In this document: positions 1 through 64,000 of the stretch, piece after piece
How the letters are laid out: each line of letters opens with the position of its first letter
Position numbering within the stretch: the stretch's first letter is position 1
The notes under the pieces: model-generated
What the model saw: the letters and a program-made list of their open reading frames with translations, nothing else
Databases searched by the model: none
Told to the model about the DNA's origin: nothing
Assembly (NCBI RefSeq): GCF_000217715.1
Contig: NC_015666.1
Coordinates: forward strand, 62,001 to 126,000
Length of the DNA: 64,000 bases
From: Halopiger xanaduensis SH-6
GTDB taxonomy: Archaea; Halobacteriota; Halobacteria; Halobacteriales; Natrialbaceae
Direction of reading: 5' to 3'
Made by a program: the position numbers and the translations under genes

Positions 1-948
1 GACGCGGTTCGCGACGACCTCGCGGAAGGCCTCGCGGATCTCGGGTTTGGTCATCTCGCCCATCGACTTGAGGTCGTCGTTGCGGTTGAGACAGCCCTTC
101 AGGTAGCCCTCGTGGGTGACCCGAACCCGGTGGCAGTTCGCGCAGAACGTCGGGTTCTCGACGGGGTCGACGATCTCGACCATCCCCAGTTCCGATCGGT
201 CCGCGGCCTCGAGTGTCACGTCGCCGGCGTCCTCGTCGTCGACTGCACCCTCGGCGATCCAGTACCGCCGTCGGTCGTGCATCTCACGGTGTTCGACCTC
301 GACGGCCCGTTCCTCGAGCCAGTTGTGAACCCGCTCGATGTCGATGTTCCACTCCGGTTTGCCGGTTAGCTCCGGCATGTACTCGATGAGTTGGAGCTGG
401 AGGCCGTCGTGTTTCGCGACGTGGTCGACCATCTCGGGCACGTAGCCCGCCGTATGCTTGAAGACGACCATGTTGAGTTTGACCGGGTCTAGGCCGGCCT
501 CGAGCGCGGCGTCGACCCCCTCGAGAACCTTCTCGTAGGCGCCGCTTTTGGTGATCTCGGCGAAGTCTGCGGGATCGAGCGCGTCCTGAGAGACGTTGAC
601 GCGCTCTAAGCCGGCGTCGACGAGGTCCTCGGCGCGGCCCGGCAGGAACGTGCCGTTGGTCGTTAGCGAGACCTCCATCTGATCGGGTGTGCGTTCGATG
701 ATCTCCTCTAAATCCTGGCGGAGCATCGGCTCGCCGCCGGTGAATTTGACGGCGTCGACGTCGAACTCGGCGGCGACCTCGAGAAACCGGACGACGTCGT
801 CGGTGTCCATCTCGTCGTCCTGCGGATCCATCGGTCCCCGCGTGTCACCCAACCCCTCGTTGTGACAGTAGACGCAGTCGAAGTTGCACCGATCGGTAAG
901 GGAGACGCGGACGCCCGTGACCTCGCGTCCGAACTCGTCGGTGAGCAT
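1..948 (-). CDS. moaA: GTP 3',8-cyclase MoaA, 3' end cut by window
   Basis: Radical-SAM enzyme that starts molybdenum cofactor synthesis by converting GTP to 3',8-cyclo-GTP. The reading frame is open for 316 codons from the ATG to the window edge. The N-terminal cluster motif is C-N-F-D-C-V-Y-C (CxxxCxxC, about residues 22-29), followed by the K-F-T-G-G-E-P SAM-binding motif. Near the end an F-C-A-N-C-H-R-V-R motif and a further Cys match the second, substrate-binding Fe-S cluster that separates MoaA from other radical-SAM proteins. Only the C-terminal tail, including the usual terminal glycines, is missing. It is transcribed away from the HTH-10 gene at 1131. Confidence 0.95.
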
Positions 949-1130
949 GCTACGCAATTGCAGTCGGATCCGCTTAAACTCGCCGGGTATTTCCGCCCTC
1001 CGTAACCGATTTCGGTTTCGTATCGCGGCCGCTGCGGTCGCTCGTCCAGTTATCACGGACGAACGTTTCGGTCCATGACAGGATCGGACCGGGTATAGCA
1101 CTCTTGAGGGAGGGCGTGGTTCACAACCCC

Positions 1131-1799
1131 ATGAGTACGATTGCCAAACTCGCCATTCCCGCCGCGGAGTTCGCATTGCGCCATACGCTCGAGGAGAGCG
1201 GCGACGTCGACGTCGAAATCGAGCGCGTCGTCGCCTACGATCCAGACCACGTCATGCCCTACGTCTGGTTTTCCGGCGACGAGTCGACGCTGTCGGTCGT
1301 CGCCGACCGCCTCGAGGCCGATCCGAGCGTCGAGGCGTTCGAACTGCTGACCGACCTCGACGACGAGCGGCTCTACCGAATGAACTGGGTCGACGACGTG
1401 ACCGTGATGATCCGCCTGCTAACCGAGGAGAAAGCGACGGTGCTCGACGCGTGGGTCGAGGGCACCCAGTGGCAGTTTCGGGTGCTCTTTCCCGAGCGCG
1501 AGTCGCTGTCGAACGTCTACGAGTTCGCGACCGACGAGGGGATATCCGTTAGCATCCAGAAGATCCACCGCGTCGAGGAGGATCGGCACAACCGGTACGA
1601 CCTGACCGACGCCCAGTACGAGACGCTGGTCGCAGCCCTCGAGCGCGGCTACTACGAGATTCCCCGCGATATGGACATGGAGCATCTCTCGAACGAACTC
1701 GGCGTCTCCCACCAGGCGCTGTCGGAGCGGCTCCGGCGGGCCCACCGGACGCTCGTCGAGGAGGTGGTCAGCATCGGGCCGGAACGCGAGGGAGCGTGA
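1131..1799 (+). CDS. HTH-10 family (Bat-like) transcriptional regulator
   Basis: A 222-residue protein with a variable N-terminal sensor-like region and a C-terminal bacterio-opsin-activator-type helix-turn-helix (HTH-10). The signature [15 protein letters not shown] lies near residues 190-205. I chose the ATG giving M-S-T-I-A-K because it aligns with the paralogue at 41398, which starts M-T-T-I-A-E. A TATA-like stretch near 1095 fits a nearly leaderless mRNA. Family members act as DNA-binding regulators in haloarchaea; the ligand and targets cannot be read from sequence. It is one of three HTH-10 genes in the window (others at 32929 and 41398). Confidence 0.88.
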
Positions 1800-1905
1800 C
1801 GCCACTCGTCGGTAGCACCGACGCGGGGATCGCGGGAGATCGCGTGATCGTACTCGGCCGCGCGCCGGCGGAAGACCTACCCCGCTCACCGACGAACGGG
1901 GACGC

Positions 1906-2130
1906 ATGGACGAGGACATGCTCGCGGACCAGCGCCGGCTCGTCGAACTCGTCGAAAACGAAGGCTGGGACGTTACCGACCTCGAGATATCGGCCTACGA
2001 CAGCCCGTGGGCCGACGAGGACGACCCCGAGGCGACCGTGACGATCACGGCGCGGAAACCGTACGTGAGCGACGAAAACGGCGAGGACGGAACGGACGGA
2101 GACGACGAGAATCCGTTCCGACTGAAGTAG
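1906..2130 (+). CDS. Small acidic hypothetical protein
   Basis: A 74-residue, very acidic protein that I do not recognise. The first 50 residues (M-D-E-D-M-L-A-D-Q-R-R-L onwards) look folded, with an amphipathic helix and then a strand-like T-V-T-I-T-A-R segment. The last 20 residues are mostly D, E and G. There are no membrane segments or cysteine motifs. It lies on the same strand 106 bases after the HTH-10 gene and converges on rtcB, leaving only six bases between the two stops. Confidence 0.65.
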   Translation: MDEDMLADQRRLVELVENEGWDVTDLEISAYDSPWADEDDPEATVTITARKPYVSDENGEDGTDGDDENPFRLK

Positions 2131-2136
2131 TGGGAT

Positions 2137-3603
2137 TCAGCCCTTGATGTTGCAGACGGGGAACGTCCGGGCGACCTTGTCGCCGATCCCCAGCGCGTCC
2201 GAGACGCGGACGACCTCGTCGACGTCCTTGTAGACGCCCGGCGCCTCCTCGGCGACCGTCGCGCCCGACTGGGCCTTCACGTAGATCCGATCCTGCTCCT
2301 CGAGTTGCTGTTGCACGTCGCCGCCCCAGAACTCGTTCTTCGCTTGCGTGCGGCTCATCAGCCGGCCCGCGCCGTGGGCGGTCGAGCCGAACGTGAGGTC
2401 CATCGAGTTCTCGCCGCCGCGCAGGACGTAGCTACCGGCGCCCATGCTGCCGGGGATGATGACCGGCTGGCCGACGTCGCGGTAGGCCTTCGGGACTTCG
2501 GGGTGGCCGGCAGGGAAGGCGCGCGTCGCGCCCTTGCGGTGGACGTAGAGCTCGCGCTCCTCACCGTCGACGGTGTGAGTCTCCTTCTTCGCGATGTTGT
2601 GGGCCACGTCGTACAGCAGGTGCATGTCCATCTCCTCCCAGGATCGATCGAACACCCGCTCGAAGACCTGCCGCGTGCGGTGCATGATCAGCTGGCGGTT
2701 GACCCACGCGAAGTTGATCGCCGCGTTCATCGCCGCGTAGTAGTCCTCCGCCAGCTGCGACCCTGCGGGCGCCGCGGCCAGTTCCTTGTCCGGCAACTGG
2801 TTCAACAGGCCCTGGTGTTGCTGTTCGATCTTGCGAAGGTAATCGTTGCACGTCTGGTGGCCCAGCCCGCGCGAGCCGCAGTGGATCAGGACGACGATCT
2901 GGTCCTCCTCGAGGCCGAACGCCTCCCCCACGTCGTCGTCGAAGACGTCGGTCACGCGCTGTACCTCGAGGAAGTGATTGCCCGAGCCCAGCGAGCCGAT
3001 CTGGTTCTTCCCGCGGTCCTTGGCCTTCTGGCTGACCTTGTCGGCGTCGGCGCCCGCGCGCATCCCCTCGTCCTCGCAGTGTAGCAGATCCTCCTCGACG
3101 GCGTGACCGTTCTCGAGCGCCCAGTCGACGCCGCGCTCTAAGATTTCCTCGACGGTGTCGACGCCGGCCTCGACGATGCCGCCGCCGCCGAGGCCCGACG
3201 GGATATTGGCAAAGAGGGAGTCGACGAGTTCCTCCTCGCGACCCTGGAGCTCGTCGTAAGTCAGGTTCGTCCGCATCATCCGGACGCCGCAGTTGATGTC
3301 GTAGCCGACCGCTCCCGGCGAGATACAGCCGTTCTCGGCGTCGAGCGCGCCGACGCCGCCGACGGGGAAGCCGTAGCCCTGGTGGCCGTCGGGCATGCAG
3401 ATCGCGTAGTTGGTGATCCCGGGCAGGTGGGTCGTATTTTTGAGTTGCTCGAGCGTCTTGTCCTCCTTGATCTCCTCGAGGAGCGATTCGCTGGCCAGCA
3501 CTCGAGCGGGTGTGCGCATGTCGCCCTCCTGCGGAATCTCCCAGACGAACTCGCGCACCTGCTCGAGCGTGATACCGTCCGCGTCGAACGTGGGCTTGCT
3601 CAT
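2137..3603 (-). CDS. rtcB: tRNA-splicing ligase RtcB
   Basis: GTP- and Mn-dependent RNA ligase that joins 2',3'-cyclic-phosphate (or 3'-phosphate) and 5'-hydroxyl ends, needed for archaeal tRNA splicing. The 488 residues are normal family length. Motifs visible in order are G-Y-D-I-N-C-G-V-R (metal-binding Asp and Cys), H-C-G-S-R-G-L-G-H-Q, and A-H-G-A-G-R, which holds the guanylated His. The M-S-K-P-T-F start is chosen because the longer upstream extension is arginine- and proline-rich out-of-frame-like sequence. Archease, its activator, is encoded on the same strand at 5271, two genes upstream. Confidence 0.95.
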   Translation of the reverse strand: MSKPTFDADGITLEQVREFVWEIPQEGDMRTPARVLASESLLEEIKEDKTLEQLKNTTHLPGITNYAICMPDGHQGYGFPVGGVGALDAENGCISPGAVGYDINCGVRMMRTNLTYDELQGREEELVDSLFANIPSGLGGGGIVEAGVDTVEEILERGVDWALENGHAVEEDLLHCEDEGMRAGADADKVSQKAKDRGKNQIGSLGSGNHFLEVQRVTDVFDDDVGEAFGLEEDQIVVLIHCGSRGLGHQTCNDYLRKIEQQHQGLLNQLPDKELAAAPAGSQLAEDYYAAMNAAINFAWVNRQLIMHRTRQVFERVFDRSWEEMDMHLLYDVAHNIAKKETHTVDGEERELYVHRKGATRAFPAGHPEVPKAYRDVGQPVIIPGSMGAGSYVLRGGENSMDLTFGSTAHGAGRLMSRTQAKNEFWGGDVQQQLEEQDRIYVKAQSGATVAEEAPGVYKDVDEVVRVSDALGIGDKVARTFPVCNIKG

Positions 3604-3694
3604 ACGGGAGCGTCCGCTCCGGACGGTGAAAGAACGTTCGTCTCCCGCGGTGGGTCGGGAGCGGTTCGCACGGCGATCGCGGCGCGACGGGCTC

Positions 3695-4828
3695 TCAGGG
3701 CACGTCGGCGACCTCGGCCTGTGCGGCGTCCGTGGGCTCGGTATCGCCCATGAGGGTCTCGAGGTACTCGTCGACGGCATAGGGGCCGCTTCCCGTAATG
3801 AGCAGGACCGACGCCATCCCGAACAGCCCGACGTGGGCGAGGACGGGATCGTCGGGCAGCGCGAACAGCGTGAGCGTGAACATTCCGATCGCGGTCACGG
3901 CGGTCGCGCGAGTGAAGAGGCCGAGGATGAGCGCCAGCCCGAGGGCCGTTTCGGCCAGCCCCGCGCCGAGCACCCACAACTCCGGCGCGACGGGAACGAC
4001 CGCCGTCAGGTCGTACCGCTCGACGACCGCGAGGGCGATTCCGGGCCGGAGGAGCTTCTGGCCCACGCCGAGAACGACGAACGTCGCGCCGAGGCCGACC
4101 CGCGTGATCGTCGGGAACACGCGCTCGTACGCCTTGATCCATGCTTGGAACGCCTGCGCCCGACGGTGGACCGGATCGAACTGCCGGTAGACCGTCCCCG
4201 ACGTGCCCGCAACCTGCTGGAGGACGTGATCGGCGCTCGGCTTGCCGCTCCCGACCAGCGCGATCGCTGCGAGACCGCCGACGAACTCGAGTTGCAACAA
4301 CAGCGTCGGCCAGCGGATCAGGCCGACGAGGTAGGCGACGAGGCCGATCAGCGCGACGAGCCGCGTTGCCAGCCCGAACAGCAGGAGAAAGCCGAGCGCC
4401 ACCTGCAGCAGTCGGAGGTCGACCTCGACTGCGGGGCTGATGAAGTAACCGCTGAACCCTGCCCCGATCAGCGGAATGCCGAAGGAGATCCGCAGGAGCC
4501 AGGGGACGTACGCGCGGTACTCGTCCATCGCGGTCCGAAACGCAGTAATGTCTCGCCGGAACGGTCGAACGGCGAGGTAGCCGCCGACGAGCGCGAGGAC
4601 GGCGAGCGCGCCGCCCAGCAACGGTCCGACGACGAGCGGGTCGGTGACCGCCTCGGTCAGGAACTCCCCGAGGTCGACCGCGTGTTCGTCGTCGACGACG
4701 TACTCCTCGTGGGCACTTGCGGTGCCGACTGCGGCGGTTCCGACGCAGACGGCGACTAGCACGCATCGGATCGCCCTCGAGAGCGTTCGACCGGCGTCGG
4801 TTCGAGGCGAGAGTCCGGACGGAGTCAC
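3695..4828 (-). CDS. DoxX-like integral membrane protein with signal peptide
   Basis: A 377-residue membrane protein starting at GTG. Residues 15-40 look like a signal peptide ending in A-S-A before H-E-E-Y. The rest contains about eight hydrophobic helices in two DoxX-like halves, each opening with R-(I/V)-(S/G)-(F/L)-G. DoxX-family proteins are linked to quinone or thiosulfate chemistry in some organisms, but no catalytic residues are visible here, so the function is open. A start further upstream would add an arginine- and serine-rich stretch unlike a real N-terminus. Same strand as archease and RtcB. Confidence 0.78.
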   Translation of the reverse strand: MTPSGLSPRTDAGRTLSRAIRCVLVAVCVGTAAVGTASAHEEYVVDDEHAVDLGEFLTEAVTDPLVVGPLLGGALAVLALVGGYLAVRPFRRDITAFRTAMDEYRAYVPWLLRISFGIPLIGAGFSGYFISPAVEVDLRLLQVALGFLLLFGLATRLVALIGLVAYLVGLIRWPTLLLQLEFVGGLAAIALVGSGKPSADHVLQQVAGTSGTVYRQFDPVHRRAQAFQAWIKAYERVFPTITRVGLGATFVVLGVGQKLLRPGIALAVVERYDLTAVVPVAPELWVLGAGLAETALGLALILGLFTRATAVTAIGMFTLTLFALPDDPVLAHVGLFGMASVLLITGSGPYAVDEYLETLMGDTEPTDAAQAEVADVP

Positions 4829-4919
4829 GTCTCGAGGGTACGCGGATCGGCGCCAAATAGTCACGGCCGGACGGCGGTCCGTTCCTCGAGCGAGCGGAAA
4901 AAACATGCAGCAGCGAGCG

Positions 4920-5201
4920 CTACCGATCGGCCGCGTACTCTCCGTCCGCGAGTTGCAGCGCGCGAACGATCGCGTAGATGAGGACGATTCCGGCCCCGAC
5001 GGCGAGGACGAACTGCCCGAGGGCGGAGAAAAGCGCACCGAGAAGCACCGATCCGCGAAGCAGAAACGCCATCGCGAACGGGACGAGTGCGACCGCAACG
5101 ATCCCGCCGACGAGTTTGGCGAGCGGGATCGCCTCGAGGATAATTTCGGTCGTATCCAGCGTTCCGGTATCTCGGTCGATGAAGGGGATAGAGGGCGGCA
5201 C
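4920..5201 (-). CDS. Small membrane protein, unknown function
   Basis: A 93-residue protein with two strongly hydrophobic segments (about residues 30-50 and 55-82), then a short polar tail ending A-D-R. The N-terminal 25 residues are polar (I-P-F-I-D-R-D-T-G-T-L-D-T-T). There are no recognisable catalytic residues. It lies between archease and the DoxX-like gene on the same strand, 69 bases after the archease gene. A TATA-like 'cataagta' stretch at about 5226 suggests it may have its own promoter. Confidence 0.65.
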   Translation of the reverse strand: MPPSIPFIDRDTGTLDTTEIILEAIPLAKLVGGIVAVALVPFAMAFLLRGSVLLGALFSALGQFVLAVGAGIVLIYAIVRALQLADGEYAADR

Positions 5202-5270
5202 GTCCGCGATCTTCTAATGCTGTTTGCATAAGTATTTGCGAACGTCTCCGGCGCAGGCGATACGGCCGCC

Positions 5271-5732
5271 TTACACGTCGAAGACGACGTACGCTCCCCA
5301 GCCGTCGTCCCGGCGCTCGAGTTCCATCTCGGAGTAAGTGACGGCCTTCACCTCGCGGGCGTCGATCTCGCCGAGCGGGACGCCGCGGGCGGTTGCCTCG
5401 AGGGACCAGCGGTCGTCGTCCGTCTCGTCGTCGGTCGCCTCGCCGGGCTCGCGGATCGCCTCGACGCGGTGGTCGACCGGCAGTTCCGCGCGCACGTCGC
5501 GCAGGTAGATCACCTCGTCCAGATAGTCGAACAGCAACGCGTCGCGGTTCTCGGCGGCGACGGCAAAGGAAAACCGGTCGCCGCTCCCGTCCTCGTCCGC
5601 GTCCGCGGCCGGAATCTCGTCGCACGACGCGGCCGCGAGCCCGTCCGCGACCGACGCGAAGACCTCCTCGAGCGAGTCGCCGGTCGCCGCGACCGCGACG
5701 TCGGCCGTGTGATCGCGCAGTTCGTAGCCCAT
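5271..5732 (-). CDS. Archease, RtcB cofactor
   Basis: Archease-family protein of 153 residues. The conserved N-terminal H-T-A-D-V-A-V motif carries a calcium-binding Asp. The C-terminal part, A-V-T-Y-S-E-M-E ... Y-V-V-F-D-V, ends with the invariant terminal Asp. Known role: it speeds RtcB guanylation and allows multiple turnover, and is often encoded near rtcB. Here rtcB is on the same strand 1.7 kb downstream, separated by two membrane-protein genes. A D/E-rich insertion (A-D-A-D-E-D-G-S-G-D-R) is typical halophilic padding. Confidence 0.93.
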   Translation of the reverse strand: MGYELRDHTADVAVAATGDSLEEVFASVADGLAAASCDEIPAADADEDGSGDRFSFAVAAENRDALLFDYLDEVIYLRDVRAELPVDHRVEAIREPGEATDDETDDDRWSLEATARGVPLGEIDAREVKAVTYSEMELERRDDGWGAYVVFDV

Positions 5733-5967
5733 CGCTCGGCGGTTCGGCGGCCGGTACCGTATGCCCGTCGCTTCCGGTCTCGAGCGCCTGATCGTCGCCG
5801 CGGCCGCCCGCGAGATCCATCGGTAGATCGACTGACAGCCGCGTTAGCGTGTGTCATGCGCACGGGCTCCGGTTGCGGACCGAATCAGCGAAATCGGCGG
5901 TCAACGAATTCGCCGACGACCGGAACGGAGACCGACGAACAGAGGCGGTTGCGATCGCTGCCGGAGG

Positions 5968-5976
5968 AATTATATT
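5968..5976 (+). promoter_or_regulatory. TATA box of the GNAT gene
   Basis: AT-rich 'attatattg' lies in GC-rich surroundings, with its centre about 28 bases before the GTG at 6000. This is the standard archaeal TATA spacing for a leaderless transcript, and it supports the 6000 start. No Shine-Dalgarno motif is present. Confidence 0.65.
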
Positions 5977-5999
5977 GACGACGATGTTACCGTCTGGTA

Positions 6000-6476
6000 G
6001 TGAGCGTCAACATCGACAGTCGGGTCGTCACGCCGGGGAGTGACGACTACGTCGAGGATGCCTGGGAGCTCAAAGAGCGGATCAACGAGGAGGAGGGGGT
6101 GCTCAAACAGCGGCGCAAGTTCTTTACCGACGCGTATCGACGCTCGAAGGTCCACTGTTACGTTCAGGACGGCGATCTCATCGGCTTCGCGGCCGTTCGC
6201 CGCGACGGCTACATTCTCTTTCTGGCCGTCGATCCGGCCTACCGCGGCGAGGGGATCGGCAAGCGACTCGTCGCCCGCGTCGCCGAAGACCACGACACGA
6301 TCACCTGCCACGCGCGGACCAGCAACGAGAACGCCCTCCAGTTCTACGAACACCTCGGGTTCGAGATCAAACGCCGCATCGACGACTACTACGAGGACGG
6401 CGGCGACGCCTACTACCTGAAACTCGGCGCCGACGTCGGGATCACCGACCGCCTCTCCGATCTGATTCGTCGGTAA
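6000..6476 (+). CDS. GNAT family N-acetyltransferase
   Basis: A 158-residue single-domain acetyltransferase starting at GTG directly behind a TATA box. The acetyl-CoA motif A is V-D-P-A-Y-R-G-E-G-I-G-K-R-L-V (about residues 78-92), followed by N-E-N-A-L-Q-F-Y-E-H-L-G-F, the usual motif B of RimI-like enzymes. The substrate is not evident; RimI-like proteins modify ribosomal or other protein N-termini, but small-molecule acetylation is equally possible. It stands alone, convergent with the regulator gene at 6506. Confidence 0.88.
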   Translation: MSVNIDSRVVTPGSDDYVEDAWELKERINEEEGVLKQRRKFFTDAYRRSKVHCYVQDGDLIGFAAVRRDGYILFLAVDPAYRGEGIGKRLVARVAEDHDTITCHARTSNENALQFYEHLGFEIKRRIDDYYEDGGDAYYLKLGADVGITDRLSDLIRR

Positions 6477-6505
6477 CGCTGCTTCTCGATCGACCGCAGC
6501 CGTAG

Positions 6506-7063
6506 TTACTCCTCGGATACGTCTGCGTCGACGGCACCGTCTCTCCGCACCGCTCCCGCAACAAACGCGCGTCGAAGCACCGTCAACAGGAGATACATCT
6601 CGTACTTCTGGGTCCGGCAGTGTTCGCAGGGTACCATCTCGTCGACGATTTCGTCGATCGTCTCGCCATAGTCGGCCTCGAGAGTCGCGACGAGGTCGGC
6701 CACGTCGGGAGCGAGCGCCGTCGCCATCTCCTCGACGTCCGCACGACGGCCCTCTGGAACGGCGTAGGATAACACGATCGTGTTCGCCCGGTAGTACTTC
6801 GTCGTCCCGCCGCCCTGCTCCTCGAGGCGCGCGATTTCGACGAGGCCGGCGTCGCGGAGTTCGTTGACGTGGTGGCGCACCGTGTTGCGCGTCCGGTCGT
6901 AGCCCCGCTCGGCGAGCGCTTCGTCGAGGTCCGCGACGGACCGCTCGCCCTCCGCGAGCATGTCGAGGAGCATCGCGCGAATCGGCTCGTCGACGGCGCT
7001 CGAGACGTTCGTGTCGCGGACGGCGATGTCCTCGATCGTCACGTCCGACGTGAATTCGGCCAT
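6506..7063 (-). CDS. Winged-helix regulator with C-E-H-C motif, probable metal sensor
   Basis: A 185-residue ArsR/MarR-like DNA-binding protein. Residues 25-95 form a winged helix (I-R-A-M-L-L-D-M-L-A, then R-N-T-V-R-H-H-V-N-E-L as recognition helix). After a helical segment, V-P-C-E-H-C-R at about 144-150 places Cys146, His148 and Cys149 close together, a plausible metal site. It is divergent from the metallochaperone/P-type ATPase genes and shares a 153-base intergenic region with them, so it probably controls that operon and perhaps itself. I chose M-A-E-F over an ATG seven codons earlier because a TATA box lies 23-29 bases upstream. Confidence 0.82.
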   Translation of the reverse strand: MAEFTSDVTIEDIAVRDTNVSSAVDEPIRAMLLDMLAEGERSVADLDEALAERGYDRTRNTVRHHVNELRDAGLVEIARLEEQGGGTTKYYRANTIVLSYAVPEGRRADVEEMATALAPDVADLVATLEADYGETIDEIVDEMVPCEHCRTQKYEMYLLLTVLRRAFVAGAVRRDGAVDADVSEE

Positions 7064-7085
7064 GGCGGCCGTTGGGCGCGGCACC

Positions 7086-7092
7086 GTATAAG
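7086..7092 (-). promoter_or_regulatory. TATA box of the C-E-H-C regulator gene
   Basis: Read on the minus strand this is 'cttatac', 23-29 bases before the ATG at 7063, as expected for a leaderless archaeal gene. It lies in the divergent regulatory region shared with the metal ATPase operon. Confidence 0.6.
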
Positions 7093-7173
7093 TCGATCAG
7101 ACCGCGCGACCGTCTAGACGAGTCGTTTCACCGGTTCGATCGCCTGTTTCACAACACAAACAAGTCATTTTAG

Positions 7174-7181
7174 TTATATAT
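7174..7181 (+). promoter_or_regulatory. TATA box of the metallochaperone/CPG-ATPase operon
   Basis: 'ttatatat' is the strongest AT-rich core in the region and lies 36-43 bases before the ATG at 7217, so a short leader of about 10-15 bases is likely. The surrounding 7149-7185 stretch is AT-rich and is the obvious place for the regulator to bind; no perfect palindrome is seen there. Confidence 0.65.
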
Positions 7182-7216
7182 TTGGGAGGGCGGGCCGTAG
7201 GACGACTCGAGTACCG

Positions 7217-7429
7217 ATGACCCAGATCGAATACCGCGTCACCGACTTCGACTGTCCGACCTGCGCGAGCAACGTCGAACGAGCGCTGACGAAAACCGAC
7301 GGCGTCGAGGACGCCGCGGTCCACTTCACGACCGGCCGCGTCGAGATCGAGTACGACGAGACGGCCGTCGACGCCGAGACGCTCGAGAACGCGATCACGA
7401 AGCAGGGGTACACGCCCCGGGTTCGGTGA
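7217..7429 (+). CDS. HMA-domain metallochaperone (CopZ-like)
   Basis: A single heavy-metal-associated domain of 70 residues. The metal loop is F-D-C-P-T-C-A-S (CxxC, Cys12 and Cys15), and the rest follows the ferredoxin-like HMA pattern (V-E-R-A-L ... G-V-E-D-A-A-V-H-F). Such proteins carry soft or transition metals to a P-type ATPase. The usual M/H before the first Cys is replaced by F-D, so Zn, Cd, Co or another divalent ion is as likely as Cu(I). The ATPase gene begins six bases after its stop, and that ATPase has no HMA domain of its own, so this protein probably supplies it. Confidence 0.9.
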   Translation: MTQIEYRVTDFDCPTCASNVERALTKTDGVEDAAVHFTTGRVEIEYDETAVDAETLENAITKQGYTPRVR

Positions 7430-7435
7430 CCGATC

Positions 7436-9334
7436 GTGAGCGTTAAGCGATACGTCCGAACCTATCGCAAACCGATTGTCGTCGCCGCCAGCGGCCTGTT
7501 GCTGGCGACCGGTTGGGCCGCGGGCACCTTCCACGACGTCCCGCGGCTGAGCGCGGCGCTGATGATCCTCGCCGCGGCAGTCGGCGGCTACGACGTCGCG
7601 AAGAAGGCCTACTACACGCTGCGCAGCGGCACCGTCGGCATCAACACGCTCGTCACCCTGTCCGCCGTCGGCGCGATCTACATCGGCGAGTACTGGGAGG
7701 CCGCCGCCGTCTTCTTCCTGTTCGCGCTGGGGAGCTACCTCGAGGCGCGGACGATGGGCAAGACCCGCTCGGCCCTCGAGGAGTTGCTCGAGATGACGCC
7801 CGATACGGCGATCGTCCGTCGTCACGGCGAAGAAGTGGAAGTGCCGGCCCGCGACGTCGAGGCCGGCGAGACGGTCGTCGTCAAGCCCGGCGCGAAGGTG
7901 CCCGTCGACGGCGAGGTCACGGACGGCGAGAGCGCGATCGACCAGTCGCCCGTCACCGGCGAGAGCGCCCCCGTCCACAAGGACGCCGGCGACGAGGTCT
8001 ACGCCGGGACGATCAACCAGGAGGGCGCCCTCGAGGTCGTCGCGACCGGCACCGGTCGGGACACCACGCTCGAGCGGATCATCCGCCGCGTCGAGGAGGC
8101 CCAGGAGGCGAAGGCGCCGACGGAGACCATCATCGAGCGCTTCGCGACGTACTACACGCCCGCGATCGTCGCGCTGGCGGCCGGCGCATACGCCGTCACC
8201 GGGGACGCCGTCATGGCCCTGACGCTGCTGGTCATCGGCTGCCCCGGCGCGCTGGTGATCGGCCCGCCGGTCAGCATCGTCAGCGCCATCGGCTCGGCGG
8301 CGCGCTCCGGCGTGCTCATGAAGGGCGGCGAACACCTCGAGACGGCCGGCAAGATCGACCTCGTCGCGTTCGACAAGACGGGGACGCTGACGAAGGGCGA
8401 GACGACCGTCGCGGACGTCGAGGGGTTCGGCGTCGACGACCGCGAGGTGCTGCGGACGGCGGCGATCGCGGAGAAACGAAGCGAGCACCACCTCGCGGAC
8501 GCGATCCTCGAGGCTGCTCGAGACCTCGGCGGCGAATCGAACGGGGCGTACGCGACCGACGGCGGCCTCGTGCTCGAGCGGCGGATTCCCGATCCCGACG
8601 AGTTCGAGGTCGTCCCCGGGAAAGGTGTCGTCGCTCGCCACGACGGTCGCGTGATCGTCGTCGGCAACCGGTCGCTGCTCGCGGAACGCGGCGTCGAACT
8701 CCCCGAGCAGGTCGCAGCGTACGCCCGAAAGCGCGAGGAGAACGGCGAAACTGCGGTCTACGTCGTCCGCGACGAGGAGGTCGTTGGCGTCGTCTCGCTC
8801 CGGGACGAACTCCGCGAGGACGCGGCCGACGTCGTCGCCGCGCTGCAGGACGCCGGCGTCCGCACGGTGATGCTGACCGGCGACAACGAGCGAACCGCTC
8901 GAGCGGTCGCAGAGACCGTCGGAATCGACGACTACCGCGCGGCGATGCTACCCGAGGAGAAACAGGACGCGATTCAGTCGTTCCAGGCGGCGGGGCACGT
9001 CGTCGCGATGGTCGGCGACGGCATCAACGACGCGCCGTCGCTCGCGACCGCCGACGTCGGCATCGCGATGGGCGCCGCCGGAACCGACACCGCCATCGAG
9101 ACGGCGGACGTGGCGCTGATGGCCGACGACCTGGGACGCATTCCCGACGCCGTCCGCCTCAGCAAGGCGACCCGCTGGAACGTCCTCGAGAACGTCGCGA
9201 TCGCGGTCGCGACGGTCGGCCTGCTACTGGCCGGCGTCTTCGCGGGCTACGTCCACATGGCCAGCGGCATGCTCGTCCACATCGGCAGCGTGTTGCTCGT
9301 CATCCTGAACGGCATGCGACTACTGCGATACTGA
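7436..9334 (+). CDS. P1B-type metal ATPase with CPG motif
   Basis: A 632-residue metal-transporting P-type ATPase starting at GTG. Actuator T-G-E-S is at 174-177, the phosphorylated Asp in D-K-T-G-T at 313, and G-D-G-I-N-D-A-P about 528. The membrane metal motif is C-P-G-A-L at 269-273, not CPC (Cu, Zn), SPC or TPC. The last helix has V-H-I-G-S at 614-618 before L-N-G-M-R-L-L, resembling the H-E-G-G-(T/E) of P1B-4 (Co/Fe/Zn-linked) pumps, and lacks the Asp of ZntA-type pumps. There is no N-terminal metal-binding domain; the chaperone is separate. The motifs leave metal specificity unknown. Confidence 0.92.
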   Translation: MSVKRYVRTYRKPIVVAASGLLLATGWAAGTFHDVPRLSAALMILAAAVGGYDVAKKAYYTLRSGTVGINTLVTLSAVGAIYIGEYWEAAAVFFLFALGSYLEARTMGKTRSALEELLEMTPDTAIVRRHGEEVEVPARDVEAGETVVVKPGAKVPVDGEVTDGESAIDQSPVTGESAPVHKDAGDEVYAGTINQEGALEVVATGTGRDTTLERIIRRVEEAQEAKAPTETIIERFATYYTPAIVALAAGAYAVTGDAVMALTLLVIGCPGALVIGPPVSIVSAIGSAARSGVLMKGGEHLETAGKIDLVAFDKTGTLTKGETTVADVEGFGVDDREVLRTAAIAEKRSEHHLADAILEAARDLGGESNGAYATDGGLVLERRIPDPDEFEVVPGKGVVARHDGRVIVVGNRSLLAERGVELPEQVAAYARKREENGETAVYVVRDEEVVGVVSLRDELREDAADVVAALQDAGVRTVMLTGDNERTARAVAETVGIDDYRAAMLPEEKQDAIQSFQAAGHVVAMVGDGINDAPSLATADVGIAMGAAGTDTAIETADVALMADDLGRIPDAVRLSKATRWNVLENVAIAVATVGLLLAGVFAGYVHMASGMLVHIGSVLLVILNGMRLLRY

Positions 9335-9340
9335 TCACCG

Positions 9341-9979
9341 ATGAGCGAATCCACCACTGAAACCGACCGAACGAACTGGACCGTCGACTACGACGTCGAA
9401 CCGATCCGACTACGCGATCCCGCCGCCGAGGCGCTGGCCGCCCTCGAGCCGGGCGACCCGATCGTCGTCGACTACCGGGACGTGGTGAAAGCCGCGGGCC
9501 ACTCCTGTCCCACCGCTGCGGGCGCCTACCGCATCGCGAAGGACGGCCTCGAGGCGCTCTACCCGGGCGACGAACTCCCCGTCCGCGGCGAGATCGCCGT
9601 GCTGGCTGGCGACCCGCGGGACGATTCCGCCTACGGCGTCACCGCGCGCCTGCTATCGTACATCACCGGCGCGGCCGGCGAGGACGGCTTCGGCGGCCTC
9701 GCCGACGGCCACGGCGGTCGGCGCAACCTGCTCCGGTACGGAGCGATCGGCGCCGACGGCGTCGCCGTCGAACTGACCCGTACCGATACCGACGAGACGG
9801 TCCGGGTCACCTACCACGTCGAGGACGTCCCCGCTGGCGGGCCCGCGACGAGCACCCTGCCGAAACTGATCGACGGGACCGCGACCGACGCGGAGCGAGC
9901 GGCCTTCGCCGACGACTGGCACGGCCGCGTCGCGGCGATCCTGAACGGGGATCGCTACGTGACGGTCGAACGCGACTGA
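9341..9979 (+). CDS. FmdE-like protein, metal-locus partner
   Basis: A 212-residue soluble protein beginning six bases after the ATPase stop, so certainly cotranscribed. Residues 45-65 read D-V-V-K-A-A-G-H-S-C-P-T-A-A-G-A-Y-R, like the G-H-x-C-P-G-x-x-x-G-x-R motif of the FmdE family (formylmethanofuran dehydrogenase subunit E-like), whose His and Cys can bind metal. Thr replaces the usual Gly after Cys-Pro, and no C-terminal zinc ribbon is present. A stretch near 120-130 (G-H-G-G-R-R-N-L-L) adds another His. A role in binding, sensing or delivering the pumped metal is inferred from context only. Confidence 0.78.
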   Translation: MSESTTETDRTNWTVDYDVEPIRLRDPAAEALAALEPGDPIVVDYRDVVKAAGHSCPTAAGAYRIAKDGLEALYPGDELPVRGEIAVLAGDPRDDSAYGVTARLLSYITGAAGEDGFGGLADGHGGRRNLLRYGAIGADGVAVELTRTDTDETVRVTYHVEDVPAGGPATSTLPKLIDGTATDAERAAFADDWHGRVAAILNGDRYVTVERD

Positions 9980-10162
9980 GCCGGTGCGAGCGGCGACGAG
10001 CCGTCAACGCGGGACGAGAGGTTGTGCCGGGACCGTCGTTTCGCGCCGTCGGACGGCGAATACGAGCGACGACGGTCTCCGCCAGCCGCCGTCGGACGGC
10101 GACTTTCGAATCCCGCTCTTTCGGCAGGATTATACCGTCCCGTCCACGACTACTCGAGTCGT

Positions 10163-11338
10163 ATGGAGGAGCGAACGAGGGCCTACCTGCGGGGGCGATT
10201 CCGCGACCACTACCGGCGCACGGAGCTGACGCCGCCGCCCGCGGCCAACGAACGCGAGTGGGGGTACATCCCCTGGACCGAGGGACCCGACACGACGATG
10301 GTCCGCCACCGTTCGCTGCTCGAGTTAGGAGACCTCTCCGAGTTTCTCGTCCGGAAGCGCCCGCGCCACGTCTACTTCTCCGCGGGCCGGTTTCGCGACC
10401 CCGGCGCGAGTTCGATGCACGAGAAGGACTGGCAGTCGGCCGACCTCGTCTTCGACTTAGACGCCGACCACCTCCCGAACGTGACGCTGGGCGAGGACTC
10501 CTACGCGGAGATGCTCGCGAAGTGTAAGGACGCGCTGCTCCGATTGCTGGATTTCCTCGAGAACGACTTCGCCTTCCAAAACATGGAGATCGTCTTCTCG
10601 GGCGGCCGGGGCTATCACGTCCACGTCCGCGACGCGAACGTGCTCGAACTCGAGCGCGAGCACCGCCGCGAGATCGTCGACTACGTCCGTGGGATCGGAC
10701 TCGACTTCGAGGAACTGATCGAAACGGAGACCGTCGCCGGCCTCGGCCGGAAGACCCCCACGGAGCGCCGAATGCTCCAGATTCAGGGCGGCTGGGGCAA
10801 GCGCATTCACGCCCACTTCATGGACTTCGTCGACGACCTGCTGGCGATGGAGGAGGACGCGGCCCTCGAGCGACTGCAGGAGTTCGACGGCATCGGCGAG
10901 GGGAAAGCGCAGGCCACCCTCAACGCCGCGCGGAACAACCGCGAGGGCCTCGATTCGGGCAACGTTACCGTCCACACCGCGGTCGAGCAGTTAGCCCAGC
11001 GGTTCGCCGAGCGGGCCGTCGAGCGGGACAACGCGCCGATCGACGAACCCGTCACGACGGACACGAACCGACTCATCCGTCTTCCCGGCAGCCTCCACGG
11101 CGGCAGCGGCCTCAAGACCGTGCGCCTCGAGCGCGACGAGATCGCGGACTTCGAGCCGCTGGTCGACGCCGTCCCGGAGACCTTCACGGGCCAGGAGATC
11201 ACCGTCAACGTTACCGACGGGGGCGAGGTCGAACTCGGAGGAGATAGCTTTACAATCACGGACGGCAACCAGTCACTTCCGGAGTACGTTGCCGTCTTCC
11301 TGATGGCTCGCGGCAGGGCAGAAAAGGAGAAAGAATGA
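10163..11338 (+). CDS. priS: DNA primase small (catalytic) subunit PriS
   Basis: Archaeal/eukaryotic-type primase catalytic subunit, 391 residues, which makes primers at replication forks together with PriL (not in this window). The catalytic D-L-D pair (Asp98, Asp100) is in L-V-F-D-L-D-A-D-H, and the nucleotide-binding S-G-G-R-G-Y-H-V-H-V motif follows about 50 residues later. I took the ATG giving M-E-E-R-T-R-A-Y; the longer open frame upstream is arginine-rich and not conserved-looking. The stop overlaps the GINS gene start by four bases, so the two are translationally coupled. Confidence 0.94.
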   Translation: MEERTRAYLRGRFRDHYRRTELTPPPAANEREWGYIPWTEGPDTTMVRHRSLLELGDLSEFLVRKRPRHVYFSAGRFRDPGASSMHEKDWQSADLVFDLDADHLPNVTLGEDSYAEMLAKCKDALLRLLDFLENDFAFQNMEIVFSGGRGYHVHVRDANVLELEREHRREIVDYVRGIGLDFEELIETETVAGLGRKTPTERRMLQIQGGWGKRIHAHFMDFVDDLLAMEEDAALERLQEFDGIGEGKAQATLNAARNNREGLDSGNVTVHTAVEQLAQRFAERAVERDNAPIDEPVTTDTNRLIRLPGSLHGGSGLKTVRLERDEIADFEPLVDAVPETFTGQEITVNVTDGGEVELGGDSFTITDGNQSLPEYVAVFLMARGRAEKEKE

Positions 11339-12372
11339 ACCTAGACGAACTACGCTCGGTCCAGAGCAAGGAGCGCCAGAAGGACAGCCTCCAGAACCTG
11401 CGCCCCTCGTTCTACCAGGAGGTCGGCGAGTACATCGCCGACCTCGAGGACGAGCGCGACCGCGTGGCCGAGCAAGCTGAGGATCCCTTCTCCTCGCCCG
11501 AAGTGGGCCGACTCACCGACGAGATCGAGACGGCGAAGGACGTCGTCGAAGCGATCTACGAGCGCCGGATGGGCAAACTCGTCAAGCAGGCCAGCCTCGC
11601 CGCGGCGGGGATGCCGGCCGACGACGAGGGGCTCACGGCAGAGGAGGCGGACCTGTTCGACGACCTCGTGGATCGCATCGAGTCGAACAAGTCCCGCGTG
11701 CTCGACGTCCTCGAGGGCGTCGAAACCGAGCAGCCGGGTGGCGCGGCTACAGGTGTCGACGACCCCGCAGCCGGCCGCGGTCGCGAACCGAGTGCCGAAC
11801 CCGGCGGCCCGGATCCGTCGGCCGAGCCCGGTCCCGGTCCCGATTCCGATCCCGGTGCTGCACCCGAACCGACCGTCGCCGACCCCGAACCAGGATCGGA
11901 CGACGACGGACCGCCAGTACCGCCGCAGGAACCGCCGAACACGCCGGACGCCGCCGACTCCGCGGAGGCCGACTCGAGCGGCGTCTCCCCCGCGGACGTT
12001 ATGGGCGGCGAGCCGTCGTCGATCGACGCCGGCAGTTCGGACGCCGAGACGGCGCCGCCCGACTCGCCAGAGCCGGAAGCGGAGTCGGCCCCCGATCCCA
12101 ATCGAGCGCCGCCCGGCGACTCGAGCGAGCCGTCAGACCCGGGCGCGCCGACGGGTGATCCCGCCGCGGACGATTCCGGCGCCGACGATACCGGCGCGTC
12201 GACCCCGGCCGACGACGTCGACCGCACGACCGTCCGCATCACCCGCGACGTCGGTTCCATCCTCGGCATCGACGACCGCGAGTACACGCTCTCGACCGAC
12301 GACATCGTCACCCTGCCCGAGCAGAACGCCGATCCGCTCGTCGAGCAGGACGCGGCCGAACGGCTCGAGTGA
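11335..12372 (+). CDS. GINS complex subunit with long acidic linker
   Basis: A 345-residue replication factor that acts with Cdc45/GAN and MCM in the archaeal CMG helicase. Residues 1-125 are the helical A domain (M-N-L-D-E-L-R-S-V-Q ... R-R-M-G-K-L-V). Residues about 125-285 are a low-complexity linker rich in P, D, E, S and G. Residues 288-345 form the small B domain (R-I-T-R-D-V-G-S-I-L-G ... V-T-L-P-E-Q-N-A), which fits the Gins15/51 arrangement of A before B. The linker is much longer than in non-halophilic GINS proteins. It overlaps priS by four bases (ATGA). Confidence 0.85.
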   Translation: MNLDELRSVQSKERQKDSLQNLRPSFYQEVGEYIADLEDERDRVAEQAEDPFSSPEVGRLTDEIETAKDVVEAIYERRMGKLVKQASLAAAGMPADDEGLTAEEADLFDDLVDRIESNKSRVLDVLEGVETEQPGGAATGVDDPAAGRGREPSAEPGGPDPSAEPGPGPDSDPGAAPEPTVADPEPGSDDDGPPVPPQEPPNTPDAADSAEADSSGVSPADVMGGEPSSIDAGSSDAETAPPDSPEPEAESAPDPNRAPPGDSSEPSDPGAPTGDPAADDSGADDTGASTPADDVDRTTVRITRDVGSILGIDDREYTLSTDDIVTLPEQNADPLVEQDAAERLE

Positions 12373-12481
12373 GAGCGTTGCTCTCGATTTCTCTCGAAGG
12401 TCCGATTTCCGGCCGTAGCGATCCTGTTCCGCTCAGAAAGACCGCCGTTATCGACCGATACCACGAGAGACGGTGCCGATC

Positions 12482-12491
12482 ATAAAATATA
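12482..12491 (+). promoter_or_regulatory. TATA box of the peroxiredoxin gene
   Basis: 'ataaaatata' lies 26-35 bases before the ATG at 12517 in otherwise GC-rich DNA. This is consistent with a leaderless or nearly leaderless transcript. Confidence 0.65.
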
Positions 12492-12516
12492 CACGAGCGC
12501 TCGCCAAGACGGGGGT

Positions 12517-13008
12517 ATGCTCGACGTAGGCGAGGCGGCACCCGAGTTCGAACTTTCCAATCAACACGGCGAGACGGTCCGACTCTCCGATTTCGAGGGG
12601 CGGCGACTCGTCGTCTACTTCTACCCGCGGGCGAACACCGAGGGCTGTACGACGGAAGCCTGCGGCTTCGACGACGTCCTCGAGCAGTTCGAGACTCTCG
12701 AGACTGCGGTCGTCGGCATCAGCGACGACCCCGTCGACGATCTCGAGACCTTCGCCGACGATTACGACCTCTCGTTCGACCTGCTCTCGGACGAGCTGGG
12801 CGAGGTGGCGACGCTGTACGACTCCTACGGCGAGAAACAGATGTTCGGCAACACCTTCGACGGCGTCTTCCGCAACACGTACGTCGTCGGTCCCGACGGC
12901 CGGATCGAGGCGGTCTTCGAGGACGTGTCGCCGGACGGTCACGCCGAGGCGGTGCTCGCAGAACTCGAGGAGTTGGCGGACGCACCCCTCGAGACGGCGT
13001 CCGACTGA
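12517..13008 (+). CDS. bcp: Thiol peroxidase, Bcp/PrxQ type
   Basis: A 163-residue peroxiredoxin that reduces hydrogen peroxide and organic peroxides. The active-site motif is Y-P-R-A-N-T-E-G-C-T-T-E-A-C, with peroxidatic Cys44 (Pro37 and Thr41 in the expected PxxxTxxC positions) and the Bcp-type resolving Cys49 five residues later. The thioredoxin-fold pattern continues with V-V-G-I-S-D-D and D-L-L-S-D. The usual P before G-C is Glu here, which is common in archaeal members. It has its own promoter and stands alone. Confidence 0.92.
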   Translation: MLDVGEAAPEFELSNQHGETVRLSDFEGRRLVVYFYPRANTEGCTTEACGFDDVLEQFETLETAVVGISDDPVDDLETFADDYDLSFDLLSDELGEVATLYDSYGEKQMFGNTFDGVFRNTYVVGPDGRIEAVFEDVSPDGHAEAVLAELEELADAPLETASD

Positions 13009-13074
13009 TCGACGAGGCCACAACTCAACGTCGTCCGCGACAGAGCAGGGTCTCGAGTAGGGGTGGCCGAACTG

Positions 13075-13116
13075 GTGATCACACCGCGTAGCCCATCTAC
13101 TGCTGCGTGTGATCAC
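13075..13116. promoter_or_regulatory. Two GTGATCAC palindromes, candidate Lrp operators
   Basis: The perfect 8-base palindrome GTGATCAC occurs at 13075-13082 and again at 13109-13116, 34 bases apart centre to centre. Both lie upstream of the Lrp gene (ATG 13170) and just before its likely promoter, 'gaaagaatcatacg' at 13135-13148. Lrp/AsnC proteins commonly bind spaced palindromic sites in front of their own genes, so autoregulation is a reasonable inference. Confidence 0.5.
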
Positions 13117-13169
13117 AGCCGACGAACAGACGTGAAAGAATCATACGTAGCGACGGTCTACGGACGGTA

Positions 13170-13670
13170 ATGGCCCTCGATCCTGACCCTGGTGCCGACG
13201 TCGACCTCGATCGAACCGATATGGCGATACTCCACGTCCTCCAGGACGACGCCCGGAATATCACGACCGAAGCGATCGGTGACCGAGTCGGCCTCGCGGC
13301 GAGTACCGTCGCCAACCGGATCGCGAATCTCGAGGAGAGCGGCGTTATCGAGGGATACATGCCGATGATCGACCACGAGAACGCGGGATTCGAACACCGG
13401 ATGCTCCTCGTCGGGACGATCGAAGACGCCGACCGCGATGCCGTCGTCGATCGGGTGAGCGAGATCGAGAACGTCGTCTCCGTGACGGTGTTGATGGTAG
13501 ACGAGGACAACGTGTACGTCGAACTCGTCAGTCGGTCGCAGGACCGCGCCGAACGGGTTGCCGACGAACTCAACGACATCGGGATCGAGATCTCGAAGAC
13601 GGGCGTGATCACCGAGCAGCGGGATCGGCCGTTTAATCACCTCGGGAAGAAGTATACGACTGACGCCTGA
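13170..13670 (+). CDS. Lrp/AsnC family transcriptional regulator
   Basis: A 166-residue protein with an N-terminal winged helix (D-R-T-D-M-A-I-L-H-V-L-Q-D-D-A-R ... L-A-A-S-T-V-A-N-R-I) and a C-terminal RAM-type ligand domain (about residues 75-150, M-L-L-V-G-T-I-E-D ... V-Y-V-E-L-V). The family senses amino acids or similar metabolites and binds DNA as dimers to octamers. The C-terminal tail (N-H-L-G-K-K-Y) is an unassigned extension. Two identical palindromes upstream suggest self-control. The ligand and regulon are unknown. Confidence 0.88.
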   Translation: MALDPDPGADVDLDRTDMAILHVLQDDARNITTEAIGDRVGLAASTVANRIANLEESGVIEGYMPMIDHENAGFEHRMLLVGTIEDADRDAVVDRVSEIENVVSVTVLMVDEDNVYVELVSRSQDRAERVADELNDIGIEISKTGVITEQRDRPFNHLGKKYTTDA

Positions 13671-13793
13671 ATTTCCGAACCTCGTTCGGCAAACGGCCGA
13701 TACTACCGAACGGTGACGACCGAAACTGAGGGTTCGCCGATTATTGTTTGGAATCCGATGTTTTTAGACGGTTCCGAGCAGTATCCGTACTCG

Positions 13794-14129
13794 ATGTCGG
13801 GGCGTTCTCCGAGTTCGACCAGTAGCGAGAGACTCGTGCAGCGAATCGTCGAAACCGTCGCCGCCACTCGAGAAAGTTCGCCGTCGGAGCTGTCGACGCC
13901 GCTCTACGAGGCCGTCGATCCCGACGCGCTCGGGAGGCTCCAGCAGTCGTCTGACGACTCGTCACTCCGGGTTCAGTTCGCGTACGAAGGCTGTGTCGTA
14001 ACGATCGACGGGAGCGGCGCCGTCAGCGTTTCCCCGGCGCAGTCCGATTCCGGGTCAGCGGTGTTATCCTCGGAGACGGCGGTTGACGGGTCGTCGATAG
14101 CGTCTCGCGACGAGGATATCACGGACTAG
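13794..14129 (+). CDS. HalOD1-domain protein
   Basis: A 111-residue protein of the haloarchaeal output domain (HalOD1) type. The core is S-E-R-L-V-Q-R-I-V-E-T-V-A-A, then L-S-T-P-L-Y-E-A-V-D-P-D-A-L and V-Q-F-A-Y-E-G-C-V-V-T-I near residues 75-85. HalOD1 domains occur alone or at the end of haloarchaeal signalling proteins; their output is unknown. Start choice: in-frame GTG at 13713 or ATG at 13758 are possible, but AT-rich 'gtttttag' at about 13760-13767 looks like this gene's TATA box, favouring the ATG at 13794. The last 30 residues are Ser-rich and probably disordered. Confidence 0.7.
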   Translation: MSGRSPSSTSSERLVQRIVETVAATRESSPSELSTPLYEAVDPDALGRLQQSSDDSSLRVQFAYEGCVVTIDGSGAVSVSPAQSDSGSAVLSSETAVDGSSIASRDEDITD

Positions 14130-14221
14130 GCTGGCAGTATCCGAACACAGTGTCGTTCGTAGTGAGGCGGACGACTAGTGGAAATACCGTGAAAAACGGG
14201 GCGACGAAGGGGGAGCCGACC

Positions 14222-16483
14222 TTACTGGAAGGTGCGCCCGAGCTGCTCTTCCTGCTGGGGTTCGGCCGTGTCGAACTGTTCTTCGATCTCCTCGTACTGC
14301 TCGCGCGTCTCGGGGGTCACGCTCGGGTTGACCTCCTCTAAGGCGTGCTCGAAGTGCTCCTTGCTGATGCGGACGTTGCCGATCGTGTCGGCCATCTCCT
14401 CGGGATCGACCGAGTTGATGAACTCGCGACTGGCGGCCATCGAGGCCTCGCGGCAGACCGCTTCGATGTCGGCGCCGACGTAGCCCTCGGTTTCTTCGGC
14501 CAGCCAGTCGAGGTCGACCGAGTCGGCAAGGGGCTTGTCGCGGGTGTGGACCTCGAAGATCTTCTTGCGAGCCCCCTCGTCCGGCACCGGCACGTGGACG
14601 TGGCGGTCCAGCCGTCCGGGACGGAGCAGGGCCTGGTCGATCAGGTCCGGCCGGTTGGTCGTGGCGATCACGACGACGTCCTCGAGTTCCTCGAGGCCGT
14701 CGAGCTCGGTCAGGAGCTGGGAGACGACGCGCTCGCCGACGCCGGAGTCGCCCTGCTGGCGACCGCGCTGGCCCGCGATCGAGTCGATCTCGTCGAAGAA
14801 GATCACGGTCGGGGCGTTCGACCGCGCCTTCTCGAAGACCTCGCGGACGCCCTTCTCGGACTCGCCGACGTACTTGTTGAGCAGTTCGGGGCCCTTGATC
14901 GAGATGAAGTTCGACTGGGCCTCGTTGGCGACGGCCTTCGCGAGCAGCGTCTTCCCGGTGCCCGGCGGGCCGTACATGAGGACGCCCTTGGCGGCCTGCA
15001 TGTCCATCTGCTCGAAGACCTCGGGGTAGTCCAGCGGCCACTGGATCGTCTCGCGGAGGCGCTCTTTGGTGTCCTCTAAGCCGCCGACGTCGTCCCAGGT
15101 GACGTCGGGGACCTCGACGAAGACCTCGCGCATCGCCGAGGGCTGGATGCCCTTCAGCGCCTCCTTGAAGTCTCTCTCGGTAACCTGCAGCGACTCGAGC
15201 ACCTCGGCGTCGATCTCGTCCTCCTCTAAGTCGAGGTCGGGACGGATGCGACGGAGCGCGTTCATCGCGCCCTCACGTGCGAGGCTCTCGAGGTCGGCCC
15301 CGACGAAGCCGTGGGTGCTCTCGGCGTACTGGTCGAGGTCGATCCCGTCCTGCAGGGGCATCCCGCGGGTGTGGACCTGCAGGATCTCCTTGCGGCCCCC
15401 CTTGTCGGGGACGCCGATCTCGATCTCGCGGTCGAACCGGCCGCCGCGCCGGAGCGCGGGGTCGATGTCGTCGATGCGGTTGGTCGCCGCGATGACGGTG
15501 ACGCGACCGCGCTCCTCGAGGCCGTCCATCAGGCTGAGCAGTTGGGCGACCACGCGGCGCTCGACGTCGCCGCCGGCGTCCTCGCGCTTGGCGGCGATCG
15601 AGTCGAGCTCGTCGATGAAGATGATCGCGGGGGCGTTCTCCTCGGCCTCTTCGAAGACCTCGCGGAGTTGCTCCTCGCTCTCACCGTAGTACTTCGACAT
15701 GATCTCCGGTCCGGAGATCGTCTCGAAGTGGGCGTCGATCTCGTTGGCGACGGCCTTGGCCATCAGGGTCTTCCCCGTGCCCGGCGGGCCGTGCAGGAGG
15801 ACGCCCTTCGGCGGCTCGATGCCCAGCTGCTGGAACAGCTCGGGGTGGCGCATCGGCAGCTCGATCATCTCGCGGACCTGGTCGAGCTCGTCGTCCAGGC
15901 CGCCGATGTCCTCGTAGGTGACGTCAGGGACGCCCTCGGGCGAGGCGCCGCCGCCGGAGCTGACCTGCTCGGCCGGCGTCTCGGAGATGTCGATCGTCGT
16001 CGAGTCGGTGATGACGACCGTGCCGGACGGCGAGGTGCTCGCGATCTTCAGCGGCACCGACTGGCCGGAGCTGGCCATCGGGCCGAACGAGAGGGAGAAC
16101 GGCACCGTCTGTCCCTCCGTGACGGCCTGTCCGCTGAGCTTGTCGCGGACGAGCGGGCCGATGTCGCCGCGGATCCGCAGGTTCTGCGGGAGCGCGACGG
16201 TGACCGACTTGGCGGGGCTGACGTCCGCGGGCTCGACGCTCACGTTGTCGTCGATCCCGACGTCGGCCTCCTGCCGCAGGCGGCCGTCGATTCGGATGAT
16301 CCCGCGACCCTCGTCCTCGGGGTAACCGGGCCAGACGCGGGCGACGGCCTGTCCGTCGCCCGAGCCCTCGATAACGATGTAGTCCCCGTTCTCGAGATCG
16401 AGCTCGCGCATGGAAACGCGGTCGATCGCGGCCAGTCCGCGCCCTGCGTCCTTCTGTTTCAGTGGTTTGACGGTGAGTTTCAT
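14222..16483 (-). CDS. cdc48: Cdc48/VAT-type AAA+ ATPase
   Basis: A 753-residue double-AAA unfoldase that feeds proteins to the proteasome or remodels complexes. Residues 1-180 are the N-domain (double-psi barrel, M-K-L-T-V-K-P-L). D1 has Walker A G-P-P-G-T-G-K-T at 232-239 and Walker [11 protein letters not shown]2 repeats both ([18 protein letters not shown]) with a G-Q-R-G-R pore-side segment. The length matches archaeal Cdc48. The start overlaps the stop of the small Hsp20-like gene by four bases, so the two share an mRNA and their translation is probably coupled. Confidence 0.96.
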
Positions 16484-16728
16484 AGGTCGCCCTCCAGTTC
16501 GACAGTGAGAACCCCGTTTTTGATAAACGTGTGTGCGTCGCTTGCACCCTCGGGGAGCTCGAACTCGTACTGCTCGTCGTCGACGATCACGATGACCGTG
16601 TCGTCGACGAGATCGACCGAGGCGTCGGCCACGCCGGTTCCGAAGTCGACGACCAGCACCGCGCCGTCGTCGTACTCGTACCGGCGGGCCACCTGCCCCT
16701 CATTCCGGGTGAATTGCTCGAGAGTCAT
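16480..16728 (-). CDS. Small Hsp20-like protein coupled to Cdc48
   Basis: An 82-residue all-beta protein whose C-terminal half ([15 protein letters not shown]) resembles the last strand pair of the alpha-crystallin/Hsp20 domain, where N-G-V-L-x-V is conserved. It is shorter than a full Hsp20 and lacks the terminal I-x-I motif, so it is a minimal or truncated fold. It is the first gene of the operon, and the cdc48 ATG overlaps its TGA. A role as a substrate adaptor or small chaperone for Cdc48 is inference from fold and context. There are no cysteines or membrane segments. Confidence 0.75.
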
Positions 16729-16758
16729 GCTTCAACTAACTCAAGGTAAGTCACCATA

Positions 16759-16767
16759 CTATATAAG
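16759..16767 (-). promoter_or_regulatory. TATA box of the Hsp20-like/cdc48 operon
   Basis: Minus-strand 'cttatatag' lies 31-39 bases before the ATG at 16728, giving a leader of a few bases. It is the clearest AT-rich core between the operon and the divergent hydrolase gene. Confidence 0.62.
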
Positions 16768-16933
16768 TGTTTCGCCTATCAACCCCCGGACGGGGAGGGG
16801 GTAGCCGAAAAGTCCGTTGTTCGCGGTTCACATCGAGCCGGTCGCTAGCGGCGACGGTTCTCACGGCGATGACGAACGGCAAGCGACGCGAGAAGTCGGT
16901 GACTTTTCCCGCCCCCGGCGCGCACACACGAGT

Positions 16934-17788
16934 ATGCTCGACGCGGAGACGCCGGTACTCGACAACCACCTCCACCTGGATCCGGACAACCACCGCGGCA
17001 TCGACGCCGTCAGAGACTTCGCGCGGCTGGGCGGGACCCACCTGCTCGTCGTCAACAAACCCTCCTGGCACTTGGGCGTCGAGGCCGAGGCGGGCGAGGA
17101 CTTCCGCTACGTCTTCGAGCGGACGATCGAAATCGTCGAAGAAGCTTCCGAGGTGCTCGAGGGCCGCGCCTGGCCCGTGCTGGGCGTCCATCCGGGCCTG
17201 ATCTCGCGGCTCGTCGACGACCGGGGCTTCGAACCCGCGGAGGCGCGGGATCTCATGCAGGCCGGGCTCGACGTCGCCGCGGAGTACGTCGCCGACGGCG
17301 AGGCGCTGGCGTTGAAATCCGGCCGGCCCCACTACGACGTCTCCGACGCCGTCTGGGAGGCCTCGAACGACGTCATGCGCCACGCGTTCGAGCACGGCGG
17401 CGACCTGGACTGCGCCGTCCAACTGCACACCGAAGCGAGCGAGGAGATGACGACCGTCGCGGAGTGGGGCGAAGACGCCGGGATGGAGCGCCATCAGGTC
17501 GTCAAACACTACGCCGCCGGCCGCCTCGAGGGCCCGACCCCGAGCGTGATGAGCGAGAAGGACCGCCTCGAGCGGGCCGCAGAACGCGGCGAGCCGTTCC
17601 TGATGGAGACCGACTACGTGGACGATCCCGACCGGCCGGGGGCCGTGCTGGGTCCCAAGACCGTTCCGCGGCGAGTCCGCTGGCTGCTCGAGGAAGGGTA
17701 CGACGAGGCCGTCCGCACCGCGCACGTCGAGACGCCCGACCTCGTCTACGGCATCGATACGGAAGCGACCCTCGAGCGGGAGGCGTAG
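16934..17788 (+). CDS. TatD-family metal-dependent hydrolase
   Basis: A 284-residue TIM-barrel hydrolase. The metal-binding start L-D-N-H-L-H-L-D (His12, His14) follows the H-x-H rule of the TatD/amidohydrolase group. Later V-L-G-V-H-P-G, Q-L-H-T-E-A and M-E-T-D-Y-V-D-D-P supply further metal ligands. TatD proteins are mostly metal-dependent nucleases, but this archaeal branch has not been assigned a substrate from motifs alone. The ATG giving M-L-D-A-E-T is used because an upstream extension is polar and unconserved-looking. Confidence 0.83.
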   Translation: MLDAETPVLDNHLHLDPDNHRGIDAVRDFARLGGTHLLVVNKPSWHLGVEAEAGEDFRYVFERTIEIVEEASEVLEGRAWPVLGVHPGLISRLVDDRGFEPAEARDLMQAGLDVAAEYVADGEALALKSGRPHYDVSDAVWEASNDVMRHAFEHGGDLDCAVQLHTEASEEMTTVAEWGEDAGMERHQVVKHYAAGRLEGPTPSVMSEKDRLERAAERGEPFLMETDYVDDPDRPGAVLGPKTVPRRVRWLLEEGYDEAVRTAHVETPDLVYGIDTEATLEREA

Positions 17789-17899
17789 GCGCGCTCGGCG
17801 GCGTTTCGTAATCGATCGTTACTCGTCGGCACTGCAGACAGTCACCGAGAGTAGCGGGTGTAGAGAAAGGCATTTCAAGCGGCCGGTGTAGGTGTCTGT

Positions 17900-18481
17900 A
17901 TGAGCAATCCCCCGACCGAGTTCTACTCGGAGGAACGCTGGCAGAACTGGATCGATCGCATCAAGGACGAAGACATCGATCCGGAAGACGAGTCGTCGGC
18001 TCGGTTGCTGCTGAACCTGCAGGACGACACGGCGATCGCGGTCGCCAAGATCGTCTCCGCCTACGACGACGGGGAACTCGAGCAGGAGGAAGCCTTATCG
18101 GAGATCGAGGACGTCCGCGAGATCGTCCTCGGCGAGGTCGACATCGAGGACGAGGAGAAACTGATCCTCGTCGACGGCGTCCAGACCAGTCTCGTCTGCG
18201 TCTTCTTCGCGGCCGAGGAGTACATCGCCAACGGGCCGGCCGAGGACGGCAGCGTCGGCGACTACCTCGGGGCTGCGGCCGACGCCGAAGCCGAGGAGGA
18301 TCTCGACGCCGCGCTCGGCTACGCCGCACAGGCCGGCACGCTCATCATCGACGGCGAGGAGCTCGACATGGAAGTCGCCGAGGGCCTCGAGTACGGGCTG
18401 GTAACGGAGTGGATCAACGGCCTCGACAGCCTCCAGAGCGCGATGAGCGATCCGGAGGTCGTCGAGGAGGACGACGAGTAA
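17900..18481 (+). CDS. DUF2150-type haloarchaeal protein
   Basis: A 193-residue, highly acidic, all-helical protein that I associate with the DUF2150 family of haloarchaea and methanogens. It opens E-F-Y-S-E-E-R-W-Q-N-W-I-D-R-I and has a central D-D-T-A-I-A-V-A-K-I helix. No catalytic motif, cysteine cluster or membrane helix is visible, and the biochemical function is unknown. The C-terminus ends in a run of Glu and Asp. It is expressed on its own between the TatD-like hydrolase and the pilin-like protein. Confidence 0.75.
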   Translation: MSNPPTEFYSEERWQNWIDRIKDEDIDPEDESSARLLLNLQDDTAIAVAKIVSAYDDGELEQEEALSEIEDVREIVLGEVDIEDEEKLILVDGVQTSLVCVFFAAEEYIANGPAEDGSVGDYLGAAADAEAEEDLDAALGYAAQAGTLIIDGEELDMEVAEGLEYGLVTEWINGLDSLQSAMSDPEVVEEDDE

Positions 18482-18565
18482 GGTCATTCGCGCGCTCGGC
18501 AGTCGGTCGATTTCTCGAGCAGGAGCCAACAAGCGTATACGTAGTTACGACTATCGTGTTCGATA

Positions 18566-20860
18566 ATGCGTCGTGGGGATGGGACGGGGGACGGGTACGG
18601 ACACGGATACGACCGGGCCGTGACTGTCCAGATCGGGGCGATCTTACTGCTCGCGATCCTGTTTTCGGCGCTCGCGCTCTACCAGATCAACGTCGTCCCC
18701 GCGGAGAACGAGGCGGTCGAGTTCGACCACAGCCAGCAGGTCCAGAACGAACTGCAGGAGCTCCGTAACGCGATTCAAAACGTCGGTTCGGCTGACGGGT
18801 TCCGCGCGACATCGGTTACGCTCGGGACGCAGTATTCGCCCCGCACGATGACGGTCAACCCGTCGAATCCGCAGGGAACGCTCGAGACGACCGGCGAGCG
18901 TCCGTTTACCATCGAAAACGCGTCGCTGGAGGGAGACTACTATCGGCAGACAGCAGATGGAGACAGAGAACCCGTTGACGTGTCCGACGTCGTCGCGACC
19001 CACAACACGACGACCGTCGCCTACGAACCGGACTACAACGAGTACCGGAACGCGCCGACGACCAGACTCGAGCACTCGCTGGCGTTCAACGACTTCGGCG
19101 AGCGATCGGTGCCGCTGCGGGGCGTCGAGCAGCGCCTCGTCTCCAACGATTCGATAACGGTCGCGCTGCTCGAGGGCGACCTCTCCGAATCGACGTCGGG
19201 GGCCGTGACGGTCGACGCCGAGACGGTGAGCGGACCGTCGGACCCGATCGAACTCGCGGCCGACGGCGGGAACGTTACCGTCTCGATTCCGACCGACCAA
19301 CCGGAGCGGTGGAACGAGACGCTCGGTGCGGCGTCGGCAAGCGGGACCGGGTCGGGATTCGACGTCGGCGAGGCCGGCGTCCGCGTCGTCGGCTACGACC
19401 GCGTCACCGACGCGCTGACGATCGAGTTCCGCGAGGACACGGTATCGCTGCGGATCGCTCGAGTCGGCGTCGGCGAGTACGACGGGAGCGGTTCGACGTT
19501 CGATATTCGACGGGCTGACGGCGGGGGCGGAGGCGGAGACGGAGACGGGACCGGCAGCGACCGAGCGGCGTACCTGACCGAGTGGGACGAAACGACCCGC
19601 TCGGTGACGGTCGGGGCGGGTTCGACGACGGAATCGCTCGCGATGCGGGCGATCCGAAACGATACCGGTGCACCCGTCGAGCGGGCGCAGGTCTCGTACG
19701 CGATCACCGATCCCGACGACGTCGTCGCGTCGTTCGACGAACGCGGGCGAACGAACGCGAGCGGACAGAATCAGACAGCCCTCGAATTCGACGCCGATGC
19801 CGTCCCGAGCGACGGGACGACGGTCACGGCCTATACGGCGAGCGGCGGCACCGGGGACCGGCTGACGCTCGAGGTGTCGCGATCGGAATCCGGCGGTGGA
19901 GGTGGCGGTGGTTCCGACGAGGTCGCGTGGTCGATCGCGGACGATACCGCGCGGAACGCGGTACAGTACGACGTTTCCTACGAAGTGACGACGGCGGACT
20001 CGACGTCGTTCGATCGCGTCGAAGTCGAGTTCGCGAACCAGGACAGCGGAACGACGACGGTCCGCGAAGGGGCTGAGCCCCGCGGGACGCTCGAGTACAG
20101 CGAGGGCGGCGCGGAGGGTGATACGTACGACATCACGATCACCGCGTACGACGACGCCGGCGAGGTGATCGACCAAAAGACGGCGACGGACACTGCGGAC
20201 GGCTCGAACCCCGACGGGAACGACGATCTCTCGTCGCCCTCGGAGCCCCAGCTAACCGGGAGCCGCGTCGACGACTGGAGCCAGCCGAACGACAACTCCG
20301 CGCGGTACTTCGCCTCCTACGACGTCGCGAACCGGGAGTCGTTCGACCGGGTCGAGGTGCGGTTCAGGAACCGCGACAGCGGCGCGATCACGACCGAAAC
20401 CGCGACCGACCCGCGCGGCCGCGTCGAGTTCTCGGGGAACCGGATCGACGCCGCGTTCGAGATCGAGTTCCGCGTCTACGATACCGACGGCGTGGTGGTC
20501 GACCGGCGGACGGTCGAGGATACGGCCGACGGGACCAACCCGAGCGGGAACGACGAGTTGGCGACCGAAACGAGCCCGCAGTTCGAGTCCGTTTCCGTCA
20601 CCGACGCCGGAAACAACGGCCAATCCCGGTACGACGTCGACTACCGCGTGGACGACGGGACGAACCTCGATACCGTCTGGGTGGAGTTCCGCAACCTCGA
20701 CAACGCGTGGGCGACGGAAATCGACGAGCAGTCGGCCGCGGACGGCGAGTTCTCCCACAGCCCGGGCGGCGGAACCGGCGGGGACGACTACGAGATCACG
20801 CTGCTAGCGTTCGACGACGAGGGAGCCGTCGTCGACCGCTGGTACGAGCCGAATCCGTGA
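18566..20860 (+). CDS. Pilin-like membrane-anchored surface protein with three tandem domains
   Basis: A 764-residue predicted surface protein. After a short glycine- and arginine-rich N-terminus, D-R-A-V-T-V-Q-I-G-A-I-L-L-L (residues 17-30) starts one hydrophobic helix, matching the haloarchaeal type IV pilin pattern (R-A-V-S-P-V-I-G). Residues 40-310 and 330-440 are two beta-rich regions, each followed by a Gly-rich linker near 325 and 445. From about 462, 577 and 685 three related domains of about 100 residues repeat (R-Y-x-x-x-Y-x-V ... V-E-F-x-N-x-D ... Y-D-x-x-G-x-V). There is no C-terminal sorting signal. Probable role: adhesion or a cell-surface fibre. Confidence 0.72.
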   Translation: MRRGDGTGDGYGHGYDRAVTVQIGAILLLAILFSALALYQINVVPAENEAVEFDHSQQVQNELQELRNAIQNVGSADGFRATSVTLGTQYSPRTMTVNPSNPQGTLETTGERPFTIENASLEGDYYRQTADGDREPVDVSDVVATHNTTTVAYEPDYNEYRNAPTTRLEHSLAFNDFGERSVPLRGVEQRLVSNDSITVALLEGDLSESTSGAVTVDAETVSGPSDPIELAADGGNVTVSIPTDQPERWNETLGAASASGTGSGFDVGEAGVRVVGYDRVTDALTIEFREDTVSLRIARVGVGEYDGSGSTFDIRRADGGGGGGDGDGTGSDRAAYLTEWDETTRSVTVGAGSTTESLAMRAIRNDTGAPVERAQVSYAITDPDDVVASFDERGRTNASGQNQTALEFDADAVPSDGTTVTAYTASGGTGDRLTLEVSRSESGGGGGGGSDEVAWSIADDTARNAVQYDVSYEVTTADSTSFDRVEVEFANQDSGTTTVREGAEPRGTLEYSEGGAEGDTYDITITAYDDAGEVIDQKTATDTADGSNPDGNDDLSSPSEPQLTGSRVDDWSQPNDNSARYFASYDVANRESFDRVEVRFRNRDSGAITTETATDPRGRVEFSGNRIDAAFEIEFRVYDTDGVVVDRRTVEDTADGTNPSGNDELATETSPQFESVSVTDAGNNGQSRYDVDYRVDDGTNLDTVWVEFRNLDNAWATEIDEQSAADGEFSHSPGGGTGGDDYEITLLAFDDEGAVVDRWYEPNP

Positions 20861-20931
20861 TCGGCGCGGGAGACGACGGACGTTCGCCTCGACCCTAGTT
20901 CGACAAACGACGAAATGACGAACGACAATAC

Positions 20932-20938
20932 CATATAG
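20932..20938 (+). promoter_or_regulatory. TATA box of the HMG-CoA synthase gene
   Basis: 'catatag' lies 22-28 bases before the ATG at 20960. This is close to the normal spacing for a leaderless transcript, and favours that ATG over the GTG two codons earlier. Confidence 0.55.
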
Positions 20939-20959
20939 CTCCTCCGATATTGTGTGGAT

Positions 20960-22297
20960 ATGACTGCAGTCGGTATCGACGCGATCGAGATCTGGACCGG
21001 GAACCTCAAACTCGACCTTCCCGGCACCTTCGCCCCGCAGAAGGGCGAGGATCCCGAGAAGTACACCAAGGGACTGGGCCTCAACGCCAGTTCCTTCCCC
21101 GACAGCTACGAGGACATCGTCACGATGGGCGCCAACGCCGCTCACCGGCTGATGGAGCGCAAGGGCCTCGAGCCGGACGATATCGGCCGTATCGACGTCG
21201 CGACCGAGAGCTCCTTCGACAACTCCAAGCCCGTTTCGACGTACGTCGCAGGCTGTCTCGAGCAGGTCTACGACGGCGACTTCCACCACGCGAACAAGGG
21301 CGAGCGGAAGTTCGCCTGCATCGCGGGCACGCAGAGTTTAGACGACGCGTACAACTGGATCCGCGCGGGCCGCAACCGCGGCCGTTCGGCGCTGGTGATC
21401 GCGACCGACACGGCCCTCTACGCGCGCGGCGACGCCGGCGAGGCGACCCAGGGTGCCGGCGCCGTCGCGATGTTGATTAGCGAGGACCCAGACCTCGTCG
21501 AACTCTCCGCCGAGCAGGGGTACGGGTCGGCCGACGAGACGGACTTCCTCAAGCCCAACCAGCAGTTCCCCTCAGTCGACGGCAAGCGCTCCGTGCAGGT
21601 GTACCTCGCCCGGATGCGCGAGGCCGTAGAGGACTACGAGAGCGTCGCCGGCGACGTCCACCTCGACGACTTCGCGTACGCGCCGTTCCACACGCCGTTC
21701 CCCGGTATGGTCCGGAAAGCCGCGCTGCTCGCGTACCGTCACGTCATCCGGAACACGTCGGTCGAGGAGGAACTCGCCGACGAGATCGGCCGCCAGCCCC
21801 GCGCCGAAGCGTTCGATACCGACGAGGCGTACCGCGACGCCCTGCGGGACTACATGGACTCGCTGAAAGAGACCGACCGCTACCGGGAGTGGTACGCCGA
21901 GGCGATCGATCCGACGCTGTCGATCTCCCGCGAGGTCGGCAACTGGTACACCGGCTCGGTCCACATCGCCCGCGCCAGCGCGCTCAAGGAAGCCCTCGAG
22001 GACGGCCGCGACATGACCGACGAACGGCTGCTCGTGGGCTCCTACGGTAGCGGTGCACAGGCCGAAATTCACGCCGAGACCGTACAGGACGGCTGGGAGA
22101 AAGAGATCGAGGCGCTGAACGTCGACGAGCAACTCGCCGAGCGCTACGACATGGACTGGGAAGACTACGAGGAGATCCACGACGCCCACAACCACGAGAT
22201 GGACGTCGACGTCGAGGAGTTCACGACGCCCAGCGAGGAGTTCGTCTTCGACGGGTGGGGTCGGATGGGTGAGCGCAAGTACCGGTACGTCGAGTAA
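20960..22297 (+). CDS. hmgB: Hydroxymethylglutaryl-CoA synthase
   Basis: A 445-residue thiolase-fold enzyme that condenses acetyl-CoA with acetoacetyl-CoA for mevalonate and thus archaeal lipid synthesis. The nucleophile Cys120 is in K-F-A-C-I-A-G-T; A-T-E-S-S with Glu83 and the F-H-T-P-F-P-G-M loop with its His complete the catalytic set. Family members in other archaea are about 350 residues; the extra length comes from an acidic C-terminal extension (about residues 390-445, N-H-E-M-D-V-D-V-E-E) found in halophilic forms. No thiolase gene or OB-fold partner lies beside it. Confidence 0.94.
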   Translation: MTAVGIDAIEIWTGNLKLDLPGTFAPQKGEDPEKYTKGLGLNASSFPDSYEDIVTMGANAAHRLMERKGLEPDDIGRIDVATESSFDNSKPVSTYVAGCLEQVYDGDFHHANKGERKFACIAGTQSLDDAYNWIRAGRNRGRSALVIATDTALYARGDAGEATQGAGAVAMLISEDPDLVELSAEQGYGSADETDFLKPNQQFPSVDGKRSVQVYLARMREAVEDYESVAGDVHLDDFAYAPFHTPFPGMVRKAALLAYRHVIRNTSVEEELADEIGRQPRAEAFDTDEAYRDALRDYMDSLKETDRYREWYAEAIDPTLSISREVGNWYTGSVHIARASALKEALEDGRDMTDERLLVGSYGSGAQAEIHAETVQDGWEKEIEALNVDEQLAERYDMDWEDYEEIHDAHNHEMDVDVEEFTTPSEEFVFDGWGRMGERKYRYVE

Positions 22298-22298
22298 C

Positions 22299-22661
22299 CT
22301 ATCGACGCCGCGCCGGATGCTCGAGGAGATCGTCCGGCGGCCAACTGTCTAACTCGTTGGCGGCGTCGAACAGTTGCGTCGTCGAGTCACTATCCGCGAG
22401 CGAAATCTCGTTTTCGTCTCGATCGACGTCGATGAGTTCCTGTTCCCGGAGTCGTGGCAGGTGACTGTGAATCAATCGAACACGGGCACGTTCGACCTTT
22501 TCCTCGTCGATTCGCTGCGGCGGCGTTCGATGCCGGCGCGCAGCTACCTGCCGCGAAATTGCCCCGATACGGGTCGGATCGTCGGCTTCGACCAGCTCGT
22601 GGAGCACCAGCTGTCGATCGGCGCTGGCGAGAATACGAAACGCCTCCATCCGATCCATCAC
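22299..22661 (-). CDS. Small winged-helix protein, DUF7344-like
   Basis: A 120-residue predicted DNA-binding protein. A helix starting M-E-A-F-R-I-L-A-S-A-D-R-Q-L-V-L-H-E-L-V is followed by V-R-L-I-H-S-H-L-P-R-L and the wing-like E-L-I-D-V-D. The pattern is that of small haloarchaeal HTH proteins (DUF7344 type) also seen in the window at 32557. Its stop is one base from the HMG-CoA synthase stop, so the genes converge. Regulated genes are unknown. The first ATG is used; Met4 is an alternative. Confidence 0.75.
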   Translation of the reverse strand: MMDRMEAFRILASADRQLVLHELVEADDPTRIGAISRQVAARRHRTPPQRIDEEKVERARVRLIHSHLPRLREQELIDVDRDENEISLADSDSTTQLFDAANELDSWPPDDLLEHPARRR

Positions 22662-22949
22662 ACGTGGATCACAGTCGTTGGGGCTAAAAACGGCACTGAC
22701 TAATCCTATCGGTATCGCGAGCGCGTCGGTTCGCTCGCTCCCGCCGAACGTGTTCGTCGTCGGGCGGTTTTTCGTTGCGACACCGCGATCGGGTGTCGGT
22801 CACGCGCCTCGAGAGACGAAACCGATTACCCCGTCGGGCGACTAGCGCGACCACTACCGCGATCGCGACTGCGACCGCACGTTCGAGGCGCGAACCCGAA
22901 CGTCGAACTAGCCGGCGCGGCTACCTGCACTCGAGACACCACGATCACC

Positions 22950-23777
22950 ATGGACCCGTTCACACTCCTCGGCGTCGACGTCCTGCTGTTTCTCGTCATC
23001 GGGCTACTGGGCGGTGCCCACTGTATCGGGATGTGCGGCCCGCTCGTGACGGTCTACGCGAGTCGGATGGACGGCGCCGCGACCGACGGCGGGCAGCGCC
23101 ACCGCGACCGCGGCCGCGAGAGCCACCTCACGACCTACGAGGTTCGCCAGCACGCGCTGTTCAATCTCGGCCGCACGGCCAGCTACACGCTGCTCGGTGC
23201 GCTGTTCGGCGCGCTCGGAAGCGTCCTGTTCGTGACGACCGACGCGTTAACGCCCGTCCTCGAGACCGTCCGCGGCGGCGTCGGGCTCGTGATCGGCGGG
23301 TTCGTGATCGCGACCGGCGTCTACTACCTGCTCGGGCGTACGACCGGCGGCATCCAGCTTCCGGGCCTCGAGCGGGTCGTCTCGCGGCTCACCGCGCACG
23401 TCGATCGGCTCGCGAACGGACCCGGCATCGTCGGCCTGGGCGCGCTGCACGGCCTGTTGCCGTGTCCGATCCTCTACCCGGCGTTCCTGTACGCGTTCGC
23501 GACGGGGTCGCCGGCCGGCGGCGCGCTCGCGCTGGCCGCGCTCGGGATCGGGACGATTCCGGCCGTTTTCGCCTACGGGACCGTGATCGATGCCGTCGAC
23601 GTCGCCCACCGCCGGCGGGTCCACCGCCTCCTCGGGGTCGCCTTCGTCGTCCTGGGCTACGTCCTGCTGGCCCACGGGCTGATGAGCCTCGGGATCCACG
23701 TGCCCCACCCCGAGTTGCCGTTCTACGACGGCCTCGAGACGGCCGGCGCCGGCATGGAAGGGGGACACAACCACTGA
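22950..23777 (+). CDS. SafE/UreH-type membrane protein
   Basis: A 275-residue polytopic membrane protein with about six hydrophobic helices. The N-terminal G-G-A-H-C-I-G-M-C-G-P motif (residues 21-31) with His24, Cys25, Met28 and Cys29 is typical of the SafE/UreH-type TauE relatives found beside cytochrome-oxidase assembly genes. A second, repeat-related motif, L-H-G-L-L-P-C-P, starts the second half. The Cys/His/Met set suggests metal handling. A CcoI-like copper ATPase begins 36 bases after its stop, as in bacterial cco operons, so joint copper delivery is likely. Confidence 0.82.
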   Translation: MDPFTLLGVDVLLFLVIGLLGGAHCIGMCGPLVTVYASRMDGAATDGGQRHRDRGRESHLTTYEVRQHALFNLGRTASYTLLGALFGALGSVLFVTTDALTPVLETVRGGVGLVIGGFVIATGVYYLLGRTTGGIQLPGLERVVSRLTAHVDRLANGPGIVGLGALHGLLPCPILYPAFLYAFATGSPAGGALALAALGIGTIPAVFAYGTVIDAVDVAHRRRVHRLLGVAFVVLGYVLLAHGLMSLGIHVPHPELPFYDGLETAGAGMEGGHNH

Positions 23778-23813
23778 TCGGACTATGAACGCACGAACCG
23801 GAGGAACTGGACG

Positions 23814-26318
23814 ATGACGGACGCAACGGTCGACGAACGGCAGTGTACGCTCTGCGATCTCCCCGTCGAGGGGAGCGACGTCACCGACGACGAGGGCAAC
23901 CGCTTCTGCTGCGTCGGCTGTCGCGACGTCTCCGACGCGCTCGGCGACGTCGACGAGGTCGACGCCGACGACGTCCGCAACGCGCGCGAGGACGACTCCG
24001 AGGACCGCGAACTCCCCGACGGCCACGAGGCCACCTACCTCGAGGTCGACGGCATGCACTGCGCGACCTGCGAGGCCTTCATCGAGTCGGTCGCCACGGA
24101 GACGGAGGGCGTCAGCGGCGCGAGCGCGAGCTACGTCACCGACACGGTCCGGATCGACCACGATCCCGACAGCGTCTCGCAGGACGACCTCGCGGCGGCG
24201 ATCAGCGGGCTGGGCTACAGCGCCTACGACCGCGACGACGCCTTCAGCCGCCGGCAGGCGGACAACTGGGAGATGGCCCGAGTCGGCGTCGGCGTGCTCA
24301 TGGGGATGATGGTGATGCTCCAGTACGTCGTCATCATCTACCCCACCTACTTCGGCGCGTGGTTCTACGACGAGCGGACGATGGAGTTCTTCCAGGAGAC
24401 GCTGGCGAGCGACCTCGCGACGCCCTTTTACCTGATGATCGCCGCGCTGACGACGATCATCCTCGGGGTCACCGGCAAACCGATCCTGCAGGGCGCGTAC
24501 GTCAGCGCCAAGACCCGGTCGCCGAACATGGACCTGCTCGTCGCGATCGCAGCCGTCAGCGCCTACCTGTACAGCACGCTCTCGATCGCGGTCGGCGGCG
24601 AACACATCTACTACGACGTCACCGTCGCGATCATCGTCATCGTCTCCGTGGGCAACTACTACGAGTCGACGATCAAGCGCGAGGCCACCGAGCGGCTCTC
24701 GAACCTGACGAGCGTCCAAGTGGACTCGGCGCGGCGCGTCGGCGAGGACGGGAGCCACGAGGACGTCGCGCTCGAGGAGCTCTCGGCGAGCGACCGCGTG
24801 CTGGTCCGTGCCGGCGAGCGGATCCCGGTCGACGGCGCGGTCGTCGAGGGCGAGGCCGCGGTCGACGAGGCGGTCGTCACCGGCGAGTCCCTGCCCGTGA
24901 CCAAGGACGCAGGTGACGCCGTCGTCGGCGGTTCGATGGTCGCCGACGGCGCGGTGACGGTCGAAGTCGGCGAGGACGCGACCAGCAGCCTCGATCGCAT
25001 CACCGAACTCGTCTGGGACCTCCAGAGCGGGACCCACGGTATCCAGAAGCTCGCGGACAAGCTGGCGACGATCTTCGTCCCGGTCGTCCTCGCGCTCGCG
25101 GTCGTCGTCACGGTCGCCCGTCTCGCCCTCGGCGCGCCGATCGAGGGCGCGCTGCTGACCGGCTTGACGGTGCTGATCGTCTCCTGTCCCTGCGCGCTCG
25201 GGCTCGCGACGCCGCTGGCCGTCGCCGCCGGCATCCGCGACGCCTTGGAGCGCTCGATCGTCGTCTTCGACGACAGCGTCTTCGAGCGCATCCGCACCGC
25301 CGATACCGTCGTCTTCGACAAGACCGGCACGCTGACGACCGGCGATATGACCGTCGTCGAGGCCGACACCGACGTCGACGCCGATCTGCTCGGGCGGGCG
25401 GCGATCCTCGAGGGCCGCTCGGCGCATCCGGTTGGGCAAGCGATCGCGGCGATGGCGGGGGGCTCGAGCGGCGACGGCGCTGATACCGGCTCCGGGACCG
25501 TGGCGGACGGCGGGACGGTCGAGACGGCTGGTGCCGAGACTAGCGTCGCTACGGACGACGCCGGCGAAACCGGCGACGGCCGCCTCGAGTCCTTCGAGAG
25601 CTACCGAAACGGCGTCGCGGGCGTCGTCGACGGCGAGGAGATCGTCGTCGGCCACCCGGACCTGTTCCGCGACCGCGGCTGGGACGTGCCCGAAGCAGTC
25701 GCGAAGCAGGTCGAGGCCCACCGCGAAACCGGCCGCGTGCCGGTCGCCGTCGGCCGCGACGGAACTGCGGCGGGCGTCATCGTCGTCGGCGACGAACTCC
25801 GCGAGGAGTGGGGCGAGACGGTGACGGCGATCGCCGACAGCGGCGCCGAGGTCGTCGTTCTCACCGGCGACGACGCGAAGGCGGCGGACCGATTCCGCGA
25901 GCACGGGGCCGTCGATCGGGTGTTCGCCGGCGTCCCGCCGGAGGGGAAGGCCGAGACCGTCGAGCGGCTCAAGGGAACCGGCCGGACGGTCATGATCGGC
26001 GACGGAACCAACGACGCGCCGGCGCTGGCGGCCGCCGATCTGGGCATCGCGCTCGGCGGCGGGACCGCAATGGCCGCCGACGCGGCCGACGTCGCGCTGG
26101 TCGACGACGACCTCTCGTCGGTCGACACCGTCTTCGACCTCGCCCGCGCGACCGACCGGCGCGTGAAGGGCAACATCGGCTGGGCGTTCTGTTACAACGC
26201 CGTCGCGATCCCGTTGGCCGTGACCGGCCTGCTCAACCCGCTGTTCGCCGCCGTCGCGATGGGGACCAGCAGCCTGCTGGTCGTCACCAACTCCTCGCGC
26301 TCGCTGCTCGAGGACTAA
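23814..26318 (+). CDS. CcoI/FixI-like Cu P-type ATPase
   Basis: An 834-residue P1B ATPase. The N-terminal cysteine-rich domain (Cys11, Cys14, Cys32, Cys33, Cys36) matches the metal-binding domain typical of CcoI/FixI, followed by an HMA domain with G-M-H-C-A-T-C (Cys83, Cys86). The membrane motif is S-C-P-C-A-L, the phosphorylation site D-K-T-G-T-L-T, and the hinge G-D-G-T-N-D-A-P, with T in place of the usual I. CPC pumps move Cu(I); CcoI proteins export copper for haem-copper oxidase assembly. The loop after the phosphorylation site contains a low-complexity stretch (S-G-D-G-A-D-T-G-S-G). Confidence 0.93.
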   Translation: MTDATVDERQCTLCDLPVEGSDVTDDEGNRFCCVGCRDVSDALGDVDEVDADDVRNAREDDSEDRELPDGHEATYLEVDGMHCATCEAFIESVATETEGVSGASASYVTDTVRIDHDPDSVSQDDLAAAISGLGYSAYDRDDAFSRRQADNWEMARVGVGVLMGMMVMLQYVVIIYPTYFGAWFYDERTMEFFQETLASDLATPFYLMIAALTTIILGVTGKPILQGAYVSAKTRSPNMDLLVAIAAVSAYLYSTLSIAVGGEHIYYDVTVAIIVIVSVGNYYESTIKREATERLSNLTSVQVDSARRVGEDGSHEDVALEELSASDRVLVRAGERIPVDGAVVEGEAAVDEAVVTGESLPVTKDAGDAVVGGSMVADGAVTVEVGEDATSSLDRITELVWDLQSGTHGIQKLADKLATIFVPVVLALAVVVTVARLALGAPIEGALLTGLTVLIVSCPCALGLATPLAVAAGIRDALERSIVVFDDSVFERIRTADTVVFDKTGTLTTGDMTVVEADTDVDADLLGRAAILEGRSAHPVGQAIAAMAGGSSGDGADTGSGTVADGGTVETAGAETSVATDDAGETGDGRLESFESYRNGVAGVVDGEEIVVGHPDLFRDRGWDVPEAVAKQVEAHRETGRVPVAVGRDGTAAGVIVVGDELREEWGETVTAIADSGAEVVVLTGDDAKAADRFREHGAVDRVFAGVPPEGKAETVERLKGTGRTVMIGDGTNDAPALAAADLGIALGGGTAMAADAADVALVDDDLSSVDTVFDLARATDRRVKGNIGWAFCYNAVAIPLAVTGLLNPLFAAVAMGTSSLLVVTNSSRSLLED

Positions 26319-26415
26319 CCGCGGTCGGTGGCTCGATTCCGCTCCGGGCCGTGCAGACGTTCAGCATTCGAAATATTTCAGTGGCCTAATACCACGTGGC
26401 TTCGTACCGGTGGGT

Positions 26416-27729
26416 ATGGCTGCGTCCGACCCCGACCTGCCCTCCGATACAACGTCGAGGGCGGCCGGATCCGACTCGTGGTTCACCGACCGAACCGGAC
26501 TGACCGTCCTCGCCGTCGTGAGCGCACTCCTCGGCCTGTTCGTCGTCCTCCCCTACCTCCAGTACGTCCTGCTCGGGGTCGTGCTCGCGTACGTTCTCAT
26601 GCCCGCCCAGCGGCGACTCGAGACCTACGTCCGGCCGATAACCGCGGCGCTCGTCCTCGTCGCCGTCGCGATCCTCACGATCATCCTACCGCTGTCGTAC
26701 GTCCTCGCGGTCGCGCTGCGCGAGGCGCTCAACATTCTGGACGCCGTCGAAGGGGGCGACCTCAACGTCGGGGCGATCGAATCCCGCCTCGAGTCCAACG
26801 GGTACGCGGTCGACCTCACCGAGATGTACCAGGCCTATCAGGAGCCGATCGAGACGGGGCTACAGGGACTCGCCACGAGCGGGATCGAACTCGTCAGCGG
26901 CGTGCCCGGTCTCCTGATCGGACTGACGGTGACGCTGTTCGTCCTCTTCGCCCTGCTGCGCGACGGGGGTGCACTCGTCGCGTGGTTCCACCGTATCCTC
27001 CCGATCGAAGACGATATTCTGGACGAACTGCAGGCGGAGATCGACCAGCTCATGTGGGCCTCCGTCGTCGGGAACGTCGCCGTCGCGGGCATTCAGGCGG
27101 TGATGCTCGGGGTCGGGCTGGTGCTCCTCGACGTGCCCGCCGTCGTCTTCCTGACGGTCGCAACGTTCGTTCTCGCCCTGCTGCCGCTGGTCGGCGCGTT
27201 CGGCGTCTGGGTCCCCGTCGCCGTCTACCTGATCGCGGTCGGGCAGTTCGTCCCCGCCGCAATCCTCGTCGCGTACGGCTCGCTGGTCAGCGCCTCGGAC
27301 ACGTACCTGCGACCGGCGCTCATCGGCCGGACGAGCGCTTTCAACTCCGCGATCATCGTCGTCGGGATCTTCGGCGGCATCGTCGTCTTCGGCGGCGTCG
27401 GCCTGTTCATCGGTCCCGTCGTGCTCGGCGGCGCGAAGATCACGCTCGACGTGTTCGCCCGCGAACGGACCGGCGGCGAGTCGCTCGAGACCGAGACGGC
27501 GGACCGAGCGGCCGATCCGGCCGTCGACACGTCCGACGCCGGCGTCAGTACGGGACTCGATCCGGAGACCGACTCGAGCGACGCTGGTGCGGACGACGAG
27601 CACGGCGGTACCGGTAGCGACGACGGTGCCGATACCGGCGGTACCGACGAACGCGACGATACTGGGGCTGACGGTCGAACCGACGGCGACGCGGACGATG
27701 ACGCGGCCGACGAGCGTTCGGACCCGTAA
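26416..27729 (+). CDS. AI-2E family permease-like protein
   Basis: A 437-residue membrane protein of the AI-2E transporter (PerM/UPF0118) family, with about eight hydrophobic helices: two to three at 20-95, a soluble stretch 100-175, and a block of five from 215 to 355 including the family-like L-G-V-G-L-V-L-L-D-V-P. The last 80 residues are a D-, T- and G-rich acidic tail. Family members are linked to quorum-signal or ion export, but the substrate here is unknown. I preferred the M-A-A-S-D-P start over a GTG two codons earlier because 'aaatattt' at 26371-26378 gives normal TATA spacing to it. Confidence 0.85.
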   Translation: MAASDPDLPSDTTSRAAGSDSWFTDRTGLTVLAVVSALLGLFVVLPYLQYVLLGVVLAYVLMPAQRRLETYVRPITAALVLVAVAILTIILPLSYVLAVALREALNILDAVEGGDLNVGAIESRLESNGYAVDLTEMYQAYQEPIETGLQGLATSGIELVSGVPGLLIGLTVTLFVLFALLRDGGALVAWFHRILPIEDDILDELQAEIDQLMWASVVGNVAVAGIQAVMLGVGLVLLDVPAVVFLTVATFVLALLPLVGAFGVWVPVAVYLIAVGQFVPAAILVAYGSLVSASDTYLRPALIGRTSAFNSAIIVVGIFGGIVVFGGVGLFIGPVVLGGAKITLDVFARERTGGESLETETADRAADPAVDTSDAGVSTGLDPETDSSDAGADDEHGGTGSDDGADTGGTDERDDTGADGRTDGDADDDAADERSDP

Positions 27730-27744
27730 CGCGCGACTCGAGAC

Positions 27745-28464
27745 CTACTCCTCCGAATCGTTCTTCCAATCCCCCGGCTCCTCGCCGTGGATCTCGCCCT
27801 TCGCCCGCCGCGACGACGGCCAGAGTGTGAGGACGACGACGGCCGCGTAGAAGAGCCCGAGCATCCCGGCCACGTAGTAGCCGTGGACGCCCGGCAGTTC
27901 GGCGGCCTCCGCCCACTGCTGTTCCGGCGTGAACAGGGAGACCTTGAAGATCCAGGCGATGCCGACCACCGCGAACAGCAGCCCGTAGACGCGCCGAATG
28001 CGCCGGGACAGGGCCTCCAAGTTCGAGACCTTGAACGTCGGATTTCGGAGGTCGTCGCTCAACTCCTCGCGCCAGTAGGGGTGTTCGACGCCGACCGGCT
28101 CCAGGGCGTTCGCGAACACGTTCTCCTGGATGAACCGCACCCGCGCCCGCCAGTGGTCGTAGAAGCGGTAGCGACGAACCTCGAAGAACAGGAAGATACA
28201 GAGAACGAAGAGGCCGATCAACAGGAGAAAGGCCGGCATCTCCTGACTCGAGAAGACGAGCGAGAGCAGGGCGGCCATCAGGGTGATCGCCCAGTCGGTC
28301 GTGCGGTCGATGCGGTCCTGGGCGCTGTTGGCCTGGCTGACTTCGCCCCGGTAGAAGTGCGGGAGGACGCCGAGCAGGGAGTCGGGATCGGCCGCCGCCT
28401 CCGCGCCGACCTCCTGGTCGTCGCGGTCCAGGGGCGTCTCGGAATCGTCGGGATCGGGTGGCAT
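27745..28464 (-). CDS. DUF2270-type membrane protein
   Basis: A 239-residue protein that resembles DUF2270. Residues 1-50 are acidic and proline-rich. The core begins [10 protein letters not shown] and [10 protein letters not shown], then four hydrophobic helices in two pairs (about 62-78, 83-103, 160-180, 205-225), separated by a polar, tryptophan- and arginine-containing loop. No function is known for the family. The ATG giving M-P-P-D-P-D is chosen because a longer frame begins with an arginine-rich stretch. It converges on the AI-2E gene, with 15 bases between the stops. Confidence 0.78.
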
Positions 28465-28652
28465 TCGGGCTCCAGACGCCGCCGGCGGGGGTAACGGTTC
28501 GCGCGGCGACTGCAGGCAACTGCCCCGCTTGCGGCGGGCCATACCCCCGCGAAAAAGGGTGCGTTCATTATCCCCAAGACGTTATCACTGGATATCGTGT
28601 TCGGGACCGGCTGTCACGCGACAGGCGCACAACGAGCGGATCGGTGATACGC

Positions 28653-29995
<1,343 letters not shown>

Positions 29996-29999
<4 letters not shown>

Positions 30000-31552
30000 C
30001 GGACGATAGCGGACGCGACTCGACGGGAGACGACGCACAGGCTCGCTACGATCAGGCCCGCTACGTCGAGGACGGCCAGTACGAGCCGCTGCTGTCGGAG
30101 AAGGACCTGACTCGAGTCGAGATCGCGGATGGCAGCGACGCTGACGGTGACGGCGACGGTAACGGCGGCGACGCGACGACCGCCGACTCGCCGCTCCCCG
30201 ACGACCTCACCCGCGACTCGCTCGAGTTGCCCGAGCTGTCGGAACCCGAACTGGCCCGCCACTACACGCGGCTCTCCCAGATGATCTACGGGATCGACAG
30301 CGGCCCCTACCCGCTGGGCTCGTGTACGATGAAGTACAACCCCAAGTTCACCGAAGACGTGGCGGCGCTTCCCTCGGCGGCCGTCCACCCCGACCGCTCG
30401 GCGCGGTCCGTTCAGGGCACCCTCGAGCTCATGTACCGGCTGCAGGACTACCTCGGCCGGATCGGCGGGATGGACGCCGTGACGCTACAACCGCCGGCGG
30501 GCGCGGCCGGCGAGTTCGTCGGCATCCGCGTCGCCGCGGCCTACCACGAACACAACGGCGAGGGCCACCGCAACGAGGTCATCATCCCCGAGAGCGCCCA
30601 CGGGACGAACTTCGCCAGCGCCGCGCTGGGGGGCTACGACGTCGTCTCCCTGCCCAGCGACGAGGACGGCCGGGTCGACCTCGAGGCGCTCGAGTCGGCC
30701 CTCTCGGAGAACACGGCGGCGCTGATGCTGACGAACCCGAACACGCTGGGGCTGTTCGAGCGCGACATCGCGGAGATCGCCGAGATGGTCCACGACGTAG
30801 GCGGGCTGCTCTACTACGACGGCGCGAACCTGAACGCCCTGCTCGGACGGGCCCGGCCCGGCGATATGGGCTTCGACGTGATGCACTACAACGTCCACAA
30901 GACGTTCGCGACGCCCCACGGGGGCGGCGGTCCCGGCGCGGGGCCGGTCGGCGTCGTCGACGAACTGGCGCCGTTCCTGCCCGCGCCGCGGGTTCGCGAG
31001 GCCGAAGACGGCGGCCCGAAATCGAAGTCCGGAGAACCCACCTACGAACTGTTCGAGCCCGAGCACACCATCGGCAAGGTCCACGGCTTCCACGGCAACT
31101 GGCTCGTGCTCGTGAAGGCGTTCGCCTACATCGCGCGGCTTGGCGACGAAGGGCTGGCGGACGCCAGCGCCAAGGCCGTACTCAACGCGAACTACCTCGC
31201 GAGCCAAATCGAGTACGACGTGCCGTACGGGCCGTTCCACCACGAGTTCGTCGCCAGCGCGGGCGAGCAGGACGCGGCCGACGTCGCCAAGCGGATGCTC
31301 GACTACGGCGTCCACCCGCCGACGACCAAGTGGCCCGAAATCGTCCCCGAGGCGCTGATGACCGAACCCACCGAGGTCGAGAGCAAGGACACGCTGGACC
31401 GGCTGGCGGCGGCGTTCAACGCCGTCGCGGGCGAGGACTCGGAGACGCTCGAGGCCGCGCCCGAGCGGACGACCGCTCGGCGGATCGATCAGACCAGCGC
31501 GGCGCGGAACCCGCGGCTGTCCTGGCAGGCGCTCGAGACCGACGAGTCGTAG
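29996..31552 (+). CDS. gcvPB: Glycine dehydrogenase (decarboxylating) subunit 2
   Basis: The 518-residue C-terminal half of the glycine decarboxylase, carrying the pyridoxal-phosphate lysine: Lys302 in N-V-H-K-T-F, followed by the glycine loop G-G-G-G-P-G-A-G-P. Other family blocks are [12 protein letters not shown] and P-E-S-A-H-G-T-N. The N-terminal 60 residues hold a D- and G-rich insertion ([10 protein letters not shown]) that looks like halophile-specific padding. ATGA overlap with gcvPA indicates coupled translation of an equimolar complex. Confidence 0.95.
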
Positions 31553-31690
31553 CGCCGTCGTCGATTCGGCTCGTCGCGTCGCGGTCGAATCTCGGTCTCG
31601 GAACGCTCGGCTCGAGCGAGTGACGGAACCAGAACAGCCGAGAAAGGGACGGACAGCGTTGGAAAAAGGTCGTTCGGTCGGTTCTCGCCC

Positions 31691-31864
31691 TTACGCTTCG
31701 GCGGCGCTCGAGTCGACGGCGTCGTCGATCTTGACGAACCCGTAGTCGCAGTCCGGGCAGTGCCACTTGATCTTCGTCCCGAGGTGCAGGGTCGTGCTCG
31801 CGGCGCGGTAGAACGTCTTCTCCTCCCCGCAGTTGGGGCACTCGTGGTCGAGTTCCATCGCCAT
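31691..31864 (-). CDS. Small zinc-ribbon protein
   Basis: A 57-residue protein with two C-x-x-C knuckles: C-P-N-C-G (residues 9-13) and C-P-D-C-D (36-40), spaced as in a one-zinc ribbon. The sequence between is beta-rich and positively charged (T-L-H-L-G-T-K-I-K-W-H). Many such mini-proteins occur in haloarchaea, mostly of unknown function; RNA, DNA or protein binding is possible. Start could also be the second Met (31858). It is too short for most gene finders. The gene converges on gcvPB. Confidence 0.8.
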   Translation of the reverse strand: MAMELDHECPNCGEEKTFYRAASTTLHLGTKIKWHCPDCDYGFVKIDDAVDSSAAEA

Positions 31865-31999
31865 ATACGGGGGTTGTGGACCGAGTGTGTTTAACGTACT
31901 GATTGCGGCCTCGAGTGCGGGGCGACCATTCGAAGCGGCGAGCGTGTCTCGGCCCCGTTCCCGACAGGGATTAAGTGATCGACGGCCGTCGAATCGAGT

Positions 32000-32533
32000 A
32001 TGTCGATCTACACCGGTCGCGGCGACGACGGAAAGACGGACCTGCGCGACATGACGCGCGTCTCGAAGTCGAGCCCGCGGATCGAGGCCTACGGCACCGT
32101 CGACGAGCTAAACGCGCTCGTCGGGACGATTCGGCCCACGGGCCACGACGATATCGACGACCGGCTCCAGACCGTCCAGAACCACCTCCACGTCGTCCAG
32201 GCCGACTTCGCCAACCCCGACCCGGACGAGGACGACCCCGCGATCCGGGCCGACCACGTCGAAACCGTCGAAGACTGGATCGACGAGTACGACGAGGAAC
32301 TCGAGCCGCTGACCTCCTTCGTGCTGCCGACCGGCAGCGATTCCGGAGCGCGGCTCCACCACGCCCGGACGGTCTGTCGGCGCGCCGAGCGTCGAGCCGT
32401 CGACCTCGCCACGGCGGAGGAGATCAACGAGCAGGCCGTCCAGTACCTCAACCGGCTCTCGGACGGCCTGTTCACGTTCGCCCGCGTCGTCAACAAGCGC
32501 GACGGCGAACCGGAAGAGGCGCCCGAATACTGA
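32000..32533 (+). CDS. Corrinoid (ATP:cob(I)alamin) adenosyltransferase, PduO type
   Basis: A 177-residue enzyme that attaches the adenosyl group to cob(I)alamin. The ATP-binding N-terminus Y-T-G-R-G-D-D-G-K-T-D-L and D-E-L-N-A-L are PduO hallmarks, and the C-terminal helices contain R-R-A-E-R-R-A-V and L-N-R-L-S-D-G-L-F. The PduO fold is a five-helix bundle, unrelated to CobA, and the length fits. It is a single gene with its start 135 bases after the zinc-ribbon gene's start on the opposite strand. No other cobalamin genes are near. Confidence 0.92.
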   Translation: MSIYTGRGDDGKTDLRDMTRVSKSSPRIEAYGTVDELNALVGTIRPTGHDDIDDRLQTVQNHLHVVQADFANPDPDEDDPAIRADHVETVEDWIDEYDEELEPLTSFVLPTGSDSGARLHHARTVCRRAERRAVDLATAEEINEQAVQYLNRLSDGLFTFARVVNKRDGEPEEAPEY

Positions 32534-32556
32534 GTGCCGGCGGTCGCGAACGTCGC

Positions 32557-32865
32557 CTACGTGCAGGTCGCTTCTGCGGTCGTCTCGAGAATCGTCTCTG
32601 CAACCGGAAGGTTCTCCGCAGGTTCGATGCGGTCTGCCCCCTGTGTGTAGTCGATGATATCTGCGTCAGCGAGCAACGGCAGATGAACGTGGTGAAGTTC
32701 GATCTCGAGCGTGCGACGCGAGCACTGCGACCGCTCGCACAGCGTCGCGCAGGCGTCGGCAAATTCGACCGTCCCGTCACGGTCGGCGAGATACGCGCAC
32801 AGTCGTCGGCGGTGGCCGTCAGCGAGCGCTTCGAACAGCAAATCGTGGTGCGTTGATCGGGACAT
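32557..32865 (-). CDS. Small HTH protein, DUF7344-like, cysteine-containing
   Basis: A 102-residue winged-helix-like protein. H-D-L-L-F-E-A-L-A-D-G-H-R-R-R-L-C-A-Y-L begins the first helices, and R-R-T-L-E-I-E-L-H-H-V-H-L-P-L-L looks like the recognition helix. It is the second protein of this type in the window (the other is at 22299). Four cysteines (Cys23, 39, 43, 48) in the first half, then one at the end, are unusual for a halophile and may respond to redox or metal. It ends 24 bases from the adenosyltransferase, facing it. Confidence 0.72.
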   Translation of the reverse strand: MSRSTHHDLLFEALADGHRRRLCAYLADRDGTVEFADACATLCERSQCSRRTLEIELHHVHLPLLADADIIDYTQGADRIEPAENLPVAETILETTAEATCT

Positions 32866-32928
32866 CCGGTTTGATTTCCAGCAGCTACTACCGTGAGCAA
32901 TCGACCTTGTAACTCAGGCTTTGAAGTG

Positions 32929-33570
32929 CTACCTGCCGAGCAGCGACTCGACCAGGGACGAGACGGCGCGCCGCAGTCGCTCCGAGACCGACTGCGCGCT
33001 AATGCCGAGTTCGACGCCGAGTTCTTCCTGTGAAATCCGGCGCGGAATCTCGAAGTAACCCAGTTCGTAAGCCGATACGAGGGCGTCGCGCTGCGACGGC
33101 GACAGGTACAACTCGAGGCCGTCGCCGCCGGATTGATCGAGGGAGAGCGACTGCAGCGCGAACGAACAGCCCCGCGTGCTGTACGCCTCCCGGTACTCGA
33201 GGAGGGTTTCCCGATCGGGAACGCGCATACGGATTCGCCAGCCGTCGGGAGTGCCGGTCGCCTCGAGGAGGACGACGTCGTCGATCGCCCAGCGAGGAAA
33301 CGTCGATTTGGCCCGCCCCTCGACGGTGAAATCGACGCGGTAGAGGGCTGTGGAGTCGGTACGGTCGATGCGACGAGCGTTAGTCACCGTCGGATCGGAC
33401 TCGAGCGTCGATTCGAACGTAGCAGGGTCGACACCAGCCATCCGGAAGAACAACCGTACCGTCCCATCAGCAGTTAGATACTGTGCCTCGTGCGTGAGTC
33501 TGATATCGGGAAACGCGCTTAACGTCCGCTGGAGGACCGCCGCCTCGACGACAAACTCGGCGACCAACAC
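32929..33570 (-). CDS. HTH-10 family (Bat-like) transcriptional regulator
   Basis: A 213-residue regulator starting at GTG. The N-terminal 150 residues are a beta-rich sensor-like domain (F-V-V-E-A-A-V-L-Q-R-T-L), and the C-terminus has the HTH-10 signature E-L-G-V-E-L-G-I-S-A-Q-S-V-S-E-R-L-R-R at about 185-203. The GTG lies 22-29 bases downstream of a clear TATA box, which supports it. A perfect 16-base palindrome adjoins that TATA box, so its transcription is probably controlled. Paralogues at 1131 and 41398 are closer to each other than to this one. Confidence 0.85.
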   Translation of the reverse strand: MLVAEFVVEAAVLQRTLSAFPDIRLTHEAQYLTADGTVRLFFRMAGVDPATFESTLESDPTVTNARRIDRTDSTALYRVDFTVEGRAKSTFPRWAIDDVVLLEATGTPDGWRIRMRVPDRETLLEYREAYSTRGCSFALQSLSLDQSGGDGLELYLSPSQRDALVSAYELGYFEIPRRISQEELGVELGISAQSVSERLRRAVSSLVESLLGR

Positions 33571-33592
33571 ACCTAATTAGTTAATGTGCTAA

Positions 33593-33600
33593 TTTATAAG
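33593..33600 (-). promoter_or_regulatory. TATA box of the HTH-10 gene at 32929
   Basis: Minus-strand 'cttataaa' sits 23-30 bases before the GTG at 33570. This is the expected spacing for a leaderless archaeal promoter, within a markedly AT-rich patch (33571-33600). Confidence 0.65.
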
Positions 33601-33615
33601 TGAATGCCCATTCAC
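33600..33615. promoter_or_regulatory. Palindrome GTGAATG-CC-CATTCAC, candidate operator
   Basis: A perfect 7-base inverted repeat with a 2-base spacer overlaps the last base of the TATA box of the HTH-10 gene and covers the place where the B-recognition element should be. That position suits either activation or repression by a dimeric regulator. No second copy was noticed in the window. Confidence 0.55.
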
Positions 33616-33747
33616 AAGTGCTACTGAAGAACCTAACATGTTCGCCAAGCGTCTCAATCGCGCTCATCCGGCCACCATCTCACGGTTTTAGACGGCGAAA
33701 TAATTCCTCTCGAATCGGCCGGTCGTTTTCTGTTGCCTACGAAAGGA

Positions 33748-33755
33748 CTATATTC
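33748..33755 (+). promoter_or_regulatory. TATA box of the small helical protein gene
   Basis: 'ctatattc' is 29-36 bases before the ATG at 33784. The purine-rich 'gaaagga' immediately upstream looks like a B-recognition element. Confidence 0.55.
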
Positions 33756-33783
33756 TCGCTGCGCCTTTCTATGGTGAACGACG

Positions 33784-34059
33784 ATGAACAAGCACTTCCA
33801 CGACAGCCGGTACTACCTCACTCGCGCCGCCGAACACGCTCGTCTCGGCATCGCCGAAACTCTCGCCCCAGTCACCGACCGGATTCGTGATCGGCTCGGA
33901 CGCTCGGAGCCCGAACCCGAACCCGAATCGGAATTGGACCGCCTCGAGACGGTTCGCGAAGAAGTCGCGAGCCAGGCTCGCGAGGCAATCGGGACCGCTC
34001 GAGAGCGGGTGACGGCATACCGCGGCGAGGCGTCGGCGACCGACGAAAGGAAGCCTTAA
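33784..34059 (+). CDS. Small helical acidic protein, DUF7553-like
   Basis: A 91-residue soluble protein. It opens with H-F-H-D-S-R-Y-Y-L-T-R-A-A-E-H-A-R-L-G and continues as two long amphipathic helices separated by an alternating P-E-P-E-P-E-S-E stretch at about 41-49. A coiled-coil or bundle is likely. It looks like the DUF7553 family of haloarchaea, for which I know of no assigned function. The ATG at 33771 is out of frame. Next downstream, 28 bases away, is the tRNA-Val gene. Confidence 0.65.
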   Translation: MNKHFHDSRYYLTRAAEHARLGIAETLAPVTDRIRDRLGRSEPEPEPESELDRLETVREEVASQAREAIGTARERVTAYRGEASATDERKP

Positions 34060-34086
34060 GTCGGACGCACCGATACGTCAGCCTGC

Positions 34087-34161
34087 GGGTTGGTGATCTA
34101 GTCCGGTTATGATACCTCCTTCACACGGAGGAAGCCGGCGGTTCAAATCCGCCCCAACCCA
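34087..34161 (+). tRNA. tRNA-Val (anticodon CAC)
   Basis: A complete cloverleaf: acceptor GGGTTGG (34087-34093) pairs with CCAACCC (34154-34160), discriminator A at 34161. The anticodon stem CCTCC/GGAGG closes the loop TTCACAC, so the anticodon is CAC (34122-34124), reading GUG. The T arm is GGCGG-TTCAAAT-CCGCC. No intron is present and no CCA is encoded. A run of five T follows directly. A damaged copy of its 3' end lies 105 bases downstream. Confidence 0.95.
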
Positions 34162-34216
34162 TTTTTCGAGCGACAATATGTGAGGAGCGAAGCGACGAGC
34201 GCGTCGCTCGAAAAAT
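34161..34216. repeat. 14-base perfect inverted repeat after tRNA-Val
   Basis: ATTTTTCGAGCGAC at 34161-34174 is the exact reverse complement of 34203-34216, with 28 bases between the arms. The left arm includes the tRNA discriminator base and the T run. It could fold as a long hairpin terminator, or mark an end of a small integrated element. A degenerate inverted copy of the tRNA T-arm sequence follows at 34223-34236. Confidence 0.65.
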
Positions 34217-34265
34217 CGGTACGGGCGATTTGAATCAGGGAGTGGAGCGAAGCGAAACGACCATG

Positions 34266-34285
34266 GTTCAAATCCGCCCGACCCA
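34266..34285 (+). repeat. Partial copy of tRNA-Val 3' end (att-like scar)
   Basis: The 20 bases GTTCAAATCCGCCC-GACCCA repeat the last 21 bases of tRNA-Val (34141-34161) apart from one deletion and one substitution. Integration into a tRNA 3' end leaves such a second copy at the far side of the element. Only 104 bases separate the two copies, so if an element was here, most of it is gone. The AT-rich segment begins immediately after this copy. Confidence 0.6.
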
Positions 34286-34372
34286 TTTCCCTTCTTGAGA
34301 GAGCGGAAGAATAGGGCGGGGGTAGCACGCTTATTAATTGATAACGGATATGTAGTGTCAGTTGGCGGAACT

Positions 34373-34380
34373 CTTATTTT
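34373..34380 (+). promoter_or_regulatory. TATA box of the AT-rich membrane protein gene
   Basis: 'cttatttt' lies 22-29 bases before the ATG at 34402, so this foreign-looking gene has a usable archaeal promoter. Confidence 0.5.
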
Positions 34381-34401
34381 TCCAGATCTACAAGTGCATA
34401 T

Positions 34402-34695
34402 ATGAGTGTTGCTGAATCGGGGGCAGCTTGGTTCAAGGCAGTGCTAATAGCTCCATTCGTAGCTATTCTGTTCGGGGCTGTTGGAAAGGTGATGGTTCTA
34501 ATGTATCAAGCGACCCAAATAGAAGGCAACCGAGAGCTTGCACAGGCTCAAGATTCTATTTTCCATAACGGAATGTTGGCGCTTGATTTGCTTGAGCTAG
34601 CTTCCTCCATTGAAACGTGGATACTTTTCGGTGGGTTCATTCTTGCTATCTATTTTACCACTCAATCTATAATATCTGGCAACTCAAGAAGATAG
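34402..34695 (+). CDS. AT-rich small membrane protein, probably acquired
   Basis: A 97-residue protein with two hydrophobic segments (about residues 13-34 and 73-90), separated by a polar stretch N-R-E-L-A-Q-A-Q-D-S-I-F-H-N. I do not recognise it. Its DNA is visibly richer in A and T than all neighbours, third codon positions often end in A or T, and the protein lacks the excess Asp and Glu of the other genes. It lies just beyond the tRNA-Val scar. Likely cargo of a virus, plasmid or integrative element; also possibly a recent gene relic. Confidence 0.6.
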   Translation: MSVAESGAAWFKAVLIAPFVAILFGAVGKVMVLMYQATQIEGNRELAQAQDSIFHNGMLALDLLELASSIETWILFGGFILAIYFTTQSIISGNSRR

Positions 34696-34985
34696 GGACC
34701 GTGTCACATGTTCCAGCCCATTACTTCTCATGTAGGAGTTACACCCTTGACAGCAAAATACCCTGGAAACGTAGTCGGCCATTCTCTACCAGTCCTAAAT
34801 GAACCGACGAATATTATGGCGCAACGTATGGACTGGGGTAACACGAGCCCGCCGAATACGCCTCCCTTACAGTCAACTCGCAGCCAAGCAGTCGAGATAA
34901 CGACTCCCACAGCCGAAGTGAGACGCCGCGAAACCGACGGTAATGGGGCTCTTTACATTGGGCCAAGCGGACGTGTCTCGAGGTG
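34696..34985. other. AT-rich stretch without a supported gene
   Basis: About 290 bases between the acquired membrane protein and the next membrane protein gene. Base composition climbs gradually back to the GC-rich norm after about 34880. A 92-codon open frame from 34708 crosses it, but its predicted protein has no domain, hydrophobic core or halophilic composition, so I treat it as noise or a decayed gene. 'ctctttaca' at 34945-34953 could serve the gene at 34986. Confidence 0.5.
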
Positions 34986-35819
34986 ATGACGCCGTCCGAA
35001 CGGTCGCTCAGAGCCCACCTCACCCGCACCGAATCGCTGAACGCCGTCTACGAGGGGACGCTGATCGAGGAAACCGGTCGGGCGGAGGTCACGATCGGGG
35101 TCACGGACCGACGGCTGCTCGGCCGCTCCGCCGACGGCGAGTTCCTCGACGTGAAACAGGAGTACATCACGTCCATCCGAAGCCGCTTGCACTCGAGTCC
35201 GACCTATCGCGGCGTCGACGACCGACTCGTCGCGGGCGTCGGCGCTATGATCGTAGCGATCGCCGTTGTCGCGCTCGCCCTGACCGCACTTCGACTGCCC
35301 GCGGCGGAGGGCATGGCGACGATCGGGCTCGCGGTCGCGACCCTCGCCGGGGGTAGCGCAGCCGAACTCGCGCGCCGACGCTACGTGCGCGTCCGCGAGG
35401 CGCTCGGTCGACTCGAGCGCGATCGCGGTTTCGATTTCGACCTCGACCTTGACCTCGACCTCGATCTCGATCTGGGATCCGACCGCGATCGATTGCTGCT
35501 GGGTGGACTCGGCGGCGGCCTGCTCGCGACGGTGTCGTTCCTGTGGCTGCTCGCCGCGATCGGCCCCCTCGCGGGGTTGCTCGTGCTCGTTGCGGGTGGC
35601 GGGCTCGCCCTCGCCGAGTACGGGGTTCGGCTCGAGACCGAGTACGACGGCCTCGAGTTCGCTACCGAACGGGAGAAACGGGTCGAGATCACCACCGTCG
35701 ACGGTCGAACCGTCGAACTCCGGACGGACCCGGACGCGTCCCTCGAGCGCGAACTCGGCTGCCAGTCGACACAGCACCACTACGATCCGATCGAGAGCGT
35801 GCAGTACGACGCGCCGTAA
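34986..35819 (+). CDS. Membrane protein with Asp-Leu repeat and PH-like N-terminus
   Basis: A 277-residue protein of unknown function. Residues 1-70 look like a small beta domain (L-N-A-V-Y-E-G-T-L-I-E-E-T-G ... I-G-V-T-D-R-R-L-L-G), reminiscent of bacterial PH-like domains. Helical pairs follow at about 80-105, 108-122, and 170-210. Between them, residues 149-163 are F-D-(L-D)n made by a tandem DNA repeat. A second soluble part (E-Y-D-G-L-E-F-A-T-E-R ... R-V-E-I-T-T-V-D-G-R) ends the protein. A GTG one codon earlier is possible; ATG is preferred. Confidence 0.7.
   Translation: MTPSERSLRAHLTRTESLNAVYEGTLIEETGRAEVTIGVTDRRLLGRSADGEFLDVKQEYITSIRSRLHSSPTYRGVDDRLVAGVGAMIVAIAVVALALTALRLPAAEGMATIGLAVATLAGGSAAELARRRYVRVREALGRLERDRGFDFDLDLDLDLDLDLGSDRDRLLLGGLGGGLLATVSFLWLLAAIGPLAGLLVLVAGGGLALAEYGVRLETEYDGLEFATEREKRVEITTVDGRTVELRTDPDASLERELGCQSTQHHYDPIESVQYDAP
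35428..35474 (+). repeat. Tandem GAYCTB hexamer repeat inside a gene
   Basis: About eight near-identical hexamers (GATTTC, GACCTC, GACCTT, GACCTC, GACCTC, GATCTC, GATCTG) encode an F-D-L-D-L-D run in the membrane protein above. Copy number can change by slippage and would alter protein length without a frameshift, since the unit is six bases. Confidence 0.8.
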
Positions 35820-35915
35820 GGCGGTCGCTCGAAGCGGTCTGACGCGACGTGGGACGTCGACACGACAGGGAAAACGAAAGCAGGAGTGAGATGGACAGGT
35901 TGAACGAGCGACCGA

Positions 35916-36026
35916 TTATTCGCGGCGCGACTGGTACAGGAGTTCCCACACGACGTCTTCGACAGCGTCGTCGCACTCTGCTTCGAGTTTCGCGTACAGG
36001 TTGTCGGAGATCGTGACTTCGGGCAT
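35916..36026 (-). CDS. Tiny RHH-like (DUF7557-type) protein
   Basis: A 36-residue protein, M-P-E-V-T-I-S-D-N-L-Y-A-K-L-E-A then E-D-V-V-W-E-L-L. A strand followed by two helices is the pattern of ribbon-helix-helix proteins and antitoxin-like mini-proteins common in haloarchaea, although no toxin gene is next to it. The longer open frame upstream is not coding-like, and this Met is the natural start. DNA binding as a dimer is the expected role; targets are unknown. Confidence 0.7.
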   Translation of the reverse strand: MPEVTISDNLYAKLEAECDDAVEDVVWELLYQSRRE

Positions 36027-36223
36027 CACCAGTGTCTGCGACGGCCACCCACGTAAAGGTACCAGAATACGAAACTGAGTTAATTCTCTCGAGCGCCTCG
36101 AGTTCGATCCGATCGGAAGGGCCGAACCCGATCGTGACCAGCACGGAGATATCACCTGCAGCGACGGGTCTGGCGGGCGATTCGCGCAGACTCGCGGTCT
36201 CCGCTGGTAACCGCCGACTCAAC

Positions 36224-36230
36224 GCTTAAG
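36224..36230 (+). promoter_or_regulatory. TATA box of the 46-residue protein gene
   Basis: 'gcttaag' lies 25-31 bases before the ATG at 36255, the normal spacing. It supports that very short gene. Confidence 0.5.
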
Positions 36231-36254
36231 CAGGTTCGCGTGGTGCCACAGCGC

Positions 36255-36395
36255 ATGGCGTACCAGCTCCGCTGCGACAGCTGCGAGTTCGACCGCGAGT
36301 ATTCGGACTGGGCCGAAGCCAATCGGTACGCGAGCGAGCACGAAGCCGAATACGGCGACCACTGGGTGACCATTCGGGACCTGCAAGAGGCGTAG
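36255..36395 (+). CDS. 46-residue protein with C-x-x-C motif
   Basis: M-A-Y-Q-L-R-C-D-S-C-E-F-D-R-E-Y opens a small zinc-finger-like protein: one C-x-x-C pair (Cys7, Cys10) plus two later His (H30, H37) that could complete the site. It ends W-V-T-I-R-D-L-Q-E-A. It is too short for ordinary gene calling but has a TATA box at the right distance, regular halophilic composition and a C-x-x-C knuckle. Function unknown. Similar mini-proteins are abundant in haloarchaea. Confidence 0.65.
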   Translation: MAYQLRCDSCEFDREYSDWAEANRYASEHEAEYGDHWVTIRDLQEA

Positions 36396-36562
36396 GCGGC
36401 GGGTCGTCCAACAGTCCCGACCCGACGGTATTTTGGAACGAATGAACTGATCCGATCGGCAGTCGCGGGCCGAGCGGCGGAACGTATCGAGTTACAGGGA
36501 CTCCAGTGACGACCGCGTCCTCGAGTCAGCCGCTCTGCCCGGTCGGGTCACGAGCCGCCGCC

Positions 36563-36973
36563 TCACCGCTCGAGCGGGTCGGCCGACAGGAACGCGGCCA
36601 GAATCGCGGTGTGGGCCGTCCGGAGGTCCGTCTCCCGAATCGTCGTCGCCGCTTCGAAGCGTTCGCGGAGCGCCGCGACCCGGGTCGGCTTCGCGGCGAG
36701 GTGCGTGAGGACGAACCCGTCCGGATCGACGGCCGTCGCCGCTTCGAAGTCGGCCTCGTCGTACAGCGCTGCGAACTCGGCGACCAGGTCCGAGACGAGT
36801 TCGTCGGTCGCTTCGGCACCCGGATCGCCCGTCGGAACCGACGATGCAGTCTCGTCGAAGTACTCGTCGAGATCGACGACGCCGGCCTCCTCGTAGACGT
36901 AGTCGTCGAGGGCCTCGTAGACCGGCCGCGAGAGGTACACGCCGAACAGCTTGAACCGATCCTCGGCAGTCAT
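36563..36973 (-). CDS. Haloarchaeal helical protein, unknown function
   Basis: A 136-residue, mostly helical acidic protein that I do not recognise. It opens M-T-A-E-D-R-F-K-L-F-G-V-Y-L-S-R-P-V-Y-E-A-L-D-D and has a conserved-looking C-terminal half (R-V-A-A-L-R-E-R-F-E-A-A-T-T-I-R-E-T-D). There is no membrane helix or Cys motif. The ATG used here is chosen over one nine codons earlier because it follows 'aatccg..', a region without a coding signal. It lies on the same strand as RNase HI, about 120 bases beyond its end. Confidence 0.65.
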   Translation of the reverse strand: MTAEDRFKLFGVYLSRPVYEALDDYVYEEAGVVDLDEYFDETASSVPTGDPGAEATDELVSDLVAEFAALYDEADFEAATAVDPDGFVLTHLAAKPTRVAALRERFEAATTIRETDLRTAHTAILAAFLSADPLER

Positions 36974-37094
36974 ATGGCCGTTTTCGGACGCGAGGTACAA
37001 AAATCCGGACGAGTGCGGGAGCGTCGAACTCGAGCGCCGGCGGGTGCCACGGCGGTACTCGAGCCCCGTGTTACGAGCCCCGTGCCGCGAAACC

Positions 37095-37688
37095 TCACCC
37101 CTGATCGAGCGCCTCGTTCGCGAGCCCGTCCGCGCGGTCGTTGACCTCGCGGGGCACGTGCTCTAACGTCCACTCGTCGAACGAGCCGAGCAGTTCGTGG
37201 ACGGTGACCCGCCTCTCGCGGAGTTCGGGGTTGTTGGTGTCGTACTCGCCGCGAACCTGCTTGACGATGAGTTCGGAGTCGCCCCGAACGTGAACCTCGT
37301 CGAACCCGTAGTCGCGGGCCGCCTCGAGCGCCGCGATCAGGGCCTCGTACTCGGCCTGATTGTTCGTGGCCCGGCCGATCCGTTCGCCCGCCTCGGCGAC
37401 GATGCCGTCGCCGGTGACGATCACCCAGCCGATCCCCGCGGGACCGGGGTTGCCGCGGCTCCCGCCGTCGAAGTAGACGTGCGCCCGGCCGCCCTCCTCG
37501 CGAAGAATCGCCTCGATGTCCTGCGGATTGCCGCCCTGGACGACGACTTTATCGTCGTAGGCGACCGCCGTCGCCGATCCGCGGCTCGCCCGCCAGCGCT
37601 CGTGATCCGTGTTGCCCGGTTCGACCGTCACCCCGGCCGCCTCGAGTCGGTCTCGAGCGGCGTCGACGTCGCATTCGATGACCGGCAT
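37095..37688 (-). CDS. rnhA: Ribonuclease HI
   Basis: A 197-residue enzyme that cleaves RNA in RNA-DNA hybrids. The catalytic domain starts at about residue 70 with V-Y-F-D-G-G-S-R-G-N-P-G, and N-N-Q-A-E-Y-E-A-L-I-A-A (catalytic Glu) and V-R-G-D-S-E-L-I-V-K (catalytic Asp) follow; D-R-A-D near the C-terminus gives the fourth residue. The N-terminal 65 residues (M-P-V-I-E-C-D-V) form an extra domain seen in haloarchaeal members. An ATG much further upstream in the frame is ignored because it overlaps the TFB promoter and gene. Confidence 0.93.
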   Translation of the reverse strand: MPVIECDVDAARDRLEAAGVTVEPGNTDHERWRASRGSATAVAYDDKVVVQGGNPQDIEAILREEGGRAHVYFDGGSRGNPGPAGIGWVIVTGDGIVAEAGERIGRATNNQAEYEALIAALEAARDYGFDEVHVRGDSELIVKQVRGEYDTNNPELRERRVTVHELLGSFDEWTLEHVPREVNDRADGLANEALDQG

Positions 37689-37815
37689 TCGTCCCGGTGA
37701 TCCGCCGGTTCCGGATAAAGTCTTTCCGGTTCCAGATGGTAAATATCCCTCTCGAGCGCCCCTATCGCTCGATTTCGGCGATTTTCCGGTTACCGACGAA
37801 AATACCTCCCAAGAG

Positions 37816-37823
37816 TTTATATA
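37816..37823 (+). promoter_or_regulatory. TATA box of the TFB gene
   Basis: 'tttatata' is the strongest promoter-like core seen in the window. It lies 28-35 bases before the ATG at 37851, so the transcript is leaderless or has a leader of a few bases. Confidence 0.75.
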
Positions 37824-37850
37824 CAATGGTGCTACTACTATAAAAGTGCG

Positions 37851-38813
37851 ATGACACGGTCCACCCGCCAGCGGGAGCGAACGCGTGAGACGGACGAGAC
37901 CGAGGATCAGGAGGGGGTACGCGCCTGTCCCGAGTGTGAATCGGACAATCTCGTCAAGGACTCCGACCGGGGTGAGCTCATCTGTGAAGACTGTGGGCTC
38001 GTCGTGGAGGAAGAAAAGATCGATCCGGGCCCTGAGTGGCGGGCGTTCAACCACCAGGAGCGACAGGAGAAGTCCCGCGTCGGCGCCCCGACCACCCAGA
38101 CGATGCACGACAAGGGGCTGACGACGACGATCGACTGGAAGGACAAGGACGCCTACGGACGCTCGATTTCCTCGAAGAAGCGCAGCCAGATGCACCGGCT
38201 GCGCAAGTGGCAGGAGCGCATCCGAACGAAAGACGCCGGCGAGCGCAACCTGCAGTTCGCGTTAAGCGAGATCGACCGCATGGCCTCGGCGCTCGGCGTT
38301 CCGCGTTCGGTCCGCGAGGTCGCGTCGGTCATCTATCGCCGCGCCCTCAAGGAAGACCTCATCCGCGGCCGCTCGATCGAGGGCGTCGCGACCTCGGCGC
38401 TCTACGCCGCCTGTCGGAAGGAGGGCATCCCGCGCAGCTTAGAGGAGATTTCCGAAGTCTCGCGCGTCGAACGCAAAGAGATCGGTCGTACGTATCGATA
38501 CATCTCGCAGGAACTCGGCCTCGAGATGCGACCCGTCGACCCGAAGAAGTACGTCCCCCGTTTCTGTTCCGAACTCGAACTGTCCGAGGAGGTCCAGACC
38601 AAGGCCAACGAGATCATCGAGAAGACGGCCGAGGAGGGTCTGCTCTCGGGCAAGTCGCCGACCGGATACGCCGCCGCCGCGATCTACGCCGCGTCGCTGC
38701 TCTGTAACGAGAAGAAGACCCAGCGCGAAGTCGCCGACGTCGCGCAGGTGACCGAAGTGACGATCCGGAACCGGTACCAGGAACAGATCGAAGCGATGGG
38801 CATTCACGGCTAA
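37851..38813 (+). CDS. tfb: Transcription initiation factor IIB (TFB)
   Basis: A 320-residue basal factor that bridges TBP-bound promoters and RNA polymerase. The N-terminal zinc ribbon has C-P-E-C (residues 25-28) and C-E-D-C-G (45-49). The B-finger region (W-R-A-F-N-H-Q-E-R) follows, then two cyclin-like repeats (about 120-205 and 215-310), each of the L-A-x-x-x-I-Y type; the C-terminal helix-turn-helix (T-E-V-T-I-R-N-R-Y) reads the BRE. Haloarchaea usually carry several TFBs; which one this is cannot be decided here. Confidence 0.96.
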
Positions 38814-39027
38814 CGCCGTCCGCTCACCGACGCACGTACCGTCGATTCTTTTGTATCGCGTCCCCAACCGGAAGCGACCGGTCTCGCGCACCCGACCGCA
38901 GGACCGGGTGCTCGAGGAAGGGAGACGCTCACGCTCGAACTGGAGCGCGTTCCCTCGTCGCGCACCGACCCCGGAAAGGCGGGAACAGGAACAACTGACG
39001 GGTCGATTCCGACGCCGTAGACGGCGG

Positions 39028-39675
39028 TTACTCGTCCTGCCCGACGCTGATGACCTGCAGCAGCGAGTAGACCGGGACGCCGTCGAGTTCTTCGATCCCC
39101 TGCTTGTCCGCGAGGACGACGCAGGCCAGCGGCTCGCCGCCTTCGGCGCGGATCGCCTCGATCGTCTCCCGCATCGTCGTGCCGCTGGTGATGGTGTCGT
39201 CGACGACGTAGCACTCGCGGTCGCGGATGCCGGCGAAGTTCCGGGAGAAGGTGCCGCCGAGGTCCTCGATGTCGCCTTCCTCCCACTGGTGTTTCGCCGG
39301 GGTGTAGGTCCCGAGGTCGGTCCCGAGTTCGCGCGCGATCAGCGTCGCGATGGGGCCGCCGGCCTTCTCGATCCCGATCGTCAGGTCGACGTCCTCGCCG
39401 TGCTTGGCCAGCAGGTCGGCCATCGCGGCGGAGATGTGTTCCATTCGCTTGCTGTCCCGGCCGACCGCCGACCAGTCGACGTGGATGTCCTGCGGGCCGC
39501 CGGCGGTCGGTTCGGCGGAGTCCCGGCTGGTCGGCTTGGTCGTCGTCCCGCTGCGCTCGACGAGCCAGCTGGCCGTCTCGCGCGAGACGTTCAGTTCGTC
39601 GGCGATCTCGCCCTTCGAGAGACCGCGTTCGGCGAGCTCCGCCGCGCTCTCGATGAGGTCGTCAACGTTTTTCAT
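39028..39675 (-). CDS. gfcR: Transcriptional regulator GfcR
   Basis: A 215-residue orphan phosphoribosyltransferase-like regulator. Residues 1-45 are a helix-turn-helix (L-S-K-G-E-I-A-D-E-L-N-V-S-R-E-T), and residues 90-200 a PRT fold with the PRPP loop V-V-D-D-T-I-T-S-G-T-T. GfcR in Haloferax activates glycolytic and fructose genes; the architecture here is the same. No pyrimidine-biosynthesis neighbour is present, which fits a regulator rather than an enzyme. It has its own TATA box and is divergent from a HAD gene. Confidence 0.9.
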   Translation of the reverse strand: MKNVDDLIESAAELAERGLSKGEIADELNVSRETASWLVERSGTTTKPTSRDSAEPTAGGPQDIHVDWSAVGRDSKRMEHISAAMADLLAKHGEDVDLTIGIEKAGGPIATLIARELGTDLGTYTPAKHQWEEGDIEDLGGTFSRNFAGIRDRECYVVDDTITSGTTMRETIEAIRAEGGEPLACVVLADKQGIEELDGVPVYSLLQVISVGQDE

Positions 39676-39697
39676 ACGCGGACGGTTCGGCCGCCGT

Positions 39698-39705
39698 TTT
39701 TATAG
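39698..39705 (-). promoter_or_regulatory. TATA box of gfcR
   Basis: Minus-strand 'ctataaaa' is 23-30 bases before the ATG at 39675, the spacing of a leaderless promoter. Confidence 0.65.
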
Positions 39706-39819
39706 TCGTATCGTCGTTCGTCGAGCGGCGAGCGACGGCGGCGTCGCGATCGGAACGGACCGGCGTCGGCGCCACCCTCAGAGGCAACGATTATCCCCCT
39801 TCCGGTGACTGTAGCTAGC

Positions 39820-41109
39820 ATGGAACGGTACGATCTCGTCTACCGACTCTACGACGAGTACGATACGGCGACGTTGCGCGAGTACCAGGAGTTCGTCGAC
39901 GTCTTCCCCGCGGTCGACTCGAGGGTCGCCCTCGAGCACTGGCAGGAGGCGACCGAGGAACTCGAGGCCCGCAAAAACGAGATCCGCGCGGACTTCGCAG
40001 CCGGCGAGACGTTCGCCGAGGTCGCCTCGTGGGCGGACCGCGATCAGGCCTTCACCGCCTTGGACCTCGAGGCCAAGTACGGCCGCGCGGTGAACGTGCT
40101 CGTGCTGGACGTCGACGAGACGCTGCGCTCGGCCGGCGGGACGGACAACGAGATCCCCCGCGAGACGCTGCACGTGCTGACGGAGTTCCACGAGGCCGGC
40201 GTCCCGATCGTCATCTGCACGGGCCAGACCTTGGAGAACGTCAAGGGATTCGCGATCCAGGGACTGGGCAGCGAAATCGTCCACTCGGGGAACCTCTCGA
40301 TCGTCTACGAGGCCGGGACCGGCGTGTTCACGCCGGGCCACGGCGCGGACACGAAGCAACTGCTCTACGAGGATTTAGACGAGGAGATCCGGGCGGTCTT
40401 CGACGACGTGCGCTCGCGCGTGCTTCCCGAAGCGCCCGACGAACTCCGCCGGGGCTGTCACCTGCAGGGCAACGAGTTCAACGTCACGATGAAGCCCAAC
40501 TACGAGACCGGCTCCGCGGACGCCCGCGCGGTCATCGACGAGGCGCTGGTCTACCTCATCGATCTGCTCGCGGACGCGGTCGGCTCGGCGCTCGAGTTGA
40601 ACGGGAACGACAACGGCGACGGCGAGACCGAGATCAGCGACGAGACCGTCGTCGACTGGACCCGCGCGTTCTACGCCGACCAGGACCCCGAGATCAGGGC
40701 CGTCCTCGAGAGCGAGGGGGTCTACCCCGACCGGGACGCCGACGAGGTGCCGGCGCAACTGGCGGACACCTTAGAGCGGATCGACGTCGCCTACTACGAG
40801 GCCGACGCGGCCGAGATCGGCAGCCTCGAGCTGAACAAGGTTGTCGGCGTCGAGCGCGCGTTCGACGTGCTGGGGATCGACGATCCCTTCGCGCTGGTGA
40901 TGGGCGACTCCAAGAGCGACCTGCGCGTCATGGAGTGGGTCGAGGAAAACGACGCCGGCATCGCGGCCGCCCCGGAACACGCCTCGCGGGACACGTTAGA
41001 ACACGTCCTCGAGACGGACGAACTCGTCTTCGACCGCGGGAAGAGCGTCGACGTGCTCCGGACGATCTACGCGCTGAACCGGATTGCTCGGCTCGGTGAG
41101 AGTCGATAA
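39820..41109 (+). CDS. HAD-superfamily protein of unknown function
   Basis: A 429-residue cytosolic protein. A 90-residue helical N-terminus (Y-R-L-Y-D-E-Y-D-T ...) precedes a HAD fold with motif I V-L-D-V-D-E-T-L-R, motif II I-C-T-G-Q and motif IV M-G-D-S-K-S-D-L. Motif I has D-V-D-E-T, compatible with phosphatase chemistry. The cap insertion (about 190-350) is large and acidic. The protein is longer than standard sugar phosphatases, and the substrate cannot be told. It is divergent from gfcR with about 145 bases between the starts. Confidence 0.8.
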   Translation: MERYDLVYRLYDEYDTATLREYQEFVDVFPAVDSRVALEHWQEATEELEARKNEIRADFAAGETFAEVASWADRDQAFTALDLEAKYGRAVNVLVLDVDETLRSAGGTDNEIPRETLHVLTEFHEAGVPIVICTGQTLENVKGFAIQGLGSEIVHSGNLSIVYEAGTGVFTPGHGADTKQLLYEDLDEEIRAVFDDVRSRVLPEAPDELRRGCHLQGNEFNVTMKPNYETGSADARAVIDEALVYLIDLLADAVGSALELNGNDNGDGETEISDETVVDWTRAFYADQDPEIRAVLESEGVYPDRDADEVPAQLADTLERIDVAYYEADAAEIGSLELNKVVGVERAFDVLGIDDPFALVMGDSKSDLRVMEWVEENDAGIAAAPEHASRDTLEHVLETDELVFDRGKSVDVLRTIYALNRIARLGESR

Positions 41110-41305
41110 CATCCGCCCTGAAACGACCGTTTCCGACGGGTACGGAGCCGTGACCGTCGGGATCCGTGACGTACTCTCTTAAAGCGCTGGAAAAACAAGG
41201 CCTGTTCATCAACGGTCTCGGTGCCGTTCGTTCTCCCGTCACGATTCCTGCGGGGACACCACGACGCGTGGCTCGAGTACCCCCAGGCATCCGTCCACCG
41301 ATACT

Positions 41306-41401
41306 ATGACTATGATCCGATTCGAGTCCCACGGCGAGCACGACAGCAGCGTCGGATACCAACCGGACTCGAGCCCGCTACGGGAGGTGAGTCGCCGATG
41401 A
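41306..41401 (+). CDS. Candidate upstream ORF overlapping an HTH-10 gene
   Basis: A 31-codon frame, opening M-T-M-I-R-F-E-S-H-G and ending R-E-V-S-R-R. Its TGA overlaps the ATG of the following regulator (ATGA), the classic coupling arrangement. A Shine-Dalgarno-like GGAGGTGA lies inside its last codons. There is a TATA-like 'ctcttaaag' at about 41174-41182, well upstream, so an mRNA covering it is plausible. It may be a true small protein, a coupling device or just chance. Confidence 0.4.
   Translation: MTMIRFESHGEHDSSVGYQPDSSPLREVSRR
41383..41390 (+). promoter_or_regulatory. Shine-Dalgarno of the HTH-10 gene at 41398
   Basis: GGAGGTGA is fully complementary to the 3' end of archaeal 16S rRNA and ends seven bases before the ATG. 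Most genes in this window lack such a site, so it decides this start and marks a leadered or coupled transcript. Confidence 0.7.
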
Positions 41402-42075
41402 CGACGATCGCCGAACTCTCGGTCTCGACCGACGAGTTCGCCCTCGCGGAGACGTTCCGGCAGCTCCCGTCGATGGAGGTCCGCGTCGAGAGCGTCGTCG
41501 CCGAGGGACCGGGCCGAACGACGCCGCTCGTCTGGTTTTCGAACGTCGATTCCGATGAACTCGACGAGACGCTGCGTGCGGACTCGACCGTCGTCGAGCA
41601 CCAGCAACTCCTCGAGGATACCGACGACGGGGAGTTGTTCTACCGGCTCGAGTACAGCGAGGACGTCAGCTCGATCTGTCGCGCGATCTACGCCCACGAC
41701 GGCACGGTACTGGGCGCGCAGGTCGCGGACAACCAGTGGACGCTTCGCGTGCTCTTCCCCCACCGAGAGGGGCTCTCGGACGCCGTCTCGGATATCGAGG
41801 AGCTGGGCGTCCGCGTCGACGTTAAGCGGATGGTCGAAGCCGGCGCCGACGACGACCTCGAGACGACCGCGGCGCTGACCGAGCCCCAGAAGGAGGCGAT
41901 CGCCGAGGCCTACCGCCAGGGCTACTACGACGTCCCCCGCGAGATCTCGCTCGAGGAGCTGGCGAACGAACTCGACATCTCCCACCAGGCGCTCTCCGAG
42001 CGGCTGCGCCGGGCCAACCGCGTGCTCGCGAGCGAGCAGTTGGACGAGGCGGCGAGCGAGATGGCGACCGAGTAG
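41398..42075 (+). CDS. HTH-10 family (Bat-like) transcriptional regulator
   Basis: A 225-residue regulator with the C-terminal HTH-10 signature [15 protein letters not shown] (about 196-210). The N-terminal domain aligns along its length with the protein at 1131 (both begin M-x-T-I-A and have P-L-V-W-F-S or P-Y-V-W-F-S near residue 45 and W-x-(F/L)-R-V-L-F-P), so the two are paralogues. A strong Shine-Dalgarno site and an overlapping upstream ORF define the start. An extension of the frame to 41221 is rejected. Confidence 0.88.
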   Translation: MTTIAELSVSTDEFALAETFRQLPSMEVRVESVVAEGPGRTTPLVWFSNVDSDELDETLRADSTVVEHQQLLEDTDDGELFYRLEYSEDVSSICRAIYAHDGTVLGAQVADNQWTLRVLFPHREGLSDAVSDIEELGVRVDVKRMVEAGADDDLETTAALTEPQKEAIAEAYRQGYYDVPREISLEELANELDISHQALSERLRRANRVLASEQLDEAASEMATE

Positions 42076-42282
42076 CGCTCGCGGTTCGTCGCAGCGGTAG
42101 CCGGCCGTTCGCGTTGTAACGCACCGTCGACCGGTGGTCCGAATCGGACTCGAGGCAAACTGACGGACTCGTTTTCCGGTTTCCCTTCCCGCACTCGAAC
42201 CCGAACCCGCGCTCCGTTCCCGACGATCGTCATCCCCGGTCGAACCGAAGTCACTATTCGACCCCCGGTCGTATCACCAGTC

Positions 42283-42834
42283 GTGACCGTGACCGTGACC
42301 GAGTACGAGGCCGTCGTCTACGATCTGGACGGGACGCTCGTCGACCTCGAGGTCGATTGGGCCGACGCCGCGCGGGCGGTCCGCGAGGTGTACGAAACCG
42401 CCGGCGTCGAACCGCCGAGCACGGAGCTCTGGGATATGCTCGAGGCGGCAGACGACGCCGGCCTGCTGGCGGACGTCGAGTCGACGCTCGCCGACCGCGA
42501 GCGCGAGGGCGCCCGCGCCGCCCCGCGGCTGACCCGCGCCGACGAACTCCTCGAGCGGACGGTGCCGGTCGGCGTCTGCTCGCTCAACTGCGAGGCAGCG
42601 TGTCGGATCGCGCTCGAGAAACACGGCCTGGCCGACGCGGTCGACATCGTCGTCGGCCGGGACACCGTCGCGACGCAGAAGCCGGATCCGGAGCCGCTGC
42701 TCGAGGCGGTTCGGGAACTGGGCGTCGACCCCGAAAACGCGGTGTTCGTCGGCGACTCGCGGCGGGACGAACTGACGGCCGAACGCGCGGGGGTGGCCTT
42801 CGAGTACGTCGGGTCGGGCCCGTCGGGCGTCTGA
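42283..42834 (+). CDS. HAD hydrolase, phosphoglycolate-phosphatase-like
   Basis: A 183-residue HAD phosphatase starting at GTG. Motif I is V-Y-D-L-D-G-T-L-V (nucleophile Asp14), motif II V-C-S-L-N, and motif IV F-V-G-D-S-R-R-D-E. The K-P-D-P-E-P-L motif III Lys is typical of the Gph/PGP-like group. A small helical cap is inserted after motif I. Substrate is unknown. The 207 bases before it show no gene, only a GC-rich stretch and possibly 'cactattcg' as a weak promoter. Confidence 0.87.
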   Translation: MTVTVTEYEAVVYDLDGTLVDLEVDWADAARAVREVYETAGVEPPSTELWDMLEAADDAGLLADVESTLADREREGARAAPRLTRADELLERTVPVGVCSLNCEAACRIALEKHGLADAVDIVVGRDTVATQKPDPEPLLEAVRELGVDPENAVFVGDSRRDELTAERAGVAFEYVGSGPSGV

Positions 42835-42849
42835 GCGGTATTCTTACTC

Positions 42850-43092
42850 CTACTCCTGGTGGCGCTTCGCGTACGCGAACACCGCGAGCGCGGTGAGCGT
42901 CCAGACGACGGCGCCGACGCGGATCGCGAACTCGGCGCGGGCGCTCCAGGTCGGCAGGTCGGCCTGGAGGGAGAGGGCGGCGACGATCGGCGCGCCGACG
43001 AGGATCGTGGTGACGAACGTAACCTGCATCACCCACCCGTAATCGACGCCCTCCGGATTGGTCGTTTCGACGGGTTCGGGCACGCCCGACAC
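42850..43092 (-). CDS. DUF5822-type membrane protein
   Basis: An 80-residue protein with two hydrophobic helices (about 22-43 and 55-74), separated by a short acidic and aromatic loop. The pattern P-E-G-V-D-Y-G-W-V-M-Q-V-T-F-V before the first helix is what I associate with DUF5822 of haloarchaea. Function unknown. It converges with the HAD hydrolase, with 15 bases between the stops. Confidence 0.72.
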   Translation of the reverse strand: MSGVPEPVETTNPEGVDYGWVMQVTFVTTILVGAPIVAALSLQADLPTWSARAEFAIRVGAVVWTLTALAVFAYAKRHQE

Positions 43093-43202
43093 TCCATACC
43101 GCGACCTCTTAAGCCTCGCGGGTTATCCGTTCGGCTCGGCACCGCCAGCCCGCGCCTCGCGGATCACGGTGACATTTAACGGTCGGGTGCCAACGTGAGG
43201 CC

Positions 43203-44015
43203 ATGCCAACCGTCCGGGACCTCACGGCGAAGGCGGGGGAGGAGCCGATTACGATGCTGACGGCCTACGACGCGCCGACGGCCGAAATCGTCGACGACGC
43301 GGACGTCGACGTTATCCTCGTCGGCGACAGCGTCGGCAACGCGTCGCTGGGCTACGAGACGACCCTGCCCGTCACCGTCGACGATATGGCCCGTCACGTC
43401 GGCGCGGTCTCGAGGGCGACCGAGGACGCCCTGGTCGTCGCCGACATGCCCTTCCTCTCCTTCGGCGTCGACGAGGGCGAGAGCATCGAGAACGCCGGTC
43501 GGATGCTCAAGGAGGAGGGCGCCCACGCCGTCAAACTCGAGAGCGGCCCCCACACGGTCGATCTGACGGAGAAGATGGTCCAACTCGGCATCCCGGTGAT
43601 GGCCCACCTCGGGCTGACGCCTCAGCACGTCAACCAATATGGCGGCTACCCCCGCCAGGGGACCGATGAGGCGGCCGCCGAACGCATCGTCGATCTCGCC
43701 GCCGCCCACGAGGTGGCCGGCGCGTTCTCGCTGGTCCTCGAGCACGTCCCGTCGAACCTCGCGGCGGCCGTGACGGAGGCGATCGACATCCCGACGATCG
43801 GCATCGGCGCCGGGCCGGACTGCGACGGACAGGTACTCGTCGTCGACGACGCCGTCGGCCTGAGCGAGTGGTCGCCCTCGTTCGCGAAGCAGTTCGGCAA
43901 CGTCCGCGAGGAGATGGAATCGGCGGTTGCGGACTACGTCGAGGCCGTCGAATCCGGCGCGTTCCCCGCTGAGGAGCACAGCCACGAAGAAGCGGATCTC
44001 GAGGACATCTACTAA
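43203..44015 (+). CDS. panB: 3-methyl-2-oxobutanoate hydroxymethyltransferase
   Basis: PanB, the first enzyme of pantothenate synthesis, transfers a hydroxymethyl group from methylene-tetrahydrofolate (or a pterin equivalent) to ketoisovalerate. The 270-residue TIM barrel starts M-L-T-A-Y-D, has the Mg-binding D-V-I-L-V-G-D-S-V-G-N and A-D-M-P-F, and ends with the I-G-I-G-A-G-P-D-C-D-G-Q-V loop. The length is normal. Haloarchaea make coenzyme A with PanB plus archaeal PoK/PPS, which are not in this window. It is a single gene. Confidence 0.95.
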   Translation: MPTVRDLTAKAGEEPITMLTAYDAPTAEIVDDADVDVILVGDSVGNASLGYETTLPVTVDDMARHVGAVSRATEDALVVADMPFLSFGVDEGESIENAGRMLKEEGAHAVKLESGPHTVDLTEKMVQLGIPVMAHLGLTPQHVNQYGGYPRQGTDEAAAERIVDLAAAHEVAGAFSLVLEHVPSNLAAAVTEAIDIPTIGIGAGPDCDGQVLVVDDAVGLSEWSPSFAKQFGNVREEMESAVADYVEAVESGAFPAEEHSHEEADLEDIY

Positions 44016-44220
44016 CGGTGACGGATCCGGACTGTCCGACCGCGACGGCAGATTGCCTCCGCGATTCGATCCCCGCAATCCTGCCAGTAGAGAGTAGCGC
44101 GGTCACTTAGTCAGCGCGGTCGCGCCACTCGCGATCAGTGCTGGCTAACTCCTTTTAGGTGCTCTCCCAGATGGCCGTATCGGAACAAATACCACTACGG
44201 ACACGTATTCTCGCTATCAT

Positions 44221-44430
44221 ATGCCCTCCAACGGTCCGCGGACGGAACTGCCCACTTCGGTTGGAATTCTCGTCACCGTCGTGCTGTCCGTCAGTCTTGC
44301 ATACGCGCTGCTCACCGCAAATATCCTTCTTTGGGTGTTCGGCGTCGTTTCGATCGGCGTATCCGGAGGCGTGCTGTACCTATTCTATCGATTGGTGACC
44401 GCTGTCGAAGAGATAGCGCACAAATTGTAG
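44221..44430 (+). CDS. Small membrane protein
   Basis: A 69-residue protein with two hydrophobic helices (about 12-30 and 35-56) and a polar C-terminus, V-T-A-V-E-E-I-A-H-K-L. I do not recognise it. It has a plausible TATA element 'aaatacc' at about 44188-44194. Its last 51 bases overlap the end of the convergent gene at 44380. Confidence 0.55.
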   Translation: MPSNGPRTELPTSVGILVTVVLSVSLAYALLTANILLWVFGVVSIGVSGGVLYLFYRLVTAVEEIAHKL

Positions 44431-44721
44431 CCGGGAACGCACGGTTCGCTCCGGTACGTACTGACCGGGGTCTCGGTTCGGAATCGGCGGAGAGAAAAGA
44501 CGCGTTACCGTGGCCTCGTCGTGTTCCGGATGCTGATCCGTGAACAGCGGCCAGAACGGAATCAGAAGGAGGCCGCCGATCAGGACGAACGCGACCACCG
44601 TCAGCTCCGTCGGCAGACCGAGCAGCCACAGCCCGGCCGTAAGCGCACACGTCAGCGCGACGTAGGCGTAGAAGGCGACCTGAACGCCGCCGAAACCGTG
44701 GACGCCGTCAGCGGGGAACAT
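44380..44721 (-). CDS. Membrane protein, unknown function
   Basis: A 113-residue protein with two hydrophobic helices in the first 60 residues (V-A-F-Y-A-Y-V-A-L-T ... and T-V-V-A-F-V-L-I-G-G-L-L) and a polar, arginine-rich C-terminus. The N-terminal part has clear coding character. The C-terminal 17 residues overlap the opposite gene and are less convincing, so the stop region may be wrong. No motif indicates a function. Confidence 0.5.
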   Translation of the reverse strand: MFPADGVHGFGGVQVAFYAYVALTCALTAGLWLLGLPTELTVVAFVLIGGLLLIPFWPLFTDQHPEHDEATVTRLFSPPIPNRDPGQYVPERTVRSRLQFVRYLFDSGHQSIE

Positions 44722-44790
44722 ACGCGGCGGTTCCGGGTGCTTCCATAAATTCTTTGTCGTGACTCGAGCACTCGCGACGTCGATCCCCCG

Positions 44791-45573
44791 TCACGCCGTC
44801 GTCTCGTCCAGGAACTCGAGCACGGCGTCGTTGAACGCGTCCGGCTGCTCGAGCATCGCCAGGTGGGCGGCGTCCTCGATCCCGGCGAGGTAGCTGTCCT
44901 CGATCTCGTCAGCGAGGAACTCGTGGAACCACGGCGGCGTCAACTGGTCGTACTCGCCGTAGACCGCCAGTACCGGTGCGTCGATCTCGCCCAGTTGGTC
45001 GCGTACATCGAACGTGTGGCAGGTCTGGAAGTCCCGGTTCGTCACCGCCTGCCCGCACTCGTGGAACCGCTCCTTCGAACGCTCTCGGAGCTCCGGCTCG
45101 GGATCGTGGAAGAACCGGTCGTCGCCGTGGAGGAACTCGACCGCCCGGTCGAAGTCGTGCTCGAGCCACTGCAGGAGGTCCTCGAGGACGCCGAGTCGCG
45201 CGCCGGCGCCCGTCAGGACGACCGCGTCCGGGTCGAACTCGTTCGCTCGCTCGAGCAGGATGTGCAGGACGACGGCGCCGCCGAGCGAGTTGCCGACGAG
45301 GACGGTTGCGTCGGTCGCCTCGGCGACGGCGATCACGTCGTCGGCGTAGGCCGACAGCGTCGCGTAGCCCGCCGAGGCGTCGATGTCGTCCGAGTCGCCG
45401 TGGCCGCTGAGATCGAGCGCGACGACGGGCGTGCGATCGGCGAGGCGGTGCTGGCTCTTCCAGACGTGTCGGGACCCCCCGCTGCCGTGGACGTAGCAGA
45501 CCGTCGGGCCGTCGCCGCCGCGGTCCGAGACCTCGTAGGCGGTGGCTCGACCGTGGTGTGTTACCGTTTCCAT
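44791..45573 (-). CDS. Alpha/beta hydrolase
   Basis: A 260-residue alpha/beta-fold enzyme. The oxyanion H-G-S-G-G-S motif is near residue 29, the nucleophile elbow G-N-S-L-G-G places the Ser at about residue 95, the acid D is probably in Y-G-E-Y-D, and the catalytic His in A-A-H-L-A. The C-terminal helix is standard. Relatives include esterases, lactonases and C-C hydrolases, so the substrate is unclear. It is encoded alone, with a spacing of about 100 bases to the NYN gene. Confidence 0.85.
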   Translation of the reverse strand: METVTHHGRATAYEVSDRGGDGPTVCYVHGSGGSRHVWKSQHRLADRTPVVALDLSGHGDSDDIDASAGYATLSAYADDVIAVAEATDATVLVGNSLGGAVVLHILLERANEFDPDAVVLTGAGARLGVLEDLLQWLEHDFDRAVEFLHGDDRFFHDPEPELRERSKERFHECGQAVTNRDFQTCHTFDVRDQLGEIDAPVLAVYGEYDQLTPPWFHEFLADEIEDSYLAGIEDAAHLAMLEQPDAFNDAVLEFLDETTA

Positions 45574-45672
45574 AGGTGATCGAACGACAGGAACTCGTAT
45601 AAAGACTCGACTCGGTTCACACGGGTCGGCAACGGGAGCGGATCGAACGAGCTGACCGGCAACCCCGCGCCG

Positions 45673-46137
45673 TCACTCGTCGATCGTGATCGCCTGGTCC
45701 GCCGCGTTCTGCAGCGCGTCCGAGCGGCCGTACGATCCCGGTGCGATCGCGATCGTCTCGATGCCGACGGTCCCGGCGTGCTCGAGGACGGGCTTGAAGT
45801 CCGTATCCCGGGAGGCGATCGCGAGCCGGTCGATGGTGCCGGCGCTGCCCAGCGCGGTCGCGTCGACGGCGAGTTTGACGTCGACGTCGCCGCTGGTGAC
45901 GATCACCTCGAAGCCCCGCGCCTCGGCGGCCTGAATGAGCCCGGGTGTGGCGTGTTCGTCGAGGTAGAGCCGGATGACGCCGACGCGGCCGAGGTCGCGG
46001 GCCGCGTCCCGGAGGTCGTTCAGGTCGACGTCGAACTCGTCGCGGAAGACGTTCGGCCCGTCGACGAACAGCCCGACGGTCGGTTCCGACGGTCCGTCGG
46101 GGGCGAGACCGAGACGGGCGCGAACGCTGTCGAACAT
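45673..46137 (-). CDS. NYN-domain (LabA/PIN-like) putative ribonuclease
   Basis: A 154-residue single-domain protein of the NYN family. The first acidic motif is G-L-F-V-D-G-P-N-V, followed by D-V-D-V-K-L-A-V-D-A and S-R-D-T-D-F-K-P, giving the Asp set of PIN-like nucleases. RNA processing is likely, but the substrate is unknown. The chosen ATG is three codons inside an earlier GTG. The C-terminal Q-A-I-T-I-D-E is short. Confidence 0.84.
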   Translation of the reverse strand: MFDSVRARLGLAPDGPSEPTVGLFVDGPNVFRDEFDVDLNDLRDAARDLGRVGVIRLYLDEHATPGLIQAAEARGFEVIVTSGDVDVKLAVDATALGSAGTIDRLAIASRDTDFKPVLEHAGTVGIETIAIAPGSYGRSDALQNAADQAITIDE

Positions 46138-46441
46138 GCCACCCACTTCCTGCGCGCGCGAGATAGGTGTGACGAAACACGACGACGGGGCGGGGTCGCG
46201 TCGCCGCGCACCGCGCTACTTGCTCCCGGTTCGCTCGACTCGAGTACCCCGCCGATCGCCGGAAACTACCGCCGCGTTTCTTCCCCGGTTCACGGGGTAC
46301 CTAACGGGAAGAATTCAACTGTTCACCCTTTATATGCTCAAACCATTCTCTTCTGACATAAATTCCACTCTAGAATGTGAAATAAATAGTTTCTAGTTCG
46401 ATAAAGTTTTACTAATTTCAGGTTTTGATGACTGTCGTTCC
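46138..46441. other. 304-base regulatory region before the subtilase gene
   Basis: No gene is supported. The first half is GC-rich; from about 46310 the DNA becomes AT-rich, which is rare in this window outside the tRNA-Val scar. 'ctttatatg' (46326-46334) and 'ataaagtttt' (46401-46410) are two TATA-like cores. The second is 32-41 bases before the protease ATG and is the better promoter candidate. The long AT-rich run suggests complex control of an extracellular protease. Confidence 0.5.
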
Positions 46442-48493
46442 ATGCAACCGAACGATCCGCGGGACGGGGCTGACTCCGACCGCGCATACGATCGCCGAAC
46501 GATTCTCACCGGGGCCGGTTCGCTCTCGATCGGCGGCCTGCTCGCCTCGAGCGGACTCGTCAGCGCCGACGACGAGAACGGCCGCGAGCCCGGACCGAAA
46601 GAGGACGAACTCATCGTCGGCATCTCGCCGTCGGCGTCGGACATCGAGCGGGAGGCGCTCGCAGCGGTGCCCGGCGACGCGAGGGTCGAACACACGAACG
46701 ACGTCATCAACTACGTAGTCGTTTCCTTCCCGTCGGAGGCGCCGGATTTCGCCCGCGAGACGTTCATCGAGTCCATCACGGCCAACGAGTTCGTCGAGTA
46801 CGCGGAACCGAACGCCACGATGGAGTCGTTCGTCACGCCGAACGACCCCTACTACGGCTCCCAGCACGCGCCCGGCCAGGTCGGCTGCGACGAGGCCTGG
46901 GAGACGACCTACGGCGACGGGGACGTCACGATCTCCATCGTCGACCAGGGGATCCAGTACGACCACCCGGCGCTGGCGGACAACATGGACGACAGCGTCT
47001 CGAACCACGGGGACGTGTTCACCGGCTACGGCAGCGATCCGTACCCGGTCGCCGGCGACGAGCAACACGGCACTCACGTCGGCGGCATCGCCGCCGGCGG
47101 GACGGACGACGGCACCGGCCACGCGGGGATCAGCAACTGTTCGCTGCTGTCGGCTCGCGCCCTCGACCGGAGCGGGCAGGGGGCGCTTTCGGACATCGCC
47201 GACGCGATCCAGTGGTCGGTCGACGCCGGCGCGGACATCGTCAACCTCTCGCTGGGTGCGACCAGCGGCTACTACACGCTCCGGTCGGCCTGCGACTACG
47301 CCGCCAACAACGGCGTTCTGCTGGTCGGTGCGACCGGCAATTCGGGCGCTAACAGCGTCGCGTATCCCGCGGCCTACGACGACGTGATGGCAGTCACCGC
47401 AGTCACGAGCAACGACTCGCTGGCGTCGTTCTCGAACACCGGCTCCCGGGTCGATATCACCGCGCCCGGGACGCAGATCCTCTCGGCCGTTCCCTGGGAC
47501 GACTACGGACGGATGTCGGGCACGTCGATGGCCGCGCCGGTCGTCTCCGGCGTCGCCGGCCTCGTGCTGTCGGCCTACCCCGATCTCTCGGGCGGCGAAC
47601 TCCGCCAGCATCTGAAAGACACCGCCGTCGACGTCGGCCTCTCGTCGTACGCACAGGGTGCCGGCCGGGTCGACGCCGCCGCCGCGGTCGACACCGTTCC
47701 GGACGGCTACGACGGCGAGCGCGGCACCGGCGACGAGCCCCAGGACGACGAGCAGAACGACGATACTGACGACTCCGACGAGTCCGACGGCGACGAGGAG
47801 GAGGGCCACCTCCTCGCGTTCGTGACCGAGCCCGATGCGCGGAACGCGGAGTACGAATTCACCGCCGACGGACCCGTCGAGATCACGGATGCTCCCTACG
47901 ATTCCCCCTCCGGCCGGAGTATCGGCGGCAACGGGAACGACACGATCACGGAATCGGACGGTACGTACACCGTCAGCGGTCTCACCGGCGGCGGCCACGG
48001 CGACGCCTTCCGCGTCGACGGCGCCGTCACCTCGATCGATATCGACCAGCCCGACGTGATGTGGGTCGAACTCGAGGGCGAGGAGTTGTCCGTCGAGGAA
48101 GTCATCAGGGAGACGGGCGGCGAACCTGACGAAGACGAGAACGAGGAAGCCGACGAACCGACCTGCGGCGACGAAACCATCACCGCCAGCGCCGACGGCA
48201 CCCTCGACGGCAGCGGCTGGTGGGGAGAGAGCGACCGCTACACCTACTCGCTGCACACCGACGACCCCTGCTCGGCCACGCTCGAGCTCGCGGTGCCCGA
48301 TAACGCCTCGTTCAACCTCTACGTGACCCTCGACGGCCGGCGGCCGTCGCGGTGGGACTACGACGAGAGCACGTCCGGCGACGGCGAGCCGATCACGGTC
48401 TCGCTCGAGGGCGACGAGCAGTTCGGACTGCAGGTGCACGCGGTCTCGGGAAGCAGCGACTACACGCTGTCGATCGAAGAACGCGGCCTGTAG
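46442..48493 (+). CDS. Tat-exported subtilisin-like protease (halolysin type)
   Basis: A 683-residue secreted serine protease. Tat signal: D-R-R-T-I-L-T-G followed by a hydrophobic stretch, ending A-D-D at about 42. An I9-type propeptide (50-135) precedes the catalytic domain: Asp in S-I-V-D-Q-G, His in H-G-T-H-V-G-G, Ser in M-S-G-T-S-M-A-A-P. After about residue 430 come an acidic linker and two beta domains; the last 85 residues look like a pre-peptidase C-terminal (PPC) domain with Y-T-L-S-I-E. The usual Asp-x-Gly after the active Asp is Asp-Gln-Gly. Cysteines occur at several places. Confidence 0.93.
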   Translation: MQPNDPRDGADSDRAYDRRTILTGAGSLSIGGLLASSGLVSADDENGREPGPKEDELIVGISPSASDIEREALAAVPGDARVEHTNDVINYVVVSFPSEAPDFARETFIESITANEFVEYAEPNATMESFVTPNDPYYGSQHAPGQVGCDEAWETTYGDGDVTISIVDQGIQYDHPALADNMDDSVSNHGDVFTGYGSDPYPVAGDEQHGTHVGGIAAGGTDDGTGHAGISNCSLLSARALDRSGQGALSDIADAIQWSVDAGADIVNLSLGATSGYYTLRSACDYAANNGVLLVGATGNSGANSVAYPAAYDDVMAVTAVTSNDSLASFSNTGSRVDITAPGTQILSAVPWDDYGRMSGTSMAAPVVSGVAGLVLSAYPDLSGGELRQHLKDTAVDVGLSSYAQGAGRVDAAAAVDTVPDGYDGERGTGDEPQDDEQNDDTDDSDESDGDEEEGHLLAFVTEPDARNAEYEFTADGPVEITDAPYDSPSGRSIGGNGNDTITESDGTYTVSGLTGGGHGDAFRVDGAVTSIDIDQPDVMWVELEGEELSVEEVIRETGGEPDEDENEEADEPTCGDETITASADGTLDGSGWWGESDRYTYSLHTDDPCSATLELAVPDNASFNLYVTLDGRRPSRWDYDESTSGDGEPITVSLEGDEQFGLQVHAVSGSSDYTLSIEERGL

Positions 48494-48525
48494 GCGCCGG
48501 TCGCGCACCGGGCCAGCAATTTGCT

Positions 48526-48531
48526 CTTTTT
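48526..48531 (+). terminator. T-run terminator after the subtilase gene
   Basis: Six T follow 'gcaatttgctc' 33 bases after the stop codon. Archaeal RNA polymerase terminates at U-rich tracts, usually with aCPSF1 help. The preceding G/C-rich stretch can pair only weakly. Confidence 0.5.
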
Positions 48532-48624
48532 TGATCCGCTCGAGCGGTACGGAAGGCCTACCGCGGCATCGACCGGGTCGCGCTGACAAAAAGACATTAC
48601 TACCAGCGGAGTGTCCACCCGACT

Positions 48625-49776
48625 ATGCCGCTTCAGACGCCGCCGTTACGTGGGACCCACGACGAGCGCGGAGCGAAGTTTACGGAGTTTGGCGGCTGGG
48701 ACATGCCGGTCGAGTTCGACTCGATTCGAACGGAGCACGCGGCCGTCCGCGAGGACGTCGGCATCTTCGACGTCTCGCACATGGGCCAGATTCACGTCAC
48801 CGGCCCGGACGCGACGGAACTGATGCAGCGGCTCACGACCAACGACGTGAGCCGACTCGGCGTCGGCGACGCGCAGTACGCCGCGATCACCGACGAGGAT
48901 GGCACCATCATCGACGATACGGTGATCTACCGGCTGCCCGACGAGGGCGAGACGCCGCAGGGGTCTCGGGAAGACGGGGAGGCAACCTACCTTTTCATCC
49001 CCAACGCCGGCACCGACGAGTCGACCCACGAACGGTGGATCGGCTACCGCAACGAGTGGGACCTCGAGGCGACCGTCGACAACCGGACGGACGAGTACGC
49101 GATGTTCGCCGTGCAGGGGCCGAACGCGGCCGACCTCGTGGGCGATGTCGTCGACGTCGCCGACACCGCCGACGCCATCGACGGCTCGGTGACGGACCTC
49201 TCCCGGTTCGAGGCGACGGAGTCGACGATCGACGGCGTCGACTGCTGGACCGCCCGAACCGGCTACACCGGCGAGGACGGCTTCGAACTGATCGTCCCCT
49301 GGCCCGAGGCCGAACGCATCTGGTCCGCCTTCGACTGCCAGCCCTGCGGGCTCGGCGCCCGGGACACGCTCCGCATCGAGGCCGGCCTCCTGCTCGCCGG
49401 CCAGGACTTCGACCCCGAGGACAACCCGCGGACGCCGTACGAGGCCGGCATCGGCTTCACGGTCGACCTCGAGACGGAGTTCGTCGGTCGGGACGCCCTC
49501 GCGCAGGTCCGAGCGGAGGGCGTCGAGGAGGAACTCGTCGGCTTCCAGTTGATCGACCGCGGCGTCCCGCGGCACGGCTACGACATCACGAACCCGGAGA
49601 GCCGGGTCATCGGCACGGTCACCAGCGGCACGATGAGCCCGACTCTGGAGCAGGCGATCGGCCTCGGCTACGTCCCGGTCGAGTACGCCGACCCGGGCAC
49701 GACGCTGCAGGTCGTCGTCCGCGGCCAGTCGAAAAAGGCACGAGTCGAGCAGACGCCATTTATCGATACGCAGTAA
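48625..49776 (+). CDS. gcvT: Glycine cleavage system aminomethyltransferase
   Basis: The 383-residue T-protein, which moves the methylene group from lipoyl-GcvH to the pterin cofactor and frees ammonia. It starts M-P-L-Q-T-P-P-L-R-G and shows the family blocks W-D-M-P-V-E-F, V-S-H-M-G-Q, G-P-N-A-A-D-L, G-Y-T-G-E-D-G-F-E and the C-terminal G-x-V-T-S-G. Asp in V-S-H-M is replaced in the usual way. gcvH starts 15 bases after its stop, so the two are cotranscribed. P-protein genes are 17 kb away. Confidence 0.95.
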   Translation: MPLQTPPLRGTHDERGAKFTEFGGWDMPVEFDSIRTEHAAVREDVGIFDVSHMGQIHVTGPDATELMQRLTTNDVSRLGVGDAQYAAITDEDGTIIDDTVIYRLPDEGETPQGSREDGEATYLFIPNAGTDESTHERWIGYRNEWDLEATVDNRTDEYAMFAVQGPNAADLVGDVVDVADTADAIDGSVTDLSRFEATESTIDGVDCWTARTGYTGEDGFELIVPWPEAERIWSAFDCQPCGLGARDTLRIEAGLLLAGQDFDPEDNPRTPYEAGIGFTVDLETEFVGRDALAQVRAEGVEEELVGFQLIDRGVPRHGYDITNPESRVIGTVTSGTMSPTLEQAIGLGYVPVEYADPGTTLQVVVRGQSKKARVEQTPFIDTQ

Positions 49777-49791
49777 CACAGCACACGACAC

Positions 49792-50175
49792 ATGAGCTTC
49801 GACGTTCCCGACGATCGACGGTACCTGGAATCGCACGAGTGGGCACTCGAGACTGACGGCGTCGTCCGCGTCGGCATCACCGACTTCGCGCAGGACGAAC
49901 TCGGCGACGTGGTCTTCGTCGAACTCCCCGACGAGGGCGACGATGTCGACCAGGAGACGGAGTTCGGCGTCGTCGAATCCATCAAGGCCGTCTCCGACCT
50001 CTACGCGCCGGTCAGCGGCGAGGTCGTTTCGGTCAACGAGGACCTGTTCGACGCCCCCGAACTCGTCAACGAGGATCCCTTCGGCGAGGGCTGGATGCTC
50101 GAGATCGAACCCGACGACATCGGGGAACTCGAAGCGTTGCTCTCGGCCGACGAGTACGAGGACCAGATCGCCTGA
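49792..50175 (+). CDS. gcvH: Glycine cleavage system H protein
   Basis: A 127-residue lipoyl carrier. Lys65 in [10 protein letters not shown] is the lipoylation site, inside the beta-hairpin sequence flanked by F-G-V and Y-A-P-V-S-G-E-V. The normal size and short linker to gcvT indicate an operon. How the lipoate is attached is not shown in the window, because no lipoyl ligase or synthase gene is present. Confidence 0.96.
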
Positions 50176-50308
50176 TCGCGGCGCCGTTCGGTTTCGACGG
50201 TCGTTCGTTCGACACCTACCGCCGATGCCAGCGTAGCGATTGCTGCGTTTCGGTCCCTTCCGTGCCGAAACTGTTAGGTTACGGATATGATAACGTGCCG
50301 TACGCCTC

Positions 50309-51385
50309 ATGTCGACCGCCTCGCTAACGGTGCTCCCCGCTGCGGCGATTTCCGGTGTCGACGTGCTCGTGTTGCTCTTGCTCCTTCACCTCTGGCTGCT
50401 CGTCGTGGGGCTGGCCGTCTGGAACGACGAGGCCCAGACCGGCGTCGCGTGGGTCGATCAGCGGATTCACATGAGCAACCGGCTCTACGGGCTGTTACTG
50501 TTCCTCGCGACGGTCGTCGTCTGGCTCCCTTTCGCGCTCGGCGGCTACCCATTCGGAGCAAACAGCCCCTTCGGGCGTTCGCGAACTGTGCTCATTCCCA
50601 TCGGCGCCGGCGGACTGCTTGTCGGCACCGGCTTCTACTTCCTCGGCGGCGTCCTCACCAACGTTCGGTCGTATCTCGCATTCCGGCTGACCGACCCGGT
50701 CGACGCCGGGACGGTCGACTCGGGCCCCACTCGGGTCACCGGTGAGGTCGTGTCAGCGGACGACCCGCTCGAGGCGCCGCTCTCGGGCGCTGACGCGGTC
50801 TGTTACCAGCTTTCCCTGACTCAGGTCGCGTTCGAGGACTCGCTCGAGTCCCACGAGGATGGCAGCGCAGCGATGACCGGTCCGCTCTCGTCGGTTACCG
50901 ACGGGACCGAACGCGTCGCGGATCGGCGCCAGCCGTTCTGGCTCCGCGACGACACCGGCCGCGTCCTCGTCGATCCGGACCGGGCCAAACTACGCCTCGA
51001 GCGGACCGCTTCCCGACCCGTGGCCGCCGATGAACGGCCGGCAGAGGCGATCGCGACGCGGCTCCGCGAGGCGATCGACGACGCTGACGAGCGACGCGAT
51101 CGGGCTCGGGTGTACCACGAAGCCGCGCTCGAGCCCGGAACGGCGGTCTCCGTGCTCGGCGTCGCAGTCGTACCCGAGGACCGAGCGGTGGCCGGCGAGA
51201 GCGGCGCCAACAGCGACGCGCCGATACTCACTGCGGGCGAGTCCTCGAGCGAGTTCATCGTCACCCCCGGCTGTGCGGACGGCGTCGATCGCCACTATCT
51301 CGCGACGATTCTCGTCTGTGCGCTCGCGGCGGTCGCTTCGATCGGCAGCGGATTCGGGCTCCTCTGGCTGCTCGCCGGCTACTAA
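50309..51385 (+). CDS. GIDE/MULAN-like membrane protein
   Basis: A 358-residue membrane protein. N-terminal helices at about 17-37, 56-75 and 92-115, a soluble domain about 120-315, and a final helix at 330-355. The soluble part has V-T-G-E-V, L-E-A-P-L-S-G-A-D-A-V-C-Y and L-E-P-G-T-A-V-S-V-L-G-V-A, a pattern that resembles the GIDE (BAM) domain of the eukaryotic E3 ligase MULAN and its prokaryotic relatives. No RING finger is present, so ligase activity is not indicated. Role unknown, likely at the membrane surface. Confidence 0.72.
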   Translation: MSTASLTVLPAAAISGVDVLVLLLLLHLWLLVVGLAVWNDEAQTGVAWVDQRIHMSNRLYGLLLFLATVVVWLPFALGGYPFGANSPFGRSRTVLIPIGAGGLLVGTGFYFLGGVLTNVRSYLAFRLTDPVDAGTVDSGPTRVTGEVVSADDPLEAPLSGADAVCYQLSLTQVAFEDSLESHEDGSAAMTGPLSSVTDGTERVADRRQPFWLRDDTGRVLVDPDRAKLRLERTASRPVAADERPAEAIATRLREAIDDADERRDRARVYHEAALEPGTAVSVLGVAVVPEDRAVAGESGANSDAPILTAGESSSEFIVTPGCADGVDRHYLATILVCALAAVASIGSGFGLLWLLAGY

Positions 51386-51471
51386 CCAGCGCTTCGGTAC
51401 TCGGAGTGCGGATCCGCGACCGTTCGACTCGAGAAGCCGGTTGTACGCCCGAAAAGACGCGGTGCCGTAGG

Positions 51472-51627
51472 CTACCGATTGTACACGAGTAGCGCAGCGC
51501 CAGTAATGACCGCCGCCGCGGTCGCCCACGCGAGCCAGATGACGGGCTCGCCGATCAGGGCCGTCGCTGCGAGCGTTCCGAGGTAACCGACGATCAGTAC
51601 GACTGTCCTGCGTTCTGTGCGATCCAT
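51472..51627 (-). CDS. 51-residue membrane protein
   Basis: A short protein beginning M-D-R-T-E-R-R-T-V-V-L-I with two hydrophobic helices (about 7-25 and 28-47) and ending V-Y-N-R. The Met at 51627 is favoured over an earlier in-frame codon because the polar D-R-T-E-R-R start is typical for tiny membrane proteins. It lies just downstream of the regulator at 51677 on the same strand, so they may share a transcript. Function unknown. Confidence 0.6.
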   Translation of the reverse strand: MDRTERRTVVLIVGYLGTLAATALIGEPVIWLAWATAAAVITGAALLVYNR

Positions 51628-51676
51628 CGTAGGGGGAGGAGTCGAATCGTTGACTGCCTGTCGAGATTGCAAGGGC

Positions 51677-52387
51677 TCACTCGAACGAAATGAGCCGATC
51701 GAGCACGTCGTCGATCGGCGCCGTCGTCGTCGCGAGCGCGTAGCCGTCGACGCGTGCGAGATCGCGAGCGTGGTCCCAGAGTTCGTCCTCTTCGATCCCG
51801 TGGAGGATCACGGCGTTCGGCGTCGGATTGATCACCCGCAGGGCGATACCGACGCCCTCGCCCTGCGTCACGTTGGTGAAGACGAGCACGCGGTTCGTAC
51901 TCTGCCCGTACAGTCGGAAGAACTCCTCGCTCGAGAGGCGGGTAATCGCCTTGACGCTATCGACGACCGTATGACCGCTGATGCGGTCGGTCTCGCCGGG
52001 GATGATCTCGGTCGCCTCGAGTTCGTCGTACACCGTCGAGAGAGGAATCGAAGTCGCGTACTCGCGTAAGTCGAGGACGACGTCGCTGTCGAACCCGGCC
52101 GAGAGGACGCGGCCGTACTGACGGATGCGGTCGCCGCCGCGCCGTTCGTCGATCGCGAGCAGTCCCTCGACGAGCCGTCCGACGACGCCGATACCCGGAC
52201 TCTCCCGGCGGCCGCTCTCGTAGTCCGAGATGACCGACGAGGAGACGCCGAGCTCTTCGGCGAGGTCCGTCTGCGAGACGTCGAAATCGGTTCGCCACTT
52301 GCGCAACGTGGCGCCGGGATCGTCGCTCAGCGTGATCTCCCCGGCTATCTTCTCCGCGAGTTCGCGTTTCGGCCCACGTCCGCCCAT
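51677..52387 (-). CDS. XRE-type HTH regulator with archaeal C-terminal domain
   Basis: A 236-residue protein resembling the COG1709 group. Residues 25-75 are a lambda-repressor-like helix-turn-helix (L-R-K-W-R-T-D-F-D-V-S-Q-T-D-L-A-E-E-L-G-V ... S-V-I-S-D-Y). The second half (F-R-L-Y-G-Q-S-T-N-R ... N-P-T-P-N-A-V-I-L-H-G) is an alpha/beta domain, probably for ligand binding. The family is found across archaea, but no target is known to me. It is the first gene of the short minus-strand pair with the 51-residue membrane protein. Confidence 0.8.
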   Translation of the reverse strand: MGGRGPKRELAEKIAGEITLSDDPGATLRKWRTDFDVSQTDLAEELGVSSSVISDYESGRRESPGIGVVGRLVEGLLAIDERRGGDRIRQYGRVLSAGFDSDVVLDLREYATSIPLSTVYDELEATEIIPGETDRISGHTVVDSVKAITRLSSEEFFRLYGQSTNRVLVFTNVTQGEGVGIALRVINPTPNAVILHGIEEDELWDHARDLARVDGYALATTTAPIDDVLDRLISFE

Positions 52388-52524
52388 ACACGTCGGTTGG
52401 ACGGTCGACCCAAGTAGCTACCGAATATCGATATCCGCTCTCGATCGTGCTGACGCTGACAGGCTTTGCCGTCGTCGGCTATCGAATCCTCGAGGAACGG
52501 CGGACGGGGTAGACCGAATCGGGG

Positions 52525-53304
52525 TTACTCTGATTCTGCCTCCGATTTCGACTTCGATTCCGACTCCGACGGCGGCTCCGTCGTCTCGACGCGCTCGCGC
52601 AGCCACTCGATCGCCTCCTCGACCGTCGATTCGTCGGTCCCCGTAACGCGGATGCGACCCGGCCGCGACTCGCCGCGCGGGTAGCTGCCGACTGCGACGT
52701 CGAACTCGTCGCCGGCGCGCTCGAGGACGCCGTGGAGCGATCCCTCCGGCGCCGGGGTGTAGATCGTTTTCGCGGTCGCGTCGCCGCGGAACTCCGCCTC
52801 GACCTCGCGGAACATCGCCTTCATCTCCTCGGGGATACCCGCGAAGACGTAGACGTTCTCGACGATACAGCCCGGCGCCCACGCCTCGTCGACGACGATC
52901 GGCGTCGCGCCTTCGGGCAAGGAGGCGGCGGCCTCGAGGTCCAACTCGAGGTCGTACTCCGCGACCATCTCGGGGTTCTCCTCGCGGAACTCGGCCGCCT
53001 TCTCGCGGAGGTCGTCGTAAATCCGCTCGTGGACGACGAGGTCGCGGTCCAGCCCTTCGGCGGCGGCCTCGACGGTCATATCGTCGGGCGTGCCGCCGAT
53101 CCCGCCGGTGACGATGACCGCGTCGAACTCGTCGCGCCAGCGGCCGACGTAGTCGGCGATCTCGGCGCGGTCGTCGGGGATCGTCAGAATCCGGTGGACG
53201 GTGCTGCCGCGCTCGGTGAGGCGTCCGGCCAGCCAGGCGGCGTTCGTGTTCGTCGTGGTCCCTGCGAGCAGTTCGTCGCCGACCGAAACGATCGCGACGT
53301 TCAT
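52525..53304 (-). CDS. CinA N-terminal-type (MoCF-biosynthesis fold) protein
   Basis: A 259-residue protein of the competence/damage-inducible CinA N-terminal type, sharing the molybdopterin-binding MoaB/MogA fold. The start V-A-I-V-S-V-G-D-E-L-L-A-G, the V-I-V-T-G-G-I-G-G-T-P-D-D loop and Y-V-F-A-G-I-P-E-E-M-K are the family blocks. The pncC-type deamidase domain of full bacterial CinA is absent. The C-terminus carries an S-E-S-E-S-K-S-K-S-E low-complexity tail. The molybdenum connection is only by fold. In other species relatives act on ADP-ribose or NMN. Confidence 0.85.
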   Translation of the reverse strand: MNVAIVSVGDELLAGTTTNTNAAWLAGRLTERGSTVHRILTIPDDRAEIADYVGRWRDEFDAVIVTGGIGGTPDDMTVEAAAEGLDRDLVVHERIYDDLREKAAEFREENPEMVAEYDLELDLEAAASLPEGATPIVVDEAWAPGCIVENVYVFAGIPEEMKAMFREVEAEFRGDATAKTIYTPAPEGSLHGVLERAGDEFDVAVGSYPRGESRPGRIRVTGTDESTVEEAIEWLRERVETTEPPSESESKSKSEAESE

Positions 53305-53532
53305 GGCCGCGGTTGGGCCTCGAGGCAGTTAGCCGCTCCGCCGGCGGCAGTCCGTCGGCGTTGCGGCGGGCGGCCGGTCGTCGGCGCTGGTCGGGTCTCG
53401 GAAACGAAATCGACGATAGCGGAGCGGAGCGATCAACCGACGCCAATACCGGTTTGCAGGCCGTCGCTCGCCCGAATCCGTTCGCACTCCGTCTTACATG
53501 TATAACTGGGTGTTTTTCAGGACTTCACAACG

Positions 53533-53540
53533 ATTTTATG
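53533..53540 (+). promoter_or_regulatory. TATA box of the polyamine-type ABC operon
   Basis: 'attttatg' lies 28-35 bases before the ATG at 53568. Upstream, a near-palindromic 'ttacatgtataa' at about 53493-53504 might bind a regulator. Confidence 0.6.
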
Positions 53541-53567
53541 TCCCCGTCAGGGTAAACCGGGGTACCA

Positions 53568-54743
53568 ATGGCTGCCGACCCAGCACGGGTTGCAGAAACC
53601 AGCGGCTGCGAGTCGAATCACGAGTCTTCAACTGGCGTCGAACCGGGAACCGAAACCGAATCGTCTCGGTCGCTGTCGCGTCGTCGCGCCCTCTCCGGAG
53701 TCGCGGCCGGATCGATGACCGCGCTCGCCGGCTGCGCGAAGATCTTCGGCAGCGATACGACGAGTTCCGACGACGTGCTCGACGTCTGCGTCTGGAGCGG
53801 CAACTACTACGATCGGTTCGAGGAATCGGTCGTCCCGCTGTACGAGGACGAGTACGGCGTCGACGTCCGATTGCACGGCGGCTGGAACGACATCCTCGTC
53901 GACATCCGACAGTCGAGCGGCGAGCCGCCGTACGACGTGACCGTCGCGGACGGCTACTTCTACCACGTCGGTCGACAGGAAGGGCTCTTCGAGCCGGTCC
54001 GCACGGACAACGTGCCGAACCTGGACGGCGCGATCGACCACTACACCGAGATCCGGACGACGGAGTACGGCGTCCCGGTCGACGGCGCGCCCTGCAACAT
54101 CATCTACCGCGAGGACATGGACTTCGAGCCCGAGACGTGGGCCGACCTCGGCGCCGATCCCGTCGACAACAGCACGGGTATCGGGATCGACACCGGCTTC
54201 TGGTGGTTCCCGGTCCACGCCGCCGCGGTCGGCATGGACGACCGCGAGCTCGCGGGCGAACTCTACGAGGAGTCGCTCCACGATTCGGTCTTCGATCAGC
54301 TCCGGAGCTGGAACATCAACAGCTGGGCCAGCTCGGGCCAGGACATCTGGCAGGCGTTCGACGACGGCACCATCGACGTCGCCCAGTGGTACTTCGAGCA
54401 GACCGCCTACGACATCGACGACCACGACGGGCTCACCCACACGCTCCCCGAGGAGACGACCGGCTACCTGAACAACTGGTGCGTCGTCAACGGGACCGAA
54501 CGCCGCGACCAGGCCGAGGAGTTCCTCGACTTCCTCCTTTCCGCCGAGACGCAGACGACGTGGTCCGAGTCCAGTCCCGCCCTCTTCTGTAACGCGGAGA
54601 TGGAGTACGCCAACGACCTGGGCGAGCAACTGCCGACGACCGGCGAGGAGGCCCGGCAGATCGCCTTCCCCGACTGGGGGTACCTCGAGGACTACTACGA
54701 GGCGTTCGACGAGGAGTACAGCGCGATCCGGACGAACAACTGA
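53568..54743 (+). CDS. potD: Polyamine-type ABC transporter substrate-binding lipoprotein
   Basis: A 391-residue extracellular solute-binding protein like PotD/PotF. Residues 30-60 form a Tat signal (S-R-R-R-A-L-S-G) ending in the lipobox L-A-G-C, so the mature protein is lipid-anchored to the outside of the membrane. Fold blocks: V-W-S-G-N-Y-Y, Y-G-V-D-V-R, Y-G-V-P-V-D and D-F-L-L-S. Ligand residues typical of polyamine binders are not certain, and spermidine, putrescine or a related cation or sugar acid are all possible. First gene of a four-gene operon. Confidence 0.85.
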   Translation: MAADPARVAETSGCESNHESSTGVEPGTETESSRSLSRRRALSGVAAGSMTALAGCAKIFGSDTTSSDDVLDVCVWSGNYYDRFEESVVPLYEDEYGVDVRLHGGWNDILVDIRQSSGEPPYDVTVADGYFYHVGRQEGLFEPVRTDNVPNLDGAIDHYTEIRTTEYGVPVDGAPCNIIYREDMDFEPETWADLGADPVDNSTGIGIDTGFWWFPVHAAAVGMDDRELAGELYEESLHDSVFDQLRSWNINSWASSGQDIWQAFDDGTIDVAQWYFEQTAYDIDDHDGLTHTLPEETTGYLNNWCVVNGTERRDQAEEFLDFLLSAETQTTWSESSPALFCNAEMEYANDLGEQLPTTGEEARQIAFPDWGYLEDYYEAFDEEYSAIRTNN

Positions 54744-54766
54744 TTTCGTACAACAGACTGCCAACA

Positions 54767-55903
54767 ATGGCTACAATCGAACTCAACAGCCTCGAGAAGC
54801 GCTACGGCGACACGCTCGCCGTCGAGGACGTCTCGGCGACCATCGCGGACGGCGAACTGCTCTGTCTGCTCGGGCCGAGCGGCAGCGGAAAGTCGACGAC
54901 GCTGCGGATGATCGCCGGCCTCGAGTCGCCGACCGACGGCGGGATTCACGTCGGCGACGAGGACGTGACCGACCAGCCGGCCTACGAGCGAAACACCGCG
55001 ACGGTGTTCCAGGACTGGGCGCTGTTCCCCCACAAAACGGTGCTGGAGAACGTCGCGTTCGGCCTGAAGATGCACGGCGTCCCGAAGGAGGAACGCCGCG
55101 AGCGAGCCCAAAAGATGCTCGAGCGCGTCGAGATGGGCGACTACGGCGATCAGGACCCGACGAACCTGAGCGGCGGGCAGAAACAGCGCGTCGCGCTCGC
55201 GCGCTCGCTGGCCGTCGAACCCGACGTCCTGCTGCTCGACGAGCCGCTGTCGAACCTCGACAAGCGCCTCAGCGAGGACATGCAGATCGAGCTCCGGGAG
55301 ATCCACGAGGACGTCGAGACGACGTTCGTCCACGTCACCCACGACCAGGACGAGGCGTTCACGCTGGCCGACCGGATCGGCATCATGGCCGACGGCGAAC
55401 TCGTCCAGATCGGCGACCCCCATGAGGTCTACGAGAACCCCAAAAACCGGTTCGTCGAGGGGTTCCTGGGCGACACGAACTTCGTCTCGGGTGAAGTCAC
55501 CGAAACGACCGCCAACGGCGTACGCGTCGCGACCGAACTCGAGGAGGCGCTCGAAATTTCGACTGACGAGACGCTCGACGAGGGCGAACAGGTGACGCTG
55601 TCGCTGCGCCCCGAAGTGCTCTCGATCGAACCGGCCCCCGATGCGACGCCGGTCGCGAACGAGGCGCAGCCGATCGCCGACGGCGGGTCGCAAACGGCGA
55701 CCGTCGGCACGATCGAGAACGTCATCTACCGCGGCTCGACGGTCCGCTACGCCGTCGACGTCGACGGGAGTTCGCTGTTCGTCGAGCGAAGCGTCGCCGA
55801 CGCGGGGTCGTTCGACGCCGGCGACGAGATCCGCATCGAGTGGGACGAAACCGACGTGCTCGCGTTCCGCGAGGACGGGAGCCGCATCGAGCACCGCGGA
55901 TAA
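54767..55903 (+). CDS. potA: ABC transporter ATP-binding protein, PotA-like
   Basis: A 378-residue ATPase. Walker A is G-P-S-G-S-G-K-S-T (about 39-47), the signature L-S-G-G-Q-K-Q-R, Walker B L-L-L-D-E-P-L-S-N-L-D, and the H-loop His in H-D-Q-D-E-A. Residues 240-375 are a TOBE-type regulatory domain, as in PotA, MalK and FbpC. It follows the substrate-binding gene by 23 bases and precedes the first permease gene by two bases, so it energises this importer. Confidence 0.93.
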   Translation: MATIELNSLEKRYGDTLAVEDVSATIADGELLCLLGPSGSGKSTTLRMIAGLESPTDGGIHVGDEDVTDQPAYERNTATVFQDWALFPHKTVLENVAFGLKMHGVPKEERRERAQKMLERVEMGDYGDQDPTNLSGGQKQRVALARSLAVEPDVLLLDEPLSNLDKRLSEDMQIELREIHEDVETTFVHVTHDQDEAFTLADRIGIMADGELVQIGDPHEVYENPKNRFVEGFLGDTNFVSGEVTETTANGVRVATELEEALEISTDETLDEGEQVTLSLRPEVLSIEPAPDATPVANEAQPIADGGSQTATVGTIENVIYRGSTVRYAVDVDGSSLFVERSVADAGSFDAGDEIRIEWDETDVLAFREDGSRIEHRG

Positions 55904-55905
55904 CG

Positions 55906-56853
55906 ATGTCGGGAACGCACACATCTACATCCACGGCCGCAGACGCCGGTGCCGGCGGCGGCGTCCTCGCCCGACTCCGCGCGCCGCTGGCTGCGGCTCC
56001 GAGTTCGCGGCGAGCGCTGTTGCTGATGGCGCCGCTGCTCGTCTTCGAGGCGCTGATCTTCGTCGTTCCGTTCCTCATGCTGCTGCGGATCAGCTTCGCG
56101 GAAGGGGCGACGGCCGCGGCCTACCAGCCCGGAACGTGGTCGCTCGAGGCGTACGCGGGCGTCCTCGAGAGCGGTCTCGCGTGGGACGTCATCCAGTACT
56201 CGTTCGCGATCGGCGCCGCGGTGACGGTCATCACGATCGCGCTCGGGTTGTGCTACGCCTACGCGATCTGGCGAGCCGACGGCGTCGTTCAGTCGATTCT
56301 GCTGTTCGCCGTCGTGCTGCCGCTGTTGACCACGCTGGTCGTCAAGACGTACGCGTTCCGCCCGCTGTTGACGCCCGAAGGGACGCTCAACGACGTGCTG
56401 ATGGGACTGCACGTGATCTCGGAGCCCGTTTCGATCGTCCCCGGAACGGCCGGCGCGATCATCGGGCAGGTCTACATCGTACTGCCCTACGCCGTGCTGG
56501 CGATCTACAGCGTCATGGCGACGATGGACTGGCAACTGGTCGAGGCCGCCCGCGACCTCGGCGCCAGCCGACCGCGGTCCGTCCTCGAGGTCGTCGTCCC
56601 CCGGGCCATGCCGGGGATCATCGTCGCGACGGTGATCTCCTTCGCCTGGAGCGTCGGCGCCTACGCCGCGCCGTTCCTGCTTGCCGGCGGCGACATCTCC
56701 TTCGCCGTCCGCGTGGAGAAACAACTGCTCCAGAACTTCCAGTGGCCCGAGGCGACGGCGCTCTCGGTCATCATGATCGTTCTGATGCTCGCGAGCATCG
56801 CCGCGATCGTCGGCGCGCTCAGCCGCTTCGGAGGTGAGTTCGACTATGCGTAA
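55906..56853 (+). CDS. potB: ABC transporter permease, PotB-like
   Basis: A 315-residue inner-membrane permease. Six hydrophobic helices, with the EAA loop for the ATPase in E-A-A-R-D-L-G-A-S-R-P-R-S at about 220. The N-terminus has an Ala- and Ser-rich stretch before the first helix. I chose the ATG giving M-S-G-T-H-T over upstream codons because it follows the ATPase stop closely and the longer N-terminus is arginine-rich. The gene overlaps potC by eight bases. Confidence 0.92.
   Translation: MSGTHTSTSTAADAGAGGGVLARLRAPLAAAPSSRRALLLMAPLLVFEALIFVVPFLMLLRISFAEGATAAAYQPGTWSLEAYAGVLESGLAWDVIQYSFAIGAAVTVITIALGLCYAYAIWRADGVVQSILLFAVVLPLLTTLVVKTYAFRPLLTPEGTLNDVLMGLHVISEPVSIVPGTAGAIIGQVYIVLPYAVLAIYSVMATMDWQLVEAARDLGASRPRSVLEVVVPRAMPGIIVATVISFAWSVGAYAAPFLLAGGDISFAVRVEKQLLQNFQWPEATALSVIMIVLMLASIAAIVGALSRFGGEFDYA
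56830..56837 (+). promoter_or_regulatory. Shine-Dalgarno of the potC-like gene
   Basis: GGAGGTGA lies eight bases before the ATG at 56846, inside the end of the preceding permease gene. It favours that ATG over a GTG at 56834, which overlaps the motif itself. Confidence 0.7.
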
Positions 56854-57655
56854 TTCCCGCGAGCGACTCGGCACCGCCGCGTTCCGACTCGGTTACGCGG
56901 CGATCGTGGCGTTCCTGCTGCTCCCGCTGCTCGTGGTCGTCGTGACCTCGTTCTCGGCCTCGAGCCAGCTCGTCTTCCCGCCGGAGAGCTACACGATGGC
57001 GTCGTACCTGGCGTTCTTCGAAAACAACGCGTGGCTCGAGGCGTTCGACAACAGTCTGATCGTCGGCCTCGGGACGACCGTGGTCGCGACGATTCTGGGC
57101 GTGACGGCGGCGTTCGGACAGGAGATCGACGACGGCGCGGCCGGTCGCGTCCTCGTCCCGCTCGTGCTCTTGCCGCTGCTGATCCCGCCGGTCATCTTCG
57201 GCGTCACGCTGCTGGTCTACTTCAACGAGCTCGGGCTGCAGGACACCTACCTGAGCCTGATCCTCGCGCACACGCTGTGGGCGACGCCGCTGGTGTACTT
57301 CGTCATGCGGTCGGTGTTCAGCCGCTTCGACTGGCAGCAGTTGGACGCGGCCCGCGACCTCGGCGCCGGACCGATTCGCTCGTTCGTCCACGTCGTGCTG
57401 CCGAACGTGAAACACGGGATCTTCGTCGGCGCCCTGCTGGCCTTTATCGTCAGCCTGCAGGAGTTCGTGATGGCGCTGTTCCTCTCGGGCGACAGCACCG
57501 CGACGATCCCGGTCGTCGCCTGGAACACGCTGCGGGACTCGCTGGATCCGATCGTCAGCGTCGTCTCGACGTTCCTGATCCTCATCTCGATCGTCGCGCT
57601 CCTGCTGGCCGTCGTCGCGACGAACCTGCAGTGGGTCGCGAAGCAACTGTCCTGA
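56846..57655 (+). CDS. potC: ABC transporter permease, PotC-like
   Basis: A 269-residue permease with about six hydrophobic helices, and the coupling loop D-A-A-R-D-L-G-A-G-P-I-R-S. It pairs with the upstream permease to form the channel. The start overlaps the potB end and has a strong Shine-Dalgarno motif, the only intraoperon gene here with such a site, which suggests internal initiation. The order substrate-binding protein, ATPase, two permeases is typical of polyamine and iron importers. Confidence 0.92.
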   Translation: MRNSRERLGTAAFRLGYAAIVAFLLLPLLVVVVTSFSASSQLVFPPESYTMASYLAFFENNAWLEAFDNSLIVGLGTTVVATILGVTAAFGQEIDDGAAGRVLVPLVLLPLLIPPVIFGVTLLVYFNELGLQDTYLSLILAHTLWATPLVYFVMRSVFSRFDWQQLDAARDLGAGPIRSFVHVVLPNVKHGIFVGALLAFIVSLQEFVMALFLSGDSTATIPVVAWNTLRDSLDPIVSVVSTFLILISIVALLLAVVATNLQWVAKQLS

Positions 57656-57678
57656 CGCCGGAATTCTCAGGACGCCGG

Positions 57679-57694
57679 TTTTTCGATTCGTTTT
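57679..57694 (+). terminator. T-rich terminator after the ABC operon
   Basis: Two T runs (57679-57683, and 57691-57694) lie within 40 bases of the potC stop. U-tract terminators of this type are expected in archaea. The following gene is on the opposite strand. Confidence 0.45.
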
Positions 57695-57751
57695 GTTGTC
57701 CGTCGTTTCGTCGTCTCGGAGAGCGACATCGCGACCCTCGAGCGACCGAGA

Positions 57752-58165
57752 TTAAGAGGCGATGAGAACCACGGCGACGACCGCGAGCGCGAATCCGACG
57801 ACGTTCGCGGTGCTCAGCGCCGTCTCGAAGTAGGCGACGCCGACGAGGACGGGGACGACGAAGTAGAGGCCGGCGATGGCCGAGACGACCGCCATACTCC
57901 CCCGCGTCAGCGCCGCGTAGAACGCAAGGGTCCCGGCCGCGAGAAACACGCCCGACCCCAACGCGAACGCGATGTCGGTACTCGTTCCGGCGATCGGGCG
58001 CCGCGACAGGACCGCGTATCCGCCGACGAGTCCGATACTCGCCACGTACGACAGCAGGACCGCGTTCACGGCCGATAGCGACCGCGTCGCGACGTCCGCC
58101 GCGACCGCCCAGCCGCCGAACAGCAGCAAGGTCGCAAGTGCCAACGCTATCGCTACGCTCACCAT
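57752..58165 (-). CDS. Half-size EamA-like membrane protein
   Basis: A 137-residue protein with about five hydrophobic helices, equal to one EamA repeat. The usual drug/metabolite transporter (EamA) has two such halves in about 290 residues. G-V-A-Y-F-E-T-A near residue 110 matches the family's conserved region. It could act as a homodimer like small multidrug-resistance proteins. No partner gene of the same type is adjacent. Substrate unknown. Confidence 0.75.
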   Translation of the reverse strand: MVSVAIALALATLLLFGGWAVAADVATRSLSAVNAVLLSYVASIGLVGGYAVLSRRPIAGTSTDIAFALGSGVFLAAGTLAFYAALTRGSMAVVSAIAGLYFVVPVLVGVAYFETALSTANVVGFALAVVAVVLIAS

Positions 58166-58331
58166 ACGGCCACCCTCTCTGTCGCCCTTTCAAGAAATCG
58201 TCGGTCTTCAGACGCGTGTTGCGGCCTGCCACCGAACCTGCGACCGACCAGCCGCGTGGCCGTCTCGAGCGCTCGCCTGCTTCTCGAGGCGACCGCTCGA
58301 GTCACGGGGACGGGGAAGGGCAGGCGCTCGA

Positions 58332-58457
58332 GCGGCGCGCAGATCCGCGCGCCGCGATAATACGCACCTGACGGACGAAAGGGCGAGCGTTGCGAGGTCG
58401 CAAAGCGACCTCGAGGTGAAGCGGCGAAGCCGCGGAACGAGCGCTGCCAAGCGCTCG
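58332..58457. repeat. Cluster of four perfect hairpins after aCPSF1
   Basis: Four inverted repeats in 126 bases: GCGGCGCGC/GCGCGCCGC (58332-58340, 58347-58355), CGAGGTCGC/GCGACCTCG (58393-58401, 58405-58413), GCGGC/GCCGC with loop GAA (58421-58433), and CGAGCGCT/AGCGCTCG (58438-58445, 58450-58457). They lie directly after the stop codon of aCPSF1 (minus strand), so they are its 3' untranslated region or terminator region. The rest of the 299-base gap (58166-58464) holds no gene. Confidence 0.7.
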
Positions 58458-58464
58458 CGAGGGC

Positions 58465-60399
58465 TTATAAGAAGCGGAAGGTCTCGAGGTTCTTCGGCGC
58501 GAAGGTTCGCATGTCGTAGTTGTGGTAGAGGGCGGAGGAGAGGTCCTGCGTGGACCGCTCGTCGCCGTGGACGCAGAGCACCTTCTCGGGACGGGGGTTC
58601 ATCGTCTTGACGAAGTTCTCGAGGCCGGCGCGGTCGGCGTGGCCGGAGAAGCCGTCGACGGTCTCGACGTGCATGTTCAGCGAGAGAGTCCCGCGGCCGT
58701 TGTCGCCGCCCATGGCGCCGACTTCGCTGGTCGGGATCTCGTCCCAGCCGTTCTGGATGCGGCGGCCGAGGGTCCCCTGGGCCTGGTAGCCGACGAAGGT
58801 CAGCGTCGAGTCCGGATCGGGGCCGATGTGGGAGAGCCAGGACATGATCGGGCCGCCGGTGACCATACCGGACGTCGAGAGGATGATGCAGGGCTCGCCG
58901 TCGGCGACGTCCTGGCGCTCCTCCTCGCCGCCGTCGATGTGGTTGAACTCGTCGGCGAGGAAGGGGTTCTCGTCCTCGTGGAAGATCCGGTCGCGAAGGT
59001 CGTCCCGGAGGTACTCGGGGTAGGTCGTGTGGATGGCCGTCGCCTCCCAGATCATGCCGTCTAAGTGGACCGGCATCTCGGGAATATCGCCCTCGCGCAT
59101 CGCCTCCTCCAGGACGAGCATGATCTCCTGAGAGCGACCGACGGCGAACGCTGGAATGAGGACCTTGCCGCCGCGGTCGTAGGCCTCGTTGATGACCCGC
59201 TTGAGTTTCTCTTCCGAGTCTTCCTGGTCGGTCTGGTAGTCGTTTCGACCGCCGTAGGTCGACTCGAGGACGAGCGTCTCGACGCGGGGGAAGTCGTTGA
59301 CCGCACCGTTGAACAGGCGGGTGTCCTCGTAGTGGATGTCGCCGGAGAAGCAGACGTTGTAGAGGCCGTCGCCGATGTGGAAGTGCGAGACGGCCGAGCC
59401 GAGGATGTGACCGGCGTTGTGCAGCGTCAGCTTGACGTCCGGCGCGATGTCGGTGACGTCGCCGTACTCGAGCGGGATGGTGTGTTTGATCGCTTCGCGG
59501 ACCTGCTCGGAGTCGTAGGGCGGCGTGCGGCCCTCCTTGGCCGCGACGTCGAGGTAGTCGAGCGTCAGCAGGCCCATCAGGTCCCGCGTAGGCTCGGTAC
59601 AGTAGATCGGACCGTCGTAGCCGTACTTAAAGAGGAGCGGAATGAACGCGGAGTGGTCGAGGTGGGCGTGAGTGAGGACGACCGCGTCGATCGTCTCGGG
59701 GCCGGCGCCGAACGCCTCGGGGGCGTGGAGGTAGGGCACTTCGCCCTCGGCGCCGGGCTTGTCACCGCAGTCGACGAGAATCCGGGTTTCGGGCGTCGAG
59801 AGGATGAAGGAGGCCCGACCGACCTCGCGGCAACAGCCCAGCGTAGAGATGCGGACGTACTCGTCGTCGGACATCTCCTCGCGGTGGATCTGGCGGCCGA
59901 CCTTCTCGAGGATGTCCCGTCGCTCGTCGCGTTCCTGCTTGAGGAAGCTCCGGACGTTCGAGACCGTCGAGGACTCGATCGGCGGCGTGCGGACGACTTC
60001 GGGCGTCCAGCCGACGTTCTTCGTGATCTCGCGGAGTGTCGAGCCGTGGCGGCCGATAACCATGCCGGGCTTTTGGGCCTCGATGACGACCTCGCCGGTG
60101 TCGGCGTGGAAGTCGAGGTCCGTGACGCCGGCCTCCTCGGGGATCACGTTCATGATCTCCTCGCGAGCCTCCTCGGGTTGCGAGAGGACGCTCGGGTCCG
60201 GCCGAACGGTGATCCGCTTGCGCAGTTTGCTCGCGAGCTGCCGAATGAGGTCGCCCTGCTGGGCGAACTTCTTCGGATCGCGCGTGTAGACCACCAGTTC
60301 GGGGCCTTCGTATTTCACCGAGGAGACCGAGATATCGCTCGGTAACTCGCTCGTGATCTCTGCTTGCAAATCGTCGAGTTGCTGCTCTACAGTGCTCAT
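58465..60399 (-). CDS. Beta-CASP ribonuclease aCPSF1
   Basis: A 644-residue metallo-beta-lactamase/beta-CASP nuclease, the archaeal homologue of CPSF73 that cleaves and terminates transcripts at U-rich sites. Two N-terminal KH-like regions (about 1-70 and 75-145), then the metallo-beta-lactamase core with H-A-H-L-D-H (metal ligands) and, further on, beta-CASP motifs in S-G-H-A-D-R and the C-terminal V-H-G-D. Its size is normal for the family. The gene is alone, with a hairpin cluster immediately after its stop and a 386-base region before its start. Confidence 0.96.
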   Translation of the reverse strand: MSTVEQQLDDLQAEITSELPSDISVSSVKYEGPELVVYTRDPKKFAQQGDLIRQLASKLRKRITVRPDPSVLSQPEEAREEIMNVIPEEAGVTDLDFHADTGEVVIEAQKPGMVIGRHGSTLREITKNVGWTPEVVRTPPIESSTVSNVRSFLKQERDERRDILEKVGRQIHREEMSDDEYVRISTLGCCREVGRASFILSTPETRILVDCGDKPGAEGEVPYLHAPEAFGAGPETIDAVVLTHAHLDHSAFIPLLFKYGYDGPIYCTEPTRDLMGLLTLDYLDVAAKEGRTPPYDSEQVREAIKHTIPLEYGDVTDIAPDVKLTLHNAGHILGSAVSHFHIGDGLYNVCFSGDIHYEDTRLFNGAVNDFPRVETLVLESTYGGRNDYQTDQEDSEEKLKRVINEAYDRGGKVLIPAFAVGRSQEIMLVLEEAMREGDIPEMPVHLDGMIWEATAIHTTYPEYLRDDLRDRIFHEDENPFLADEFNHIDGGEEERQDVADGEPCIILSTSGMVTGGPIMSWLSHIGPDPDSTLTFVGYQAQGTLGRRIQNGWDEIPTSEVGAMGGDNGRGTLSLNMHVETVDGFSGHADRAGLENFVKTMNPRPEKVLCVHGDERSTQDLSSALYHNYDMRTFAPKNLETFRFL

Positions 60400-60785
60400 A
60401 TGTCGCCGAATTGGCTTGCGTGAACTCGTCGCCCGGGAGCGATTGCGCCCAGTCGGCTTCGAGAACCGAGGGAAACGGGAGTGGATACCGAGAACGGAAC
60501 CGGAAACGAAACTCGAGACCGCAACCGAACGGAACGTGCCGAGACGTGGCGGCGCTCGATCGGTATCCGTGCCGATCGTCCCGCCGAACTGCGTCCCGCG
60601 CAGGACGCCGTCGGCCGTCTCCGTTTCCGTATCATGTCATCCCGTGCCGTGACGAACACGCTCCCAGGGCGGTTATCCTGGTCCGTGCGGGAAGATTCCA
60701 GGGAGAACCCGCTTACTCGAGGCTATTCTTTGCGTGGTATAAAAGCCTTCGCAAACAATAGGACGGTCGACCACGGAAAGCCCGT
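60400..60785. other. 386-base gap between aCPSF1 and the next gene
   Basis: Two divergent starts face each other over 386 bases. On the plus side 'tataaaa' at 60738-60744 is a clear TATA box for the gene at 60786. On the minus side no AT-rich core is at 25-35 bases before the aCPSF1 ATG, so its mRNA probably has a long leader. No open frame or tRNA is supported in the gap. Confidence 0.5.
60738..60744 (+). promoter_or_regulatory. TATA box of the gene at 60786
   Basis: 'tataaaa' lies 42-48 bases before the ATG, so a 15-20-base leader is expected, longer than for most genes here. No Shine-Dalgarno motif is visible in the leader. Confidence 0.6.
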
Positions 60786-61271
60786 ATGCGCCTGACACCG
60801 GACCGCGTCGCCGACGAACGGGAGTGGGTTCGCGGCCGCGCCGACCGCGTCGTGCCGCTCATCAACGACGTCCGAGACGATCTGGGCGAGATCTTCGAGA
60901 CGGACGTCGACCGCGTCTCCGAGCGCCAGTACAGAGCCGAGGTCGACGCCGTCTTCGCCGACGGCGACCTCGCGGTCAACGTCGCCGCGATGGTCGCAAT
61001 CCTGCGGGACCTCGACGTCGAGGGTGACTATCCCGGTTTCGTCGTCGACGAACTCCTCGGTCGCGAACTGGCCGCGACCGTCGCCGGGACCCAGCCCCTG
61101 CGGACGCTCGGCGAAGCGACCTTCCACTACGCTGACCTGCAGGTTCACGGTCGAGACGACGAGAACGCCGGCGTCGACGACCTCGAGGCGGCGCTCGCAG
61201 CGGGCTTTCAGGAGCGACTGCCGGGGTGGAACTGGACCGAACGGGGGAGTCCGTTCAGCGTCGAGCGGTAA
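60786..61271 (+). CDS. Haloarchaeal conserved-looking protein, unknown
   Basis: A 161-residue soluble protein that I do not recognise. It is mainly helical with acidic composition (E-R-E-W-V-R-G-R-A-D-R ... V-A-A-M-V-A-I-L-R-D-L-D-V) and a C-terminal W-N-W-T-E-R-G-S-P. There is one likely globular domain and no membrane helix or Cys motif. The gene stands alone behind a good promoter. Coding character is strong on the whole frame, and the first ATG is used. Confidence 0.72.
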   Translation: MRLTPDRVADEREWVRGRADRVVPLINDVRDDLGEIFETDVDRVSERQYRAEVDAVFADGDLAVNVAAMVAILRDLDVEGDYPGFVVDELLGRELAATVAGTQPLRTLGEATFHYADLQVHGRDDENAGVDDLEAALAAGFQERLPGWNWTERGSPFSVER

Positions 61272-61315
61272 CGATCGGATGAATCGACGCTCGAGAACCG
61301 AAAGAAAGTCGCGGG

Positions 61316-61903
61316 TTACTCGGCCGATTCGTTGCCCGACGCCGACGTGTTGTCGGCGTCCGACTCGTTGCCGCTGTCGGCGTCGGAATCGTTGGTTTCG
61401 TTGGCCGACTGCTGCTCCTGCTGTTGTTGCTGTTGTTCCGCGATCATCCGCTGTTGCTGGGCCCGTTGCTGTTCCTGTTGCACGAAGGCGTCGTACTGGT
61501 CGCCGGGATAGATGCCCCGGATATCGCCGTTGCGGAGGGAATCCATGATCGCGCTGTCGTCGCCGGTGACCTGAAGGAGACCGAACTCGGCTGCGGAGTC
61601 CTCGACCGAAATCCCTCGGTCGCTTGCGGTGTCTTCGAAGGCGGAGACGGCATCTTCGTTTAGCGCCTGTTGTTCGTCGAGCGCCTCCGTTCGGTTGAGT
61701 TCGCCGCTCTGGAGTTGCTCGTTGAGGCTCTCCAATTCCGCCTGTGGCGGCGAGACGGCGACGGTGACCGCACCGCCCGCGTCGCCGTTCGTCCCGTCGT
61801 CCGATTGGGTCAGCGATTCGAGCTGTGAACAGCCGGCGAGGGCCGCCGTGGTTCCGGTGCCGGTGAGCGCGAGAAAGCGACGGCGCGAGGGCAGATTCGA
61901 CAT
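61316..61903 (-). CDS. Tat lipoprotein with Gln-rich tail
   Basis: A 195-residue secreted protein. The N-terminus S-R-R-R-F-L-A-L-T-G ... L-A-G-C is a Tat signal with a lipobox Cys at about 25, so the mature protein is membrane-anchored outside the cell. The central part (V-A-V-S-P-P-Q-A-E-L ... D-R-G-I-S-V) looks helical. Residues about 140-165 are nearly all Q, followed by an N-, D-, E-, S-rich tail. I recognise no catalytic domain. A TATA box near 61935 supports the start. Confidence 0.75.
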   Translation of the reverse strand: MSNLPSRRRFLALTGTGTTAALAGCSQLESLTQSDDGTNGDAGGAVTVAVSPPQAELESLNEQLQSGELNRTEALDEQQALNEDAVSAFEDTASDRGISVEDSAAEFGLLQVTGDDSAIMDSLRNGDIRGIYPGDQYDAFVQQEQQRAQQQRMIAEQQQQQQEQQSANETNDSDADSGNESDADNTSASGNESAE

Positions 61904-61992
61904 CGTGTTTTTGGAACGCGGGCGGGACGGGAAATAAGCCTTGTTATCCGGAGGGTGCGCTCGAGCTGAGTGCCGTCGGGCGTCGTCGCGCC

Positions 61993-62000
61993 ACTTTTAT
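61993..62000 (+). promoter_or_regulatory. TATA box of nucS
   Basis: 'cttttatc' lies 25-32 bases before the GTG at 62025, giving the usual leaderless spacing and supporting the GTG start. Confidence 0.65.
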
Positions 62001-62024
62001 CCGCGCCCCCGCTAGCTGGACCCA

Positions 62025-62768
62025 GTGAGCGAGTTACCGGACAGTACCCGCGTCGAAACGCTCAAGCGACCCGCCCTCGCGGCGGCGCGTGAAACGATCG
62101 CAGACGGCATCGGGCGCGACGCCCTCGTGACCGTCTTCGGCCGCTGTACCGTCGACTACGAGGGGCGCGCCTCGAGCCGGCTCGAGGCGGGCGATCGCCA
62201 CGTCATGCTCAAACCCGACGGCGCGGCGCTGGTCCACACCGACGAGGGTCAGCAGCCGGTCAACTGGCAGCCGCCGGGCTGCGAGCACGACGTGTATCAG
62301 GAGGACGACCGGCTCGTCCTCGAGAGCGTGCGGTCGACGCCCGACGAGCGCCTCCGGGTCAGCTTCGGGACCGTCCTGCAGGTGTCGGCGTTCTCGGGCA
62401 CCGACGAGAACGACCTCGCGCTGGTCGGCACCGAGGAGGACCTCCGCGAGCACATTTTGGCGGAGCCGGACCTGCTCGAGCCCGGCTTCACGCCGCTGGC
62501 GACCGAGCGCGAGACGCCGGCGGGCGCCGTGGACATCTACGGCAAGGACTCCGCAGAGCGGACGGTCGTCGTCGAACTCAAGCGACGCCGCGTCGGTCCG
62601 GACGCCGTGAGCCAACTGCGGCGGTACGTCGACGCCTTAGAGCGCGATCTGCACGCTGACGCGACCGTTCGGGGGATTCTCGTCGCCCCGTCGGTCACGG
62701 ACCGCGCGGACCGACTGCTGGTCGAGCACGGGCTAGAGTTCGTCTCGCTCGAGCCGCCGGCGGAGTAG
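62025..62768 (+). CDS. nucS: Endonuclease NucS
   Basis: A 247-residue mismatch- or flap-specific endonuclease (EndoMS). The N-terminal half is the DNA-binding dimerisation domain (F-G-R-C-T-V-D-Y-E-G-R-A-S-S). The C-terminal RecB-like nuclease core has G-A-V-D-I-Y-G-K-D, V-V-V-E-L-K-R and Q-L-R-R-Y, with the catalytic Asp, Glu and Lys. NucS is the non-MutS mismatch repair nuclease in many archaea. No PCNA-interacting tail is obvious. The gene is single, with its own promoter. Confidence 0.93.
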   Translation: MSELPDSTRVETLKRPALAAARETIADGIGRDALVTVFGRCTVDYEGRASSRLEAGDRHVMLKPDGAALVHTDEGQQPVNWQPPGCEHDVYQEDDRLVLESVRSTPDERLRVSFGTVLQVSAFSGTDENDLALVGTEEDLREHILAEPDLLEPGFTPLATERETPAGAVDIYGKDSAERTVVVELKRRRVGPDAVSQLRRYVDALERDLHADATVRGILVAPSVTDRADRLLVEHGLEFVSLEPPAE

Positions 62769-62956
62769 ACCGGCACCGTTCTCCCCTTCTGCGGTGGCGC
62801 GGCAACTCACCGTCACCACGATAGCAGCACGATCGCTTTCATTTCGCCGCTCCTCGAGCATACGATACGGCCTCGGGAGTCCGTGCATCAACGCGCGTCT
62901 CGGTCAGAGTAAAGCGTAACGAACGGTCCGCGACGCCTCTCGAGCTGTCTTTCCGT

Positions 62957-63412
62957 TCAGGCCGGATACGCCCCCTCGAGCGTCGCCTGCGAGATTACGT
63001 GGCCCTCCATCGCGTCTCGGAGCTCGTCGGCATCGGGATCGTCGTCGAGCTCGAGCGTGTTATTCAGCGCGAAAACCGTGAACCGGTAGGTGTGCTCCCG
63101 ATCCGGGGGCTTCGGGCCGCCGTAGCCGGTCTCGCCGTAGTCGTTCGTCGCCTCGTACGCGCCGGCGTCGTCGGGGTCCCAGTTCTCCGGAATCTCCGTC
63201 TGTTCCGACGGAACGTTCCAGACGATCCAGTGCTCCCACACCTTGCCCGCCGGCTCGACCGCGTCCGGGTCGTCTACGATCAGCGCGAACGTCTCGGCCT
63301 CCTCCGGCGGATCCTCGATCTCGAGCGGCGGGTTGACGTTGTCCCGCTCGTAGCCGTAGCGGTCGGGAATCCGTTCGCCGTCGTCGAACGTGTCGCTGGT
63401 TAGGTCGGCCAT
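62957..63412 (-). CDS. PEBP-like (YbhB/YbcL family) protein
   Basis: A 151-residue Raf-kinase-inhibitor-like protein. The signature P-D-R-Y-G-Y-E-R-D-N-V-N-P-P-L-E is near residue 15, the ligand-pocket D-D-P-D-A at about 45 and W-E-H-W-I-V-W-N-V-P at 60. G-Y-G-G-P-K-P-P is the usual phosphate-binding loop. Known bacterial members have no clear role. I chose the Met preceding A-D-L-T over a GTG four codons earlier. The protein is cytosolic. Confidence 0.9.
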   Translation of the reverse strand: MADLTSDTFDDGERIPDRYGYERDNVNPPLEIEDPPEEAETFALIVDDPDAVEPAGKVWEHWIVWNVPSEQTEIPENWDPDDAGAYEATNDYGETGYGGPKPPDREHTYRFTVFALNNTLELDDDPDADELRDAMEGHVISQATLEGAYPA

Positions 63413-63696
63413 GAGCGTACTCACCTCGAGCGGACGGGCACCGCCGTCCTCGTCGCGATCGGGCCGTCCGCGACGACCCGCCGTCCCATCGTCTTACCGT
63501 CTCACTCGAGGGTTCGACGGCGAGCGGGAATAACCTTACAGTGGCTGCCCCGGTCGCTCGCAGGAGGACGGGTTCTCGAGTCACCGTCGTATCTGTCAGA
63601 AGGAATGCCGCGCCCGTCCTTTGAAGTGCGTCGTGACACCCAACAAATATTGGTTATACCACACGTCCGTTTGTGAACGGGACCGTATCGGCGAGC

Positions 63697-64000
63697 ATGG
63701 GCGACGAGCTATACGTCCGACGCTACCGGGCCGCGGACCGGGACCGCGTTCGCGAACTCCACGAAGCGGCCATGCGAGACGTCGGCGCCTACGCCGAAGA
63801 TAGGCCGGACGAAGATCTCGAGGCGATCCGGGAGACCTACCTCGAGGCCGGCGGCGCGTTCCTCGTGGGCGAGATCGACGCTCGGATCGTCGCGATAGGC
63901 GCGTTCCGGCCGCCGGGGGACGACCACTACCTCGAGCACTTCGTGGACCTGCCGGCGTCGGCCGTCGTGCTGACTCGCATGCGCGTCGAGCCCGAGCACC
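63697..64000 (+). CDS. GNAT-type acetyltransferase, cut by window end
   Basis: The first 101 codons of a protein starting M-G-D-E-L-Y-V-R-R-Y-R-A-A-D-R, with an acidic helix and A-F-L-V-G-E-I-D-A-R-I-V-A as a GNAT beta-strand pair. The last residues R-M-R-V-E-P-E-H lead into the acetyl-CoA-binding motif, which lies beyond the window. The 284 bases upstream have no gene; AT-rich 'tattggttatac' at about 63648-63660 is a plausible promoter. Confidence 0.8.
   Translation, partial: MGDELYVRRYRAADRDRVRELHEAAMRDVGAYAEDRPDEDLEAIRETYLEAGGAFLVGEIDARIVAIGAFRPPGDDHYLEHFVDLPASAVVLTRMRVEPEH

Follow-up and report, generated by a model that had tools for sequence, protein, structure and literature searches.

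An FmdE-like protein linked to a metallochaperone and a CPG-type P1B ATPase in a conserved haloarchaeal cassette

A locus of Halopiger xanaduensis SH-6 encodes a divergent ArsR-type regulator, a small HMA chaperone, a P1B ATPase and an FmdE-like protein. Its gene content, linkage and order are conserved among haloarchaea, its proteins are co-inherited, and it carries a conserved intergenic site, characteristic pump and chaperone motifs, and a third gene product with the FmdE fold. Our best reading is that the cassette is of the known chaperone-plus-P1B-pump kind, with a new FmdE-like partner and an unusual CPG pump. We consider it fairly probable that the cassette is a mobile divalent-metal efflux module in which the FmdE-like protein is an accessory. 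In the proposed mechanism, the regulator would respond to metal and bind the conserved 21-bp site that lies between the two divergent promoters; the chaperone, to judge from its family, would take up an ion at D-C-P-T-C and pass it to the ATPase, and the ATPase by the same reasoning would export it. The metal would belong to the Zn/Cd/Co/Ni/Fe(II) class and would not be Cu(I). The FmdE-like protein would be cytosolic, its His54 and Cys56 buffering, receiving or acting on the pump's metal, whether as such or bound to a thiol, and may improve the pump without being strictly required.

A four-gene locus and its conservation

All four open reading frames are present and intact within positions 6506-9979 of the window, by which we mean the whole 64,000-nt stretch analyzed (NC_015666.1, 62,001 to 126,000), whose numbering is used throughout (Table 1). 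A sequence-only reading had described regulator, chaperone, P1B ATPase and FmdE-like protein as one unit. This description is borne out: the genes are intact, and because the regulator / chaperone-ATPase-FmdE order recurs across many haloarchaeal families, the locus is not a chance arrangement. The range given for the unit, 7064-9979, holds the operon genes but leaves the regulator (6506-7063) outside; we place the regulator start at the ATG at 7063 because homologues begin M(A/P)EFTSDV. The reported six-base spacings are correct, both inner operon gaps (chaperone-ATPase and ATPase-FmdE-like) being exactly 6 bp. Calling cotranscription certain was too strong, because the ATPase-FmdE gap varies among relatives, from -4 to about 92 bp; their chaperone-ATPase gap is mostly 4-14 bp.

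Table 1 Features of the cassette and its flanks (positions in the window)
Feature	Position	Strand	Basis
ArsR-type winged-helix regulator, 185 aa	6506..7063	-	HTH_20, HTH_5; PH1932 (1uly) match; start by homologue alignment
Operator-like site CTAGACGAGTCGTTTCACCGG between divergent genes	7114..7134	+	Conserved in cassettes
Putative TATA-like promoter element of operon	7169..7183	+	Sequence; A/T-rich block, same place in relatives
HMA metallochaperone, 70 aa, invariant D-C-P-(S/T)-C	7217..7429	+	Pfam HMA
P1B ATPase, 632 aa, GTG start, no HMA domain	7436..9334	+	E1-E2_ATPase and Hydrolase
FmdE-like protein, 212 aa, AGHSCP motif (His54, Cys56)	9341..9979	+	FmdE profile, fold
GNAT acetyltransferase, flanking, outside unit, insertion-site marker	6000..6476	+	
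DNA primase small subunit PriS, flanking, outside unit, insertion-site marker	10163..11338	+	

Among Halobacteria, the FmdE-like protein was found in 92 of 391 genomes and the ATPase in 87 of 382 (E<=1e-170). The gene order, which the sequence-only reading had proposed to look for in other haloarchaea, is conserved there, the opposite of what that reading had named as its refutation: a cassette-type FmdE gene lies directly downstream of the ATPase, on the same strand, in 99 of 102 ATPase copies (joined tables, about 380 genomes), and this linkage ties a member of the FmdE family to a testable process. The two genes occur together in 84 genomes, with three genomes carrying the ATPase alone and three FmdE alone. 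Such mismatches mostly reflect contig ends, genomes present in one search only and decayed copies. In two genomes that have the ATPase without FmdE (G335, G196) the contig ends inside the ATPase; G386 is absent from the genomes listed with a match in the ATPase search and holds the full cassette (L045), G053 has a broken ATPase upstream of FmdE, and G275 has an extra FmdE gene lacking a pump, besides a normal cassette. A real exception is the complete genome G362, whose locus L204 keeps regulator, chaperone and ATPase without FmdE, and this counts against the module reading. The order of divergent regulator, chaperone, ATPase and FmdE was found, with few exceptions, in 40 fetched loci; of 80 named loci, nearly all that are of the cassette type show it as well. 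Protein distances of ATPase and FmdE are congruent (Mantel r 0.92, 46 loci; none of 2000 permutations as high), with r of 0.85-0.89 for the other cassette protein pairs. Genes that travel in one linked block would be expected to agree in this way, and the result speaks for co-inheritance and not for function.

The cassette is also gained, lost and damaged together, as seen from empty sites, a remnant, joint decay and plasmid copies. In the window's family it sits between the GNAT gene and priS/GINS. Two loci lacking it (L214, L215) have GNAT-priS spacings of about 203 and 276 bp, and a third (L216) retains a C-terminal regulator remnant alone at this site. L074 has a truncated pump, a chaperone short of one Cys and an FmdE gene broken across reading frames. 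Elsewhere the cassette is carried on plasmids, in metal-resistance islands, beside genes for copper ATPases, plastocyanin, DoxX, a permease and integrases. Haloarcula marismortui is one carrier (pNG600, RR_RS01525-RS01510). Inheritance, movement and loss as one block suggest that the FmdE-like protein takes part in metal export. The same mobility could mean that FmdE is a hitch-hiker sharing no function with the pump, since most copies are plasmid-borne, several are nearly identical across families, and L204 kept the pump and lost FmdE. We regard this as very unlikely, given that FmdE persists at 70-82% identity, with H54 and C56 invariant, in vertically inherited chromosomal copies of the window's family, and that FmdE decays or disappears together with the pump.

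At one further locus (L055, 6274-7336) the regulator and an FmdE-like gene stand head to head, with chaperone and pump missing; it is probably a deletion derivative.

The CPG pump, its chaperone and the class of metal

The ATPase scores 572.1 bits against TIGR01525 (heavy-metal P-type ATPase; cut-off 346.25) and has the catalytic DKTGT. That it bears a CPG motif and lacks an HMA domain of its own, as had been read from the sequence, was confirmed by Pfam and by inspection of the sequence. The M4 motif CPGALVIGPPVS, which contains the CPG, is invariant in every cassette ATPase examined, and the protein ends in a C-terminal GMLVHIGSVLLVILNGMRLLRY. In M6 the window has VHIGSV and most relatives VHE(A/G)SV, with the His kept. 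At residue 616 (9281-9283) the window's family has Ile where the VHE(A/G)SV motif has Glu; this natural variant falls at a position with a proposed role in ion binding and release in P1B-4 pumps.

The defining motifs of P1B-4 pumps are SPC (M4) and HEGxT (M6), and their metal range is broad (PMC8880997). The P1B-4 pump sCoaT (7qbz) is the best solved-structure match of the cassette ATPase, which resembles this class in lacking an HMA domain and in having a His at the M6 HEGxT position, but has CPG in place of SPC and HIGSV (HE(A/G)SV in relatives) in place of HEGST. The NCBIfam score is 507.7 bits for the Cd family (cut-off 313.5) versus 411.8 for the Cu family (cut-off 397). In the P1B tree the pump clade falls on the divalent side, away from the CPC-ALGLATP copper pumps. 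With long branches and a small set of references, the tree places the CPG group only approximately. The chaperone matches Pfam HMA (52.3 bits), with CopZ models below cut-off, and carries F-D-C-P-T-C, in contrast to the M-x-C-x-x-C of CopZ-type copper chaperones. We favor the divalent class because of the sCoaT match, the place in the tree, the Cd-family score and the DCxxC chaperone.

We find it improbable that the module is a second copper system exporting Cu(I). The CxxC of the chaperone, the broad range of P1B-4 pumps (PMC8880997) and the proximity of plasmid copies to genes for CopA, HMA and plastocyanin point that way, and the plasmid-borne copper neighbors, which would also fit a copper role, weigh to that extent against export of divalent metal. 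However, the pump has neither CPC nor the TM motifs of copper pumps and is placed apart from the CopA-type paralogues, which the genome possesses itself, and the chaperone has D-C-P-T-C instead of the copper-type motif. Seven other P1B pumps, copper types among them, are encoded in the genome. The window holds a second P1B ATPase (23814-26318), which is of copper type, with CPC and an HMA domain, and adjoins a DsbD_2-like gene at 22950-23777 and, at 26410-27729, a gene for an AI-2E family transporter.

The chaperone-pump pair had been taken as a known piece, and a small HMA chaperone beside a P1B ATPase does support this. CopZ/CopA-type and ZntA-type operons share that arrangement and a divergent metal-type regulator; the cassette differs from them by its HMA-less CPG pump, its DCPTC chaperone and its FmdE-like third gene. 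The well-studied Halobacterium copper genes (PMC3551603) comprise a different pump/chaperone set, set apart here by description only.

CPG pumps with a separate HMA chaperone also occur in bacteria, in Microbacterium (L169), Enterococcus (L170), Rhizobium (L171) and Paracoccus (L168). All four fall in the group of the cassette pumps, and those of the first three join them with SH-aLRT 99. This CPG group of P1B pumps, spanning archaea and bacteria, stands outside the SPC and CPC motif classes considered here; our literature searches, which covered papers available without subscription, found nothing on a CPG motif in such pumps. The bacterial loci differ from the cassette in having no FmdE gene, a Crp/Fnr or LysR regulator where annotated, and cupin, DUF924-like, Dps or Cd genes as neighbors. 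FmdE as a universal partner of CPG pumps was accordingly rejected, the third genes being different in bacterial CPG operons; the 220-aa gene of the Rhizobium operon is not related to FmdE by sequence. The bacterial pumps presumably work without FmdE, which argues against the module reading. The Enterococcus faecalis locus lies on a plasmid that carries, besides CPG pump, HMA chaperone, Crp/Fnr regulator and Dps, cadmium genes and optrA.

The regulator and a conserved intergenic site

Both HTH_20 (42.5 bits) and HTH_5 (26.8 bits) pass for the regulator, with a score against the ArsR/SmtB metalloregulator model NF033788 (NCBIfam) of 30.8 bits, below the cut-off of 55. By sequence it matches PH1932 (1uly; E 2.7e-11), which is also the best Foldseek match of its predicted model. 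It shares with PH1932-type ArsR regulators a winged helix followed by long helices, and differs from them by a P-C-x-H-C motif. The Cys-Glu-His-Cys motif reported for the regulator holds in the window; in relatives the Glu varies, and the motif is therefore better written C-x-H-C. In the homologue alignment, P-C-x-H-C...Q-K-Y-E is invariant in the C-terminal helical part, and the regulator would probably sense metal through P-C-x-H-C. We claim no geometry for C-x-H-C because the predicted model is weak (pTM 0.54).

The intergenic site CTAGACGAGTCGTTTCACCGG has one match in the 4.36-Mb genome at <=3 mismatches. It occurs within 5 mismatches in 46 of 48 distinct cassette intergenic regions, versus 2 of 960 shuffles, and at a near-fixed distance of about 77-102 bp from the chaperone start. 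It is likely the operator of the divergent regulator itself. Lying upstream of the putative TATA-like block, it could serve an activator or a shared repressor. With four genes, a single operator-like site and a clear class of phenotype, the cassette lends itself to testing.

The FmdE-like protein and its relatives

The FmdE family takes its name from operons of methanogens, and to our knowledge its function is not settled. The cassette protein scores 22.0 bits against Pfam FmdE (PF02663), just under the cut-off of 22.9, and 11 of 14 of its relatives match this profile at E<=0.01 (best 2.3e-7). At E<=0.001 its predicted model (pLDDT 83) finds no structures other than those of FmdE proteins (2gvi, 2glz, 3d00), with TM-scores of 0.37-0.58. 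A profile search extended, with weak hits, to further archaea within the phylum, and cassette homologues in relatives are annotated 'hypothetical protein'. A role in formylmethanofuran dehydrogenase was rejected, as there are no such genes beside the cassette and a single FmdE match in the genome. A literature search covering papers outside subscription found no paper linking FmdE to a P-type ATPase operon.

Solved FmdE proteins hold metal on His-x-His-x-Cys and a second Cys, and in one of them a thioester-like ligand was seen on a conserved Cys (PMC2954224). The cassette protein shares the fold and the GHxCP motif of the family but lacks two of the four NTD ligands and the C-terminal zinc finger, differences that tell against the module reading. 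Only His54 and Cys56 are kept of the canonical four, the first His being Ala52, so that the pair may form a two-ligand site, contribute to a site that two subunits of a dimer share, or supply a catalytic Cys. Both residues are present in 119 of 119 homologues, and 54 of 63 cassette FmdE-like proteins have a single Cys. R82, G116-F117-x-G119, R127 and W193 are likewise invariant, while the bacterial proteins shown lack His194.

In the FmdE tree the cassette proteins form one clade (support 100), with a second haloarchaeal clade as sister (99) and bacteria outside. The closest relatives outside the cassette occur without this pump in their denitrification/NO and hemerythrin neighborhoods, and these settings bear on a rather unlikely alternative: the FmdE-like protein would be a thiol enzyme or an Fe-S/NO-stress protein with a catalytic Cys56 and His54, the cassette would guard against metal freed by nitrosative or sulfur stress, and the pump would export Fe(II) or thiol-bound metal. 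Haloarchaeal relatives beside NosL/ABC, DUF2249, CopD-like and TusA-like genes, bacterial relatives beside hemerythrin/DUF438, Rrf2, Crp/Fnr, DUF2249 and FeS_assembly_P genes, and anammox and denitrifier-type hosts are in keeping with it, as are the resemblance of the invariant residues to an active site, the E. faecalis CPG pump next to Crp/Fnr and Dps, and the thioester-like ligand of a solved FmdE (PMC2954224). On the other hand, the cassette of the window, like most others, has no denitrification gene next to it, plasmid copies are found in a metal-resistance context, and the neighbor families are varied.

A broader idea, which we hold as speculative, is that AGHSCP-type FmdE-like proteins are a distinct thiol- or metal-handling family common to metal-export and denitrification/NO modules, and that the cassette member works as obligate partner to P1B pumps of a new CPG class. 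If true, it would perform a transfer or repair step that no metal export system is known to have.

The second haloarchaeal clade (about 45% identity; L056, L062, L063, L064, L066, L079, L129) is set in CopD-like / TusA-like / FmdE operons near DUF2249; in L056, where NosL and an ABC-2 permease are close by, the setting is of denitrification type. Two Pfam-less membrane proteins near FmdE-like relatives are, in our reading, NnrS-like. Bacterial genes adjoining hemerythrin/DUF438, Rrf2, Crp/Fnr, DUF2249 or FeS-assembly genes were seen in Omnitrophota (L114, L118, L122, L127, L133, L135) and Campylobacterota (L124, L142-L144, L156). In anammox loci (L119, L137, L151-L159) the FmdE-like gene stands beside other conserved genes of unknown role, and in about 11 deltaproteobacterial loci (in L112-L141) it is directly followed by a probable fructose-1,6-bisphosphatase gene.
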